Assembly (NCBI GenBank): GCA_902585265.1
Contig: CACICY010000002.1
Location: 41,326 to 105,325 of the forward strand
DNA: 64,000 nucleotides
Reading direction: 5' to 3'
From: an uncultured Pelagibacteraceae bacterium
Lineage (GTDB): Bacteria; Pseudomonadota; Alphaproteobacteria; Pelagibacterales; Pelagibacteraceae
Shown here piece by piece: positions 1 to 64,000 of the stretch. Below the pieces are notes generated by a model, which saw only the letters and a program-made list of their open reading frames with translations, was not told the origin of the DNA and did no database searches. The first letter of the stretch is position 1. Every line of letters starts with the position of its first letter. The position numbers were made by a program, and so were the translations under genes.

Positions 1-390
1 TACAGGTTAATATTATCTGGGATTAAGGATTTGGATATTAATAATAGATCTGGGACTGAAAAAAAAGAGACAGATAATGAGGATATCAAGAAATTACTAA
101 AAAAAATGATTAAACAACGTAGCGAATCAATTGAGTTATATAAAAAAAATAATCGTAAAGATCTCCAGGATATAGAAGAACAAGAAGTGAGTGTAATTAG
201 TCAATACTTACCTAAACAGATTAGCGAAGAGGATACCAAGAAAATATGTGAAAAAGCAATTAAATCAACAGGCGCAAATTCAATAAAGGATATGGGAAAA
301 GTTATGGGTGAATTAAAGAAAAATAATGCCGATAGTATTGATTTTTCTAAAGCGGGAGCGATTATAAAAGAATTATTAAATCAAAAATGA
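1..390 (+). CDS. yqeY: GatB/YqeY domain protein, 5' truncated by the window edge
   Basis: Frame is open to base 1 (YRLILSGIKDLDINNRSG...); family motifs EEQEVSVISQYLPKQIS and DMGKVMGELK. The TTG start at 31 in the ORF track is internal. Confidence 0.85.
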   Translation, partial: YRLILSGIKDLDINNRSGTEKKETDNEDIKKLLKKMIKQRSESIELYKKNNRKDLQDIEEQEVSVISQYLPKQISEEDTKKICEKAIKSTGANSIKDMGKVMGELKKNNADSIDFSKAGAIIKELLNQK

Positions 391-2162
391 AATATCCCAA
401 GGAGTACTTACAAGAAATAAAAACTAGGTTAAAAGTTTCAACTGTAGTTTCTAAAACTGTAAGCTTGAAAAAAAGAGGAAAGGAATATGTAGGTCTTTCG
501 CCATTTAAGACTGAAAAAACACCTTCTTTTACAGTAAATGATGAAAAGGAATTTTATCATTGCTTTAGCACTGCAGAGCATGGAAATATTTTTGATTTTG
601 TTATGAAGACTCAAAACTTAAAATTTGGCGAGTCAGTTAAGTATTTAGCAAATTTAGCAGGAATGAGGCCTTATACATTTTCAAAAGAGGATGAGATAAG
701 AGAAGAAAAATGGAATAAGTATAAATTAGTATATGCAAAATATGTAGAGTTTTATCATAAAGATCTTTTCAAAAATCCTCTAGCAAAAAAAGCAAAGGAT
801 TATTTAAAAAATAGAAGTTTAACTATTGAAGAAGTAAAGAAATTTAAAATTGGATATGTTTCAAATGATGAAAAGTTTAAAGAAGAGATTTTTAAGGAAT
901 TTACTGAAAGTGAAATCAAAGAAACTGGATTATTTTATTTTGACGAAAATAAAAAAAAAAATGTAGATAGATTTAGAGACAGAGTAATTTTTCCAATAAA
1001 CAATATTTCAGGTGACCCGATAGCTCTTGGAGGAAGAATTTTAGAAGATAATAAATATCTTGCTAAGTATATTAACTCACCAGAAACTCCTTTTTTTAAA
1101 AAAGGATCCAATCTCTATAACCTAGATTTTACAAGAAAACTTTCAAATAATTCAGAAAACATATTTCTTGTTGAAGGTTATATGGATGTAGTTGCTCTTA
1201 GTAAAAATAAAGTGGAAAACGTTGTTGCTAATTTGGGTACTTCTTTAACTACAAGGCAAGTATTAACTCTTAATCAATTTTTTCGACATATCACCGTTTG
1301 TTTTGATGGTGACGAAAGTGGATATAAAGCAGCTTTAAGAGCAGCAGAAAATTCTATTATTGAATTAAAACCTGAAAAAGAAATTTCATTTTTATTTTTA
1401 CCCGACAAACATGATCCAGATAGTTTTGTAAATGAAAAGGGAAAGGATTTTTTTGAAAATTTTTCAAAAAACAATTCTGTACCTATTCATAAATTTATAT
1501 TTAATCATTACTCGAAAGAAATGAATGATAACCCTTCATCAAGGGCTATTTTTGAAAAAAAACTTAGAACAATTGCATCTACAATTAAAGATGAATTTAT
1601 TAAAAAATATGTACTTGAAGAATTTTTAGATAAAATTTCTGAGTTAACACCAAATACAAACTTTAAATATAAAAAAAATTATATCAGATCCACAAAATCA
1701 CTTAGATCAACTCAGAATTATTACAACGAAACAAAGTCTTTCACAGCTATTGATATTAAAGAATTTTCTTTTTTGTATATTTTACTAAAAAAACCTGAGC
1801 TTATAAAAGAGAATTTTAATTTAATAGAAAATGTAAAACTATTTAGTAGTGAAAATAAATTATTACTTGAAGAAATTGTTAATCAAACAAATAATTTTGA
1901 AAATACTAATGTTGAAAATTTGAAAATTGACCAAGGTTTGATAGATAGAGTTTTTAAGTATGCATCTATTAAGCATATATTAGTTAAAAACTTAAATGAT
2001 GACCAAAAAATTCTTGAAATATTGTCTGAGTTAATAAGAGACCTTAAAAATTATGAACTTGAATTAAGAATTTCAGATTTAGAATCAAGATTTTCAAAGG
2101 ATTTAAGTGAGGCAACTTTTAATGAGTTAAAAGAGCTTAAAAAACTGCAAAAAATCAATTAA
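387..2162 (+). CDS. dnaG: DNA primase
   Basis: N-terminal zinc-finger-like region ([33 protein letters not shown]), TOPRIM motifs ([28 protein letters not shown]); overlaps the yqeY stop. Confidence 0.95.
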
Positions 2163-2227
2163 ATTTAAATCAGAATCCCATAGATTTTTATAATTTTAGC
2201 ATTATATACAGACTGAACTTTTTTATT

Positions 2228-4066
2228 GTGGAACGTATAATTACTAAATCATTTGCAAGATTAATGGGCAGAGGTGTCCATAGGGGTTTTATTACTCATG
2301 AGGAATTAAATAAATCTTTAGGGAAAAGAAATTTATCTAACGATAACTTAGAGCAAGCATTTATTCATATTCTTGACGAAAAAATAATATTAGTTGAAAA
2401 AAAAGCTGACTATAAAGTATTGCGAAAAAAAGAAAACGGCTCGAAAGAAGAAGGTAAGTCAATCGAGAAAAGTGACGACCCCATAAGAATGTATCTAAGA
2501 GAGATGGGCGGAGTTGAACTTCTATCCAGAGAAGGCGAAATTGCTATAGCTAAAAGAATTGAGGCAGGAAAAGATGTGATGCTTAATGCCCTTTCCCAAA
2601 GTCCTATTACAGCTCAACAGTTTTTTGAATGGAATAATAAACTTCAGAATGATGAAATTCTAGTTAGAGAAATAATAGATATAGATACGAATTATATGGA
2701 AGACGAGGATACTGGTCAAAGTGCAAAACAGAAAAAATCTGATGATAGTGGGGGTAGCCAGAATACTGAGGACACATCAGGTAATTCCGAAGATGATGAA
2801 TTTAATCCAACACTTGCTGCAATGGAAACCGAAATAAAACCTAAAGTTTTACAAACAGTTTATAATTTAACTAAAGAATATAACAAACTTATAAAGTATC
2901 AAAAAGAGAAACTTGATTGTGTATTAAATTCCAAACAATTTTCACCCTCAAAAGAAAAAAATTATAAAAAAATAGTTGATGATATTTTAGAAAATATAAA
3001 AACCCTTCAATTGTCTCCTTCAGTATTAGAGGAGCTAGTTCAAAAGCACTATGTTGAAAATCGCAAAGTTATATCATTAGAGGGAAATTTATTAAGGCTC
3101 GCTTTAAATGATAAAATTTCAAGAGATGAATTTATTAAATTTTACGTTGGGAATGAAATAAACCCTAACTTGAAAAATTTCTTAGATACAAATGAGATTT
3201 GGAAGAAGTTTCTTCAGAAACACAAAACAGAATTTAAAAACATTAGAGATAGACTAGTTGAAATAAGTAATAAACTCGGAATTTCTGTGACAGATTACAA
3301 GTTAATGGTTAGCAGAATTCAAAAGGGTGAAAAGGAATCAAGAATAGCAAAAAAAGAAATGGTTGAAGCAAATCTAAGATTAGTAATTTCCATAGCTAAA
3401 AAATATACTAATAGAGGTTTGCAGTTTTTGGATTTAATTCAAGAAGGAAATATAGGATTAATGAAGGCAGTTGATAAATTTGAATACAGAAGAGGATATA
3501 AGTTTTCCACATATGCAACATGGTGGATAAGGCAAGCAATAACAAGATCAATTGCAGATCAGGCTAGAACTATTAGAATCCCAGTACATATGATTGAGAC
3601 AATTAATAAAATTGTAAGAACTCAAAGGTTAATTTTAAGTGAATTTGGTAGAGAGGCCACTCCCGAGGAACTTGCTAAAAAATTAAGAATGCCACTAGAA
3701 AAAGTAAGAAAAGTTTTAAAAATTTCAAAAGAACCTGTGTCATTAGAAAAACCAGTTGGAGATGAAGAAGATAGTAGCTTAGGAGACTTTATAGAGGATA
3801 CAAAAGCACTGGCACCTTTAGAGCAAGCGATTAAATCTAATTTAAGCGAAGCTACTACAAAAATTCTCTCAACCCTTACTCCAAGGGAAGAGAGAGTTTT
3901 AAGAATGAGGTTTGGAGTAGGTATGAATACAGACCACACATTAGAAGAGGTTGGGTTGCAATTCTCAGTAACTAGAGAGAGAATTCGTCAAATAGAGGCA
4001 AAGGCACTAAGAAAATTGAAGCATCCTAGTAGATCTAAACAGCTTAAAAGTTTCTTAGAAAGCTAA
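2228..4066 (+). CDS. rpoD: RNA polymerase sigma factor RpoD (sigma-70), GTG start
   Basis: [11 protein letters not shown], region 2 ([57 protein letters not shown]) and region 4 ([33 protein letters not shown]). Confidence 0.97.
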
Positions 4067-4069
4067 AAA

Positions 4070-4144
4070 GGGCCGTTAGCTCAATAGTAGAGTACTGCAT
4101 TGACATTGCAGGGGTAGTTGGAGCGTAACCAACACGGCCCACCA
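4070..4144 (+). tRNA. tRNA-Val (anticodon GAC) with aberrant T-loop
   Basis: Cloverleaf: GGGCCGT/ACGGCCC acceptor, CTGCA-TTGACAT-TGCAG anticodon arm, GTTGG-AGCGTAA-CCAAC T-arm, encoded ACCA end. Confidence 0.85.
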
Positions 4145-4191
4145 TTTAATTGATAAGTACTAAAAAATGTTATATTCAATATTATTTTCTT

Positions 4192-4268
4192 GGGCCTGTA
4201 GCTCAGTTGGTTAGAGCAGTACACTCATAATGTATTGGTCCCAGGTTCGAGTCCTGGCGGGCCCACCA
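4192..4268 (+). tRNA. tRNA with CAT anticodon (tRNA-Met elongator or lysidine-type tRNA-Ile2)
   Basis: GGGCCTG...CGGGCCC acceptor, anticodon loop CTCATAA, canonical T-loop GGTTCGAGTCC, encoded CCA. Confidence 0.92.
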
Positions 4269-4269
4269 C

Positions 4270-4860
4270 TTATTTTATAATAAATTCTTCTAAAGATTTA
4301 AATAAAGAATTTATATCACCATCGTTATTTTGAATAATTGACTTAAATTCCTCTTTTTGAGTTCTAGCCAAACTTAAACCTTCAACAATAAGATCTCTTA
4401 TTAGTGGTCGTTCAGCATTTTTTGTATAAATTCTCCAATCTATTTTAATTTCAGGATTTTTAGCAGTCTCTTCCAACACTGTATTTACAATTGTATATTT
4501 TTCACTTAGTTTTTTTTCAGAAATAATAGTAATCTTAGGATCAGAATAATCCACCAATCTACTTGAAAAACTTTTCAAGAAATAACTCTTAAATAATTTT
4601 TTGTATTTGATTTTTTGATCTTCATTTAGACTTTTACGATATTTTCCCAAAGTATACATTCCAATACCATGGATATCTACATTGGTTTCTGCAATATTAT
4701 TCAATTTAATTATCTTAGACTCAACAGGATCTGAACTAGATAGTATTATTGAAGCCTCGTTGACTATTTCTGCTATTAACTTACTTGGCTCTTTTGCTTC
4801 TAAAGGAATTATGAATATTGATATTAAAAATATTATTGAGTTTATTTTAGTCTTAAACAT
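4270..4860 (-). CDS. mlaC: MlaC/Ttg2D-like phospholipid-binding ABC transport auxiliary protein
   Basis: Signal peptide; MlaC-like pattern (GKYRKSLNEDQKIKYKKLFKSYFLKSFSSRL ... KIDWRIY ... RDLIVEGLSLARTQKEEFKSII); adjacent to mlaA. Confidence 0.85.
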   Translation of the reverse strand: MFKTKINSIIFLISIFIIPLEAKEPSKLIAEIVNEASIILSSSDPVESKIIKLNNIAETNVDIHGIGMYTLGKYRKSLNEDQKIKYKKLFKSYFLKSFSSRLVDYSDPKITIISEKKLSEKYTIVNTVLEETAKNPEIKIDWRIYTKNAERPLIRDLIVEGLSLARTQKEEFKSIIQNNDGDINSLFKSLEEFIIK

Positions 4861-4866
4861 TAAAAA

Positions 4867-5670
4867 TTATTGAGTATCTATTTCTTCCCAATCATCGTCA
4901 TTTAAAGTTTCTGTAGTTTCATCAATATTTAAAATTTTTCTTTTTCTGTCCTGTAAGTAAAGACTCCTTACTGATGCATAAAGATCTAAAGAGTTTTTTT
5001 CAAGACTTTCAAATGCTTCTAAATTTTTTGCTCTAAAATCAACTCCTGCTGTGAGTCTTGAGTAATAATAGTCAGAATTTTCAAAATATTTTGTATTATT
5101 TGCCACTGTAACATTGTACCAGGCATCACCACCAGAAAAATTGACTAAAGATCCTAAAGAGTCTCTGACAGTCGTAGGTCCAAGGACTGGAAGAACAAAA
5201 TAACATCCTTCTTTAACTCCCCAAGTTCCTAAAGTTTGACCATAATCCTCTTTATCTAATTTATCTAGTCCATAATAAGAGGCTACATCAAATATGCCTG
5301 CGATACCTAATGTAGAATTAATTGAAAATCTCAAAGCATTAATTCCCGCTTCTTTTATTTGTCCTTGCAAAATATTATTCGGTACCGTCACTACATTGGT
5401 TAGATTGCTTAATGCGTTACTGGTTCCCGATCTAATTGGTTTTGGCAAGTATCTGTAGCCTTTAGCAATTGGTTTAAAAAATATTTTGTCTAATCCTTGG
5501 TTAAAAGCAAAAATACCTCTGTTAACAGTTTCAAAACAGTCTTTTACTTCGGTATTTTTATCTTTTGAATTATTTTTTATTTTTAAAGCGCCGTCAGATC
5601 CAGCAAAAACATTTATAATTAGGACTTGAGAAAGGATTAGAATTAAAAATATTTTTATAAACTTTTTCAT
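4867..5670 (-). CDS. mlaA: MlaA/VacJ family lipid-asymmetry lipoprotein
   Basis: NRGIFAFNQGLDKIFFKPIAKGYRYLPKPIRSGTSNALSNL and GQTLGTWGVKEGCYFVLPVLGPTTVRDSLG are MlaA family signatures. Confidence 0.92.
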   Translation of the reverse strand: MKKFIKIFLILILSQVLIINVFAGSDGALKIKNNSKDKNTEVKDCFETVNRGIFAFNQGLDKIFFKPIAKGYRYLPKPIRSGTSNALSNLTNVVTVPNNILQGQIKEAGINALRFSINSTLGIAGIFDVASYYGLDKLDKEDYGQTLGTWGVKEGCYFVLPVLGPTTVRDSLGSLVNFSGGDAWYNVTVANNTKYFENSDYYYSRLTAGVDFRAKNLEAFESLEKNSLDLYASVRSLYLQDRKRKILNIDETTETLNDDDWEEIDTQ

Positions 5671-5725
5671 TCAAGCATTTTATAATATATCTTCTAGTTA
5701 TTTAAAGATTTAATTGTTTGAAATA

Positions 5726-6460
5726 ATGCAGAAAAATGTTGAAAAAATGACTACTAATTATTCTCCAAATTTTGATCCTAAAAAAAGAGATAAAAATAAA
5801 ATAAAATATTTAATCTATCATTATACTGGAATGAAAAATGATAAAATAGCTATTAAAAAGTTAACAGGCTATAATTCTAATGTAAGTTGTCATTATTATA
5901 TAACTGCATCTGGTAAACTAATCCAAATAGTTCCAGATTTATACACAGCATGGCATGCTGGTAAATCAAACTGGCAGAAATATAAGTCACTTAACTACAA
6001 CTCCATAGGTGTTGAGGTCTCAAACCCTGGTCATGAGCATGGCTATAAAAAATTTAATGATAATCAAATTAAATCATTAATTAAAATTTCGAAATATCTG
6101 ATAAAAAAATATAAAATTCATAAAAAAAATATTTTAGGTCACTCAGATATTGCTCCTTTAAGAAAAATAGATCCAGGAGAAAAGTTTCCTTGGAAACTTT
6201 TACATGAAAAGAAAATTGGAATTTGGCATAATGTAAATAATTACAAAATTAAATTTTCTAGTAATAAAAGATTGGAATTTAACTTGGATAAATTTAAAAA
6301 ATATTTAAATAAAATAGGTTATAAAATTGAATATTCTGACCCTTATCAATTAAGAAAACTTATCAAAGTTTTTCAAATGAGATTTAGACCTGAGTTAGTT
6401 AATGGAAAATTAGATTTTGAATGTTATATGATAGCAAAATCCCTTTATAATCTTAAATAA
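5726..6460 (+). CDS. N-acetylmuramoyl-L-alanine amidase (AmiD-like, amidase_2)
   Basis: YLIYHYTGM, SCHYYITASGKLIQIVPD, AWHAGKS, NYNSIGVEVSNPGHEHGY, GHSDIAPLRKIDPGEKFPWK. Start chosen at the second Met; the ORF track begins at 5714 (TTG). Confidence 0.9.
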   Translation: MQKNVEKMTTNYSPNFDPKKRDKNKIKYLIYHYTGMKNDKIAIKKLTGYNSNVSCHYYITASGKLIQIVPDLYTAWHAGKSNWQKYKSLNYNSIGVEVSNPGHEHGYKKFNDNQIKSLIKISKYLIKKYKIHKKNILGHSDIAPLRKIDPGEKFPWKLLHEKKIGIWHNVNNYKIKFSSNKRLEFNLDKFKKYLNKIGYKIEYSDPYQLRKLIKVFQMRFRPELVNGKLDFECYMIAKSLYNLK

Positions 6461-6496
6461 TAAAGAATTGAATTTTATAGAAAAATTTATATTGTC

Positions 6497-6862
6497 CAAC
6501 AGCCAGATAAAAGACTTATCGCTTTAATTTATTAAGGAGGAAAGTCCGGGCTCTACAAAGACACAGTGCCAGTTAATGGCTGGCGGGGGCGACCCTAGGG
6601 ATAGTGCCACAGAAAATAAACCGCCTTATCAAGGCAAGGGTGAAAAGGTGTGGTAAGAGCACACCGGCTATGTTGGTAACAGCTAGCGCATGGAAAACCC
6701 CACTGGGAGCAAGACTGAGTAGAGATGACACTGTTAGAAATAACAAAAAGCAGTCTTTGGCTAGTCATCAGGGTTAGTTGCTTGAGCCTTAAAGTGATTT
6801 AAGGCCTAGAGAAATGATAAGTTTAAACGACAGAACCCGGCTTATATTTTATCTGGCACTAA
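6497..6862 (+). ncRNA. rnpB: RNase P RNA, bacterial class A
   Basis: Hallmark GAGGAAAGTCCGGGCTC near the 5' side, ACAGAACCCGGCTTAT near the 3' side, terminal complementarity CCAGATAAAA / TTTTATCTGG. Ends approximate. Confidence 0.93.
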
Positions 6863-6963
6863 CAAGTTAAGAAAAAATCTTAAAATAATAATTATCTTTG
6901 AATCATAAAAATTCGAAACTATGTTTTGAGAACAAAATAAGAATAAATAATTCATTTTATATA

Positions 6964-6992
6964 TTGACGATATAATATAAAACCCATAATAT
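6964..6992 (+). promoter_or_regulatory. Sigma-70-like promoter of mraZ/dcw cluster: TTGACG-17 bp-TAATAT
   Basis: -35 TTGACG at 6964-6969, exact 17-bp spacer, -10 TAATAT at 6987-6992, about 35 bp upstream of the mraZ start. Confidence 0.7.
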
Positions 6993-7006
6993 CCCATAAA
7001 ATCCCA
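6983..7006 (-). promoter_or_regulatory. Probable MraZ operator: three TGGG repeats at 10-bp period
   Basis: Minus strand reads TGGGATTTTA-TGGGATATTA-TGGG just upstream of mraZ, matching the known TGGG-type, 10-bp-period MraZ operator. Confidence 0.75.
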
Positions 7007-7026
7007 AAAAAGGGAAATTATGGATT

Positions 7027-7482
7027 ATGTTTTTATCTACTTACGAAAACAAATTAGACAAAAAAGGAAGGGTGTCCGTGCCTGCTAGTTTTAGAAGCTA
7101 TTTGTCTAATATGGGATACAACGGAATCATATGTTTTCCATCATTTAATAACCAATCAATTGAGGCTTGGCCTCAAGATAGAATTGAAAAAATTTCCAAT
7201 GCAATAGATACTCTTAATCCATTTGAGGATAAGAAAGATTATTTTGCAACCTCGATACTATCAGAAAGTATTAACTTACAATTTGATAGTGAAGGAAGAA
7301 TTCTCATTACAGAAAAATTATTAAGACATGCAAAAATTAAAAATAGCATGTTGTTTGTTGGTCAGGGAAAAACCTTTCAAATATGGGAACCAACAAGCTT
7401 TGAAAAATTTAGGGTCACTGCTAGAAAAAAATCAAATATTAATAGGGCTAACCTTAAATGGGAGCAAAAACTTAATAACTAA
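7027..7482 (+). CDS. mraZ: Transcriptional regulator MraZ
   Basis: MFLSTYENKLDKKGRVSVPASFR and FDSEGRILI, AbrB-like duplicated fold; first gene of the dcw cluster. Confidence 0.95.
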   Translation: MFLSTYENKLDKKGRVSVPASFRSYLSNMGYNGIICFPSFNNQSIEAWPQDRIEKISNAIDTLNPFEDKKDYFATSILSESINLQFDSEGRILITEKLLRHAKIKNSMLFVGQGKTFQIWEPTSFEKFRVTARKKSNINRANLKWEQKLNN

Positions 7483-7492
7483 AGGGGGATAA

Positions 7493-8956
7493 ATGACAAT
7501 TAATTTTAAGACACCAGATATAAAAGAGTTAAAACCAAGAATACTAGTCCTTGGGATTGGAGGAGCAGGAGGTAATGCAATTAATGGAATGATAGAGTCT
7601 GGTTTACAGGGAGTAGAGTTTATAGCTGTAAATACTGATGCTCAAGATTTAAGACTAAGCCATGCACAAACTAAAATTCAAATGGGATTGAATTTAACAA
7701 AAGGATTAGGTGCAGGAGCAAAATTAGATATAGGTGAAGCTGCTGCTGATGAATCATTGAATGAAATTGTTAATGTTCTACAAGGGTCTAATATGGTTTT
7801 TATTACTGCAGGTATGGGTGGTGGAACTGGGACTGGTGCAGCTCATGTTATTGCTCGTGCCGCTAAAGAATTGAACATACTTACTATAGGTGTAGTAACT
7901 CTACCTTTCCTATATGAAGGACCCTCAAGAATGAGAAAGGCAAATCAAGGTCTTGAAGAATTAAGAAAACATGTAGACACCATTATAGTGGTTCCAAACC
8001 AAAATTTATTTAAAATCGCAAGTGAACAAACTACATTTGAAGAATCTTTTTTACTTTCTAATGATGTATTAAAGCATGGTGTTCAAAGCATCACAGATCT
8101 CATGGTAAGACCTGGGTTAATAAATTTAGATTTTGCTGATGTTGAAACAGTTATGAGTTCGATGGGTAAGGCCATGATGGGTACTGGTCAGGCTGAAGGC
8201 GAAGGTAGAGCAGTTAAAGCTGCAGAAATGGCAATAAGTAATCCTCTTATAGATGATTATACATTAAAAGGGGCAAAAGGTTTACTTGTTAATATTACTG
8301 GTGGAAAAGACCTTAAACTTTTTGAAGTTGATGAGGCTGTCAATAAAGTAAGAGCTGAAGTAGATCCAGAAGCAGAACTAATAATTGGAGCAATTACAGA
8401 TGAGAATCTTGATGGTTTAATGAGAGTTTCTATTGTAGCAACTTCTTTGGATGGACAACAACCGGAGCCAAAATCAGTGATTAATATGGTCCATAGAATA
8501 CAAAATAGAAATCCAGGATATTCTGATTTTTCTAATACTAGTTCATCTCAAGCTTTTACATTTTCAAATCAAAATAGTTCTATAATAACTAATGGTGCAA
8601 ATGCACTTAAAATTGAAGAAGAAGTAAAAGCTGAAACAGAGAGCCATCCAACATCGGAAATCAATAGTTCAGAAGATTTAGTAAATTCCTCCACTATCAA
8701 GGAAGAACCTAATTCAGTTGAAACTGAAGTATCCCCAGTTTTTGATCAATCTATTGAAACAGACAAGAGTGACTCTTCTCCATCAAATGGTCTAGAGAAC
8801 TTTGATTTTGATGAAGAAACACCCGAGCTGTTTAATTCGGATGGATCAATTAGTGAAACTGATGATGAGACCTCTTTAATAAATGAAGTAAATGAAACTA
8901 AAGAGGAAGAAGATGATTTAGAAATCCCTGCATTTTTGAGAAGACAAAAAAATTAA
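7493..8956 (+). CDS. ftsZ: Cell division protein FtsZ
   Basis: [31 protein letters not shown] tubulin signature; C-terminal peptide [14 protein letters not shown]. Confidence 0.98.
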
Positions 8957-8974
8957 TGGTCTTCAAAAAAATAA

Positions 8975-9970
8975 ATGAATGCCACCATAAATCTGGAAAA
9001 CGAACATTTTCCAGTTCTGCTAAATGAATTAATTAGCATTATTTCCCCTCTTTATGGTGGCACATTTATTGATTGTACTTTTGGCCAAGGTGGATATTCA
9101 GAAAAAATTCTTGAGCATAAAAAGAATGATATTATTGCATTAGATCGCGACAAAGAAGTTTTAAATAATACACTTAAACTCCAAAAAAAATATAAAGAAA
9201 GATTTAAATTTTATAATCTTAAATTTTCGCAATTAGATCAAATCAAATTAAAAAATAGTAAAATTAAAGGAATAATTTTTGATTTAGGTTATTCACTCAA
9301 TCAAATTAAAAATTCTCAAAAAGGTTTATCATTTTTCGACAAAGGAAAGCTTAATATGAAAATGGGTATAAATGATTTTTCAGCAGACGATATTATATCT
9401 AACATGGATGAAAACAATCTCACAAAGGTTTTCAAAGTTTTTGGTAACGAAAAATATTCAAAAAAAATTGCAAAAGAAATAGTAAAGAAAAGAAAAGAAA
9501 AAATTATAGAAACTGAAGATTTAGTTAAAATAATAGATGGCATAAAAAAGTATCAAAAAACAAAAATACACAATTCTACTAAAGTTTTTCAGGCTTTAAG
9601 GATTTTAGTGAATAAAGAAATTAGTGAATTAATTAACGGTTTGGTTAATTCATTTAATTTAATTCCAGTTGGCGGCGTAATAGCTGTAGTTACTTTTCAC
9701 TCAATAGAGGATAAAATTGTCAAATTTTTTTTTAAACATTATTCTGAGGAAAAAAATTCCTCAAGATATTTCCCTAAAGCAGAGATTTCAGAAAGATGTT
9801 TTAAATTAATACATAAAAAACCTATTTTACCAAGCTCAAATGAGATAAAGCAAAACCCACCCTCAAGATCAGCTAAATTAAGGTATGGATTTAAAATAAA
9901 TAAAAACTGTGATTTTAATGACTTTAGAGAAAAATTTAAAAATTTAATTAATGTTGAGGATCTGAGATAA
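8975..9970 (+). CDS. rsmH: 16S rRNA (cytosine(1402)-N4)-methyltransferase
   Basis: HFPVLLNELISI, GGTFIDCTFGQGGYSEKIL, ALRILVNKEISEL, VVTFHSIEDKIVKFFFK, NPPSRSAKLR. Confidence 0.96.
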   Translation: MNATINLENEHFPVLLNELISIISPLYGGTFIDCTFGQGGYSEKILEHKKNDIIALDRDKEVLNNTLKLQKKYKERFKFYNLKFSQLDQIKLKNSKIKGIIFDLGYSLNQIKNSQKGLSFFDKGKLNMKMGINDFSADDIISNMDENNLTKVFKVFGNEKYSKKIAKEIVKKRKEKIIETEDLVKIIDGIKKYQKTKIHNSTKVFQALRILVNKEISELINGLVNSFNLIPVGGVIAVVTFHSIEDKIVKFFFKHYSEEKNSSRYFPKAEISERCFKLIHKKPILPSSNEIKQNPPSRSAKLRYGFKINKNCDFNDFREKFKNLINVEDLR

Positions 9971-9974
9971 TTAA

Positions 9975-10280
9975 ATGAAAAAATTATTTTTTTTTACACC
10001 TATAATTGTTTTAATATTTGCAACTACTTTAACAAAAAATTCAACAAAAAAACTAGATAAAGAAATTTTTCAATTAAAAGAAAATATTAGAATATTAGAG
10101 GATCGTTATGAACTCACTCTACTTGATTATAATATTTTAACTTCACCCAAAAAATTAATGGAATATCAACAATTTTATTTTGAGGACAAATTTGTAAAAA
10201 AGAAAATAGAAAATCTGCGCAAAATAGAATTTTTAAACGATAAACTAAAAATTGAAAAAATGGTTAAAATTAATGAATGA
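9975..10280 (+). CDS. ftsL: FtsL-like division protein
   Basis: Short, single N-terminal TM segment plus coiled coil, between rsmH and ftsI. Confidence 0.7.
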   Translation: MKKLFFFTPIIVLIFATTLTKNSTKKLDKEIFQLKENIRILEDRYELTLLDYNILTSPKKLMEYQQFYFEDKFVKKKIENLRKIEFLNDKLKIEKMVKINE

Positions 10281-11925
10281 ATTAGACAAAGACTCCCAAG
10301 GTTTTGATAAACATAATGATGGTTTTTTATTTAAAGAAAAGAAGTCTTATCTAAATATATCTTTTGAAAGAATAGCTTTTATTTTTTTTGTATTTTTTTT
10401 CCTAGCGATTATTTTTTCATCAAAAGTAATTTTGTTGAGTATCAAAAAAATTCCTGAAATTCAAAAAGTATTAAAAAAAGAAAACTTCAGATCTAGTATT
10501 CTAGATAATGAAGGAAATATTTTGGCTAAAAGTGTTCCAGTAGTCAATTTGGGTATTAACCCAAATCTAGCAATTGACAAAGAAAAATTATTAATTTCTC
10601 TTAAATTAATCTTTCCTGATAAAAGTTTTGATAAGGAAATGTATGGAAAGAAATTCTTTTATGTTAAAAAAAAAATTAGTCCAAAAAAACTTGAGCAGAT
10701 ATTACTCCTAGGTGATAAATCCTTTATTCAAGAGGATAGCATAGCAAGAATATATCCTAATGGAAATCTATTTAGTCATGTAATTGGTCAAATTGATAAT
10801 GATAATAATGGTATATCAGGAATTGAAAAAACTTTTGATTATGAACTTACAACCACAAAAGAACCTCTTAAATTAACTTTAGATAAAGATCTTCAATATT
10901 TAATTAAAGAAGAGTTATTTAAATCTAAAGATATATTTCAAAATATTGGAAGTGCTGCAATCTTAATGAATATTAACAATGGTAATATCTTATCAATGGT
11001 TTCTCTTCCTGACTTTGACCTTAACAAAAGAGAAAAAATATCAGATGTAAAGTATATTAATCGAGCTACTAAAGGTGTTTATGAATTTGGTTCTGTTTTT
11101 AAAACATTTACTTTGGCTGCAGGTCTACAATACAATGTTGTGGAACCGGAAACAGAATTTAAAAACCTTAAAAAAAGAATTACATGTGCTGGAAATTCTA
11201 TCTCTGAGTACGATGATAAAATACCATCAGATTTAACTGCTGAAGAGATTTTGATAAGATCAGGAAATATTGGTTCAGTTAGAATTGCTGAAAAAGTTGG
11301 TATTGAGAATTATAACGAGTTTCTTCAAATTATTGGAATTATTGCAAATTTAGAATTCGATATCCAAGAGGTAGGCACAACCCAATTAGGTAGATGGGGA
11401 AAATGTAAACTTGCAACAGTTGCTTTTGGCCATGGAATTGCAACAACTTTATTACAACTTTCAAAAGCATATTCGATTATAAGTAATGGAGGATACGATA
11501 TAACACCTTCATTGTTAAAGAGGGAAAAGTTACAAAGAAAAAGAATACTTAATGAAAACCTATCAGAAAAAATAAATCCTATTTTAAGAAAAATTGTATC
11601 GACAAAAGATGGAACCGCAGGTTTTGCAAATGTAAAAGGCTATGAAATAGGGGGAAAAACCGGTACTGCTGATCAACCATCAAAAGGTGGCTATTCTAAA
11701 AAAAAAGTTAATACTTTTGCCTCAGTATTTCCAACTTCTGATCCAAAATTTGTATTAGCTGTAATGTTGGATGAGCCAAAAGCCAACAGAGAATTTGTCT
11801 ATCATTATAGAGATGAGAGATATCCTTACAAAGGTAATTGGAGGAATACAGCAGGTTGGACCACTGTCTGGATAACAGGTCAGATCATGGATAAAATTGG
11901 GCCAATTTTAGCCACAAAATATTAA
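10273..11925 (+). CDS. ftsI: Peptidoglycan transpeptidase FtsI / PBP2-3 family
   Basis: FRSSILDNEGNILAKSV, YEFGSVFKTFTLAAGL (SxxK), SGN, GGKTGTADQP (KTG). Start likely at 10273, not 10252. Confidence 0.93.
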   Translation: MNELDKDSQGFDKHNDGFLFKEKKSYLNISFERIAFIFFVFFFLAIIFSSKVILLSIKKIPEIQKVLKKENFRSSILDNEGNILAKSVPVVNLGINPNLAIDKEKLLISLKLIFPDKSFDKEMYGKKFFYVKKKISPKKLEQILLLGDKSFIQEDSIARIYPNGNLFSHVIGQIDNDNNGISGIEKTFDYELTTTKEPLKLTLDKDLQYLIKEELFKSKDIFQNIGSAAILMNINNGNILSMVSLPDFDLNKREKISDVKYINRATKGVYEFGSVFKTFTLAAGLQYNVVEPETEFKNLKKRITCAGNSISEYDDKIPSDLTAEEILIRSGNIGSVRIAEKVGIENYNEFLQIIGIIANLEFDIQEVGTTQLGRWGKCKLATVAFGHGIATTLLQLSKAYSIISNGGYDITPSLLKREKLQRKRILNENLSEKINPILRKIVSTKDGTAGFANVKGYEIGGKTGTADQPSKGGYSKKKVNTFASVFPTSDPKFVLAVMLDEPKANREFVYHYRDERYPYKGNWRNTAGWTTVWITGQIMDKIGPILATKY

Positions 11926-11936
11926 GAGCGTAAATC

Positions 11937-14783
11937 ATGTTACTTAAAGACTACTTTCCAAATCTTCAAAAAAAATACCATAAATTAAGTTTTAGAGGGA
12001 TAGCTTTTAATTCTAATGAAGTTAAAAAGGGATATATTTTTTTTGCATTTAAAGGGAGTAATACAGATGGAAATTTATTTATAAAAGATGCTATTGAAAA
12101 TGGATCAAAAATAATAATTTCTGATAAAGTAAAAATAATTGGTAGTAAAAATAATGTTTTATTTTTAAATGCTAAAAATCCTAGAAGATTACTATCTCAA
12201 TTCAGTTCAAAAATATTTAATAAAAAACCAAATAATCTAATCGCAGTTACGGGCACCAATGGAAAGTCATCTATAGCAAATTTTTATTTTCAAATTTTAA
12301 ATTTAAATAAAATTAAAGTAGCCTCGATTGGGACATTAGGTGTTGATGGTATAAATATAAAAAACAAATTTGTAAATACTACATTTGATACAATACAATT
12401 AAATAAAATCATACAAAAATTAAAAGAAAAAAAAATTGAAAATGTTATTTTGGAAGCCTCCAGTCATGGATTAGATCAAAATAGATTAGATGGATTAAAA
12501 TTTGATATTGGTATATTTACGAATTTATCTAGAGATCATTTAGATTATCACAAGTCGTATAAAAATTATTTAAATTCAAAATTAATATTATTTAAAAAAT
12601 TATTGAAAAAAAAGTCTTATGCTATTTTTGATGAAGGTTTAAAAATTTCACCAAAATTGAGTAGAATTACAAAATTAAATAAAATAGCAAAATTTACAAT
12701 AGGAAATACTAAATCAAGTTTTGAAATATTAGACCATCAATTTTTAAAAAATGAACAGAAAATATTATTCAGATTTAATAAAAAGAAATATAGTTTTTCA
12801 ACTAAATTAATTGGAAGAGTTCAGATTAAAAATTTACTAATGGCAATTATGACTGCAATGAAAAGTAAAATTTCATTGGAGAAAATTTTAAAAATTACTA
12901 AAAAAATAGAGCCAGTGAATGGAAGGTTAGAAAAAATTGGAAAACTTTACAATAACGGCATTGTTATTCTTGACTATGCTCATACACCAGATGCTTTAAA
13001 AACATGTATTAAAAATGTGAAGGAACAATTTAAATTAAGAAAAATTAATCTGGTCTTTGGATGTGGAGGAGAGAGAGACAAGCCCAAAAGAAAAATAATG
13101 GGGAAAATTGCTAGTAAATATTGCGATAAAATATATTTAACAGATGACAATCCAAGAAGCGAAGATCCAAATAAAATAAGAAGAGATATCAAGTCTAATA
13201 TCTCAAAAAATAAAATAATAGAAATACCATCAAGAGAAAGTGCAATAAAATCTGCAATTTTAGATATTAAGTCAAACGAGATAGTTATCGTTGCTGGAAA
13301 AGGGCACGAAGTCTATCAAGAATATATGTCTAGAAAGTTCTTTTCGGATAGAAAATGTATTGAAAAATTTATCAAGACTAAAAATAAATCTTTAAATAGA
13401 AATTGGAAATCAAATATTATTACAGAGATTACCCAAAAAAAAATAAAAAAAAATATTAATATTAATGAAGCTTCAATTGACTCAAGAATTACAAAAAAAA
13501 ATAATATCTTCTTTGGTATAAAAGGAAAAAACTTTGATGGAAATAAATTTGTTAGTCATGCATTTAACAATGGAGCCTCAATTTCAATTAACGAAAATAA
13601 AAAAAAAAATAAATTTAAAAACGATATATATGTAAAAAACTCGTTAAAGACCTTTTCAGAAATTGGAAAAATGATTAGAGCATCATCTGATATTTCAACT
13701 ATAGCAATCACAGGATCCTCAGGTAAAACTTCTTTAAAGGAGATGTTGGGGCAAATGATGAATAAAATATGTCAAACATCTTATTCAAAAAAATCATTTA
13801 ATAACAAATATGGAGTTCCGATTTCTTTATTTAATATAAATAAAGAGGACAAAATTGGTATCTTTGAAGTTGGAATGGACAAGAAAGGAGAAATTGATTT
13901 TTTAACAAAAAAGATAATGCCTAATGTTGGTGTAATTACCAATATTTCATACGCACATATTAAAAATTTTAAAAATCTGAAAGGTATTGCCAATGCTAAA
14001 TCAGAGATAATTAATAACATTATTGAAGATGGCACAATCATATTAAATACAGATGATAAATTTTTTAAATATTTAAAATATAAATCTATTAAAAAAAAAT
14101 TAAGAATAATTTCATTTGGAATTCAAAAAAAATCAGATGTGAGTTTGCTTAATATAAAAAGAGGGAAATTTAGATCTGTAATTTATATCAAATATAATCA
14201 AATAAAATTGAAATTTGTTATTAAAAAAAATTTAGAAAACTATATTTATAATATTTTATCAACTTTAGCAGTGATATCTATATATTTTGATTTAGAAAAA
14301 TTAGATAAATTTTTCTTTAATGATTATAAATTTCCAGAAGGAAGAGGAGATTTAAATATAATTAAGTTAAAAGAAAAAAAAATTAACCTAATTGATGAAA
14401 GCTATAATTCTAACCCTTTATCACTTCAATTTGCATTAAATAAATTAAATAGTATGAATTCTAAATCTAAAAGAAAATTAATTCTTTTAGGTGATATGTT
14501 GGAACTCGGTAAATATTCAAAAAAACTTCACATAGAAGCTGCTAGGAATATTAATGCTACTAAAATTGACAAAGTTTATGTATACGGCAAGAATATTATT
14601 GAAACATTTAACAAAATTAAACCACAAAAAAGAGGAAAAATACTAAATTCAAAAAAAGATATCTTAAATTTTATGATAAATGATATTAAGAATGGTGAAT
14701 ATCTAATGATTAAAGGTTCTAACTCCACAGGACTAAATAAAATAAGTAAAAGCTTAAAACTAGGCAAAATAAATGCTTTTTAG
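11937..14783 (+). CDS. murEF: MurE-MurF fusion (UDP-MurNAc-Ala-Glu:Dap ligase + UDP-MurNAc-tripeptide:D-Ala-D-Ala ligase)
   Basis: 948 aa with two complete Mur ligase modules: first has AVTGTNGKSS, YAHTP, DDNPR (Dap-type); second restarts at ~475-490 with EASIDSR, AITGSSGKTSLKE, FEVGMD, DESYNSNP. No intervening stop. Confidence 0.93.
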   Translation: MLLKDYFPNLQKKYHKLSFRGIAFNSNEVKKGYIFFAFKGSNTDGNLFIKDAIENGSKIIISDKVKIIGSKNNVLFLNAKNPRRLLSQFSSKIFNKKPNNLIAVTGTNGKSSIANFYFQILNLNKIKVASIGTLGVDGINIKNKFVNTTFDTIQLNKIIQKLKEKKIENVILEASSHGLDQNRLDGLKFDIGIFTNLSRDHLDYHKSYKNYLNSKLILFKKLLKKKSYAIFDEGLKISPKLSRITKLNKIAKFTIGNTKSSFEILDHQFLKNEQKILFRFNKKKYSFSTKLIGRVQIKNLLMAIMTAMKSKISLEKILKITKKIEPVNGRLEKIGKLYNNGIVILDYAHTPDALKTCIKNVKEQFKLRKINLVFGCGGERDKPKRKIMGKIASKYCDKIYLTDDNPRSEDPNKIRRDIKSNISKNKIIEIPSRESAIKSAILDIKSNEIVIVAGKGHEVYQEYMSRKFFSDRKCIEKFIKTKNKSLNRNWKSNIITEITQKKIKKNININEASIDSRITKKNNIFFGIKGKNFDGNKFVSHAFNNGASISINENKKKNKFKNDIYVKNSLKTFSEIGKMIRASSDISTIAITGSSGKTSLKEMLGQMMNKICQTSYSKKSFNNKYGVPISLFNINKEDKIGIFEVGMDKKGEIDFLTKKIMPNVGVITNISYAHIKNFKNLKGIANAKSEIINNIIEDGTIILNTDDKFFKYLKYKSIKKKLRIISFGIQKKSDVSLLNIKRGKFRSVIYIKYNQIKLKFVIKKNLENYIYNILSTLAVISIYFDLEKLDKFFFNDYKFPEGRGDLNIIKLKEKKINLIDESYNSNPLSLQFALNKLNSMNSKSKRKLILLGDMLELGKYSKKLHIEAARNINATKIDKVYVYGKNIIETFNKIKPQKRGKILNSKKDILNFMINDIKNGEYLMIKGSNSTGLNKISKSLKLGKINAF

Positions 14784-15858
14784 TCTATTTTCCAACTTAG
14801 TTGAAATTTTTAGTTTTCTTAATGTTTTTAAATATTTGACTGTAAGAACCGGTCTATCGATGTTTACATCGATGATAGTAGTTTTTTTAGTTGGAGGTCC
14901 ACTTATCAATTATTTTTCGTCACATCAAATTCACGACCCTATTAGGGAAGATGGACCAAGTGATCATATAGTTAAAAAAATAGGAACACCAACAATGGGA
15001 GGTCTTATGATTTTACTAGGTATTTTCTCAGGAGTTCTTTTGTGGGGTGATTTTTCAAACCCCTATAATTGGTTCTTACTTTATATAGCTGGATCTTTTG
15101 GATTACTTGGAGCTTACGATGACTATCAAAAAATTAAAAAAAATAATTCGAACGGTATAAGCTCAAAGTTAAAGATCATATTTCAAATTATTTTAGCATT
15201 AGTTGGAATTTTTATTTTTTATTTTTATAGTGGATCTAATGAGATTGAGAATTTATATTTTCCATTTTTTAAAAACTTAATAATTAATTTAGGTTGGTTC
15301 TTTATTCCATTTTATTTATTTGTTATTGTAGGCTCTTCAAATGCTGTAAATTTAACTGATGGTCTAGATGGTTTGGCTACAGTACCTGTAATATTAGTTG
15401 CGGCTTGTTTTGCTTTTATTAGTTACGTAACAGGAAATATAGTTTTTTCAGGATATTTACAAATCACATATATCCAAGGAGTAGGGGAAGCCTCTATTTT
15501 TTGTGGTGCAATAATAGGATCTTGCTTAGGTTTTTTATGGTTTAATGCTCCACCTGCTAAGATATTTATGGGTGATACTGGGTCCTTAGCATTAGGTGGA
15601 TCATTAGGGGCAGTTGGTATAATTACTAAACATGAAATTGTTCTTGCAATTACAGGTGGACTATTTGTCTTAGAAGCTATTTCAGTAATTGCACAAGTTA
15701 TATCGTTCAAACTAACTGGTAAAAGAATATTTAAAATGGCACCAATACATCATCATTTTGAAAAAAAAGGTTGGCCCGAATCTACTGTGGTTATTAGATT
15801 TTGGATAATATCAATTATTCTAGCAATGATAGGTCTTGCAACATTAAAACTAAGATAA
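14773..15858 (+). CDS. mraY: Phospho-N-acetylmuramoyl-pentapeptide-transferase
   Basis: GTPTMGGLMIL, NAVNLTDGLDGLA, NAPPAKIFMGDTGSLALGG, MAPIHHHFEKKGWPE. Confidence 0.97.
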   Translation: MLFSLFSNLVEIFSFLNVFKYLTVRTGLSMFTSMIVVFLVGGPLINYFSSHQIHDPIREDGPSDHIVKKIGTPTMGGLMILLGIFSGVLLWGDFSNPYNWFLLYIAGSFGLLGAYDDYQKIKKNNSNGISSKLKIIFQIILALVGIFIFYFYSGSNEIENLYFPFFKNLIINLGWFFIPFYLFVIVGSSNAVNLTDGLDGLATVPVILVAACFAFISYVTGNIVFSGYLQITYIQGVGEASIFCGAIIGSCLGFLWFNAPPAKIFMGDTGSLALGGSLGAVGIITKHEIVLAITGGLFVLEAISVIAQVISFKLTGKRIFKMAPIHHHFEKKGWPESTVVIRFWIISIILAMIGLATLKLR

Positions 15859-17168
15859 TGAATGAAAGACAAATTTATTTTAAAAATAAAAAATTTTTAA
15901 TTTATGGATTAGGAAAGTCTGGAATTGCTTGTTTGAATTTTTTAAAAAAAAATAATACCTGTTTAATATTTGACGATAATAAAAATAATATTCCAGCTGA
16001 CTTTAAAAAAAAATTAATAAATATTCATAAATTACCGAAAATAAATGTTGATTTTATAGTTCTAAGTCCAGGGATAGATATTAAGAAATGTAAGATTTCA
16101 AGTTACTTGATTAAAAATAGGTCTAAAATTATTTCAGAGCTTGATATATTTGAAATTAGTTATCCAAACATAGATAAAATTACAATTACGGGAACTAATG
16201 GTAAATCGACTACTTCAAAATTGCTCTATGAAGTTTTAAAAAACAATAAAAAAGATGTTAGATTAACTGGAAATATTGGATATCCGATATTAATGGAGAA
16301 AAAAATTAAGAATAATACAATTTTTGTAATTGAAGCATCTTCTTATCAACTTGATTACAGCAAATACTATAGATCAAAGTATTCAATTATTCTTAATCTT
16401 AATCCAGATCATCTTGAAAGGCATTTATCTTTTAAAAATTATGCTGAAGCGAAATTTAAAATAGTAAAATCTCAAAATAAAAACGACCATGCCTTTATAG
16501 ATAATCAGAATAATTTTCTAAATAAACTAATTGAAAATAATCCAATAAAATCAAAAGTTATAAAAATAAACTATTTAAAATACAAAAAATATTTTAGAAA
16601 GATAGATAATATTTATTTTAACAATTCAAGTAATAAAAAAAATCTTAGTTTTGTTCTTAGTATTGCCAAGGTGTTAAAACTAAATTTAAAAACAGTCTTA
16701 AATACTGCAAATAAATTTAAAGGGTTAGATTATAGACAACAAATAATCTACAAATCTAAAAAATTATTAATTATTAACGACTCAAAATCTACTAGTTTTT
16801 CATCAACAGCCCCTTTACTTGAAAGTTACAAAAATATTTATTGGATATTAGGAGGACTTGCTAAAAAAGGAGATAAACTTAAATTAAAAAAAAAATATTT
16901 TGCAAATATTAAAGCTTATGTTTATGGAAAAGATAGAAATTTTTTTATTAACTCTCTACCAAACCAAATTTCTTGCGAGTCTTCATCAACACTTATGAAG
17001 ATTATGAAAAATTTAAAAAATAATATTAAAAACGATAATACTAAAAAAGTAATTCTTTTTAGTCCATGTGCTGCTTCTTTTGATCAATTTAAAAACTTCG
17101 AAGATAGGGGTAAATTTTTTAATAAAATTACTAAAGCTTTATTTAAAAAAAAATTAGAATATGAGTAA
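15858..17168 (+). CDS. murD: UDP-N-acetylmuramoylalanine-D-glutamate ligase
   Basis: ITITGTNGKSTTSKLL, EASSYQLDYS, LNLNPDHLERH, DSKSTSF, FSPCAASFDQFKNFEDRGKFF. Start overlaps mraY stop (TAATG); track start 15801 lies inside mraY. Confidence 0.94.
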   Translation: MNERQIYFKNKKFLIYGLGKSGIACLNFLKKNNTCLIFDDNKNNIPADFKKKLINIHKLPKINVDFIVLSPGIDIKKCKISSYLIKNRSKIISELDIFEISYPNIDKITITGTNGKSTTSKLLYEVLKNNKKDVRLTGNIGYPILMEKKIKNNTIFVIEASSYQLDYSKYYRSKYSIILNLNPDHLERHLSFKNYAEAKFKIVKSQNKNDHAFIDNQNNFLNKLIENNPIKSKVIKINYLKYKKYFRKIDNIYFNNSSNKKNLSFVLSIAKVLKLNLKTVLNTANKFKGLDYRQQIIYKSKKLLIINDSKSTSFSSTAPLLESYKNIYWILGGLAKKGDKLKLKKKYFANIKAYVYGKDRNFFINSLPNQISCESSSTLMKIMKNLKNNIKNDNTKKVILFSPCAASFDQFKNFEDRGKFFNKITKALFKKKLEYE

Positions 17169-18270
17169 ATATTTAGATAATTTTTATGACTGGTGGAAAA
17201 ATATAGATAAATTTATATTATTCATAATTCTTACTTTATTTTTATTAGGTCTTTTTTTTTCATTGGTCTCTACTTCTCTGATAGCTTCGGATAAATTAGA
17301 TACAAAATCATATTATTTTTTTTTTAAACATTTTGCTTACATTATTTTAGCAATAGTGATTTTGATTATATTCTCATTTTTGAATCAAAAAATTTTACCA
17401 AAATTATCATTGATTTTATTCTTAGTTGCATTTTTAAGTTTGTTGTTAGTTCCTTTCCTTGGAACAGAGGTAAAGGGATCAAAAAGATGGCTAGATTTGA
17501 TGTTTTTACCAAGATTTCAGCCTGTTGAGATTGTCAAACCTTTTTTTATAATAGTCTTATCATTAATGTTAACTATTCAAAATAGACGATTATATTTTAA
17601 ATATTTCTTAAGCACTTTATTCACAGTTCCAATATTATTATTACTTGTTTATCAACCTGATATTGGACAAACCCTTTTAATATCAATGGTCTGGTTAGCT
17701 TTAATTTTTATTTCTGGAATAAATATTTTTATATTCTTTATATTCTTTTTCATTGTTGGTTCGACTTTAAGTTATTTGGTCTTATTTGTTCCAAAATTTG
17801 AATATATAAAAATCAGACTCTTGGCTTTTTTAGACTCGAGTTCAAGTAACAATTATCAAGCTGAAAAAGCTAGTGATGCAATTATAAATGGTGGTTTTTT
17901 TGGCAAAGGTATCGGAGAAGGTACTTTGAATTCAAGAGTCCCTGAAGCACATACAGATTATATAATTTCGGTTATATCGGAAGAGTTTGGTGCAATTATA
18001 GTCATTGGAATATTATTTTTATATCTAATTTTTTCATATAGAGTAATAAGCAAAGTCAATTTTCTAAATGAAGATTTATATAAACTTATTTTAACTGGAT
18101 GTGTTTCTTTAATTTTGTTACAGACTTTTATTCATGTAGGTGTTAATATAAGAATTCTTCCTACTACAGGTATGACTTTGCCATTTTTAAGTTATGGAGG
18201 ATCATCTATAGTTAGTACAGCGATTTTATCAGGATTAATTTTGAATTTAACTAAAAGAAAATTAGATTAA
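17161..18270 (+). CDS. ftsW: Lipid II polymerase FtsW (SEDS family)
   Basis: KGSKRWLD, QPDIGQT, GGFFGKGIGEG, PEAHTDYIISVISEEFG, LPTTGMTLPFLSYGGSS. Confidence 0.96.
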   Translation: MSKYLDNFYDWWKNIDKFILFIILTLFLLGLFFSLVSTSLIASDKLDTKSYYFFFKHFAYIILAIVILIIFSFLNQKILPKLSLILFLVAFLSLLLVPFLGTEVKGSKRWLDLMFLPRFQPVEIVKPFFIIVLSLMLTIQNRRLYFKYFLSTLFTVPILLLLVYQPDIGQTLLISMVWLALIFISGINIFIFFIFFFIVGSTLSYLVLFVPKFEYIKIRLLAFLDSSSSNNYQAEKASDAIINGGFFGKGIGEGTLNSRVPEAHTDYIISVISEEFGAIIVIGILFLYLIFSYRVISKVNFLNEDLYKLILTGCVSLILLQTFIHVGVNIRILPTTGMTLPFLSYGGSSIVSTAILSGLILNLTKRKLD

Positions 18271-18273
18271 CTG

Positions 18274-19350
18274 ATGAAAAAAATACTTATTGTAACAGGT
18301 GGGTCTGGTGGACATGTAATCCCATCATTAGGTATATATGATGCTTTAAAAGATGATTTTGAAATACATATTTCAACAGATTTAAGAGGATCAAAATTTA
18401 TTAATAATGAAAATTATCATTATTCATTAATTGATGTACCAAATTTATTTTCAAATTTTTTATTACTTCCATATAATTTAATAAAATTTTGTATCTCAAT
18501 AATAAAATCTTACAAATACTTAAAATTTAATAATTTTAATATTCTAATTAGCACTGGCGGATATATGTCACTTCCTTTATCTTTAGCTTCAAATTTCTTG
18601 AATATGAAAATTTATATCTTTGAACCAAATTTGGTTTTAGGAAGAGTAAACAAATTAATGCTTAATTTTGCTAAAAAAATTATTTGTTATGAAAAAAATT
18701 TAAAAGGTATTTCTAAAAAATTTACAAAGAAGATTTATTTAGTCAAACCATTACTTAGAAAAGAAATTTATAAATATCAAAAAAATGAAAAGACAACGAT
18801 TGCAGAAAAAAAGAAAATATTAATTATCGGTGGAAGTCAGGGGGCAAAATTCTTTGATGAATTTATTACTAAAATTATCATAAAACTTTCAAAAATAGAG
18901 AAAATTCAAGTTTTGCAACAAGTAATTAATCAAAATTCAAAAGAAAATATAAAAGAATTTTATCAAAAAAACCACATAGAGCACGAGCTATTTCACTTTG
19001 ACGACAAATTATTATTACAAGCTATTAATTATGATTTAGCTATTACTCGGTCTGGAGCATCAACAATTTCAGAATTAGCTTATTTAAATATTCCATTTGT
19101 GGCAATTCCATATCCTTATGCTAAAGATAATCATCAATATTACAATGCAGAATTTTATGAAAAAAATAAATCTTGTTGGTTGATTATGCAAAAAGATATA
19201 GACGAAAATAACTTCACAGATTTAATGATAAAAATTTTCCAAGATCAAAATGATTATTTTTCCAAAAAAAATAATTTAATTAAATTAAATAAAGAAAATA
19301 CATGGGAAAAAAATAAATCTAAACTAATTGAGCTTATTAATGAAAATTGA
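18274..19350 (+). CDS. murG: UDP-GlcNAc:undecaprenyl-PP-MurNAc-pentapeptide GlcNAc transferase
   Basis: VTGGSGGHVIPSL, STGGYMSLP, IIGGSQGAKFFD, ITRSGASTISELAYLNIPFVAIPYPYAKDNHQYYNA. Confidence 0.95.
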   Translation: MKKILIVTGGSGGHVIPSLGIYDALKDDFEIHISTDLRGSKFINNENYHYSLIDVPNLFSNFLLLPYNLIKFCISIIKSYKYLKFNNFNILISTGGYMSLPLSLASNFLNMKIYIFEPNLVLGRVNKLMLNFAKKIICYEKNLKGISKKFTKKIYLVKPLLRKEIYKYQKNEKTTIAEKKKILIIGGSQGAKFFDEFITKIIIKLSKIEKIQVLQQVINQNSKENIKEFYQKNHIEHELFHFDDKLLLQAINYDLAITRSGASTISELAYLNIPFVAIPYPYAKDNHQYYNAEFYEKNKSCWLIMQKDIDENNFTDLMIKIFQDQNDYFSKKNNLIKLNKENTWEKNKSKLIELINEN

Positions 19351-20731
19351 TTTAGGAAAAAATGAACTTATTCATTTTGTTGGAATTGGAGGAATAGGTA
19401 TGAGCGGTTTAGCACTGATTATGAATGGGTTAGGTTACAAAGTTCAAGGTAGTGATATTGCACATAATCGAAATATTGAAAGATTAAATGAAAACAAAAT
19501 AAAGGTTTTTTTAAATCATAAAAAAGAGAATATAAAAAAAACGACTGTTTTGGTAATTTCTTCAGCCATTAAAAAAAATAACCCAGAATTAATTGAGGCA
19601 ATCAAAAAAAATTTACCAGTTTATACAAGAGGAGATATGCTAGGTCATATTGTATCTTTCATGAGGAATGTTGTGGTAACTGGTTCACACGGAAAAACAA
19701 CAACAACATCATTAGTATCTAGTATTTTCGCTGCAGCCAAGTTAGACCCAACTATAATCAACGGTGGTGTATTAAACTCATTTGGTAATTCTGCAAAATT
19801 GGGTAAAAGTAATTGGTGTGTAACGGAATCTGATGAGTCGGATGGAAGTTTTTTAAAAATTCCCTTTACTTATTCTATAGTTACCAATCTAGACGCAGAG
19901 CACCTAGATTTTTATAAAAATATAAATAACCTTAAAAAAAGTTTCCTTAAATTTTTTGAAAAAATACCATCCGTAGGTAAAGGGTTTATATGTAGTGATG
20001 ATCACAATCTTAAAAAAGTTATAAAAAAATCAATTAACAAAAATTTTTATACATATGGTAAAAATAAAACGTCAAATTTCCAAATAATAAATATAAAGCA
20101 AACAGCCAAATTCTCTAATTTTGATATAAAAATCAATATACCTAGTAAAAAAAAAATAATTAAAGGAATTAAACTTCCAATGATTGGTATCCACAATATA
20201 CAAAATGCAACTGCTGCAGTTTCTTTAGCATTTACAATTGGACTACCTGAAAAGTATATCAAACTTGGACTATACAATTTTAAAGGAGTTCAGAGAAGGT
20301 TTTCTCATTTATTCAGTCATAACAACATAAGTTTTTATGATGATTATGCTCATCATCCAACAGAAATAAGTTCTGTTCTAAGTGGTGTTAGAAATATCTA
20401 TAAAGATAAAGAAATTGTATGTGTTTTTCAGCCTCACAGAATTTCAAGAGTACTAAATTTGAAAAAAGAATTTTCAAAATGTTTTAAATTGGCAGATACA
20501 GTTCTGTTGTGTCCCATATACACAGCCAACGAAAAAATAAAAATTAATTTTACTTATGATTCATTTGCAAAATTAATAATAAAAAATTCTAATGTTAAAT
20601 TAATACAAGTTGATCATGAATTACAATTACGAAAATTTATAAAGCAGAATGTATTTGGTAAAAAAATTTATATAGGTATGGGCGCAGGATCTATATCAAA
20701 TTGGATGAAAAATTTGGAAAATATTTTTTAA
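19340..20731 (+). CDS. murC: UDP-N-acetylmuramate-L-alanine ligase
   Basis: IHFVGIGGIGMSGLA, VTGSHGKTTTTSL, ESDESDGSFL, DDYAHHPTEI, FQPHRISR. Confidence 0.96.
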   Translation: MKIDLGKNELIHFVGIGGIGMSGLALIMNGLGYKVQGSDIAHNRNIERLNENKIKVFLNHKKENIKKTTVLVISSAIKKNNPELIEAIKKNLPVYTRGDMLGHIVSFMRNVVVTGSHGKTTTTSLVSSIFAAAKLDPTIINGGVLNSFGNSAKLGKSNWCVTESDESDGSFLKIPFTYSIVTNLDAEHLDFYKNINNLKKSFLKFFEKIPSVGKGFICSDDHNLKKVIKKSINKNFYTYGKNKTSNFQIINIKQTAKFSNFDIKINIPSKKKIIKGIKLPMIGIHNIQNATAAVSLAFTIGLPEKYIKLGLYNFKGVQRRFSHLFSHNNISFYDDYAHHPTEISSVLSGVRNIYKDKEIVCVFQPHRISRVLNLKKEFSKCFKLADTVLLCPIYTANEKIKINFTYDSFAKLIIKNSNVKLIQVDHELQLRKFIKQNVFGKKIYIGMGAGSISNWMKNLENIF

Positions 20732-21639
20732 TGGAGATAGCGGATATAAAAAAATCAGTATTATTAATAGATGGGGATATTTTTTTTGATCAAAGCATTA
20801 AAAATCTTAATTGGTTTAATATTGGAGGAAAAACTAGAATTTTTTTTAAACCAAAATCTCTTAAAGGTTTAATAGAATATCTAAAACTTTATGCTTTGAG
20901 AGGCAAAATATTTATTTTGGGAAATGGGTCAAATGTATTATTTGATGATGATACATATCAAGGCACAGTAATTAAGTTAGGTAAAAGTTTCTCAAATATT
21001 ACTCTACTAGATAACAACACAATTATCGCTGGAACTGCTGCTTCACAAAAAAAAGTTTCGGAATTTGCAATGAATAATAATATTTCTGGATTAGAGTTTA
21101 TGTCATGTATTCCAGGTTCCATAGGAGGTGGTATAAGAATGAACTCTGGATGTTTTAAAAAAGAATTTAAAGATATTCTAATTTCTATTCAATTAGTTGA
21201 TTTTAAAGGTGTTGTAAGAAGTATACCTACAAATAAAATTAATTTTAATTACAGATCAATACAACTACCTAAAGATTTAATTTTTTTAAGTGCTACTTTT
21301 AAAGGAAATAAAAAAAATAGTGAGGAAATAAATAATTACATGAATGAATTAAATAAAGTTAAAAATATGGCTCAACCAACCAAAATTAAAACTAGTGGTA
21401 GTACATTTAAAAATCCTATTAATCAAACAGATAAAAAAGTTTGGGAGCTAATTAGAGCAAGCGTTCCTAAAGAAACAAGTTATGGAGATGCGATTATCTC
21501 CGAGAAACATGCCAATTTTTTTGTCAATAAAAAAAATGCAAAAGCTGTAGATATGAAGTCATTAATTAATTTTGTAAAAAAGAAAGTAAAAGCTCAGACA
21601 GGTGTGAAATTAGAATTAGAAATTGTTGTGGTTGAATAA
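20731..21639 (+). CDS. murB: UDP-N-acetylmuramate dehydrogenase
   Basis: NWFNIGGKTRIFFKP, GNGSNVLFDD, GLEFMSCIPGSIGGGIRMNSG, TSGSTFKNP, EKHANFFVN. Start overlaps the murC stop. Confidence 0.94.
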   Translation: MEIADIKKSVLLIDGDIFFDQSIKNLNWFNIGGKTRIFFKPKSLKGLIEYLKLYALRGKIFILGNGSNVLFDDDTYQGTVIKLGKSFSNITLLDNNTIIAGTAASQKKVSEFAMNNNISGLEFMSCIPGSIGGGIRMNSGCFKKEFKDILISIQLVDFKGVVRSIPTNKINFNYRSIQLPKDLIFLSATFKGNKKNSEEINNYMNELNKVKNMAQPTKIKTSGSTFKNPINQTDKKVWELIRASVPKETSYGDAIISEKHANFFVNKKNAKAVDMKSLINFVKKKVKAQTGVKLELEIVVVE

Positions 21640-22559
21640 TGGATAAAATTTTAATATTAGCAGGGGGATACTCTAATGAAAGAGAGATTAGCTTAATAAC
21701 GGCTAAAAGTGTAATCTATGAATTAAAAAAAAATAAAAAGTATAGGCTTTTATTAATTGAACCAGATGGTGGTTTTGTAAAAAAATTAAGAAAATTTAGG
21801 CCAAATTTAGTTTTAAACCTCTTACATGGTAGGTACGGCGAGGACGGTTATATCCAGTCAATACTTGAGTCTGAAAAGGTAAGATATTCCCATTCTGGTG
21901 TCTTATCATCTTCCCTTGCAATTGATAAAGAAATTTCAAAAAAAATTTTTATAAAAAATAATATTCTAACACCACCCTATATTAAATTTTCATTTAACAA
22001 TAATTTAAATATTAAAAGTATAATAAAAAAAATTGATAAAAATTTTAAATTTCCTGTTGTTTTGAAGCCTATTAATGAGGGATCTAGCGTAGGTGTATAT
22101 ATATGTGATAAAAAAAATTTTAATAGAAATTTAATGAAATTAGAAAAATTTAAAGATATTTTAATTGAAAAATATATACCTGGAAGAGAAATTCAAGCTG
22201 CTATTTTAGGTAAAAAAAAACTGGGCATAATTGAGTTAAAACCCAAAAGAAAATTTTATGATTACAAAGCTAAATATAGCGCTGGGGCAAAAACTGAACA
22301 TATAATTCCAGTTAATTTAAGTTCAAAAAATTTTAATAAAATTAATTCAATAGCAATGAAAGCACATAAATTATTAAAATGTAGGGGTGTGTCTAGGTCA
22401 GATTTTAGATTTTATAATAACAAATTTTACTTATTAGAACTTAATACTCAGCCAGGAATGACAGCACTATCCCTTGTACCTGAAATAGCTAGATATCAAA
22501 ATATAAGTTTTACAGAACTTATTGAGGAAATAATGAGAGATGCTTCTATCAATAAGTAA
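21639..22559 (+). CDS. ddl: D-alanine-D-alanine ligase
   Basis: GGYSNEREISL, NLLHGRYGEDG, PVVLKPINEGSSVGV, SRSDFRF, ELNTQPGMT. Confidence 0.95.
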   Translation: MDKILILAGGYSNEREISLITAKSVIYELKKNKKYRLLLIEPDGGFVKKLRKFRPNLVLNLLHGRYGEDGYIQSILESEKVRYSHSGVLSSSLAIDKEISKKIFIKNNILTPPYIKFSFNNNLNIKSIIKKIDKNFKFPVVLKPINEGSSVGVYICDKKNFNRNLMKLEKFKDILIEKYIPGREIQAAILGKKKLGIIELKPKRKFYDYKAKYSAGAKTEHIIPVNLSSKNFNKINSIAMKAHKLLKCRGVSRSDFRFYNNKFYLLELNTQPGMTALSLVPEIARYQNISFTELIEEIMRDASINK

Positions 22560-23235
22560 ATATAAACTATATCTTTATTTATTTTTTCTAATTTTTCTAA
22601 GTTCAATATTTAATTTTAAATTTTTAGAAAATTATCAAGATATGTTCAGTTTAAAGAATATAAATATCAGTGGGATCTCTTATAAAGAAAAAAAAAATAT
22701 TGAAGAAGAATTAAGTAAATTAAAAAATATAAATATTTTCAAAATAAAAGAAGATAAAGTTTTAGAAAAATTAAATAAATTTAAATTTATAGAAAGTATA
22801 AATGTTAAGAAAATTATTCCTTCTTCAATAAATATAAATTTATCAAAAACTTCTATTCTTGGAAAAACATTTATTAATGGAGAAGAATTTTATATTGGTA
22901 AAAATGGAAAATTTATAAATCTTAATCAAATGTTTAAAAAATACAAAACCCCAACAGTATTTGGAGAATTTGAATTAAAAGAATTCCTAAATTTATATAA
23001 TACTTTAAATAATCACATGTTAGAAATTAATAAAATAGAATCCTATTATTATTTTAAAAATAGAAGATGGGATTTGGTATTCTCTAATGGGCTGACACTT
23101 AAGTTACCTTCTAAAAATAAGAGAGACTCAATAAAAATTTATAAAAAATTATTAGATAACGAAAATTTAACAAACACGAAAATTATTGATCTAAGAGTTG
23201 CTGACCAAATTATAATGACAAACAAAAATGAATAA
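22540..23235 (+). CDS. ftsQ: FtsQ-like division protein (POTRA)
   Basis: N-terminal TM, POTRA-like region, RRWDLVFSNGLTLKLP, position between ddl and ftsA. Confidence 0.8.
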   Translation: MLLSISKYKLYLYLFFLIFLSSIFNFKFLENYQDMFSLKNINISGISYKEKKNIEEELSKLKNINIFKIKEDKVLEKLNKFKFIESINVKKIIPSSININLSKTSILGKTFINGEEFYIGKNGKFINLNQMFKKYKTPTVFGEFELKEFLNLYNTLNNHMLEINKIESYYYFKNRRWDLVFSNGLTLKLPSKNKRDSIKIYKKLLDNENLTNTKIIDLRVADQIIMTNKNE

Positions 23236-24394
23236 TTTAGATACAGTAATAGACTTCGGATCCAAAAATTTAAGATTGGGCGTATTTGATCAGTCATCAG
23301 AATTAATTTACTCTTCTAAAATTAAATTTATTGAAGATTCCAAAAATGAAAATTTGGATAAATCATTAGACAAGTTGATAAGAGACGCAGAAAAGCAATT
23401 ATCAACACACTTGATTGATGTAAATGTATTGTATGATTCCTCAGAATATAATTTTTTAGAATTTTCAATAAAAAAATCTTTTGATCAACCAACTTTGATT
23501 TCAAAGTACTATAATAGCCTAGTTGAGGAAGCAAATTTTATTATTTCAGAAAATAATTTTAGAGATCAAGTTGTACATATTATTATAAATAATATAATTG
23601 CAGATGATTATATAAAATTAGAAAATATATTTGATAATATAAAAGCAAAATCCTTAATATTAGAATTAAAGTTTATTTGTTTAAAAAAATCCTTAATAAC
23701 TAATTTATCAAATAAATTTAAAGAAAATAATTTAAATATTCTAAATATATATTGCTCAAGTTATGCTAAATCAATTTATTATAAAAAAAATATAAATACC
23801 CAAAAAAATTTTATATTTTTAGATATTGGTTACGAACGAACTAGTGCTTTATTTTTTAATAGTAATAAATTTCAATTTTTAAAATCAATACCTCTTGGTG
23901 GAAACAATATAACAAAGGATATTTCAAAAGTTCTAAAATTAGATATTAATGTTTCTGAAGATTTAAAAATCAAATTTAATAAAGATGAAAATGAAATTTC
24001 ATTTACTAAAAATTCTGTTGATGACTTTAACTTATATCGTGAAATAACAGAAAAAAATATTCCGATTGATCTATTAAAAAAAGTTATTGATGCAAGAGTA
24101 AATGAAATCATTGATATGTCGATCAAACAAAATATTTATTTTAAAAAAATTAATTCTATTGAAAAACCAAGAATAATTTTTATTGGAAGTGGATCAAAGT
24201 TACTACGGAATTACAATAATTATGATTTAAAAAAGTCTTTTTCTGAATTACTTTTTTATGATGAAAGCGACACTAAGATTTGTGATGCAGGCATAAATTA
24301 TCTTAGAAGTGACGAAAGATACCTCGCAAATAATAAAAAAAAGTCAAAAAAAATAGGCTTTTTTGAGAAGTTTTTTAATCTATTTTCTAAATAA
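23228..24394 (+). CDS. ftsA: Cell division protein FtsA (actin-like)
   Basis: TVIDFGSKNLRLGVF, FLDIGYERTSALFF, IPLGGNNITKDISKVL, IFIGSGSKL; C-terminal amphipathic GFFEKFFNLFSK. Confidence 0.88.
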   Translation: MNNLDTVIDFGSKNLRLGVFDQSSELIYSSKIKFIEDSKNENLDKSLDKLIRDAEKQLSTHLIDVNVLYDSSEYNFLEFSIKKSFDQPTLISKYYNSLVEEANFIISENNFRDQVVHIIINNIIADDYIKLENIFDNIKAKSLILELKFICLKKSLITNLSNKFKENNLNILNIYCSSYAKSIYYKKNINTQKNFIFLDIGYERTSALFFNSNKFQFLKSIPLGGNNITKDISKVLKLDINVSEDLKIKFNKDENEISFTKNSVDDFNLYREITEKNIPIDLLKKVIDARVNEIIDMSIKQNIYFKKINSIEKPRIIFIGSGSKLLRNYNNYDLKKSFSELLFYDESDTKICDAGINYLRSDERYLANNKKKSKKIGFFEKFFNLFSK

Positions 24395-24457
24395 TCGTAT
24401 TTTCTTGTAACATTACTTGAATATTAAACATGGTCTTGTTTTTGTATATTCAAATTA

Positions 24458-25381
24458 ATGTCCTTACTGTCTCAATCAACTGTATCTAATAAGATATCAT
24501 TAAATGGTGTTGGGATTCATACTGGAAAAAAAGTAAGCCTTAATATTTTACCCGCATCTCCTAATTCTGGAATAATTTTTAAAAGAGTTGATCTAAAGGA
24601 TAATAACATAGTTATTCCAAATTTTGAAAACGTTTCCGAAGCAACTCTTTGTACAACTATATCAAATCAATATGGGGTAAAAGTTTCGACGATAGAGCAT
24701 CTAATGGCTGCTTTTTTAGGTTTAGGTATTGACAATGCAATTGTAGAGTTAGATTCACAGGAAGTTCCTATACTTGATGGATCCGCAATGAATTTTGTAA
24801 AAGCTATAAAAGAAACTGGGTTAAAGAATAGTGATATCCCAATAAAATTGATTAAAATAAATAATAGTGTTCAAATAGAAGAGGGTCAAAAATTTATTTC
24901 TATTGAAAAATCTAATACAAATTTAGAAATTGAATTTGAGATTAATTACGAAAATAAGTTAATAAATAATCAAAAGAACAAAATAAATGTCTTTGAAGAT
25001 AAACTAGACGATATATTTAACTCCAGAACGTTTTGTTTATATGAAGATATTGAAAAATTAAAAAAAAAAGGTTTAGGAAAAGGTGGATCTTTAGAAAATG
25101 CAATAGTCGTCAAAGGTAATAAGATGCTTAATGAAGAAGGTTTGAGAAATGAACATGAGTTTGTTAATCATAAAATTCTTGATTGCATGGGAGATCTTTA
25201 TCTAGTTGGTTATAGATTAATAGGCTCACTTAAGTGTAGGCACGGCGGTCACAGTTTAACTAATAAATTATTGAGAAAAGTATTTAGTGATAATAAAAAT
25301 TATTCCTTAATTGAAATAAAAGGTAAAAACTTACCTCATTCTTTAATAAATAATCGTCACAATTTAAAATCTATTGCTTAA
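24458..25381 (+). CDS. lpxC: UDP-3-O-acyl-N-acetylglucosamine deacetylase
   Basis: GVGIHTGKKVSLNILPA, TIEHLMAAFLGLGIDN, VPILDGSA, NEHEFVNHKILDCMGDLYL, GHSLTNKLL. Confidence 0.96.
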   Translation: MSLLSQSTVSNKISLNGVGIHTGKKVSLNILPASPNSGIIFKRVDLKDNNIVIPNFENVSEATLCTTISNQYGVKVSTIEHLMAAFLGLGIDNAIVELDSQEVPILDGSAMNFVKAIKETGLKNSDIPIKLIKINNSVQIEEGQKFISIEKSNTNLEIEFEINYENKLINNQKNKINVFEDKLDDIFNSRTFCLYEDIEKLKKKGLGKGGSLENAIVVKGNKMLNEEGLRNEHEFVNHKILDCMGDLYLVGYRLIGSLKCRHGGHSLTNKLLRKVFSDNKNYSLIEIKGKNLPHSLINNRHNLKSIA

Positions 25382-25419
25382 AAATTAGAATTTTAAAAAT
25401 ATTCTGTTAAAATTTACAA

Positions 25420-26259
25420 ATGAAATTTCAAAACTTTTTTTTAAGTTTATTTATAATCTTAAGTTTAATTTCCTGTGCTGAAAAAGAGGAAAAAGTCTCT
25501 TTAATTAAAGAAAATGTTTTGGAGATGCAAATGATCGAGGCTTATAACGAAGGATTAAAAGAATTTAATAACGGGGATGTATTTTTCGCTGCTAAAAAAT
25601 TTAACGAAGTAGAACTCTTATATCCCCAATCCATCTGGGCTCCAAGATCAATTCTCATGGCAGCATATTCTTACTATTCACAAATGTATTTTACCGATGC
25701 AATCGTTGAAATTGAGAGGTTTTTAGATAAATATAAGAACCATCCAAATACTGATTACGCATATTATTTGTTGGCAATTTGTCATTACAATCTTATAGTT
25801 GATGAGAAAAAAGATTTAGGTGAAATAATTAAAGCTAAAGAATATTTTATCTTTTTGGTTGAAGAATTTCCAAATACTGATTTTGCAGAAGACTCAAAAT
25901 TTAAACTTGAATTAATTGAAGAAATATTAGCTTCCAAGGAGCTATATCTTGCTAATTATTATTTAGAGAGAGAAAAATGGATACCAGCAATGAATAGATA
26001 TAAAAAAATTGTAAATGAGTATGATACAACTATATTTGTTGAAGAAGCTTTGTATAGACTAGTTGAATTAAATTATAAAATAGGTTTATTAGATGAGGCA
26101 AAGAAATATACCGCATTACTTGGATATAATTATCAGTCAAGTGAATGGTATGAAAGATCTTATAAAATTCTCAACAAAAATTACGAAATAAAAGAAATAA
26201 ATCAAGATCTTAAAAAACAAAATTCTTTGCTTAAAAAAATTAAAGGATTATTTGACTAA
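25420..26259 (+). CDS. bamD: Outer membrane assembly lipoprotein BamD (ComL)
   Basis: Lipobox LISC; YNEGLKEFNNGDVFFAAKKFNEVELLYPQSIWAPRSILMAAYSYY typical of BamD TPRs. Confidence 0.9.
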   Translation: MKFQNFFLSLFIILSLISCAEKEEKVSLIKENVLEMQMIEAYNEGLKEFNNGDVFFAAKKFNEVELLYPQSIWAPRSILMAAYSYYSQMYFTDAIVEIERFLDKYKNHPNTDYAYYLLAICHYNLIVDEKKDLGEIIKAKEYFIFLVEEFPNTDFAEDSKFKLELIEEILASKELYLANYYLEREKWIPAMNRYKKIVNEYDTTIFVEEALYRLVELNYKIGLLDEAKKYTALLGYNYQSSEWYERSYKILNKNYEIKEINQDLKKQNSLLKKIKGLFD

Positions 26260-26263
26260 AAAA

Positions 26264-28273
26264 ATGAAAGAAAATGATATTAAAAAATATTATAATAAAA
26301 AAATTGCTGAATTACGAAAACACAATAAGTTTTATTTTGATCAAAGCTCTCCCAAAATATCAGACAAGAAATATGACGAAATTAAAAGAGAAATACTAAA
26401 TCTAGAAAAAAAATATTCTTATCTAACAAGTAACATCTCACCATCTAATTCATTAGGATTTGCCCCATCTAAAAATTTCATTAAATCAAGCCATAGAGTC
26501 AAAATGCTTTCTTTATCAAATGCTTTTGATTTAGAAGACTTAGAAAATTTTGAAAAAAAAATTTTTAATTATTTAAATGAAAAAATTGATGTTGAATACA
26601 GTGTTGAACCAAAAATAGACGGTATATCTGCTTCTCTAACATATAAAGATGGGTTATTAGTTTTGGGCACATCCAGGGGAGATGGTATGATAGGTGAGGT
26701 AATTACTGAAAATTTAAAAACTATTTCCGATATACCTCAAAAAATAATTTATAAAGACTTTCCAAAAGATATCGATATTAGAGGCGAGGTATTTATAAAA
26801 AAAAGTGATTTTAGTAATTTAAAAAATAATTTTGCCAATCCAAGAAACGCAGCTTCAGGCTCATTAAGACAAAAAAATTCTGAACAAACAAAAAAAATTC
26901 CACTTAATTTTATAGCCTACACCTTCGGTTATTTTGAAAGCAAAATAATAAAGAAACAATCAGAATTTTTAAGATCATTAAAAAAATGGGGATTTAAAAC
27001 AAGTGAGCACAATAAAGTTTTAAAAAATATTAATGATTTAGAAAATTTTCACAAAAATTTTGAAAAAGATAGATTTGATTTAGAATATGATGTTGACGGC
27101 CTAGTTTATAAAATTAACAGTCTAGATCTTCAAAAAAGATTAGGTTTTACTGCTAGTTCACCAAGATGGGCTATAGCTCATAAATTTTCAGCTGATAGTG
27201 CATATTCTCAAATTGAGGATATAAATATCCAGGTTGGAAGAACAGGTGCATTAACTCCTGTTGCAAGAATAAAACCAGCAAACATTGGAGGAGTTGTGGT
27301 TTCTAATGCAACACTTCATAATGAAGATGAAATAATTAGAAAAGATATAAGACTTGGCGATACAGTAAAAGTAGAGAGAGCAGGAGATGTTATTCCTCAT
27401 GTTGTTTTAGTTGATCTTAAAAAAAGAGAAAAAAATTCGAAAAAGTTTGTTTTTCCAAAAAAATGTCCCTGTGGTTTTGACACAATCAAGGAATTTAATA
27501 AAATAACAAAAAAATATGATGCAGTAAGAAGATGTCCGGATAGAGGATTTGATTGTGAAAAAATAGCAGTAGAAAAAATTAAACATTTCATATCAAAAGA
27601 GGCCATTAATATTGATGGTTTGGGAAAAAAAGTTGTGGAAAAGTTTTGTGATCTAAAATTAATAAGGTTTCCACAAGATATTTTTAAACTAGATTATGGT
27701 CAAATCTCTAAATTAGAGGGTTGGGGCGAACTTTCAGTTTCAAATTTAAAATATTCAATAGATCAATCAAGAAACGTTTCTTTGGATAGATTTCTTTATT
27801 CTTTAGGTATTAGACATATCGGTATTGAAAATGCTAAGCTTTTGGCAGAATATACAAAGTCGATAACAAATTTTTTAAATTTTATTAAGAATAAAAAATT
27901 TAATGATTTTTTAAATATAGATGGAATTGGAGAAACTCAAATTAACTCCTTAAAAAAATTTTTTGAAAATAAGTCAAATTATAGAATAGTTGAAAAGTTA
28001 TCTTCACTATTAAATATTACTGATCTAAAAGTAAATAAAGATGGTAAATTGTTAAATAATACATTTATGTTTACTGGAAAATTAGAAAATATGAGTAGAG
28101 CTGAAGCAAAATCTTTGATTGAAGAAAATTCAGGATCTGTTGTAAGCTCAGTTAATAAAAAATTAAAGTATTTAATAACAGGTGAAAAGCCAACAACACG
28201 AAAAGTCCAACAAGCTAAAGAATTAGGAATAAAAATTTTATCTCAAAAAGATTGGCTAAATTTGCTAGATTAG
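26264..28273 (+). CDS. ligA: NAD-dependent DNA ligase
   Basis: EPKIDGISASLTYKDG (KxDG), GEVFIKKSDF, NPRNAASGSLRQ, GRTGALTPVARIKP, C-terminal BRCT. Start at 26264 preferred over the track's 26252 (TTG). Confidence 0.95.
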   Translation: MKENDIKKYYNKKIAELRKHNKFYFDQSSPKISDKKYDEIKREILNLEKKYSYLTSNISPSNSLGFAPSKNFIKSSHRVKMLSLSNAFDLEDLENFEKKIFNYLNEKIDVEYSVEPKIDGISASLTYKDGLLVLGTSRGDGMIGEVITENLKTISDIPQKIIYKDFPKDIDIRGEVFIKKSDFSNLKNNFANPRNAASGSLRQKNSEQTKKIPLNFIAYTFGYFESKIIKKQSEFLRSLKKWGFKTSEHNKVLKNINDLENFHKNFEKDRFDLEYDVDGLVYKINSLDLQKRLGFTASSPRWAIAHKFSADSAYSQIEDINIQVGRTGALTPVARIKPANIGGVVVSNATLHNEDEIIRKDIRLGDTVKVERAGDVIPHVVLVDLKKREKNSKKFVFPKKCPCGFDTIKEFNKITKKYDAVRRCPDRGFDCEKIAVEKIKHFISKEAINIDGLGKKVVEKFCDLKLIRFPQDIFKLDYGQISKLEGWGELSVSNLKYSIDQSRNVSLDRFLYSLGIRHIGIENAKLLAEYTKSITNFLNFIKNKKFNDFLNIDGIGETQINSLKKFFENKSNYRIVEKLSSLLNITDLKVNKDGKLLNNTFMFTGKLENMSRAEAKSLIEENSGSVVSSVNKKLKYLITGEKPTTRKVQQAKELGIKILSQKDWLNLLD

Positions 28274-29944
28274 GTTAGCTAACCATTTTTTCTCATTTTT
28301 ATTTAAAAATGGAGAAATATTATTGTAAACATCAAAATGATACTTGAATAAATATTTCTTTTCCTTTCCATTAAGCATTTTAAGATTAATTAAGTCTGTA
28401 TCAATCGGCGCCATTGTTAGATTTTCAAATAATAGCCTAGATCTGATTTTTTTAATAAAAACTAGGTTTTCAATTCTTATACCAAAATCATTTTTCTTAT
28501 AAAAACCAGGTTCATTGCTTAAAACCATTCCCTCTTTTAATTTAACAAAGTTATTTTTTGATATTCCCTGCGGTCCTTCGTGAACATTAAGAAATGCTCC
28601 AACTCCGTGACCAGTGCCATGACGATAATCAAGACCAATAGAATTTAGGCTTTTTCTAGCTATTTTATCAATATTATGTCCATTTCTCAGTTTTTTTATA
28701 TTTGATAAGGCTACAGCAATATGACCTTTCAAAACTCTTGTGAAAATATTCTTCTCTCTATTTGATACATTAGAAAAACATATTGTCCTTGTCACATCTG
28801 TTGTTCCCCATTTATATTGACCACCAGAATCAAGTAATAGTAAATCATTTTTCTTTAACTTTCTGTTTGAAAATTTATCGGATCTATAATGTATAATTGC
28901 ACCATTTGGTCCAGATCCAGCTATTGTATCAAAGCTTGGGTACAAATAATTTTTGCTTCTTTTTCTAAAACTCTCTAACTTCTTCTCAATTTTCTTCTCT
29001 GTAAGGTTAATAATTTTAAGATTTTTAATCCAATATAAAAATTTTGTTAAAGCAACTCCATCTTCAATATGTGCATTAACCATATTTTTAATCTCAATTT
29101 TATTTTTTAAAGATTTTAAATTGTAAAGAGGGTCTTTTTTACTTGCAATTTTAAATTTATAGCTGATTAAGCTTTCTTCAAATACTGAACAAGTTTTATC
29201 ATCAATACAAAAGTTTCCATTTTTAAGATTTATTAAGCATTTAAAAATATTGTCTTCTTTTAAAAAATGTATTTTTAACTTTTTATGACTTAATTTTATT
29301 TTTTTTATCTTATCTTGACTTGAAAAAAAATAAATTTTTTTATCTTTCGTTAATATCATTTTACAATTTGCAATCGGTGAATTTGGGAGATCTTTTCCCC
29401 TTATATTCAGAAGCCAGCAAATATTCTCACCTGAGCTTATAAAATTATAATCAATTTTCTTTTTATTCATTATTTCAACTAATCGGTTTATTTTTTGGTT
29501 TGCACTTTCTCCTGCTATTGATGTTTCGAGACTAAAAAATGGATAATTATCTTTAGTATTACTTTTTCTTCTAAATTTAAAATTTAAAGGAATTAAGTTA
29601 TAATTATATCCAAAATATTTATTTAGAGTTTCCCAAGTAAAAAGATCTGGATCGAATCCAATTTTAATTTTTTTCTCCAAAATATCTTTAGGCCAGACAT
29701 AAGGAATTTCACAAATTTCAAATTTTTTTCCAACCTCTTTTTCTGCTTGAATAATATATCTTCCATCAACAAATAAATATTTCTTATTTTTTAAAAAAAT
29801 AGCAAACCCTGCTGATCCAGAAAAATTTGTAATTGATTTCAGGTTATTTATTTTAGAATACTCAGTGAAATAATTATCATTTTTTGGCAAAATATATCCA
29901 TCTAAATTATTTGATGAAATAATATTATTTATTTTATCACTCAT
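28265..29944 (-). CDS. pepP: Xaa-Pro aminopeptidase (M24B)
   Basis: LLLDSGGQYKWGTTDVTRTI, DYRHGTGHGVGAFLNVHEGPQGIS, GMVLSNEPGFYKKNDFGIRIENL. Likely start is internal Met (MSDKINN). Confidence 0.9.
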   Translation of the reverse strand: MSDKINNIISSNNLDGYILPKNDNYFTEYSKINNLKSITNFSGSAGFAIFLKNKKYLFVDGRYIIQAEKEVGKKFEICEIPYVWPKDILEKKIKIGFDPDLFTWETLNKYFGYNYNLIPLNFKFRRKSNTKDNYPFFSLETSIAGESANQKINRLVEIMNKKKIDYNFISSGENICWLLNIRGKDLPNSPIANCKMILTKDKKIYFFSSQDKIKKIKLSHKKLKIHFLKEDNIFKCLINLKNGNFCIDDKTCSVFEESLISYKFKIASKKDPLYNLKSLKNKIEIKNMVNAHIEDGVALTKFLYWIKNLKIINLTEKKIEKKLESFRKRSKNYLYPSFDTIAGSGPNGAIIHYRSDKFSNRKLKKNDLLLLDSGGQYKWGTTDVTRTICFSNVSNREKNIFTRVLKGHIAVALSNIKKLRNGHNIDKIARKSLNSIGLDYRHGTGHGVGAFLNVHEGPQGISKNNFVKLKEGMVLSNEPGFYKKNDFGIRIENLVFIKKIRSRLLFENLTMAPIDTDLINLKMLNGKEKKYLFKYHFDVYNNISPFLNKNEKKWLANLI

Positions 29945-31968
29945 TTTAATTTCTTCTGATAACGTATCCAACCTGGACTTCTTATTTCACTATCACTATC
30001 AAAATCTATATCTTGGTTAAATTCAAAATCTTCCTCTTTTTCATCAATAAAATTATTATTTTTTTTAATATATTCATCTGGAAGCTCATCCACAAACCTT
30101 GAAGCCATACTGTCAATCCAATCCCCTTGATAAAACCTGTTCATAGAAAATGATATTTTTGCTAGTTTTTTTGCTCTAGTGATTGCAACATATGCTAATC
30201 TTCTTTCTTCCTCTAATCCACTTTCCCCTTTTTCCTCTATGCTTTTCTGATGAGGAAATAAACCTTCCTCCCAACCAGGCAAGAATACAACATCAAATTC
30301 CAGTCCCTTAGATGCGTGTATCGTCATTAAATTTACTTTTTCACTTTGCCAATCCTGATCTAGTGATGTTGCAAGGGCAACATGTTCTAAAAAACTTTCC
30401 AAATTATCAAATTCTTTCATCGCATTTAATAATTCTTTTATATTTTCTAACCTATTTTCATTTTCTAAGTCTTTCTTATTTTTTAACATTTCACTATATC
30501 CAGATTCATCAAGAATAGTTTGTAATAACTTATTATGATTCATTTTTCCGTTTAAATCATTTCTCCATTTAGCTAAAAGATTTAAAAGAGAATTTAAACC
30601 TAATTTTGTTTTAGGCTTAATTTTGTTTTGTTCAATTAAATGTTTTGAGGCTACTTCTAATGAGCATTTATTTAATTTTGCAAAATTATTAATAGCTTTT
30701 ACAGTAGTATCCCCAATAGATCTTTTTGGGACATTTAAAATCCTCTCAAAGGCTAAGTCATCCTGAGGTTGAAAAACTGTTTTTAAGTATGCAACACAAT
30801 CTTTTACTTCGGCTCTTTCATAAAATTTAATACCGCCAATAATTCTGTATGGAACACCAATTTTTAAAAATCTTTCTTCAAATTCTCTGGTTTGAAAAAT
30901 AGCTCTTACAAGAATTGCGATTTCATTGAATGAAAATTTATTTTTAAAATCTTCAATATTAGAACCAATTTCAGTTGCTTCATCTTTTACATTTCTAAAA
31001 CAGTTTAAAGTCACAAGTTCACCATCTTCTTGGTCTGTAAAAAGTTTTTTTCCAACTCTATTTTGATTATTTTCAATAATATTTGATGCTACATTTAAAA
31101 TATTTTGAGTGGATCTATAATTTTTTTCTAATCTTATTATTTTTGTATTTTCGTAAACACTTTCAAATTGAAGAAAATTTTTAATTTCTGCTCCCCTCCA
31201 ACTATATATTGACTGATCGTCATCTCCCACACAGCAAATATTTTGATTATGTTCTGCTAAATATTTTAACCATTCACTTTGAATAAAGTTTGTATCTTGA
31301 TATTCATCAACTAAAATATATTTAAACTTTTTAGAATACATTTTTGATATATCTCTATGTGTTTCAAAAATTTTAACAGTGTGAAGTATTAGGTCACTGA
31401 AATCAGCAGCATTTAAATCTATTAGTTTTTGTTGATATATTTTATATATCTCAAGAAAGCTTTTTTCTAATATGTCTTTACGTTTTAGTACAACTTCGTC
31501 AGGATAAAAGCCTTTATTCTTCCATTTATCAATTATTGCTAAGATATATCTCGGGGATATTTTTTTTGTATCTATGTTCTCAGATTTGCAGATATTTTTT
31601 ATTAATCTTACTTGATCATCCTGATCAATAATTGAAAAGTTTGATTTTAACCCAGCCGCTTCCGCATGTTTTCTCAATATTTTTGCGCTAATTGAGTGAA
31701 AGGTGCCTAACCAAGGAAGCCCAGTTGCTTCTTTTCTTAAGAATTTAGAAACCCTTAATTGCATTTCTTTTGCAGCTTTATTTGTAAATGTTACTGCCAA
31801 GATTTGATTGGAAAATGCCTTATGTTGCTTAACAATATGTGCAATTCTAGCTGTAAGAACCCTTGTTTTTCCAGACCCAGCTCCTGCAACAATCAAAAGG
31901 GGTCCGTCTAAATGTAGAACTGCCTCTTCCTGACTTTCATTAAGATTTGTTAAATAATCTAAATTCAT
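29941..31968 (-). CDS. uvrD: UvrD/PcrA/Rep-family ATP-dependent DNA helicase
   Basis: LNESQEEAVLHLDGPLLIVAGAGSGKTRVL, LAVTFTNKAAKEM, GDDDQSIYSWRGAEI, LMTIHASKGLEFDVVFLPG, RRLAYVAITRA. Confidence 0.96.
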   Translation of the reverse strand: MNLDYLTNLNESQEEAVLHLDGPLLIVAGAGSGKTRVLTARIAHIVKQHKAFSNQILAVTFTNKAAKEMQLRVSKFLRKEATGLPWLGTFHSISAKILRKHAEAAGLKSNFSIIDQDDQVRLIKNICKSENIDTKKISPRYILAIIDKWKNKGFYPDEVVLKRKDILEKSFLEIYKIYQQKLIDLNAADFSDLILHTVKIFETHRDISKMYSKKFKYILVDEYQDTNFIQSEWLKYLAEHNQNICCVGDDDQSIYSWRGAEIKNFLQFESVYENTKIIRLEKNYRSTQNILNVASNIIENNQNRVGKKLFTDQEDGELVTLNCFRNVKDEATEIGSNIEDFKNKFSFNEIAILVRAIFQTREFEERFLKIGVPYRIIGGIKFYERAEVKDCVAYLKTVFQPQDDLAFERILNVPKRSIGDTTVKAINNFAKLNKCSLEVASKHLIEQNKIKPKTKLGLNSLLNLLAKWRNDLNGKMNHNKLLQTILDESGYSEMLKNKKDLENENRLENIKELLNAMKEFDNLESFLEHVALATSLDQDWQSEKVNLMTIHASKGLEFDVVFLPGWEEGLFPHQKSIEEKGESGLEEERRLAYVAITRAKKLAKISFSMNRFYQGDWIDSMASRFVDELPDEYIKKNNNFIDEKEEDFEFNQDIDFDSDSEIRSPGWIRYQKKLK

Positions 31969-32004
31969 CGTTTATTTTTTCTTAATTTAAGCGATATTGG
32001 ATTA

Positions 32005-33378
32005 ATGATTAAAAAATTGAAAGTAACAATATTTTCTAAGTTAATTTTTATATTAATTGTATTGTGTTTTTTATTTGGCATTTATTTATCAATACCAGTT
32101 TTATTTAATTATAAAAGCATAGAAAACATCATTGAAAGTAAATTTTATTCTGATTTTGATATTAAGCTAAATATAAATGGTGACATAAAGTATCAATTAC
32201 TCCCAAAGCCTCATTTATTAATCAGCGATACATCATTATCTATAGGTGAAAACAATAACAAGAATATTTCATTCGATATTAAGAATCTAAAAGCATTTAT
32301 GAATACTAATAATTTATATCCAAAATCTAAAATTAATTTCGAAAAATTTGAAATACAAAATACAAATTTTTTAATAAAAAATAAAGAATATAACACTTTA
32401 AGAAATTATTTTCATAACAGTGAAAGTAAACCAATTTATATTAAAAAAAGTAAAGTATTTTTAATTGATGATAATGATGATACTTTAATTATATCCCCAA
32501 TAGAAAAAATTAATTTTACCACCTCTCAACAAGACAATTTCAAAAAATTAAATATCAAAGGTAATTTGTTTGATTTGAATTTTAAATCATTATGGAAAAA
32601 AAAATATAATTCTAAAATGAATTCACAAATAGAAATAGATTTTAAAGAACCGAATATTTCCATTAAAAATGAATTAAATTATGAGAATAATTCTAGTTTT
32701 GAAGGTACAACCACACTTATCTTTTTAAATCAGAATATTGAAATAGAATACAAGTTAAAAAATAATATCATTTCTTTAAAATCTCCAGAAAATAATAATG
32801 ATATAAAAATTGATACAACAATTGAGTTATCACCTTTTTATCTTAATTCAAATGTTACTTTAAATAGGCAAAATATTAATTTTTTGGTAGATGATTTATT
32901 GTTTTCTATATTATACTTGCAACCTGATTTATTGGGTAATGTAAATGGAGATATTACATTCCTTTTAAATGATATTGAGCACGAACTGGTAAGAAATGGT
33001 ATTGTAAGTTTAAATATAAGCCAAAAAACTGTTAATTTAAGTGAAGTTTTATTCAATATCGATGAAATTGGCCAAATTAAAACTGAAATGAAATATAAAG
33101 AGGAAAATGGTGATATAATATTTTACACATCAAATTCTTTAATAATAAAAAACCAAAAAAAATTTGCTAAAAAATTTCAAGTAAAACCAGATAAAGTTAA
33201 AGATATAAATGTGATCAATTTTAAAGTTGAGAAAAATATTACTACCGGATTAATATCAATATTTGATATAAAAGTTAATCAATCAATGTATAAGGGCAAA
33301 ATTGATGGTGACTCTAGATATAATATTAGAAACTCTCAAGAGCTAAAATCATTAGTTAAAAAAATTATTAATAATTAG
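32005..33378 (+). CDS. AsmA-like inner-membrane protein
   Basis: N-terminal TM then [39 protein letters not shown], the AsmA N-terminal pattern. Confidence 0.65.
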
Positions 33379-34763
33379 TCTGGTTTAATCATTTTATTGG
33401 GATCAACAATTTTATTATATTCCTTCTCATTAATAAGACCAGATCTCATTGCTTCAATTTTAAGAGTAGTTTTATTTTTCAATGCATTCTTTGCAATTTT
33501 TGCAGCATTATCATAACCAATCTTTGGAGATAAGGCTGTCACTAACATTAAAGAGTTATCTACTAAATATTTAATTCTAATTTTGTCAGCTTTTAGTCCA
33601 GATATACAATATTTTGCAAAACTTTTTGTACTATCTGAGAGAATTTGAATTGATTGAAGTACATTATGAATTATTAAAGGTTTAAAAACATTAAGCTCGA
33701 AATGACCATGTGAACCAGCCATTGTAATTCCGTTGTGGTTACCAATTACTTTCACACATACCATTGTTACAGCCTCACATTGAGTCGGATTTACTTTACC
33801 AGGCATAATTGATGATCCAGGTTCATTCTCTGGCAATATCAACTCTCCATATCCAGCTCTTGGTCCTGAACCTAAAAACCTAATATCATTTGCTATTTTC
33901 ATTAAACATACCGCAGTTGTATTTAATGTACCTGAATAATTCACTATTGCATCATGAGCAGCAAGTGCAGCAAACTTATTTTTAGCTGGCTTAAAAGGCA
34001 ACTTTGTGATTTTTTTAATTTCATTTACTATTTTCTTATCAAAATTTTTTTTAGTATTTATGCCAGTTCCAACAGCGGTCCCACCTTGTGCTAAATAATA
34101 AATTTCATTCAGTGAAACTTTTATTCTTTTAATGCATTCTTCTAGTTGAGATTGGTAGCCAGAAAATTCTTGACCCAATGATAAAGGGGTAGCATCTTGA
34201 AGGTGTGTTCTACCTATTTTGACTATTTTGTTAAATTCACTTACCTTTTTTTTTAATTCTTTATTTAATAATACTAAGCTGGGTAATAGTTTTTCTCTAG
34301 TTTCCATTGCTATTGCAATATGCATTGCTGTGGGAAATACATCATTCGTTGACTGTGATTTATTAACGTGATCATTTGGATGAACGGGTTTTTTTGTACC
34401 CTTTTTTCCATTAAGTATTTCAATTGCTCTATTTGATATTACCTCATTCACATTCATATTTGTTTGTGTGCCAGAACCAGTTTGCCAAACTTTAAGAGGG
34501 AAATGATTATCTAATTTTCCTGCAATAACTTCATTAGAAGCTCGTACAATTGATTTATAAATTTTTGAATTAATATCTTTGCTTTTATAATTTGTAATAG
34601 CAGCTGCTTTTTTTATAATAGCTATGGATTTTATTAACTTTGGTCTGACTAATACATCTCCAATATCAAAGTATTTTTTTGATCTTTGTGTGGATGCTCC
34701 CCAATACTTATCCACAGGTACATTTATAGAACCAATGCTATCATATTCTTTTCTGAATTTCAT
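33375..34763 (-). CDS. fumC: Fumarate hydratase class II
   Basis: [52 protein letters not shown]. Confidence 0.97.
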
Positions 34764-34830
34764 ATTTTAGTTTTGAGAGTATATTTATACACTTATACAT
34801 TAAATAATAATAAAATCATATAGGAGTAAA

Positions 34831-35202
34831 ATGACAAATTTTGAAAAAGTTGGCGTGTTTATGAAAACTTTTAATCAAGACGTAAAAGATTCATCAAGTT
34901 TAAGCACGGATAAAATTAATTCGTTAAGAATTTCATTGATTAATGAAGAGTTAGAGGAACTTAAACAGGCAATATCAGAAAAAAATTTGACTGAAGTTGC
35001 AGATGCATTAACAGATATTTTGTATGTTACTTATGGCGCAGGTCATGCTTTTGGTATTAATTTGGATAATTGTTTTGAAGAAGTTCAAAAATCTAATATG
35101 AGTAAATTGGGAAAAGATGGAAAACCAATATATAATGAATTTGGAAAAGTTATGAAAGGACCAGACTATTTCAAACCAGATTTATCAAAATTTATTAAAT
35201 AA
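34831..35202 (+). CDS. MazG/HisE-like all-alpha NTP pyrophosphohydrolase
   Basis: LINEELEELKQAISEKNLTEVADALTDILYVTYGAGHAFGI: EExxE...D metal-binding pattern. Confidence 0.8.
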   Translation: MTNFEKVGVFMKTFNQDVKDSSSLSTDKINSLRISLINEELEELKQAISEKNLTEVADALTDILYVTYGAGHAFGINLDNCFEEVQKSNMSKLGKDGKPIYNEFGKVMKGPDYFKPDLSKFIK

Positions 35203-35203
35203 T

Positions 35204-36085
35204 TTATATCCAATTTGGTCTTAAGACTTTTATTTTTGCATCACCACACTTTAGATCTTTATCAAAATTAAAGCTTTTATCTTCTAGTTTCAGTAAAGCA
35301 AATGGATTTTTATTATTGATCAATAACTTTCCTAAGTTTTTATTTTCAGAAGTAATTTCGTCACTATTAATCTCTCCGTCTAAAACTTTAATTGCAAATA
35401 GTCTTTTATTAAGTTTATCTTTAAGTTTTATTCTAGCTGTATTTTCTTGCCCTACATAACATCCTTTTCTAAAGTCAATTCCATTTAGTTCTTCAAAATT
35501 ACATTCAATTCCAAATATCTTATCTTGCAGACTACTTGTATCAATTTGAGCAATTCCCAATTCATGACTGTAATTATAATATTCATTCACATCAGAAACT
35601 TTTAATCCCAATTTTTTTATAGACAGATACAATTTTTCTAAATTTATTACTAATCTGGCTCCTAATTTATCAGACCTTGGATCTAAAAGAATAGGATCTT
35701 CTCTAAATTTTACAGTAAAACCCATCTCATCTTTAGAATTTTCTAATTCTAAAAATTTTTCCTTTGTGAAATTTGCTACAACAAACTCATTACTTAGATT
35801 TAAAATTTCTACTTTAGATCTAAGTTTGTATAAATTTAACTGTTTATATAAATTTTCAATAATTTTCTTTTCACAGTCCAAAAAATAGCCTGATTTATGT
35901 TTTATAATTATAAAATCGTAAAGATATTTTCCTTGTGGGGTTAAGAGAGCTGAGAAACAACTTCTATCATCTGATACATTTTCAATATTATTTGTAATTA
36001 TATTTTGTAAAAATTCTTTAGCATCATCTCCGTTAATATAAAGAAGACCTCTATCCTCAAGGATGTAGATATTATTTCTATTCAT
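35204..36085 (-). CDS. ygfZ: YgfZ/GcvT-like folate-binding Fe-S assembly protein
   Basis: GIDFRKGCYVGQENTARIKLKDKLNKRLF matches the YgfZ K-G-C-Y-x-G-Q-E motif. Confidence 0.9.
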   Translation of the reverse strand: MNRNNIYILEDRGLLYINGDDAKEFLQNIITNNIENVSDDRSCFSALLTPQGKYLYDFIIIKHKSGYFLDCEKKIIENLYKQLNLYKLRSKVEILNLSNEFVVANFTKEKFLELENSKDEMGFTVKFREDPILLDPRSDKLGARLVINLEKLYLSIKKLGLKVSDVNEYYNYSHELGIAQIDTSSLQDKIFGIECNFEELNGIDFRKGCYVGQENTARIKLKDKLNKRLFAIKVLDGEINSDEITSENKNLGKLLINNKNPFALLKLEDKSFNFDKDLKCGDAKIKVLRPNWI

Positions 36086-36125
36086 ATTGTAATATTATAA
36101 CGAATGATATATGTAGTTTTTTTAA

Positions 36126-37436
36126 ATGTTAGACCTAATAATCAAAAATGGAAAGTGTTATATTGATAAAAATCTCAAAGATGTTGATATAGGTATTCAA
36201 AACAGTAAAATTGTAAAAATTGGCAAGTTAAATGAAGATTCAAGTCAATCAATTGATGCGACTGGACTTACTGTTCTTCCTGGTTGCATAGACACTCAAA
36301 CTCATTTTAGAGAACCGGGTTCAACAGACACTGAGGATTTAGCTTCTGGAAGTAGAGCAGCAATTGTTGGAGGTATAACCTCAGTATTTGAAATGCCAAA
36401 TACTAATCCTGCAACTACAAATAAAGCAGAATTTCAAAGAAAAATAGATTTAGCAAAAAATAGAATGTATTGTAATCATGCATTTTATTTTGGAGCAACT
36501 CCAACTAATCAAAGCGAATTAGCTGATCTTAAAGGTTTAGATGGATGTTGTGGAGTAAAATTATTTGCAGGCTCGTCCACGGGAACTTTATTAGTTCACA
36601 AAGAAGAAGATATTGAGAAAGTATTTGAAAGTACATCTAAAATAGTTGCAGTTCATTCAGAAGATGAAGATATTTTAAATTTAAGAAAGAAATTAAGAGA
36701 GAAAGGAAATGTACATTCCCATCCAATATGGAGAGATGAAGAATGTGCAATATCATCTACTAGAAAGATTGTAAAAATTGCAAAAAGATTAGGCAAAAAG
36801 GCTCATATTTTGCATATTACTACTAAACAGGAAATTGATTTTTTATCTCAGAATAAGGGAGATATTACTTTTGAAATTACTCCACAGCATTTAACAATGT
36901 TTGCACCAGATTGTTATGACAAACTAGGTACCTATGCTCAGATGAACCCACCTATTAGAGAAAAAAGTCATTACGACAGGCTGTGGTATGCGGTAAGAAA
37001 TAATTATAATGATACTATCGGCTCGGATCACGCTCCTCATCTAAAAGTAAATAAAGACAAAGAATATCCAGATACCCCTTCAGGAATGCCTGGGGTTCAG
37101 ACCTTATTACCTGTGATGCTGAATCATGTAAATGACGGAAAACTAACTTTAGTTCAGCTTATGAATCTTGTCTGTGAAAATCCAGCAAAAATATTTGGTA
37201 TTATAGGTAAGGGACATATAAAGGAAAACTATGATGCAGACTTTACAATTGTGGATATGAACAAAATTATTGAAATCAAAAATGAAAAAATAGAGAGTAA
37301 ATGTGGATGGTCACCTTTTGATGGACATAAGTTTAAGGGAACCCCAGTTTATACAATCATAAATGGAGAGATTAAAATGAAAGATGGAGAAATACTCGGA
37401 GAAGCATCAGGTAGGCCCATCAAGTTTGATAATTAA
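36126..37436 (+). CDS. pyrC: Dihydroorotase (amidohydrolase family)
   Basis: LPGCIDTQTHFREPGSTDTEDLASGSRAAIVGGITSVFEMPNTNP, GSDHAPH, SGMPGVQTLLPVML. Confidence 0.88.
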   Translation: MLDLIIKNGKCYIDKNLKDVDIGIQNSKIVKIGKLNEDSSQSIDATGLTVLPGCIDTQTHFREPGSTDTEDLASGSRAAIVGGITSVFEMPNTNPATTNKAEFQRKIDLAKNRMYCNHAFYFGATPTNQSELADLKGLDGCCGVKLFAGSSTGTLLVHKEEDIEKVFESTSKIVAVHSEDEDILNLRKKLREKGNVHSHPIWRDEECAISSTRKIVKIAKRLGKKAHILHITTKQEIDFLSQNKGDITFEITPQHLTMFAPDCYDKLGTYAQMNPPIREKSHYDRLWYAVRNNYNDTIGSDHAPHLKVNKDKEYPDTPSGMPGVQTLLPVMLNHVNDGKLTLVQLMNLVCENPAKIFGIIGKGHIKENYDADFTIVDMNKIIEIKNEKIESKCGWSPFDGHKFKGTPVYTIINGEIKMKDGEILGEASGRPIKFDN

Positions 37437-37442
37437 TCTAAT

Positions 37443-39341
37443 TTATTTAATCAGAATTTTATTTTCTATTAAACTTTGAGTAATCTCCTCTAAAATTGAT
37501 GGATCATCGATTGTTGCTGGCATTTTATAATTTTCCTTATCGGCAATTTTACGAATAGTTCCTCTCAATATTTTTCCTGATCTTGTTTTAGGTAATCTTT
37601 TAATAACAATAACAATTTTGAATGCAGCAACAGGTCCAATTTTATCTCTTACCATTTTAATACATTCTTTTGAGACAGTTTCATTGTCTTTTTCAACACC
37701 AGATTTTAAAACAACCAAACCAATAGGCAATTGTCCTTTCAATTTATCTGCAATTCCAAGAACAGCACACTCAGCAACCGATTGATGTTCAGATAGTACC
37801 TCTTCAATGGCACCCGTCGATAATCTATGGCCAGCAACATTTATAATGTCATCGGTTCGTGACATAATCCAAATATATCCATCCTCATCAATGTGTCCTG
37901 CATCATAAGTTTGATAGTAACCCTTATAGTTAGTCATATAATTTTCTTCATATCTTTTGTCTGCATTCCAAAGTGTAGGAAAGGTACCTGGCGGTAAAGG
38001 TAATTTAACAACTATATCACCCATCTCATTTGGTTCTGCGATTGAATGATCTGGTTTAATTATTTTTACATCATAACCTGGAACTGCTTTACAAGCTGAA
38101 CCATACTTAGTTTTTTGCATTTCTATTCCAGTACAATTTGAACTTATTGCCCAACTAGTTTCTGTTTGCCACCAATGATCTATGACGGGAACATTTAAAA
38201 GATTTTCAGCCCATTTTATTGTATCGGGATCAGCTCTTTCTCCAGCTAGAAATAAAGATTCAAAAGAACTTAAATCATATTTTGAAAAAAACTTTCCACC
38301 TGGGTCTTCTTTTTTAATAGCTCTAAATGCTGTTGGAGCTGTAAACAAAGATTTAATTTTATACTCTGAAATTATTTTCCAAAATACTCCTGCATCAGGA
38401 GTTCCAACTGGTTTCCCCTCAAATAAAACTGTTGTACAACCTTTAAACAATGGAGCATAGACAATATATGAATGTCCCACTATCCAGCCAATATCACTAG
38501 CTGACCACCACACATCACTTTCATCTATATTATAAATATTTTTCATCGTCCATTTAAGAGCAACAATGTGACCTCCAACATCTCTAACTATTCCTTTTGG
38601 TATGCCTGTAGTTCCTGAGGTATATAAAATGTAAGCAAACTCATTTGCTCCAATTTCAACACAATCTTTATTTTTGGCATTAACAAGTGCCTCATCCCAA
38701 CTGATTTCAAGTGGAGAGTTTAGTTTTACTTCGTTATCTTTCCTTTGAAAGAAAATTACTCTCTCAACTTTATGTTTTGCAATTTTCAATGCTCCATCAA
38801 CTAAAGGTCTATATTCAACAGTTCGTCCAGGTTCAAATCCACAGGATGCAGTAATTAAAATTTTTGCTTTACTATCATCAATTCTGCTTGCCAATTCATT
38901 TGAAGCAAATCCACCAAAGACAACTGAGTGTATTGCGCCAATTCTTCCACAAGCTAGCATCGCTATAACGGCCTCAGGTATCATTGGCATGTAAATAATA
39001 ACCCTATCACCTTTTTTGACGCCTTGATTATCTAGTGCTCCAGCAAATTTTGAAATTTTTTCTTTTAATTCACTATATGTAAATTTTGCTTTACTATTAG
39101 TTATGGGGCTATCATAGATTAAAGCTGTCTTATCACCGTTACCTTTATCAATATGAACATCAATTGCGTTGTAACAAGTGTTTGTAACTCCATCTTCAAA
39201 CCATTTATAAAATGGCGGTTGAGATTTATTTAGAATCTTTGTAGGTTTTTTAAACCAAAAAATATCATCTGACACATTTTTCCAAAATTCTTCAGGATTT
39301 TGAATAGATTCTTGATAAATTTTGTTAAAACTATTTTTCAT
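37443..39341 (-). CDS. prpE: Propionyl/acetyl-CoA synthetase (AMP-forming)
   Basis: YILYTSGTTGIPKGIVRDVGGH, DIGWIVGHSYIVYAPLFKG, WWQTETSW, TDDIINVAGHRLSTGAIEEVL, LPKTRSGKILRGTIRKIAD; PrpE-like. Confidence 0.88.
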   Translation of the reverse strand: MKNSFNKIYQESIQNPEEFWKNVSDDIFWFKKPTKILNKSQPPFYKWFEDGVTNTCYNAIDVHIDKGNGDKTALIYDSPITNSKAKFTYSELKEKISKFAGALDNQGVKKGDRVIIYMPMIPEAVIAMLACGRIGAIHSVVFGGFASNELASRIDDSKAKILITASCGFEPGRTVEYRPLVDGALKIAKHKVERVIFFQRKDNEVKLNSPLEISWDEALVNAKNKDCVEIGANEFAYILYTSGTTGIPKGIVRDVGGHIVALKWTMKNIYNIDESDVWWSASDIGWIVGHSYIVYAPLFKGCTTVLFEGKPVGTPDAGVFWKIISEYKIKSLFTAPTAFRAIKKEDPGGKFFSKYDLSSFESLFLAGERADPDTIKWAENLLNVPVIDHWWQTETSWAISSNCTGIEMQKTKYGSACKAVPGYDVKIIKPDHSIAEPNEMGDIVVKLPLPPGTFPTLWNADKRYEENYMTNYKGYYQTYDAGHIDEDGYIWIMSRTDDIINVAGHRLSTGAIEEVLSEHQSVAECAVLGIADKLKGQLPIGLVVLKSGVEKDNETVSKECIKMVRDKIGPVAAFKIVIVIKRLPKTRSGKILRGTIRKIADKENYKMPATIDDPSILEEITQSLIENKILIK

Positions 39342-39475
39342 AGTGATTTGTTTTTTGATACACTTTTATAATGATTTTATGCAACAGGTTGTATTTAATT
39401 TTATAAAGTAAGTAAAATCAATACTTTTTAGAGGTCAAAAACTCTTCAATAAACTAAATTTTTTTGCTATCTAAC

Positions 39476-39525
39476 CCTAACTTTAGGCTAATCATTAGAT
39501 TAGTCTGTAGTTTAAATTTAAACTA
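39476..39525. repeat. Three consecutive inverted repeats upstream of proteorhodopsin
   Basis: CCTAA-CT-TTAGG (39476-39487), CTAATC-ATTA-GATTAG (39488-39503), perfect 18-bp palindrome TAGTTTAAATTTAAACTA (39508-39525). Confidence 0.85.
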
Positions 39526-39555
39526 ATAAAAAAACTAACTATGAGGGAGTTTTTT

Positions 39556-40320
39556 ATGAAGACAATGAAAATGTTAGCATTAGCGGCAGTGCTTTTCGGA
39601 GCAACTACAGCAGCTAACGCAGCAACAGCCTTTTTAGCTACAGACGATTTCGTAGGTATTTCGTTTTGGTTAATATCAATGGGTATGTTAGCAGCTACAG
39701 CGTTTTTCTTTATGGAACAGGCTAACGTCAGTTCACAATGGAGAAAATCAGTAAACGTAGCTGGATTAGTAACAGGTATAGCATTTATTCACTATATGTA
39801 TATGAGAGCGGTTTGGATCGAAACAGGTGATACTCCAACTGTTTACAGATACATTGACTGGTTAATTACTGTACCACTACAGCTAGTAGAATTTTACTTA
39901 ATTCTTTCAGCGGTACGAAAAGTTGACACCAACATATTCTGGAGAATCTTAATTGGTTCACTAGTTATGTTAATAGGTGGATATCTTGGAGAAGCTGGAT
40001 TCATCAACGCTACACTAGGTTTCATAATCGGTATGGCTGGATGGATTTACATTCTTTATGAAATCTTTTCAGGAGAAGCAGGAAAAGTTGCTGCTAAATC
40101 TGGAAATAAATCTTTAGTAACTGCATTTGGAGCTTTAAGAATGATTGTTACTGTAGGTTGGGCTATTTACCCATTAGGTTACATTTTTGGTTACCTAACA
40201 GGTGGAATAGATGGTAACGCGTTAAACGTTATCTATAACTTAGCAGACTTTGTTAATAAAATCGCATTTGGTTTAATTATCTGGTCTTGTGCAGTATCTA
40301 ACTCTACAAGAAGAGCGTAG
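39556..40320 (+). CDS. Proteorhodopsin (light-driven proton pump), blue-tuned type
   Basis: Signal peptide then 7 TM; RYIDWLITVPLQLVEFYLIL gives Asp97/Gln105/Glu108 by proteorhodopsin numbering; Schiff-base Lys in ADFVNKIAFG. Start at second ATG with AGGGAG upstream. Confidence 0.96.
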   Translation: MKTMKMLALAAVLFGATTAANAATAFLATDDFVGISFWLISMGMLAATAFFFMEQANVSSQWRKSVNVAGLVTGIAFIHYMYMRAVWIETGDTPTVYRYIDWLITVPLQLVEFYLILSAVRKVDTNIFWRILIGSLVMLIGGYLGEAGFINATLGFIIGMAGWIYILYEIFSGEAGKVAAKSGNKSLVTAFGALRMIVTVGWAIYPLGYIFGYLTGGIDGNALNVIYNLADFVNKIAFGLIIWSCAVSNSTRRA

Positions 40321-40343
40321 TAACAGTTAGTTACGAAATATAA

Positions 40344-40717
<374 letters not shown>

Positions 40718-40718
<1 letters not shown>

Positions 40719-41731
40719 TGATTAAAACTGATGTTGTAATAGTTGGTGCAGGTCCAACAGGTTTATTTTGTGCACACCAACTTGGTATTATTGGACTGAA
40801 GTGTGAAATAGTTGATAATCTGGATAAAATTGGTGGCCAATGTATTGAGCTTTATCCAGATAAACCAATTTATGATATTCCTGCAGTTCCAAAATGTACT
40901 GGTGAGGAACTTACAAAAAATTTAATTGAACAAATTAAACCATTTAACTTTAATTTTCATTTAAATGATAGAGTTCAAGAACTTAGAAATGAAAACCAAA
41001 TCTGGATTGTTAAAACAACTAATGGAAAAGAGTTTCAGACACCAAACATTGTAATTGCTGGAGGTGTTGGTTCGTTTGAACCAAGAAAATTTCCGACTAA
41101 AAGTGCAGAAAAATTTGATGGAACTCAAGTTTTGTATTCAATTAAAGATAAAACTATTTTTAAAGATAAATCTGTAGCTATATTTGGTGGTGGAGATAGT
41201 GCTCTTGATTGGGCAATTGAACTATCGAATACTTCTAAAGTTTCGCTTATCCATAGAAGAGATGAGTTTAGGGGTGCACCTGCAAGTGTTCAAAAAATTA
41301 AAGAATTAAGTCAAAAAAATACGATCAACTTATTTACTAAGTATTCCATAAAAGATATTAAAGGAAATGGATCTTTAGAGGAAGTTGAAATTAAAAGTGA
41401 AGCAGGTGAGAGCAAAACAATTAAAGCCGATTATGTTTTGGGTTTTTTTGGTTTGATAATGCAACTTGGACCAATATCTGAGTGGGGCCTTAATTTAGAT
41501 AAAAAAGTAATACCAGTTAATACAGAAAATTTTGAGACTAATAAAAAAGGTATATTTGCTATTGGAGATATATGTACATACCCCGGCAAACTAAAACTTA
41601 TCCTATCAGGTTTTCATGAAGGTGCTCTTGCTGCAAGAGGTTGTTTTAAATATGCAAGACCAAACGAGAAATATAGATTTGAATTTACAACTGCATCTAA
41701 TACTATTAAAAATAGATTGGGTGTAAAATAG
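40718..41731 (+). CDS. Ferredoxin/flavodoxin-NADP reductase, thioredoxin-reductase-like
   Basis: DVVIVGAGPTGLFCAHQLG, IGGQCIELYPDKPIYDIPA, AIFGGGDSALDWAIEL, GIFAIGDICTYPGKLKLILSGFHEGALAA; lacks the redox CxxC of true TrxB. Confidence 0.9.
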
Positions 41732-42357
41732 TGATTGAATTATTTACTGCTGATACTCCAAATGGATGGAAAATCAGCATCATGCTTGAGGAAACCAACC
41801 TTGATTACAAAGTAACAAAAGTTAATCTAAGTGAAGGTGAACAACACAAAGCTGAATTCAAAAAAATTAGTCCATTTAATAAAATTCCAGTAATTACAGA
41901 TCACGAAATTAATAAATCAGTTTTCGAATCTGGTGCAATACTGATGTATCTTGGTGAAAAAAGTAATATGTTTTATCCTAAAGAAAACAGACTAGAGATA
42001 AATCAATGGTTAATGGCTCAAATGGGTCTAATTGGTCCAATGATAGGACAACATCATCAATTTCATTTTTATCATCAGGGCAAAAGTGAATGGGGAGAAG
42101 AGAGATATTTTAAAATTACAAGAAAGCTATATGAGGATTTAGAGGCAAGACTTTCTCAAAGTGATTATTTAGCGGGAAAAGAATATTCTATTGCAGATAT
42201 TGCAACATGGTCTTGGATTGCAAGACATAAGAGGCACGACATTGGATTAGAAAACTTTAAAAGTTTATCAAGGTGGTATATTGATATTGCCAAACGCCCT
42301 GCTGTTATAAAAGGATTTAAAGTATTAAATAAAGATGCTGAAATAGATTACCCTTAG
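41731..42357 (+). CDS. Glutathione S-transferase family protein
   Basis: IELFTADTPNGWKISIMLEET, KISPFNKIPVITD, FESGAILMYLGEK, YSIADIATWSWI. Confidence 0.9.
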   Translation: MIELFTADTPNGWKISIMLEETNLDYKVTKVNLSEGEQHKAEFKKISPFNKIPVITDHEINKSVFESGAILMYLGEKSNMFYPKENRLEINQWLMAQMGLIGPMIGQHHQFHFYHQGKSEWGEERYFKITRKLYEDLEARLSQSDYLAGKEYSIADIATWSWIARHKRHDIGLENFKSLSRWYIDIAKRPAVIKGFKVLNKDAEIDYP

Positions 42358-42806
42358 GTATCTGCATAGACTTTTTCTTCTTTTTCGTGTTTTTCTTGTG
42401 CTGCTATACATAAAGTTGCAACAGGTCTTGCCATTAGTCTTTTTAGTCCGATCGGTTCAGCAGTTTCCTCGCAGAAACCATAAGTTCCATCTTGAATTTT
42501 TTTTAAAGCTACATCAATTTTTGAGATTAATTTTATCTGTCTGTTAATTGCTCTCATCTCAACATTTTTTTCTGTATAAGAACTTGCTTGATCAACAATA
42601 TCTGCCGAAGCACTATTATCGTCCATTGAAGCGTTGAATATTGCTTCATTATTTGTCATTTTTAATTCTTTTTTCCAATCCATTAATTTTTGCTTGAAGT
42701 ATGCCATATGTTTTGCACACATGTATTTTTCAGTTTCCTTTGGAATATATTTTTTAGAGATCTTTACCATACTCAAATTTATGAATTTGGAGAATATATT
42801 CATCAT
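42354..42806 (-). CDS. dksA: DksA/TraR family RNAP-binding regulator, two-Cys variant
   Basis: ALKKIQDGTYGFCEETAEPIGLKRLMARPVATLCIAAQE: DksA coiled coil and degenerate zinc finger. True start may be an internal Met. Confidence 0.88.
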   Translation of the reverse strand: MMNIFSKFINLSMVKISKKYIPKETEKYMCAKHMAYFKQKLMDWKKELKMTNNEAIFNASMDDNSASADIVDQASSYTEKNVEMRAINRQIKLISKIDVALKKIQDGTYGFCEETAEPIGLKRLMARPVATLCIAAQEKHEKEEKVYADT

Positions 42807-42849
42807 TTATTGAGTGTCAAGAATGCATTAATTGTATAAATTAGTGTAA

Positions 42850-44145
42850 ATGGCCATTTATAAAAAAAATATTGATAATTTATTTTATATTTTTATTACA
42901 TCCCACTTATTAATTTGGACAATTGTTCCAAGTTTAACTAACCATAACTTACCCCTTGATACTATCGAAGCTTTAGCGTGGGGTAGTAACTTAGACTGGG
43001 GATTTAATAAACATCCTCCAATGAGTGCATTCTTGCCTGAAATATTTTACCAAATCTTTGGACCCCAAGATTGGGCTTATTATTTGCTTAGTCAAGTTTG
43101 TATTATAGTTTCATTTTTTGTGGTTTTTAAGTTAGCTGAAGATTTTTTTGATAGTAAATTGTATTGTTTATTATCTGTTTTGTTATTAGAGGGAATATAT
43201 TTTTATAACTTCACTACACCTGAATTTAACGTAAATGTATGCTTAATACCTTTTTGGTCTCTCTCAGTCTTTTATTTATGGAAAGGTATTAAGAATAATA
43301 AAATATTAGATTGGTTGTTATTAGGCTTATTTGCTGGACTTGGTTTTTTATCAAAATATTTATTTATTTATCTAGGTTTAGCAATAGATGTGCTTTTAAT
43401 TTACATGATTTATACAAAAAAATTAAATTTTAAGTGTTTAGTTTCTTTCGTACCCTTTATAATAATTTTATTGCCGCATATCATTTGGTTAACCGAGAAT
43501 AATTATGTAACCATAAATTATGGACTTCTCAGAACTGGATCTGAAGAAGCAAGTATTTTTAACAATATTAAACATCCTATAATATTTTTAGGTAAGCAAA
43601 TTGGAATATTATTACCATTTTTACTAATGGTTTTTATTTTAGTTAAAAAATTTAAAATAAATATTAATTTAAATGATGATAATTTGTTATTTCTGTTATC
43701 AATTAATTTGATTCCAATTTTTTTCATCTTTCTAACATCATTTACCATGGGTGTAAAAATCAGAACTATGTGGATGACACCATTTTATATAAGTTTTGGT
43801 TTACTATTTATTTATGTTTTTAAATATCAAATTAATTTGGAAAAAATAAAAGTCTTTGCTTCAATATTTTTAATTTTATTTCTTATATCTCCAATTTTAT
43901 ACTCCTATGTTTCAATTACAAAGACTGACAAAAGAACTGATTTTAATGGTAAAAATTTAGCTAGGCAGGCTAAAGTTTTTTATGAAACAGAGGGTAAAGA
44001 CCTTGGAAAAATAGAATATATTAAGGGTAATGAGTGGATTGCTGGAAATATATCTTACCATCTTCCAGAAAGACCAAAATGGATTTATAACTCGAGTGAA
44101 GTTTATTTGTGCAATAAAGATATGAAATGTTTAAAATATAAATGA
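42850..44145 (+). CDS. GT39/ArnT-like polyprenyl-phosphate-sugar dependent glycosyltransferase
   Basis: Multi-TM; DTIEALAWGSNLDWGFNKHPPMSAFLPEIFYQIFG is the catalytic first-loop pattern (WG...KHPP). Confidence 0.85.
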   Translation: MAIYKKNIDNLFYIFITSHLLIWTIVPSLTNHNLPLDTIEALAWGSNLDWGFNKHPPMSAFLPEIFYQIFGPQDWAYYLLSQVCIIVSFFVVFKLAEDFFDSKLYCLLSVLLLEGIYFYNFTTPEFNVNVCLIPFWSLSVFYLWKGIKNNKILDWLLLGLFAGLGFLSKYLFIYLGLAIDVLLIYMIYTKKLNFKCLVSFVPFIIILLPHIIWLTENNYVTINYGLLRTGSEEASIFNNIKHPIIFLGKQIGILLPFLLMVFILVKKFKININLNDDNLLFLLSINLIPIFFIFLTSFTMGVKIRTMWMTPFYISFGLLFIYVFKYQINLEKIKVFASIFLILFLISPILYSYVSITKTDKRTDFNGKNLARQAKVFYETEGKDLGKIEYIKGNEWIAGNISYHLPERPKWIYNSSEVYLCNKDMKCLKYK

Positions 44146-44267
44146 ATTTTCAATTAAACCAAAAAAATAAAAGACTTTTGTTAATCATTGGAATTATTGT
44201 TCTGATTGAACTTTCGGGTTACGGTTTTTTTGCTTCATTATTTAGACTAATAGGTTCAGTAAGTTAA
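44142..44267 (+). CDS. Unannotated 41-aa single-TM peptide MNFQLNQKNKRLLLIIGIIVLIELSGYGFFASLFRLIGSVS
   Basis: Start overlaps upstream stop (ATGA) and stop overlaps downstream start (TAATG): coupled on both sides. Below ORF-track length cutoff. Confidence 0.75.
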   Translation: MNFQLNQKNKRLLLIIGIIVLIELSGYGFFASLFRLIGSVS

Positions 44268-45136
44268 TGAATATTATAATATTGATTCCAGTTTTTAATG
44301 ATTTTAAATCTGTATCAAAATTAATTGAAGAAATTGATAATAATATCTCCGACCTTAACTCTTCATTTTCTGTAATTGTAGTGAATGATGCTTCAACTGA
44401 AGAAAAAATATTAGAAACTAAAAATTTAAATAATATTAACTCTTTAAAATTAATAAATATGAGAAAAAATAGAGGCCATGCAAGATGTATAGCAGCAGGA
44501 CTAAAACATATCTCAGAAAATGAGAATTTTGATTATATAATTCCAATGGATGGAGATGGAGAAGATAGACCAGAAGAAATAAAAAACTTTGTAGAAAAGA
44601 TTAAAGATAATCCAAATAGAACAATTGTTGGAGAGAGAGTTAAAAGATCAGAAAGTTTTATTTTTAAAATTTGTTATTTTTTACACAAAATTATTACTTT
44701 AACCTTTACTGGAAAATTTATTAAATTTGGAAACTATACTTGCCTTACAAAGAAAACTGTACAAAAGCTAATCGAAGAGAAATCAACTTGGAGTAGTTTC
44801 TCAGGTTCTTTGGCAAAAACTGAAATTAATTTAATTAAGTCTCCATCAATAAGAGGCTCAAGATATTTTGGGCCTTCGAAAATGAGTTTTTTAAATTTAA
44901 TAAAGCATTCATTATCTATTATCGCCGTCTTTAAAACAGGTGTAATTTTTAGATCAATAACATTTTATGCTATATATTTAATTATTATCGCTGAATATAT
45001 AAGTATAATTACAGCCATACCTCTAGCTTTAATTATTATATTTGGTCTGGTAATTTTAAAAATCTCAGGAAGAGAAAATATGACTGAGTTTAATAATTCT
45101 TTAACAAACATTTCAGATATTGACATATTAAAATAA
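44267..45136 (+). CDS. GT2 glycosyltransferase, polyprenyl-phosphate-sugar synthase type
   Basis: IILIPVFNDFKSVSKLIEEID, VVNDASTE, NRGHARCIAAGL, PMDGDGEDRPEEI; C-terminal TM helices. Confidence 0.85.
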   Translation: MNIIILIPVFNDFKSVSKLIEEIDNNISDLNSSFSVIVVNDASTEEKILETKNLNNINSLKLINMRKNRGHARCIAAGLKHISENENFDYIIPMDGDGEDRPEEIKNFVEKIKDNPNRTIVGERVKRSESFIFKICYFLHKIITLTFTGKFIKFGNYTCLTKKTVQKLIEEKSTWSSFSGSLAKTEINLIKSPSIRGSRYFGPSKMSFLNLIKHSLSIIAVFKTGVIFRSITFYAIYLIIIAEYISIITAIPLALIIIFGLVILKISGRENMTEFNNSLTNISDIDILK

Positions 45137-45153
45137 TTTATTTTAAATAATTT

Positions 45154-46581
45154 ATGAAAAATTTTTATCGTAAGGTTGCATTTGGACTAGGACCTAAAGA
45201 TAAAATTCCATCAGACCCATTAGAGTGGGCAACAAGTCAATTAAATGAAATTCCAGAATTTTCCTGGAAGGGAAAAATTTTACCAGAGAAAGAACTTAGA
45301 AATTATTATCGAGATTACGTTTATGGAGATAGAAAAGTTTTAAGAAAAAAATTTAAAAACGATAAAGATGGATATAAAAGAGAAAAAAATAAGTTAAGAC
45401 ATGTAACAGGCCAAAAATTTTGGTGGAATCTTGAATTATGTATCAGACATTCTGAAGCTTTAAAAAGTGAAACTCCTGTTTTAGCTAAGCTATGGTATTT
45501 CTGGGGAAACCATTTTGCGATCAGTGAAAAAGATTTTCTAGCTCAATACACAACTGGTGCATATCAAAGAGAGGTTATTAGAGCCAATATGAATCAAACC
45601 TTTGAAAAAATGGTCCAAGAAGCAACAGTAGCTTGGACTATGATACATCATTTAGATAATAATGATAATGTCGGACCTAAAAGCCAAGAAGCACAATGGG
45701 CTAAAGAAAAGGGAAGAAAAGTTGGTGTAAATGAAAACCACGCAAGGGAACTATTAGAGCTTCACACAGTTTCACCTGAATGTGGCTATACTCAAGAAGA
45801 TGTTATTCAAATGGCATATGTAATGAGTGGATGGAGACCTAACTGGGGAAAAAAAAGATTAGAAACCGGAGATGTTCATTTCAATGGTGAATATCATCAA
45901 CCAGGCACTAAAAGAATTTTAGGTAAAAAATATAAATCAGGAAGAAAGAGTTTATCAGCCGTAATCACTGATCTAGTAAATCATCCATCTTGTAGAGAAT
46001 TCATTGCAATGAAACTTTGCAGGTATTTTATAACCGACAATCCAACAAAAGAAATGATGGAACCAATTATTAAAGCCTGGGAAAAATCAGATGGTTTTTT
46101 ACCAGATGTTCATAAAGCGGCGGTAGAAGTTGCTTTCAATTATTCTAAAAAATATAATAAATTTCAAAATCCAGAAAATTGGCTTTTAATAATGAGTAAA
46201 ATGTCTGATGTGGAATTAGTACCAACCCCAAAATTGATGGATTTATATACTTTAGGTCTAAAACCAACACATGAGCAAAGATCATTAGAATATTTATTAA
46301 GAGAACTTGGTCATCATCCATATTTAGCAAAACAACCTAATGGATGGTCAGATGTGTCTGATGATTGGATGTCACCTGAATTATTAATTAGAAGACTCGT
46401 TTATGCTAAAGAAGCATATTACAAAAAAAATAGAAAATCGCAGACAAATGAATTTTATGAGGAGATGGTTGAAAAAAATTATGATAATCCAAGTGAAATT
46501 CTTAAAACCATAAATCAGCAAGGTGACCTTTCTAATAAACATGTAATATTATTTAATTTACCGGAGACTCTTAAATCATGA
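45154..46581 (+). CDS. DUF1800 domain protein
   Basis: KLWYFWGNHFAIS, NENHARELLELHTVSPECGYTQEDVIQMAYVMSGWRP, LGHHPYLAKQPNGWSDVSDDWMSPELLIRRL are DUF1800 features. Confidence 0.87.
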   Translation: MKNFYRKVAFGLGPKDKIPSDPLEWATSQLNEIPEFSWKGKILPEKELRNYYRDYVYGDRKVLRKKFKNDKDGYKREKNKLRHVTGQKFWWNLELCIRHSEALKSETPVLAKLWYFWGNHFAISEKDFLAQYTTGAYQREVIRANMNQTFEKMVQEATVAWTMIHHLDNNDNVGPKSQEAQWAKEKGRKVGVNENHARELLELHTVSPECGYTQEDVIQMAYVMSGWRPNWGKKRLETGDVHFNGEYHQPGTKRILGKKYKSGRKSLSAVITDLVNHPSCREFIAMKLCRYFITDNPTKEMMEPIIKAWEKSDGFLPDVHKAAVEVAFNYSKKYNKFQNPENWLLIMSKMSDVELVPTPKLMDLYTLGLKPTHEQRSLEYLLRELGHHPYLAKQPNGWSDVSDDWMSPELLIRRLVYAKEAYYKKNRKSQTNEFYEEMVEKNYDNPSEILKTINQQGDLSNKHVILFNLPETLKS

Positions 46582-47735
46582 AAATATCAAGAAGAAACTT
46601 TTTAAAAGGATCAGCAACAACTTTATTTTTAGCAGGTTTTAATTTTCCTGTTTTAGCAAACACAACAAAGAAAAAAAATCTTGTAATCATAATGTTAAGA
46701 GGAGGAATGGATGGTTTATGTGCTGTTCCGATAATAGGTGATAAGAACTTTGAAAAAAGAAGAAAGGATTTGATTTTAGATGAAACAATTAAATTAAATT
46801 CTGATTTTGCACTTCACCCCAAATTAAAAAATTTTTATAATTTATGGCAAAATAATTTGGGAGCAATAGTTCATGCAACAAATATACCATATACAAAAAG
46901 ATCACATTTTGACGGACAAAACTTAATGGAAACAGGAGGTCACATACCTTATGCAATAAAAACTGGTTGGTTAGGCAGAGGAATGAAATTAGGAGAACTG
47001 AAAGGCGATGGTCTTGCGTTATCTTTGCCAATGCCTTTACTCTTAAGAGGTATTCCAAGTAATGATAATTTTTATCCTTCAAAAAAAAGACTTCCAAGAA
47101 CAGAACTTTTGCAACTTTTAAAATCTGTTTATGCAGATAAATCTGAACATGATCTAGCTAACATGATGGAAATAATTGCTAATAGATCTATGATGAGTAG
47201 CGGCGGTACTTCTATGTCTCGTAAAAATTCGTCTTTAGCCTATAAAGCAGGTTTAGAGTTAAAAAAAATAAATGGCCCAAGGGTTGCAGTTTTTGAAGTT
47301 GATGGCTTTGATACTCATGCTGCTCAGGGAGGTGTGAATGGTTCTCATTCAGATAGTTTAATTGAAATGGACTCAATTTTTAAAAGTTTAGAGAAAGGTC
47401 TAGGACCAGAAATTGAAAATACTTTAGTCTTAACCCTAACAGAATTTGGTAGAACTATAGAGCAAAATGGTGGACGAGGTACAGAACATGGTTATGGGTC
47501 AGCAATTTTCATGGCAGGTGGTCTCTTAAAAAAATCACAAGTTTACTCAGATTGGCCGGGACTCAAGAGAAAAGAATTATTTGAAGGAAGAGACTTAAAT
47601 TCAACAATTGATGCTAGATCTGTTTATGCATCAGCCATGTCTACTGTTTTTGATATTGATTTTAAAAGAATTCAGAAAGAAGTTTTTTGGGGGGATGACT
47701 TGCAAAATTTATCTGACAAATTATTTAAAGTATGA
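46578..47735 (+). CDS. DUF1501 domain protein with Tat signal peptide
   Basis: Tat-like SRRNFLKGSATTLFLAG; VIIMLRGGMDGLCAVPIIGD, TEFGRTIEQNGGRGTEHGYGSAIFMAGG. Confidence 0.9.
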   Translation: MKISRRNFLKGSATTLFLAGFNFPVLANTTKKKNLVIIMLRGGMDGLCAVPIIGDKNFEKRRKDLILDETIKLNSDFALHPKLKNFYNLWQNNLGAIVHATNIPYTKRSHFDGQNLMETGGHIPYAIKTGWLGRGMKLGELKGDGLALSLPMPLLLRGIPSNDNFYPSKKRLPRTELLQLLKSVYADKSEHDLANMMEIIANRSMMSSGGTSMSRKNSSLAYKAGLELKKINGPRVAVFEVDGFDTHAAQGGVNGSHSDSLIEMDSIFKSLEKGLGPEIENTLVLTLTEFGRTIEQNGGRGTEHGYGSAIFMAGGLLKKSQVYSDWPGLKRKELFEGRDLNSTIDARSVYASAMSTVFDIDFKRIQKEVFWGDDLQNLSDKLFKV

Positions 47736-48697
47736 TGAAAAAACTATTTTTATTTTTATTATCTTTTGTTTTAGTCTCAACATATTCCCACGCTTCTGAA
47801 AATCCATATAAGTTTTTAAAAAAAGAAATTTTGATTGGTAAAGCAAAATCAGAAATGAAAAATGATACTAGATCGATATCAAAAAAAAAAGCTCTATCTA
47901 TTTTTGAAGATGCTGATGGCAAAGCAATTAAAATTACACTTGATACAAAGTTCAAAGGACACAAGAATGATTGGGAAAGGACTGGTCAAAGAAATCAAAG
48001 ATGGGAAACTGCAAATAAGAAAAAACCAAGAAAATTTAAGAAGCCTGTGTATATAAAATATTCTTTTAAATTAAACGACTTTCCCACACATCCTACAGTG
48101 GGTGGAAGTTTTTTTCAAGTCATTGCCAACAAGGGTAATTCAAGACTTTTACCTTGGATGAAAACACAATTTGATGGAGATAAAATTTTACATCAATTAA
48201 ATTTTACAAAAGAAGTTTTTTATTTAAAAGGAGATCCAGAAAATTCTAATTTTGATAAGGTTGGCTATAAATTTGATTTAGGTAAAGTCTCCCATTTTGA
48301 TGACTACAGAACTTTAAGTTTTAAAATTTTAGCATCGAAGAAAGATAATGGAGAAATAATTGCTTGGTTAGGTAATAAAAAAATCTTTGAAGTCTACGGT
48401 CCTAATTTTACTATAGGTGATGGTTATACATTTAAATGGGGTTTCTACAGATGGTTAAAGGATGCTTTTTTAAGTGAAACACCAACACAGTCTCTGACAG
48501 TGAAAGAATTTGGCTTTAGTAATAAATGTGAAGAAATTTTAGATCAAGATAAATGTTCTTATGTATCAGAAAATAAAGATTCTGTTTCTTATGTAAGTTT
48601 TAGAAAAAGTAGTCATAGGATGCCTACATATGGAAAAAAAATTTCTAAATCAATTAAATGGACAAAGCCTTTACCAGAAATCAAAATAATTAATTAA
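47732..48697 (+). CDS. Secreted jelly-roll polysaccharide-lyase/lectin-like protein
   Basis: Signal peptide; YIKYSFKLNDFPTHPTVGGSFFQVIANKG ... WLGNKKIFEVYGPNFTIGDGYTFKWGFYRW resembles PL20/heparin-lyase-I-like folds. Confidence 0.55.
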   Translation: MMKKLFLFLLSFVLVSTYSHASENPYKFLKKEILIGKAKSEMKNDTRSISKKKALSIFEDADGKAIKITLDTKFKGHKNDWERTGQRNQRWETANKKKPRKFKKPVYIKYSFKLNDFPTHPTVGGSFFQVIANKGNSRLLPWMKTQFDGDKILHQLNFTKEVFYLKGDPENSNFDKVGYKFDLGKVSHFDDYRTLSFKILASKKDNGEIIAWLGNKKIFEVYGPNFTIGDGYTFKWGFYRWLKDAFLSETPTQSLTVKEFGFSNKCEEILDQDKCSYVSENKDSVSYVSFRKSSHRMPTYGKKISKSIKWTKPLPEIKIIN

Positions 48698-49707
48698 TGA
48701 AAAAATTATTAACAATTTTATTAGCATTTTTATTGTTAACAAATTTTGCAAATTCCCAATCTAGATTTGGCGAATTAACTGAAATGAGAGATAAAAAAAT
48801 GCGTGGCAAAGATGGACAATGGGTCAGACCTCATCCAGGACCTTTTGTTTGGAATCACATAGAGGGTGAAAAAGGTAAATTTTTCTGGGAAGATGTAGAT
48901 AAATACGTCTTATATGCTCAAGATCACAATCAAACAATTTTAGCAACCATCTGGCCTCATACAAATTGGGATCAAAAATCTTGTAAAAGAAAAAAAGCCA
49001 GAAGTCCATTTGGAAAACATTTTACAAAATATTTGAGCAAACCATGTTCAATGGAAAATTATAAAACTTTTCTTATAAAATTGGTGGATCGATATGATGG
49101 AGATGGTTTAAATGATATGCCTGGATTAACAAAACCAATTATATATTGGGACGTTATGAATGAACCTGAGTTTGATATGTTTTTTAAAGGAAGTGAGGAG
49201 GATTTTGTTGAAATTTTTAATTTTTCTTCAAAAGTAATTAAAGAACAGCAACCAGATGCAGTTATTGTTATGGCTGGTGCTGCAGGGATGTTTCCAGAAA
49301 ATAAAAAATATTGGAAATCAGCTTTGCCAAAAATTAAGGATCACTTTGATATTGCAAACATTCACCACATAAGCGGTCCAGATGGTCAGTGTGATAAACA
49401 GCTTTGGGTAGATGAATTTGCAGATTTGTTAAAAAGCGTTGATATTGATAAGCCAATTTGGTTGACAGAGGCTATGACCTGTGGTCCTCCAATAAAAGCT
49501 TATGTAAATGCTTTTCTAAATGGAGCTGAATTAATTATTGATGTTGGCGTAAATGCTCCTGGTAAAAAAATGTCAAAGAAAAGTAGAAAAAAATTAAACG
49601 AATTTATTTCTGAGTATGATGGTTTTACATCAATAAAATCTCTTTCAAATGAAGAAGTAGAGTTTACTTATAAAGATGGTTCAACAAAAAATTTAAATTT
49701 AAAATAA
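48697..49707 (+). CDS. Secreted clan GH-A-like glycoside hydrolase
   Basis: Signal peptide; WPHTNWD, YWDVMNEPEFDMFF (candidate acid/base Glu in NEP), PIWLTEAMTCG (candidate nucleophile Glu). Confidence 0.75.
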   Translation: MKKLLTILLAFLLLTNFANSQSRFGELTEMRDKKMRGKDGQWVRPHPGPFVWNHIEGEKGKFFWEDVDKYVLYAQDHNQTILATIWPHTNWDQKSCKRKKARSPFGKHFTKYLSKPCSMENYKTFLIKLVDRYDGDGLNDMPGLTKPIIYWDVMNEPEFDMFFKGSEEDFVEIFNFSSKVIKEQQPDAVIVMAGAAGMFPENKKYWKSALPKIKDHFDIANIHHISGPDGQCDKQLWVDEFADLLKSVDIDKPIWLTEAMTCGPPIKAYVNAFLNGAELIIDVGVNAPGKKMSKKSRKKLNEFISEYDGFTSIKSLSNEEVEFTYKDGSTKNLNLK

Positions 49708-49716
49708 AATATAGAA

Positions 49717-50478
49717 ATGAAAAAAATAATTTTTATATTCTTGAGCATTATATTATTTAATATTTCTGCAATTGCTGGAGAATGGAAAAATAAAAATAAA
49801 TGGAAAGTTTCGTGTGGTATAGTTGATAAAGAAGCGCTTGTTGTGAATGGAAAGTCAAAAAAAAGTTATAACAAAAATGAGTTTAAAGTTAAAAATATAA
49901 CATTTAAGTTAGACAAAGGTGATATTGGTAAATGTAAAAATGATAAAAAGTCCTCAGGAGGATATCCTTACTCAGGGAGACAAGAAGTTACTCATAAACT
50001 ACCAATTGGTCACTCAATATTTGAAACAGATTTATTAATAGAAGGCGCTCCATCAAAAAGGACTACTATTTTTCAAATTCATGATGGTAGAAATAGTGGT
50101 GCACCACCTTCGTGGATTGGATTAAATGGTAAGTGGAGTATAATTCACAAGTTTCCAAAAGGAGAATGTTCTGAAGATAATTGTAAAATGCATAATTTTA
50201 TAACTTTAAAAGTAGGCAAAATTTATAAATTTAGGGCAGAAATTGATTATCAAAAAAAATCAAAATATTTATCTGTTAAATATTACTTGGATGATGAATT
50301 TATTTTACAGCATTATGATGTACCCATATCTTCAAAAAAAACAGATGGGCCTTATGGTCCCAATAAACCTTATATTAAAATAGGAATTTACCGAATTGGA
50401 GATACAGGTACTACAACTTATAATTACAATAATTTATCATTAAAGAACAAAAAAAAATCTACATTTAGTAAAATATAA
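49717..50478 (+). CDS. Secreted polysaccharide-lyase-like jelly-roll protein
   Basis: Signal peptide; YSGRQEVTH, TTIFQIHDGRNSGAPPSWIGLNGKWSIIHK, PYIKIGIYRIGDTGTTTYNYNNLSL, heparin-lyase-I/PL20-like arrangement. Confidence 0.65.
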   Translation: MKKIIFIFLSIILFNISAIAGEWKNKNKWKVSCGIVDKEALVVNGKSKKSYNKNEFKVKNITFKLDKGDIGKCKNDKKSSGGYPYSGRQEVTHKLPIGHSIFETDLLIEGAPSKRTTIFQIHDGRNSGAPPSWIGLNGKWSIIHKFPKGECSEDNCKMHNFITLKVGKIYKFRAEIDYQKKSKYLSVKYYLDDEFILQHYDVPISSKKTDGPYGPNKPYIKIGIYRIGDTGTTTYNYNNLSLKNKKKSTFSKI

Positions 50479-50487
50479 ATTTAAGAT

Positions 50488-51672
50488 ATGAGAAAAATTT
50501 TAGTTTTCTTAATTGTTTATTTTTTTTATTCTTCTTCTTATGCCTATCAGTTAAGTGAGAATGTTTTTGTTCCAAACAGTATTTTACAAACCTATAATTC
50601 TTTGAGTAAAGAACATAAAATTAAATATTGTGAATTTAATAAATATAAGACACGTTTTGATATAATTGACAAAGATTTACCTCAAAGAATTAAAGGGTTT
50701 AATTCTCGAATGGATAACATTGATGAGGTTGAAGGTGGACATTTTGAGGATGTTTTCCAACAATTTAGTAAAGCAACTATTTTTATGTCAGCCACAGATG
50801 ATCAAATATTAAAAGAAAGACTTTTTGATAAATTATTTATATGGGCTTCGAATGATGCACTTACTAAAACTAAACCATGTTATTCTAGTGATAAACAAAA
50901 AAATCTCAAATCAAAAGATTGCAAAAGTGTGTGGAAAGATAAAGATGGACAAGATCCAGCAATTAAATTTGATGATGCTAGCACATTATTTACAATACTG
51001 AATTTAAATTATATTTATGATTTTTATTTTAAGAGATTTAAAATTGAGGATAATCGACATAAAATTATAAATAAATGGTTTAAAAGTTTTTATAAAAGAA
51101 TACCCAATCAATCAATTAATGATTTTTATGGTCACCAAGGTGGTTGGTCATTTCCAAATGTATTTATTAAACATTCGCAACATAAAAAATACAAAAATAA
51201 CATAAAAAAAGTATTAAAAGGAATGAATAAAGAACTTTTAAAAGATGGAAGTTTTAAAGATAGAACAACTCGTGGAAATAGAGCTCTTCACTATCACAAT
51301 CAATCTTTAGCTGAGTTATTTTTAGTTATTGAAATGGCTTATGCAGCAAATTTAGATCTGCCTAAAAATATGGAAACTAAATTATTAAAAGCTGTTCAGA
51401 TATTTCATGAAGGCTATCTGGACCCTATGTCAATAGAACCTTGGGCAAAAAAAAAATACAATTCTCAACCATCCAATGGTAATCAGGTATTCAGAAAAAT
51501 AAATAGGCAAGGGTATGCATCCGGATGGTTTCATATTTTTCAAGTAAGATATCCTGATCACGAAATTTCAAAGTGGCTTAAGAAAGTATTAGTAGATAGC
51601 TCAAGTTTGAAAAACGGTTTAGAAATTGGAATAGGAATAGGTTGCATTTATAATGCTGTAGCAAACAATTGA
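50488..51672 (+). CDS. Secreted alginate-lyase-superfamily-like (alpha-toroid) protein
   Basis: Signal peptide; TTRGNRALHYHNQSLAELFLVIEMAYAANLDL resembles alginate-lyase-domain proteins. Confidence 0.6.
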   Translation: MRKILVFLIVYFFYSSSYAYQLSENVFVPNSILQTYNSLSKEHKIKYCEFNKYKTRFDIIDKDLPQRIKGFNSRMDNIDEVEGGHFEDVFQQFSKATIFMSATDDQILKERLFDKLFIWASNDALTKTKPCYSSDKQKNLKSKDCKSVWKDKDGQDPAIKFDDASTLFTILNLNYIYDFYFKRFKIEDNRHKIINKWFKSFYKRIPNQSINDFYGHQGGWSFPNVFIKHSQHKKYKNNIKKVLKGMNKELLKDGSFKDRTTRGNRALHYHNQSLAELFLVIEMAYAANLDLPKNMETKLLKAVQIFHEGYLDPMSIEPWAKKKYNSQPSNGNQVFRKINRQGYASGWFHIFQVRYPDHEISKWLKKVLVDSSSLKNGLEIGIGIGCIYNAVANN

Positions 51673-51702
51673 AAATATTAAGATTATTTTAATGTTTTTA
51701 AA

Positions 51703-52980
51703 CTAAGTTCTGATCGTTGGTAGTAAATAAAAATCTGCAGTATCTATTTTAGATGAATGCTCTCTTCTCATGTTCCATCTTTTTTGAACACCAGCACTAG
51801 CAAGACTTAGAGTAGATCTTCCGTATCTATAATTAGTATTATCAATAGACTTCATTAAACCCTTTATTTTCTCATCTTTTTCAGAAGAAAATAGGTTCTT
51901 GCTACCATCTTCATTAGATAAACCAGTAAGCATTACACCCGCTTTTTGATAACGATAACCGTTTTTAAAGATAGATTCTAAAGCAATCAAAGCAGTTTTA
52001 ACTATTTCAATACTATTATTCGTTGAAATTGCAAAATCTATTGTCTTTGAGTTTGAATAATATCCAAATCTACTTTGAAAAGGACTTGTTCTAACAAAAA
52101 CTGTAATTGACTTTGCAATTAAAGACTCAGATCTTATTTTTTCAGACGCATTCAAACAATAATTTGCAACTGCTTCTTTTAATTCTTGATATTTTTCAAT
52201 TCTTTGGCCAAAAGAACGAGATACAACGCAGCTTTTTCTTTTTGATTGAGTTGTCTCAATATCAATACAAGGAACTCCTCTTAGCTCCATTGCAGTTCTT
52301 GAACCCAAAACATTAGAATTTTTCTTTATCCACGTATTAGATTTATTTTTAAGTTGCTTGGCGTTATAAATTCCATTTTTATGATAAAACTTTGTTAATT
52401 GTCTTCCAACACCCCATACATCATTAATTTCTACTTTCTCTAATATGGGATCAATATTTTCAATTCCTATTAAACTTGTTACACCTGACTTTTTTTTCTT
52501 AGCAATATGATTTGCAACCTTGCTTAAAGTTTTTGTCTTAGCAATCCCAATACTAGTTGGAATACCTGTCCATTTTAAAACTGTCTCTCTGATTTCTCTT
52601 CCAACTTTTTCAACTTCATTATCTGGAAAATTTGACAAATCTAGAAATGCTTCATCGATAGAATAAACTTCAATAGCAGAATTAAATCTTTTCAGTGTTC
52701 TCATTACTCTTCTAGACAAATCTCCATACAAAGAATAATTAGATGAAAAAACTTCAACTTTATTTTTAATAATAATATCTTTTGCCTTGAAGTAAGGCTC
52801 TCCCATTTTAATACCTAAAGCTTTAGCTTCAGTTGATCTTGAAATTATACAACCGTCATTATTAGATAAAACTACAACAGGTTTTTTTCTTATTTTAGGA
52901 TTGAATAATCTTTCACAAGAAACATAAAAAGAATTACAATCAATAAGTGCTATTTTTTTAGTATACTGAATGGATGACAT
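51703..52980 (-). CDS. umuC: DNA polymerase V catalytic subunit UmuC (Y family)
   Basis: [76 protein letters not shown]. Confidence 0.95.
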
Positions 52981-53353
52981 AAGTTACAACTCCCCAAATA
53001 AATATATCTTCATCTTCGTTAATTAAAATTCGATCTGTAAATTCTTTCGAACCTGATGTTAAAAATTTTTTATCTCTTTCTTGAACCAAACTTTTAACAA
53101 CTAGTTCGTCATGAACATTTGCAATAACTGTTGAGAAGTTTTTTGGTGTTAAACTTTTATCAACAACTAATAGATCCCCATCATTAATTCCAACATCCAC
53201 CATTGATTTTCCTTGAACTCTTATGATGAAGGTTGCTGGAACATTTTTGATTAAATGAACATTTAAATCGATGTCTTCCTCAATATAATCTGTAGCAGGG
53301 GATGGAAAACCCGCGCCAGCTTTATGTAAATAGTAAGGTATAGTTAGCTTCAT
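52958..53353 (-). CDS. umuD: UmuD-like S24 protease/polymerase V subunit
   Basis: [21 protein letters not shown] (AG cleavage region), [23 protein letters not shown] (Ser), ELVVKSL (Lys). Confidence 0.94.
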
Positions 53354-53357
53354 AAAT

Positions 53358-53372
53358 GTTCTTATTTTGTTC
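53358..53372. promoter_or_regulatory. SOS (LexA) box of alphaproteobacterial type upstream of umuDC
   Basis: GTTC-TTATTTT-GTTC, exact GTTC-N7-GTTC, 4 bp from the umuD start. Confidence 0.75.
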
Positions 53373-53429
53373 TAATTAATATCCAAGTTATTCAATAGTG
53401 TCAATCAGGTTGTATTTTGAGTCTGTAAC

Positions 53430-53464
53430 TGAATCAAAAGTGAATCAAAACGTGAACATCAAAA
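53430..53464. repeat. Imperfect direct repeats TGAATCAAAA in the umuD/GFA divergent intergenic region
   Basis: TGAATCAAAA at 53430 and 53441 (11-bp period) and TGAACATCAAAA at 53453. Confidence 0.7.
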
Positions 53465-53519
53465 CTATATTTAGTATACTTGTGGATAACTTTAACCATA
53501 AATAGTTCAAATATAAAAA

Positions 53520-54002
53520 ATGAAAAAAAACGAAAGCTTAACAGGAAGATGTATTTGTGGTCAGGTTAAATATAGAATTACTGAGAAGCCTCTATTCACC
53601 CAAGCTTGCCATTGCAAAGATTGTAAAATTATAACTGGGTCTTCTTATGTTATTAATACTAGCGTTCTAGACAATACATTAATTATAGAGGGTGATATTT
53701 CGTCAACTGAACTTAAAACAGGTAGTGGAGCTACCTCAAGAGCTTATTTTTGTAACAAATGTGGTACTTATATTTATACTGATTATGCTACGGCGGTTGG
53801 TCGATCAACAGTTAGAACTAAAACTTTAGATAATTCCGAAAACTTTCCTCCTGAAGCGCATATATTTACAAAAGATAAAGATCCATGGTTGAAACTTACT
53901 GATGATGCAAATTGTTTTGAAAAAATGTATGATTTAAAAAATACTTGGCCAAAAGAAAGTTACGAAAGATATAAAAATTATTTAAAAGATAATAAAAGAT
54001 AA
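53520..54002 (+). CDS. GFA/CENP-V family zinc-binding protein
   Basis: GRCICGQVKYRITEKPLFTQACHCKDCKIITGSSY, AYFCNKCGTYIYT. Confidence 0.9.
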   Translation: MKKNESLTGRCICGQVKYRITEKPLFTQACHCKDCKIITGSSYVINTSVLDNTLIIEGDISSTELKTGSGATSRAYFCNKCGTYIYTDYATAVGRSTVRTKTLDNSENFPPEAHIFTKDKDPWLKLTDDANCFEKMYDLKNTWPKESYERYKNYLKDNKR

Positions 54003-54021
54003 ATTTTTAGGAGATTAAAAT

Positions 54022-54390
54022 ATGAAAAAATTATCATGTCATTGTGGTGCGATAGAAGCAGAAGTTAAGATGCCTTTGGGTGGTATTGAAAAAATCATGC
54101 GTTGCAATTGTTCAATATGCAAAAAAAAAGGTTATATTATAGGTGTACTTGGTCCTGATGATTTTAAACTTACGAAAGGGGAAGATAAACTATCTCTTTA
54201 TCAGTTTTATACTAATACTGCCAAACATTACTTTTGCTCAATTTGTGGAATTCACACTCATAATAGACCTAGAAGTAATCCAAAAATATTTGGTGTAAAC
54301 ATTGCTTGTATAGAAGGTGTAGAGCCATTTGAAATTGAAGATGTGCCAGTGAACGATGGCAAAAATCATCCTTTAGATCAAAAACAATAA
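54022..54390 (+). CDS. GFA/CENP-V family zinc-binding protein
   Basis: CHCGAIEAEVKMP, RCNCSICKKKGYI, HYFCSICGIHTHNRPRSNP. Confidence 0.9.
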   Translation: MKKLSCHCGAIEAEVKMPLGGIEKIMRCNCSICKKKGYIIGVLGPDDFKLTKGEDKLSLYQFYTNTAKHYFCSICGIHTHNRPRSNPKIFGVNIACIEGVEPFEIEDVPVNDGKNHPLDQKQ

Positions 54391-54397
54391 ATTTTTT

Positions 54398-55321
54398 ATG
54401 CAATCAATTACTGAGTGTTATAAAAAAGTTAGTAAAGACTGTTTTAAGTTTATAAGATCCCAAGAAACAACAAAGGAAAAATTTAAAAGTAAAGAAAAGA
54501 TGATTAAATCTTTTCTAATTCCAATTAGTTTCTGGATCAATAATAGAACAAATAAATCTAAACCTTACTTAATAGGCTTAGCAGGTGGTCAAGGAACTGG
54601 TAAAACAACAATTAGTTCTATTCTGAGAATCATTTTAACGAAATATTTTAAGTTAAATGTTTTTAAAATATCAATTGATGATTTGTATAAAACCCGAAAA
54701 GATAGAATAAAATTATCTAAAAAAATTCATCCCTTATTAATGACCAGAGGTGTACCAGGTACTCACGATGTAAACTTTATTTTTGATCTTCTTAAAAAAA
54801 CAAAGGAAAAGCGATTTAATCAACAGAGACTTCCTAAATTTAATAAGGCAATAGATGATAGATTAAAAAGAAAGTCTTGGTATCTAGTTAAGAAGGTACC
54901 AGATGTTATAATCTTTGAAGGATGGTGTGTAGGAGCTAGAGCAGAAAAAAATACAACCTTAAAAAAATCGATTAATTCTCTTGAAAGAATAGCAGATAAA
55001 AATTTAAAATGGAGAAAATATGTAAATGGTCAACTACAAACAAAATATAAAAAATTATTTTCTAAATTAGACTGTTTGTTATTTTTAAAAGCTGGTAATT
55101 TCAAATTATTACAAAGTTGGAGGCTTAAACAGGAGGCATTACTTAAATTAAACTCAAAAAATAAAGCAAACAGCAAAGTTATGAGCAAAAACGAGGTATT
55201 AACTTTTATGCAAACTTACCAAAGGGTCACACAAAATATGTTTAAATTTGCTCCAAAATATTCATCAATTGTATTAAATTTAAATAGAAATCATCAAATT
55301 AAATCAATAAAATATAATTAA
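54398..55321 (+). CDS. D-glycerate 3-kinase-like P-loop kinase
   Basis: IGLAGGQGTGKTTISSIL, SIDDLYKT, TRGVPGTHDVNFIFDLL, FEGWCVGAR. Confidence 0.82.
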   Translation: MQSITECYKKVSKDCFKFIRSQETTKEKFKSKEKMIKSFLIPISFWINNRTNKSKPYLIGLAGGQGTGKTTISSILRIILTKYFKLNVFKISIDDLYKTRKDRIKLSKKIHPLLMTRGVPGTHDVNFIFDLLKKTKEKRFNQQRLPKFNKAIDDRLKRKSWYLVKKVPDVIIFEGWCVGARAEKNTTLKKSINSLERIADKNLKWRKYVNGQLQTKYKKLFSKLDCLLFLKAGNFKLLQSWRLKQEALLKLNSKNKANSKVMSKNEVLTFMQTYQRVTQNMFKFAPKYSSIVLNLNRNHQIKSIKYN

Positions 55322-56619
55322 TGAAAAAAATCTCTTTAATCACTTTTTGCTTAATAGTTTTTATACTACCACTAAATGCAGCAACTTTGAGTGATGCATT
55401 AAGACAGACCTATCAGAACAATTTAGAGCTTAAAGCTGAGAGAAAAAATTTAGAAGTTCAAAAGGAAGTCTTAAATATTTCTAAAAGTGATTTTTTTCCA
55501 ACTTTAACTCTTACGGGAACCAAAAGTATTGAAGATACCAATAAACTTACTAATCAAAATGGTACTGATGCTTCTATAACTAATACAAATCCAATGACAT
55601 CTTCTATAAAGTTAGAACAAACACTTTTGGATGGTAGTGAACGTGGCACAAAATACGAAAAAAGTAAATTAGGTCTAAACTTATCTGAAGCAAAACTTAT
55701 TAAAAAAGAACAAGATGTTTTTATGAAAGCAATTGAGGCTTATACAGGTTTAATCCTTGCTTATGAAAAATTAAGTATTAATGAAGAAAATGTCAACCTT
55801 CTTCAAAGACAATTCGAAATAGATAATGCAAGACTATCTAGAGCTCAAATAACTGCAACAGACTTAGCACAGTCCCAATCTTCTTTATCAGGTGCTCAAG
55901 CAGGTTACATTGGAGCACAAAATAGTATAATCACGAGTAAACTAGCTTATGAAAATATAATTGGACCAATCAACAGCAATGAAAAATTAAAAAAAATTTA
56001 TAATTCTGATGTTCCATTACCTCCAAGTTTAGTTGATGCAAAAAAGATATCTGAGCAAAAAAGTCCAGATCTTATTATTGCTGAAATAGAATATGGACAG
56101 TCGGAATTAGATGTAAAAATTGCAAGATCAGATTTATCTCCGACAGCAAAACTTTCACTTGAAAGATCATATACTGATGACCTAAGCGCAACTTATGATG
56201 AGAGGGAAAAAGATGTACTACAAGCAACAGTAAGTTGGCCATTTCAATTTGGAGGAAAGAATAAATCTAATATAAATAAAAATCTTCAAGTAAAAGGAAT
56301 GAAAAAATTATTACTTGAGAATGCTTTTAGAAATAATACACAAGGAGTTACCGCAGCTTGGTCTACTTTAGAGTCTTCAAAAAGTCTTTTAAGAGCTGTG
56401 CAATCACAAGTTAAGGCTGCTGAAATTGCAAATGAAGGGATTAGTTTTGAATATGAGAGTGGATTGAATAGATCTACATTTGATGTTCTTCAATCGAGAT
56501 CAAATCTAATCAATGCTAAAATAAATCTTGCCGAGGCTGAGAGAAACTATCTTTTAGCTCAATACAGATTAATAAAGTCAGTTGGCTTACTTAATAGCGA
56601 GTACTTAAAACTTAGATAA
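55321..56619 (+). CDS. tolC: TolC-family outer membrane efflux/secretion protein
   Basis: Signal peptide; TLSDALRQTYQNNLELKAERKNLEV, FPTLTLTGTKS, repeated coiled-coil halves, SGLNRSTFDVLQSRSNLINAKINLAEAERNYLLAQYRLIKSVG. Confidence 0.9.
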   Translation: MKKISLITFCLIVFILPLNAATLSDALRQTYQNNLELKAERKNLEVQKEVLNISKSDFFPTLTLTGTKSIEDTNKLTNQNGTDASITNTNPMTSSIKLEQTLLDGSERGTKYEKSKLGLNLSEAKLIKKEQDVFMKAIEAYTGLILAYEKLSINEENVNLLQRQFEIDNARLSRAQITATDLAQSQSSLSGAQAGYIGAQNSIITSKLAYENIIGPINSNEKLKKIYNSDVPLPPSLVDAKKISEQKSPDLIIAEIEYGQSELDVKIARSDLSPTAKLSLERSYTDDLSATYDEREKDVLQATVSWPFQFGGKNKSNINKNLQVKGMKKLLLENAFRNNTQGVTAAWSTLESSKSLLRAVQSQVKAAEIANEGISFEYESGLNRSTFDVLQSRSNLINAKINLAEAERNYLLAQYRLIKSVGLLNSEYLKLR

Positions 56620-56644
56620 ATAGGGACTTCTAGCCCTAATTTTA
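56620..56644 (+). terminator. Possible weak intrinsic terminator after tolC
   Basis: TAGGGACT-TCT-AGCCCTA (one bulge) followed by ATTTT. Confidence 0.45.
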
Positions 56645-56662
56645 AAAAAATATTGCTAATGA

Positions 56663-56677
56663 GAACAAAATGTGTAC
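56663..56677. promoter_or_regulatory. Degenerate SOS box upstream of recA
   Basis: GAAC-AAAATGT-GTAC; one mismatch to GAAC-N7-GAAC and sharing GAACAAAAT with the umuD box (GAACAAAATAAGAAC on the minus strand). Confidence 0.5.
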
Positions 56678-56727
56678 ATTTATTTTCATGATTCGAATGT
56701 TAATAAATGAAAAAAACGAGGCAAAAA

Positions 56728-57852
56728 ATGACTAAAAATAACTTAAAAGTGGTGAAATCCACAAAAGATAAAGAATTGGAAGATAAAGAAAAAAATAAAG
56801 CACTAGATGCAGCAATCAGCCAGATAACAGACAGCTTTGGAAAAGGCTCTGTGATGAAGCTTGGAGAACAAAAAGCAATGGATATTGAGTCCATTTCTAC
56901 TGGATCTTTGAGTTTAGACTTGGCACTTGGAATAGGTGGATTACCAAAAGGCAGAATTGTCGAAATTTATGGACCAGAGTCATCTGGTAAAACTACATTA
57001 GCATTACAAGTTGTTGCTGAAGCGCAAAAAGCAGGTGGAATTTGTGGATTTGTAGATGCAGAACATGCATTGGATCCAGTCTATGCAAAGAAATTAGGAG
57101 TTAACACAGAGGAGTTGCTTATTTCACAACCAGATACTGGTGAACAAGCATTAGAAATAACTGATACTTTAATCAAATCTGGCTCAATGTCAGTTTTAGT
57201 AGTCGACTCCGTTGCAGCATTAACTCCAAGAGCAGAAATTGAAGGAGATATGGGAGATCACCATGTTGGTCTTCAAGCAAGACTAATGTCTCAAGCTCTT
57301 AGAAAATTAACAGGATCAATATCAAGAACTAATACAATGGTTATATTTATTAACCAAATTAGAATGAAAATTGGTGTAATGTTTGGAAGTCCAGAAACAA
57401 CTTCTGGAGGTAATTCTTTAAAATTTTATTCTTCAGTAAGAATGGATATTAGAAGAATTGGAGCAATAAAAGATAAAGAGCAAATTGTTGGAAATACAAC
57501 AAGAGTAAAAGTTGTTAAAAACAAAGTTGCACCACCATTTAAAGTAGTTGAGTTCGACTTAATGTATGGAAAAGGAATTAGTAAAGTAGGGGAACTAATC
57601 GACCTTGGTGCCAAAGCTGAGATAGTTGAAAAATCTGGAGCTTGGTACGCTTACAAAGGTGAAAAAATTGGTCAAGGTAGAGAGAATGCTAAACTTTACC
57701 TTGAACAAAATCCAAAAGCTGCTGCTGAAATTGAAATGGCTATTAGAGAAAAAGCTGGTGTTATTTCAAAGAAGATTGAAGGCAATCCTTTAAGTGAAGA
57801 AAAGCTTGAAGCGCAGAAGAAAGAGGAGGAAGTTCCTACTAAAAAGAATTAG
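56728..57852 (+). CDS. recA: Recombinase RecA
   Basis: [81 protein letters not shown]. Start 56728 preferred over 56707. Confidence 0.98.
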
Positions 57853-57871
57853 CAGATAACTTTTAGTTATT

Positions 57872-57902
57872 AAAAAAAGGCGCTCTATTGGGCGCCTTTT
57901 TT
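57872..57902 (+). terminator. Rho-independent terminator after recA
   Basis: AAAAAAGGCGC-TCTATTGG-GCGCCTTTTTT. Confidence 0.93.
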
Positions 57903-57951
57903 CCCTTCAGAAGTGTAGACATCATATAAAAATGCTGTATTTTGGTTAAAT

Positions 57952-60615
57952 ATGGCTAAAACATTAAATGAAATCAGGTCAGCATTCCTAGATTATTTTG
58001 AAAAAAATGATCATAAAATAGTTGAGTCTAGCAATTTAGTCCCAAATAATGACCCAACATTGATGTTTGCCAATTCTGGAATGGTCCAATTTAAAAATGT
58101 GTTTACTGGACTGGAAAAGAGAGACTATCAAAGAGCTACAACATCTCAAAAATGTGTAAGAGCAGGAGGCAAGCATAACGATCTTGAAAATGTTGGCTAT
58201 ACTCCAAGACACCATACGTTTTTTGAAATGTTGGGAAACTTTTCTTTTGGTGATTATTTTAAAGAAAGAGCTATTGAACTTGCGTGGAATTTAATAACAA
58301 AAGAATTTGGTTTAGATAAGAATAGGCTTTATGTAACAGTCTACCACGACGATGACGAAGCCTTTAATTACTGGAAAAAAATTGCTGGGTTAAGTGAAGA
58401 TAAAATCATAAGGATAGCAACATCTGATAATTTTTGGTCTATGGGTGAAACTGGACCTTGTGGACCTTGTTCAGAAATATTTTATGATCATGGAGACCAC
58501 TTAGAAGGTGGATTGCCAGGAACAAAAAATGAGGATGGTGATAGATTTATAGAAATTTGGAATTTAGTCTTTATGCAGTATGAGCAAATTTCAAAAGATA
58601 AGCGTATTAATCTACCAAAACCATCAGTTGATACTGGAATGGGTTTAGAGAGAATTGCTGCATTGCTTCAAGGAACTCACGACAACTACGAAACAGATCA
58701 TTTTAAAAAAATAATAAACTCTGCTGCAGAAATTTTAAAAGTCGAACCAAATTACGATAATTTAGCAAGTTTTAGAGTAATAGCAGATCACTTACGAGCA
58801 AGTTCATTTTTAATTGCTGAGGGAGTTTTACCATCAAATGAAGGAAGAGGTTATGTACTAAGAAGAATTATGAGAAGAGGAATGAGGCATTCCCACCTGC
58901 TTGGTTCTAAAGAACCAATTTTTTATAATATTTTTAAAACTTTAAAAGATGAGATGAAAGGTAATTACTCAGAAATAGAAAGAGCTGAGTCTTTAATTAA
59001 AGAAACATTAAGAATGGAAGAAGAAAAATTTTTAATTCTTTTAGACAGAGGTATTAAAATATTAAATGAGGAAATGACTAAAATAGACAAGATATTACCT
59101 GGAGAAGTAGCTTTTAAACTCTATGATACTTATGGTTTTCCATTAGACCTGACACAAGACATCTTAAAAAATAAATCATTAACAATAGACAACCATAAAT
59201 TTCAAAGTTTAATGAAAGAAAGCAAAGAACTTGCTAAGAAAAATTGGAAAGGCTCAGGTGACAGTGCGGTAGATGATATTTGGTTTTCGATAAAAGATAG
59301 ATTAGGTCCTTCAGAATTCCTAGGATATGAGACTGATCAAGCAGAAGGTATTATTTTATCATTACTAAAAGACAACAAAGAAGTAAATGAATTGAATAAA
59401 AACGATGAAGGAATTATTATTTTAAATCAAACTCCTTTTTATGGAGAGTCTGGAGGACAGGTAGGAGATACTGGTGAAATAATATCTGGAGACTTTAAGT
59501 TCGAGATCACAGATGTCCAAAAAAAATTAGGTGATCTATTTGTACATTATGGCAAAGTTAAATCAGGAAGTATAAAAATCAAAGACAATGTTGAGATGAA
59601 AATTGATATTGATAGACGTAATAATATAAGAGCTTATCACTCAGCAACACACCTTTTACATGAGTCTTTAAGAAGAGTATTAGGTACTCATGTTACACAA
59701 AAAGGATCATTAGTAGCACCAGATAGATTAAGATTTGATTTTAGCCACATGAAACCAATTTCAGACCAGGAAATAGAAAAAATAGAAAATCACGTTAATT
59801 CAATGGTACAAAAAAAATCAGAAGTTAAAACAAGGATCATGACTCCTAAAGAAGCAGTAAATAATGGAGCCTTGGCACTCTTTGGAGAAAAATATGGAGA
59901 AGAGGTTAGAGTGTTATCCATGGGTGATGAGAAAGAAAGATATTTTTCCACTGAATTATGTGGAGGTACACATGTACGAAACACTGGCGACATTGGAAAA
60001 TTCAAAATTATTAGTCAATCGTCAATTGCAGCAGGTGTTAGAAGAGTAGAAGCACTTAGAGAAAATCAATTAAATAGTTTTTTACAAAATAAAAAAAAAT
60101 TATCTGACTTATCTGCACAAAAAGATGAAGAAGTGATTAATGACTTGTCAAAGCAAATAATTAAATTAGGTGGTAAACCAAATATAGAAAATGAAGATAA
60201 TAAGATTTTAATTAAAGAATTATCAAAACAACTAGAGCAATTAAAATTTAGTTCAATTTTAGAAAATAATTCAAAAAATATAATTCAAGATGTTAAAATT
60301 AATAATATAAGTGTAAGATTCCAAAAAGTTGATGATCTTCCACCTAAAGAGCTGAGAAAATTGGTTGATGCCGGAAAAAAAGAGCTAAACACAGGAATTG
60401 TAATAGTTTTTGCTAGTCTAGAAGACAAAGTAGGTCTTGCAGTTGGGATAACAAATGAGCTTATTGATAAGTATGATGCAGTCACATTCGCTAAAACAGG
60501 ATCTGAAATTATTGGTGGAAAAGGTGGTGGTGGTAGAAAAGATTTTGCACAAGCGGGAGGCCAATTTAAAGATAAAATTGATGAGGCTTTTGAAAAAATT
60601 AAGACTTTAATTTAG
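57952..60615 (+). CDS. alaS: Alanyl-tRNA synthetase
   Basis: [87 protein letters not shown]. Confidence 0.98.
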
Positions 60616-61821
60616 TTTTTGTCTCAACTTACCATCTAAAGTATCTAAAAATTGATTAGTTGTTAAATACTTTGTTGAAGGTCCTATCAAAATAGCTAAG
60701 TCCTTAGTCATTGAGCCTTCTTCAACACAATCAACACATACTTTTTCTAGTGTTTCTGCAAACTTTATTAATTCCTCATTTCCATCTAATTTTCCTCTAT
60801 GAGCCAAACCTCTTGTCCATGCAAAAATAGATGCAATAGGATTTGTTGAGGTTTCTTTACCTTGTTGATGCATTCTAAAATGTCTTGTTACTGTTCCATG
60901 TGCAGCTTCAGCTTCCATTGTTTTGCCATCTGGAGCAAGCAAGACACTTGTCATTAAACCTAAAGATCCATATCCTTGAGCAACTGTATCTGATTGTACG
61001 TCACCATCATAATTTTTGCACGCCCAAATATATTTACCATGCCATTTCATTGCACATGCTACCATGTCATCTATCAATCTATGTTCGTAGGTAATTTTAT
61101 TTTGATCAAATCTATCCTTAAATTCCTTTTCAAAAACTTCTTCAAAAATATCTTTAAATCTTCCGTCGTATCTTTTTAAAATTGTATTTTTAGTAGAAAG
61201 GTAAACTGGCCATTTTTTAATTAATCCATAGTTAAAGCAAGATCTTGCAAAGTCCTCTATTGATTTGTCCAAATTATACATTGATAATGCAATACCAGGA
61301 CCTGGGAAATTGAAGACTTCATACTTTCTCTCATCAGAACCATCTTCAGCAGTCCATTTGATTTCTAACTTACCTTTACCGGGTACTGTAAAGTCTGTTG
61401 CTCTGTATTGATCACCAAAAGCATGTCTACCTATGATCAATGGATCTGTCCATGAGGGCACTAGTTTTGGAATATTTTTACAAATTATTGGTTCTCTAAA
61501 AACAGTTCCTCCAATAATATTCCTTATTGTACCATTTGGAGATCTCCACATTTTTTTAAGATTAAATTCCCTTACTCTAGCTTCATCGGGTGTGATTGTT
61601 GCACATTTAATCCCTACACCATTTCTTTTAATTGCATTAGCACATTCAATTGTAATTTTATCTTCTGTTTTGTCTCTACTTTCCATTCCCAAATCGTAGT
61701 ACTCAATTTTGAGATCAAGGTAAGTTAAAACGAGCTTATTTTTTATGAAGTCCCATATAACTCTGGTCATTTCATCGCCATCTAACTCTACAATGGGGTT
61801 TTTAACCTTAATTTTACTCAT
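60607..61821 (-). CDS. icd: Isocitrate dehydrogenase, NADP-dependent (dimeric type)
   Basis: [77 protein letters not shown]. Confidence 0.97.
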
Positions 61822-61899
61822 TTTTTCGATATATCTTAATAGTTGAATTTATTCTTTTTGTATACATATTAATCCAAAATTATCAATTATAGGTTTGTC

Positions 61900-62544
61900 A
61901 TGAGTAAAATATTTCCAAAAATACACAATGAAGGTTACAAATTTATTATTATTTTTGCAATCGCAACTATAATTCTTTATTTCATAAATGGATTTCTTGG
62001 GTTTATAGGGTTGGTATTGACCATTTGGTGCTATTATTTTTTTAGGGATCCTGAAAGAATTTCTATTGGCGACGACAATTATCTTACAAGTCCAGCTGAT
62101 GGAGTTGTATTACAAGTAATGGATACTAACGGTCCAAAAGAATTAGGTTTAGAAAATAAACAAATGAAAAAAATAAGTATTTTTATGGATGTATTTGATT
62201 GCCATGTAAACAGATCTCCATGTTCCGGAGCAATATCTGAGATACTTTATAAACCAGGAAAGTTTTTTAATGCATCTTTAGATAAGGCAAGTGAAGATAA
62301 TGAGAGAAATTATTATAAAATAAAAAATTCTGATGGAGAAGATATAATTGTTGTTCAAATAGCAGGACTTGTTGCAAGACGGATTGTAACAGAGGTTTCT
62401 AAAGATGAGCTTGTAGAACAAGGTTCAAGAATAGGAATGATCAGATTTGGAAGTAGAGCTGATATGTATTTTGAAAATTATACTCCTTTAGTAAAAGTTG
62501 ACCAAAAAACTATAGCTGGCGAAACTTTAATTGCAAAAAAATAA
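61900..62544 (+). CDS. psd: Phosphatidylserine decarboxylase (short form)
   Basis: YYFFRDPERIS, SPADGVVLQV, IFMDVFDCHVNRSPCSG, GMIRFGSRADMYF (GS pyruvoyl cleavage motif). Confidence 0.95.
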   Translation: MSKIFPKIHNEGYKFIIIFAIATIILYFINGFLGFIGLVLTIWCYYFFRDPERISIGDDNYLTSPADGVVLQVMDTNGPKELGLENKQMKKISIFMDVFDCHVNRSPCSGAISEILYKPGKFFNASLDKASEDNERNYYKIKNSDGEDIIVVQIAGLVARRIVTEVSKDELVEQGSRIGMIRFGSRADMYFENYTPLVKVDQKTIAGETLIAKK

Positions 62545-62548
62545 GTTA

Positions 62549-63346
62549 ATGGAGCCTCAAAATAAAAATATTAAATTAGTTTCGAGTAAAAAAACAAGAG
62601 TTATTTTGCCAAATATTTTGACACTTGTTGGAGTATGTATTGGATTGACTTCAATTAAGTTTGCATTTGATGGAAAATTTGAACTATCAATTATTGCAGT
62701 TATAATTGCAGCAATTATTGATGGATTAGACGGTAGAATTGCAAGGTTAATTAAAGGAACTTCTAAAGTTGGAAAAGAGCTAGACTCTCTTACTGATGTT
62801 ATAAGTTTTGGTGTTGCCCCAGCTTTTATAATGTATTTTTGGGCGTTATCTGAAACAGGAAGAGCAGGTTGGTTAATTGCGTTAATTTATATTGTTTGTG
62901 TTGCTCTTAGACTTGCAAGATTTAATGTTTCATCAAACGAAGAGAGTTCTTGGAAAGATAATTTTTTTGAAGGTATTCCTTCTCCCGCAGGTGGAGTTCT
63001 AGTTTTAATGCCTTTAATATTAAGTATTAGTGAATTTCAGTTTTTAAACTTAAATTACCAAATTATAGTACCTTTTATGTTTATAATTGTTTCAATATTA
63101 TTAATAAGCAAAATACCAACCTATTCTTTTAAAAGAATAGTTGTCCCAAGAAGTACATCAATATTTTTGCTATTTGGAATAATCTTATATTTTGGCTTAA
63201 TTCTTGTTTATACATTTAATGCTATAATTATTTCAGGTGTAATTTATTTGTTAATGGTTCCAATAAGTTCAATGCATTATCTTATGATTAAAAAAAATGC
63301 GAAAGCCATCACAAATGACACTGATCATCATGAAGATGTGTTATAA
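62549..63346 (+). CDS. pssA: CDP-diacylglycerol-serine O-phosphatidyltransferase
   Basis: ILTLVGVCIGL, DGLDGRIARLIKGTSKVGKELDSLTDVISFGVAPA (CDP-alcohol motif). Confidence 0.95.
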   Translation: MEPQNKNIKLVSSKKTRVILPNILTLVGVCIGLTSIKFAFDGKFELSIIAVIIAAIIDGLDGRIARLIKGTSKVGKELDSLTDVISFGVAPAFIMYFWALSETGRAGWLIALIYIVCVALRLARFNVSSNEESSWKDNFFEGIPSPAGGVLVLMPLILSISEFQFLNLNYQIIVPFMFIIVSILLISKIPTYSFKRIVVPRSTSIFLLFGIILYFGLILVYTFNAIIISGVIYLLMVPISSMHYLMIKKNAKAITNDTDHHEDVL

Positions 63347-63349
63347 TAA

Positions 63350-64000
63350 ATGAGGGAAAATACAATAATCTCATTAGCAGATTCAAATTATTTCAATCTT
63401 CTTAACGAATTAATTGATTCAATTAATAGATTCGAACAGAGCAAAACAGTAGATATTTGCATTATGGATGCAGGATTAACTGGTGAACAAATTAAAATAT
63501 TAGAAAAAAAAGTATTTAAAATCAAAAAGGCTGAGTGGGATATAGAAGTTCCAAGTTTTAAGATAAAAGGAAGAGAGTGGTTGAAAAGTCAGGTATCTAG
63601 AGCATTCTTACCAAATTATTTTCCAGGATATAAAAAATATTTATGGATAGATGCTGATGCATGGGTAAACTCTTGGTACGCAATCGATCTTTACTTTCAG
63701 GGCTGTGAGAATAAAAAATTAGCAATAGCAACATCAGCAGATAGATCTTACGGAAGAGTTTTAAGAGCAGATTGGGTATGGGGAAGTTTTGCGAGAATAA
63801 AATCACAAAATTATAAACACGCTAAATCATCAGGTTTCTCAGAGAAAGTTTCAAGAGAAGTTGCCCTTAAACCTCATTTGAATATTGGATTATTTTGCTT
63901 AGAAGAAAGTGCTCCTCATTGGGAAATCTGGCAAAAAAATTTAAAAAAAGCTTTATCCTCAGGAAAAATTTGGGGTTCAGAACAAATTGCAATGAATATT
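63350..64000 (+). CDS. GT8-like glycosyltransferase, 3' truncated by the window edge
   Basis: Open frame from ATG 63350 to window end: MRENTIISLADSNYFNLLNELIDS...YKKYLWIDADAWVNSW...LNIGLFCLEESAPHWEIWQ; DxD-like DAD motif. Missing from the ORF track. Confidence 0.7.
   Translation, partial: MRENTIISLADSNYFNLLNELIDSINRFEQSKTVDICIMDAGLTGEQIKILEKKVFKIKKAEWDIEVPSFKIKGREWLKSQVSRAFLPNYFPGYKKYLWIDADAWVNSWYAIDLYFQGCENKKLAIATSADRSYGRVLRADWVWGSFARIKSQNYKHAKSSGFSEKVSREVALKPHLNIGLFCLEESAPHWEIWQKNLKKALSSGKIWGSEQIAMNI

Follow-up and report, generated by a model that had tools for sequence, protein, structure and literature searches.

The tRNA-Val(GAC) gene at positions 4070-4144 of the window (the whole 64,000-nucleotide stretch of Pelagibacteraceae DNA analyzed here) very probably encodes a working tRNA whose elbow was rebuilt by compensatory evolution, with A18-G55 taking the place of the G18-Psi55 contact and, in some of the tRNAs concerned, with a rebuilt T-loop platform as well. 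This reading is drawn from comparison of sequences. On balance, we also lean toward the wider view that SAR11 has a second stable tRNA-elbow architecture, A18-G55 plus the rebuilt platform. Several essential tRNAs would carry it next to others with the canonical elbow, mostly in lineages without the Psi55 and T54 enzymes, and it would amount to a near-universal tertiary contact rewritten by nature in two steps. The gene, its parts and its neighbors are as follows.

2228-4066, + strand: rpoD-like open reading frame (RNA polymerase sigma factor), from the list of open reading frames; conserved upstream of the Val gene
4070-4144, + strand: tRNA-Val(GAC) gene with encoded CCA (ARAGORN; Rfam RF00005, 53.6 bits; minimum-energy cloverleaf)
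4083-4089, + strand: remodelled D-loop AATAGTA, read as A14 A15 T16 A18 G19 T20 A21 (sequence; conserved in relatives)
4102-4104, + strand: anticodon GAC (ARAGORN)
4112-4116, + strand: variable loop GGGTA, with A48 opposite A15 (sequence)
4122-4128, + strand: remodelled T-loop AGCGTAA, read as A54 G55 C56 G57 T58 A59 A60 (sequence; conserved while stems vary)
4192-4268, + strand: tRNA-Met(CAT) with a canonical elbow (ARAGORN; Rfam, 72.7 bits)

The arms of the tRNA-Val(GAC) gene read GGGCCGT TA GCTC AATAGTA GAGT A CTGCA TTGACAT TGCAG GGGTA GTTGG AGCGTAA CCAAC ACGGCCC A CCA. The gene scored 53.6 bits with the Rfam tRNA family model (RF00005), whose gathering cut-off is 29, and the GAC anticodon, A73 and encoded CCA were all present. 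The cloverleaf was also the minimum-energy fold (-28.6 kcal/mol, z -3.29), and it was more stable than all 200 shuffles. The sequence, ARAGORN, Rfam and the fold thus bore out the claim of the first-pass annotation that all stems pair and that CCA is encoded, and direct reading of the sequence confirmed the unusual loops and the A/A at positions 15/48 that it had described on an intact cloverleaf. Compared with the canonical T-loop TTCRANY, the gene has AGCGTAA, and in its D-loop G18 is replaced by A with G19 kept. The annotation had held that G18-Psi55 and T54-A58 could not be canonical and that G19-C56 could remain; A18/G55 and A54/T58 were read at the first two, and G19-C56 was retained. 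The A15/A48 combination is not a Levitt pair of the standard kind, and G55 and A54 occupy the places of the U55 and U54 expected of a TruB and TrmFO substrate. The stop codon of the rpoD-like open reading frame lies 3 bases before the gene, and the tRNA-Met(CAT) gene is syntenic with the Val gene in many relatives.

All 75 bases of the window tRNA-Val recur unchanged in 20 further genomes of the genus. A search of 397 genomes of the family detected the remodelled elbow on nearly every one among the matches listed, usually in one copy per genome. Distant versions (L036, L040-L043, L250, L263, and L264) differ in their acceptor, anticodon and T-stems, all of which are paired, while A18, G19, G55 and C56 together with A54/T58/A60 are constant. 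Sibling genomes carried the same remodelled loops, and identity across dozens of genomes ruled out an assembly error. The complete genome G003 contains one remodelled Val(GAC) and one canonical Val(TAC) gene, so the second, canonical Val(GAC) gene that the annotation had proposed to look for is absent there. Two Val(GAC) genes in one genome were detected only in G158 (L255, L256), where a decayed remodelled copy, which has T in place of C56 and a mismatch in the T-stem, accompanies a canonical gene on another contig. The G158 pair is what would be expected if the remodelled gene were decaying or unexpressed and a canonical Val tRNA did the work, and the canonical-elbow Val(TAC) could in principle read all valine codons. 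We consider this explanation very unlikely given the 75/75 identity over many species, the compensated stems and the constant loops, and it is largely refuted by the occurrence of the same elbow on the only, and indispensable, tRNA-His of G003. Pseudogene status was rejected because dozens of genomes share the identical gene and because of that tRNA-His.

A generic A18/G55 pattern, which is restricted to tRNAs whose D-arm is of the GCTC/GAGC type, matched true tRNAs only in Pelagibacteraceae among 387 genomes of the class. The phenomenon proved wider than the Val gene of the first-pass annotation, extending to His, Phe and others: the pattern also matched the tRNA-Phe of G003 and G017 and the tRNA-His of genus g9. 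A match in G480 (L082) was rejected, as ARAGORN finds no tRNA there. Phage carriage of the remodelled tRNA was not detected in 50,697 phage records. The tRNA-His gene of G003 (L085:2124-2194; Rfam, 50.6 bits) lies directly upstream of the histidyl-tRNA synthetase (HisRS) gene, has the full elbow (AATAGTA/AGCGTAA) and is the only tRNA-His found in that complete genome. ARAGORN reports no tRNA-His in G003 and Rfam recovers the gene, which means that automatic annotation can report an essential tRNA as missing. The sole tRNA-Phe of G003 has the loops AGGAGTA/TGCGAAT, a half form in which A18/G55 occurs with T54/A58. Since the sole tRNA-His and the sole tRNA-Phe carry the elbow, essential tRNAs use it and it must support translation. 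Remodelled elbows apparently occur on the only tRNA-His and the only tRNA-Phe genes of many strains. Conservation, together with the full elbow on the sole tRNA-His and the half form on the sole tRNA-Phe of G003, is an indirect indication that the tRNA-Val gene may be expressed, processed and charged as well.

Two further features of the histidine system were observed. The remodelled tRNA-His of the L085 type, which ARAGORN misses, has T31 opposite T39, a mismatch at the base of the anticodon loop. The HisRS of g1 (L085) and those of g9, g12 and g5 (L083, L061, and L060) apparently belong to two clearly different sequence types, and these adjoin differently built tRNA-His genes.

Co-variation of the elbow positions was evaluated with a cloverleaf finder that is blind to positions 18 and 55, which yielded 118 distinct tRNA sequences from 269 loci. 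Positions 18/55 were G/T in 91 of these and A/G in the other 27; no sequence was discordant, and 19/56 was G/C in all 118. This perfect co-variation strongly supported the earlier proposal that the elbow was remodelled by co-ordinated changes in the two loops. Positions 54/58 were T/A in 99 sequences, A/T in 18 and G/G in one, and they switched as a block with position 60 (T/A/Y in 99, A/T/A in 18, and G/G/A in one). The A/T/A and G/G/A blocks occurred only with G55, and a rebuilt 54/58/60 was never found without A18/G55. Half-remodelled intermediates, with A18/G55 alone and T54/A58 intact, were represented by tRNA-Phe, the g9 tRNA-His and the Val genes of L257 and L258. The existence of half forms, and the absence of the reverse combination among these sequences, suggests that 18/55 changed first and the T-loop platform second. 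In the remodelled sequences, 15/48 was A15/A48 in 14 and A15/C48 in five. Positions 16/59 of the full form were T16/A59 in 15 distinct sequences and A16/T59 in three with no other combination, which is only suggestive of a new Watson-Crick contact between the D- and T-loops (U16/A59 or A16/U59). Loops remained constant while stems changed with compensation.

In the mechanism that we propose, G18 and U/Psi55 were replaced jointly by A18 and G55, as their co-variation shows, and the exposed G19-C56 pair was kept. The 18-55 hydrogen bond would persist with its donor and acceptor exchanged, although both the chemistry and the geometry are inferred here. A second step, which the co-variation shows only on top of the first, converted U54/A58/Y60 to A54/U58/A60 or, rarely, to G54/G58/A60. 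The T-loop would then probably be closed by a purine-purine 54-60 pair or by a different 54-58 pair, and the 15-48 pair of the full form would be non-standard. The exposed G19-C56 pair serves as a stacking surface for RNase P RNA and the ribosomal L1 stalk (PMC4810234), and the RNase P RNA encoded in the window fits the standard class A model over its full length (Rfam).

A loose elbow with no contact between the D- and T-loops, as in type II mitochondrial tRNAs, would account for loss of the Levitt pair and of T54-A58 in the full form. It is a highly improbable description of these tRNAs, as it leaves little place for the strict co-variation between the D- and T-loops, for the standard RNase P RNA, or for G19-C56 in 118 of 118 sequences, a pair that a loose elbow does not need. 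The two loops could also form a short antiparallel helix (19-56 plus 20-55) of the kind seen in suppressor tRNAs selected in the laboratory, which would dispense with the 18-55 contact. Of 25 seven-base loops, 22 have T and two have C at position 20, either of which could pair with G55. T20, however, is equally frequent among canonical loops, L253 has A20, and the helix leaves A18 in 27 of 27 sequences unexplained, which makes this arrangement improbable in our judgment. Zagryadskaya, Kotlova and Steinberg reportedly selected suppressor tRNAs from D/T-loop libraries and found that alternative loop combinations can support translation (work cited in PMC7912444 and PMC4191394). A G54-G58 combination, as in the His variant GGCAGAA, is said to be among those recovered. 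The suppressor tRNAs were products of laboratory selection, whereas the SAR11 genes occur in nature and are conserved throughout their lineages.

Canonical and remodelled Val alleles alternate at the same rpoD-linked locus, as judged from the conserved upstream gene and a tree. Beside rpoD, G110, G106, G301 and G269 have canonical alleles, which are interspersed with the remodelled alleles of other genomes. The G301 allele (L259) is identical to the window tRNA in the acceptor arm, anticodon arm and D-stem and differs from it by a canonical D-loop, position 48 and a canonical T-arm. Recombination between strains may be part of the cause of this switching. The co-variation could also reflect common descent of one D/T-arm cassette with a single origin, spread afterwards through gene conversion and recombination. 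Allele switching at this locus fits such a history, as do the AATAGTA and AGCGTAA loops shared by Val and His and the T-arm GTAGG AGCGTAA CCTAC common to some Val and His genes. A single cassette is harder to reconcile with the half forms of Phe and the g9 His, which differ in T-loop (TGCGAAT, TGCGATT, and TGCAACT) and occur on different D-loops and T-stems, with two further half forms in Val, and with the His variant GGCAGAA. We regard a single origin as possible although rather doubtful, and a spreading cassette would still have to work.

Four canonical-elbow Val(GAC) genes (L074, L075, L259, and L260) have odd 15/48 pairs (C15/A48, T15/G48, and T15/A48). A 56-base 3' fragment of tRNA-Val(GAC) in G051 (L079; G051:C1:397210-397265) is identical to the gene and distant from it, and it resembles a relic attachment site left by an integrated element.

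The HisRS sequences of G003 and G017 were used as queries to recover 80 named Pelagibacterales loci with upstream tRNA-Phe and tRNA-His genes. Among these, Phe was A18/G55 in 54 and G18/U55 in 20 (74 of 74 parsed sequences concordant), and His was A18/G55 in 25 and G18/U55 in 54 (79 of 79 concordant). The tRNA-His of L165, which the finder missed, is canonical at both 18 and 55. On the HisRS tree, the Phe trait and the His trait each change at least four times. Supported branches provided three independent pairs per tRNA, all of them concordant, a number too small for a sign test to reach significance. The repeated switches may in part represent allele replacement rather than fresh mutation, as SAR11 recombines.

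The TruB family (PF01509, TruB_N) was detected in 29 of 147 genomes of the family, all of them in g5, g7, g9 and g12, and in 14 of 14 control genomes. TruB, the Psi55 synthase, was undetectable in all genomes of g1, the genus of the window, including several that consist of one contig and are 99-100% complete, and also in most sister genera. TrmFO, the usual U54 enzyme in alphaproteobacteria (PMC7912444), did not exceed the cut-off in any of 17 genomes, and its weak matches were open reading frames of 622-640 residues, the size of MnmG. These results suggest that U55 and U54 are probably unmodified in the genus, even in canonical tRNAs. The first-pass annotation had suggested that the elbow escapes TrmA/TruB modification. 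This is only partly apt, since with TruB undetectable in the genus and TrmFO undetectable in the tested genomes there is probably little modification left for tRNA-Val to escape, and the annotation's interpretation as a whole is partly supported. Loss of modification may have relaxed constraint on U54 and U55. Genus g12 has both TruB and the remodelled Val, and g9 has both TruB and an A18/G55 His, which shows that TruB loss was not a requirement and weakens it as the sole cause.

According to reviews, conservation of G18-Psi55, G19-C56 and U54-A58 is universal or high, and the exceptions are eukaryotic initiator tRNA, tRNA-Pyl and mitochondrial tRNAs (PMC7912444, PMC7609411, PMC4810234). The SAR11 tRNAs share with the canonical bacterial elbow the cloverleaf, G19-C56, U8, A14, a 7-base T-loop and G53-C61, and they differ from it by A18/G55 and, in the full form, by A54/U58/A60 and the lack of a standard 15-48 pair. 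Eukaryotic initiator tRNA-Met is likewise a working tRNA with A54 (PMC7912444), but it pairs A54 with A58, whereas the SAR11 tRNAs are bacterial elongators with G55, U58 and A18. tRNA-Pyl, too, occurs in nature and lacks the G18 G19 and TPsiC motifs (PMC7609411). In contrast to the window tRNA, in which the 7-base D-loop, the 5-pair anticodon stem and G19-C56 are all normal, tRNA-Pyl has a small D-loop, a long anticodon stem and no G19-C56. Metazoan mitochondrial type II tRNAs depart from the GG/TPsiC consensus in reduced genomes too, but they lose the contact (PMC7609411), whereas in SAR11 the partners change together and G19-C56 stays. The text of a SAR11 tRNA-signature study does not contain the term "T-loop"; that study excluded sequences with unusual secondary structures, and its passages on the SAR11 tRNA-His and HisRS traits leave the elbow undescribed (PMC3937112). 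Searches of openly accessible papers revealed no earlier report of A18/G55 in bacterial tRNAs.

The GG/TPsiC elbow is regarded as invariant in bacteria and is relied on by gene finders, modification enzymes, RNase P and the ribosome. In SAR11, among the most abundant bacteria of the ocean, the elbow appears to have been rewritten in step on both sides, and canonical, half and full forms coexist. These tRNAs provide a natural test of which contacts translation needs, in which G19-C56 stays and the rest can move, and of the consequences of losing Psi55 and T54 modification.

Other unusual tRNA sequences were also observed. The tRNA-Thr(GGT) of a single genome (L157; G110:C4:81110-81250) has a D-loop with ..ATGTTA.. 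and the T-loop TTAGATT, so that G19 and C56 are both altered, to T19 and A56, as if compensating. In G003, L126 (G003:C1:838387-838444) is a truncated copy of the tRNA-Met(CAT) type that lacks the 3' end and is possibly an integration relic. Elsewhere in the window, a full-length class A RNase P RNA was located at 6503-6860 (289 bits) and a SAR11_0636 sRNA at 53408-53497 (111.9 bits).
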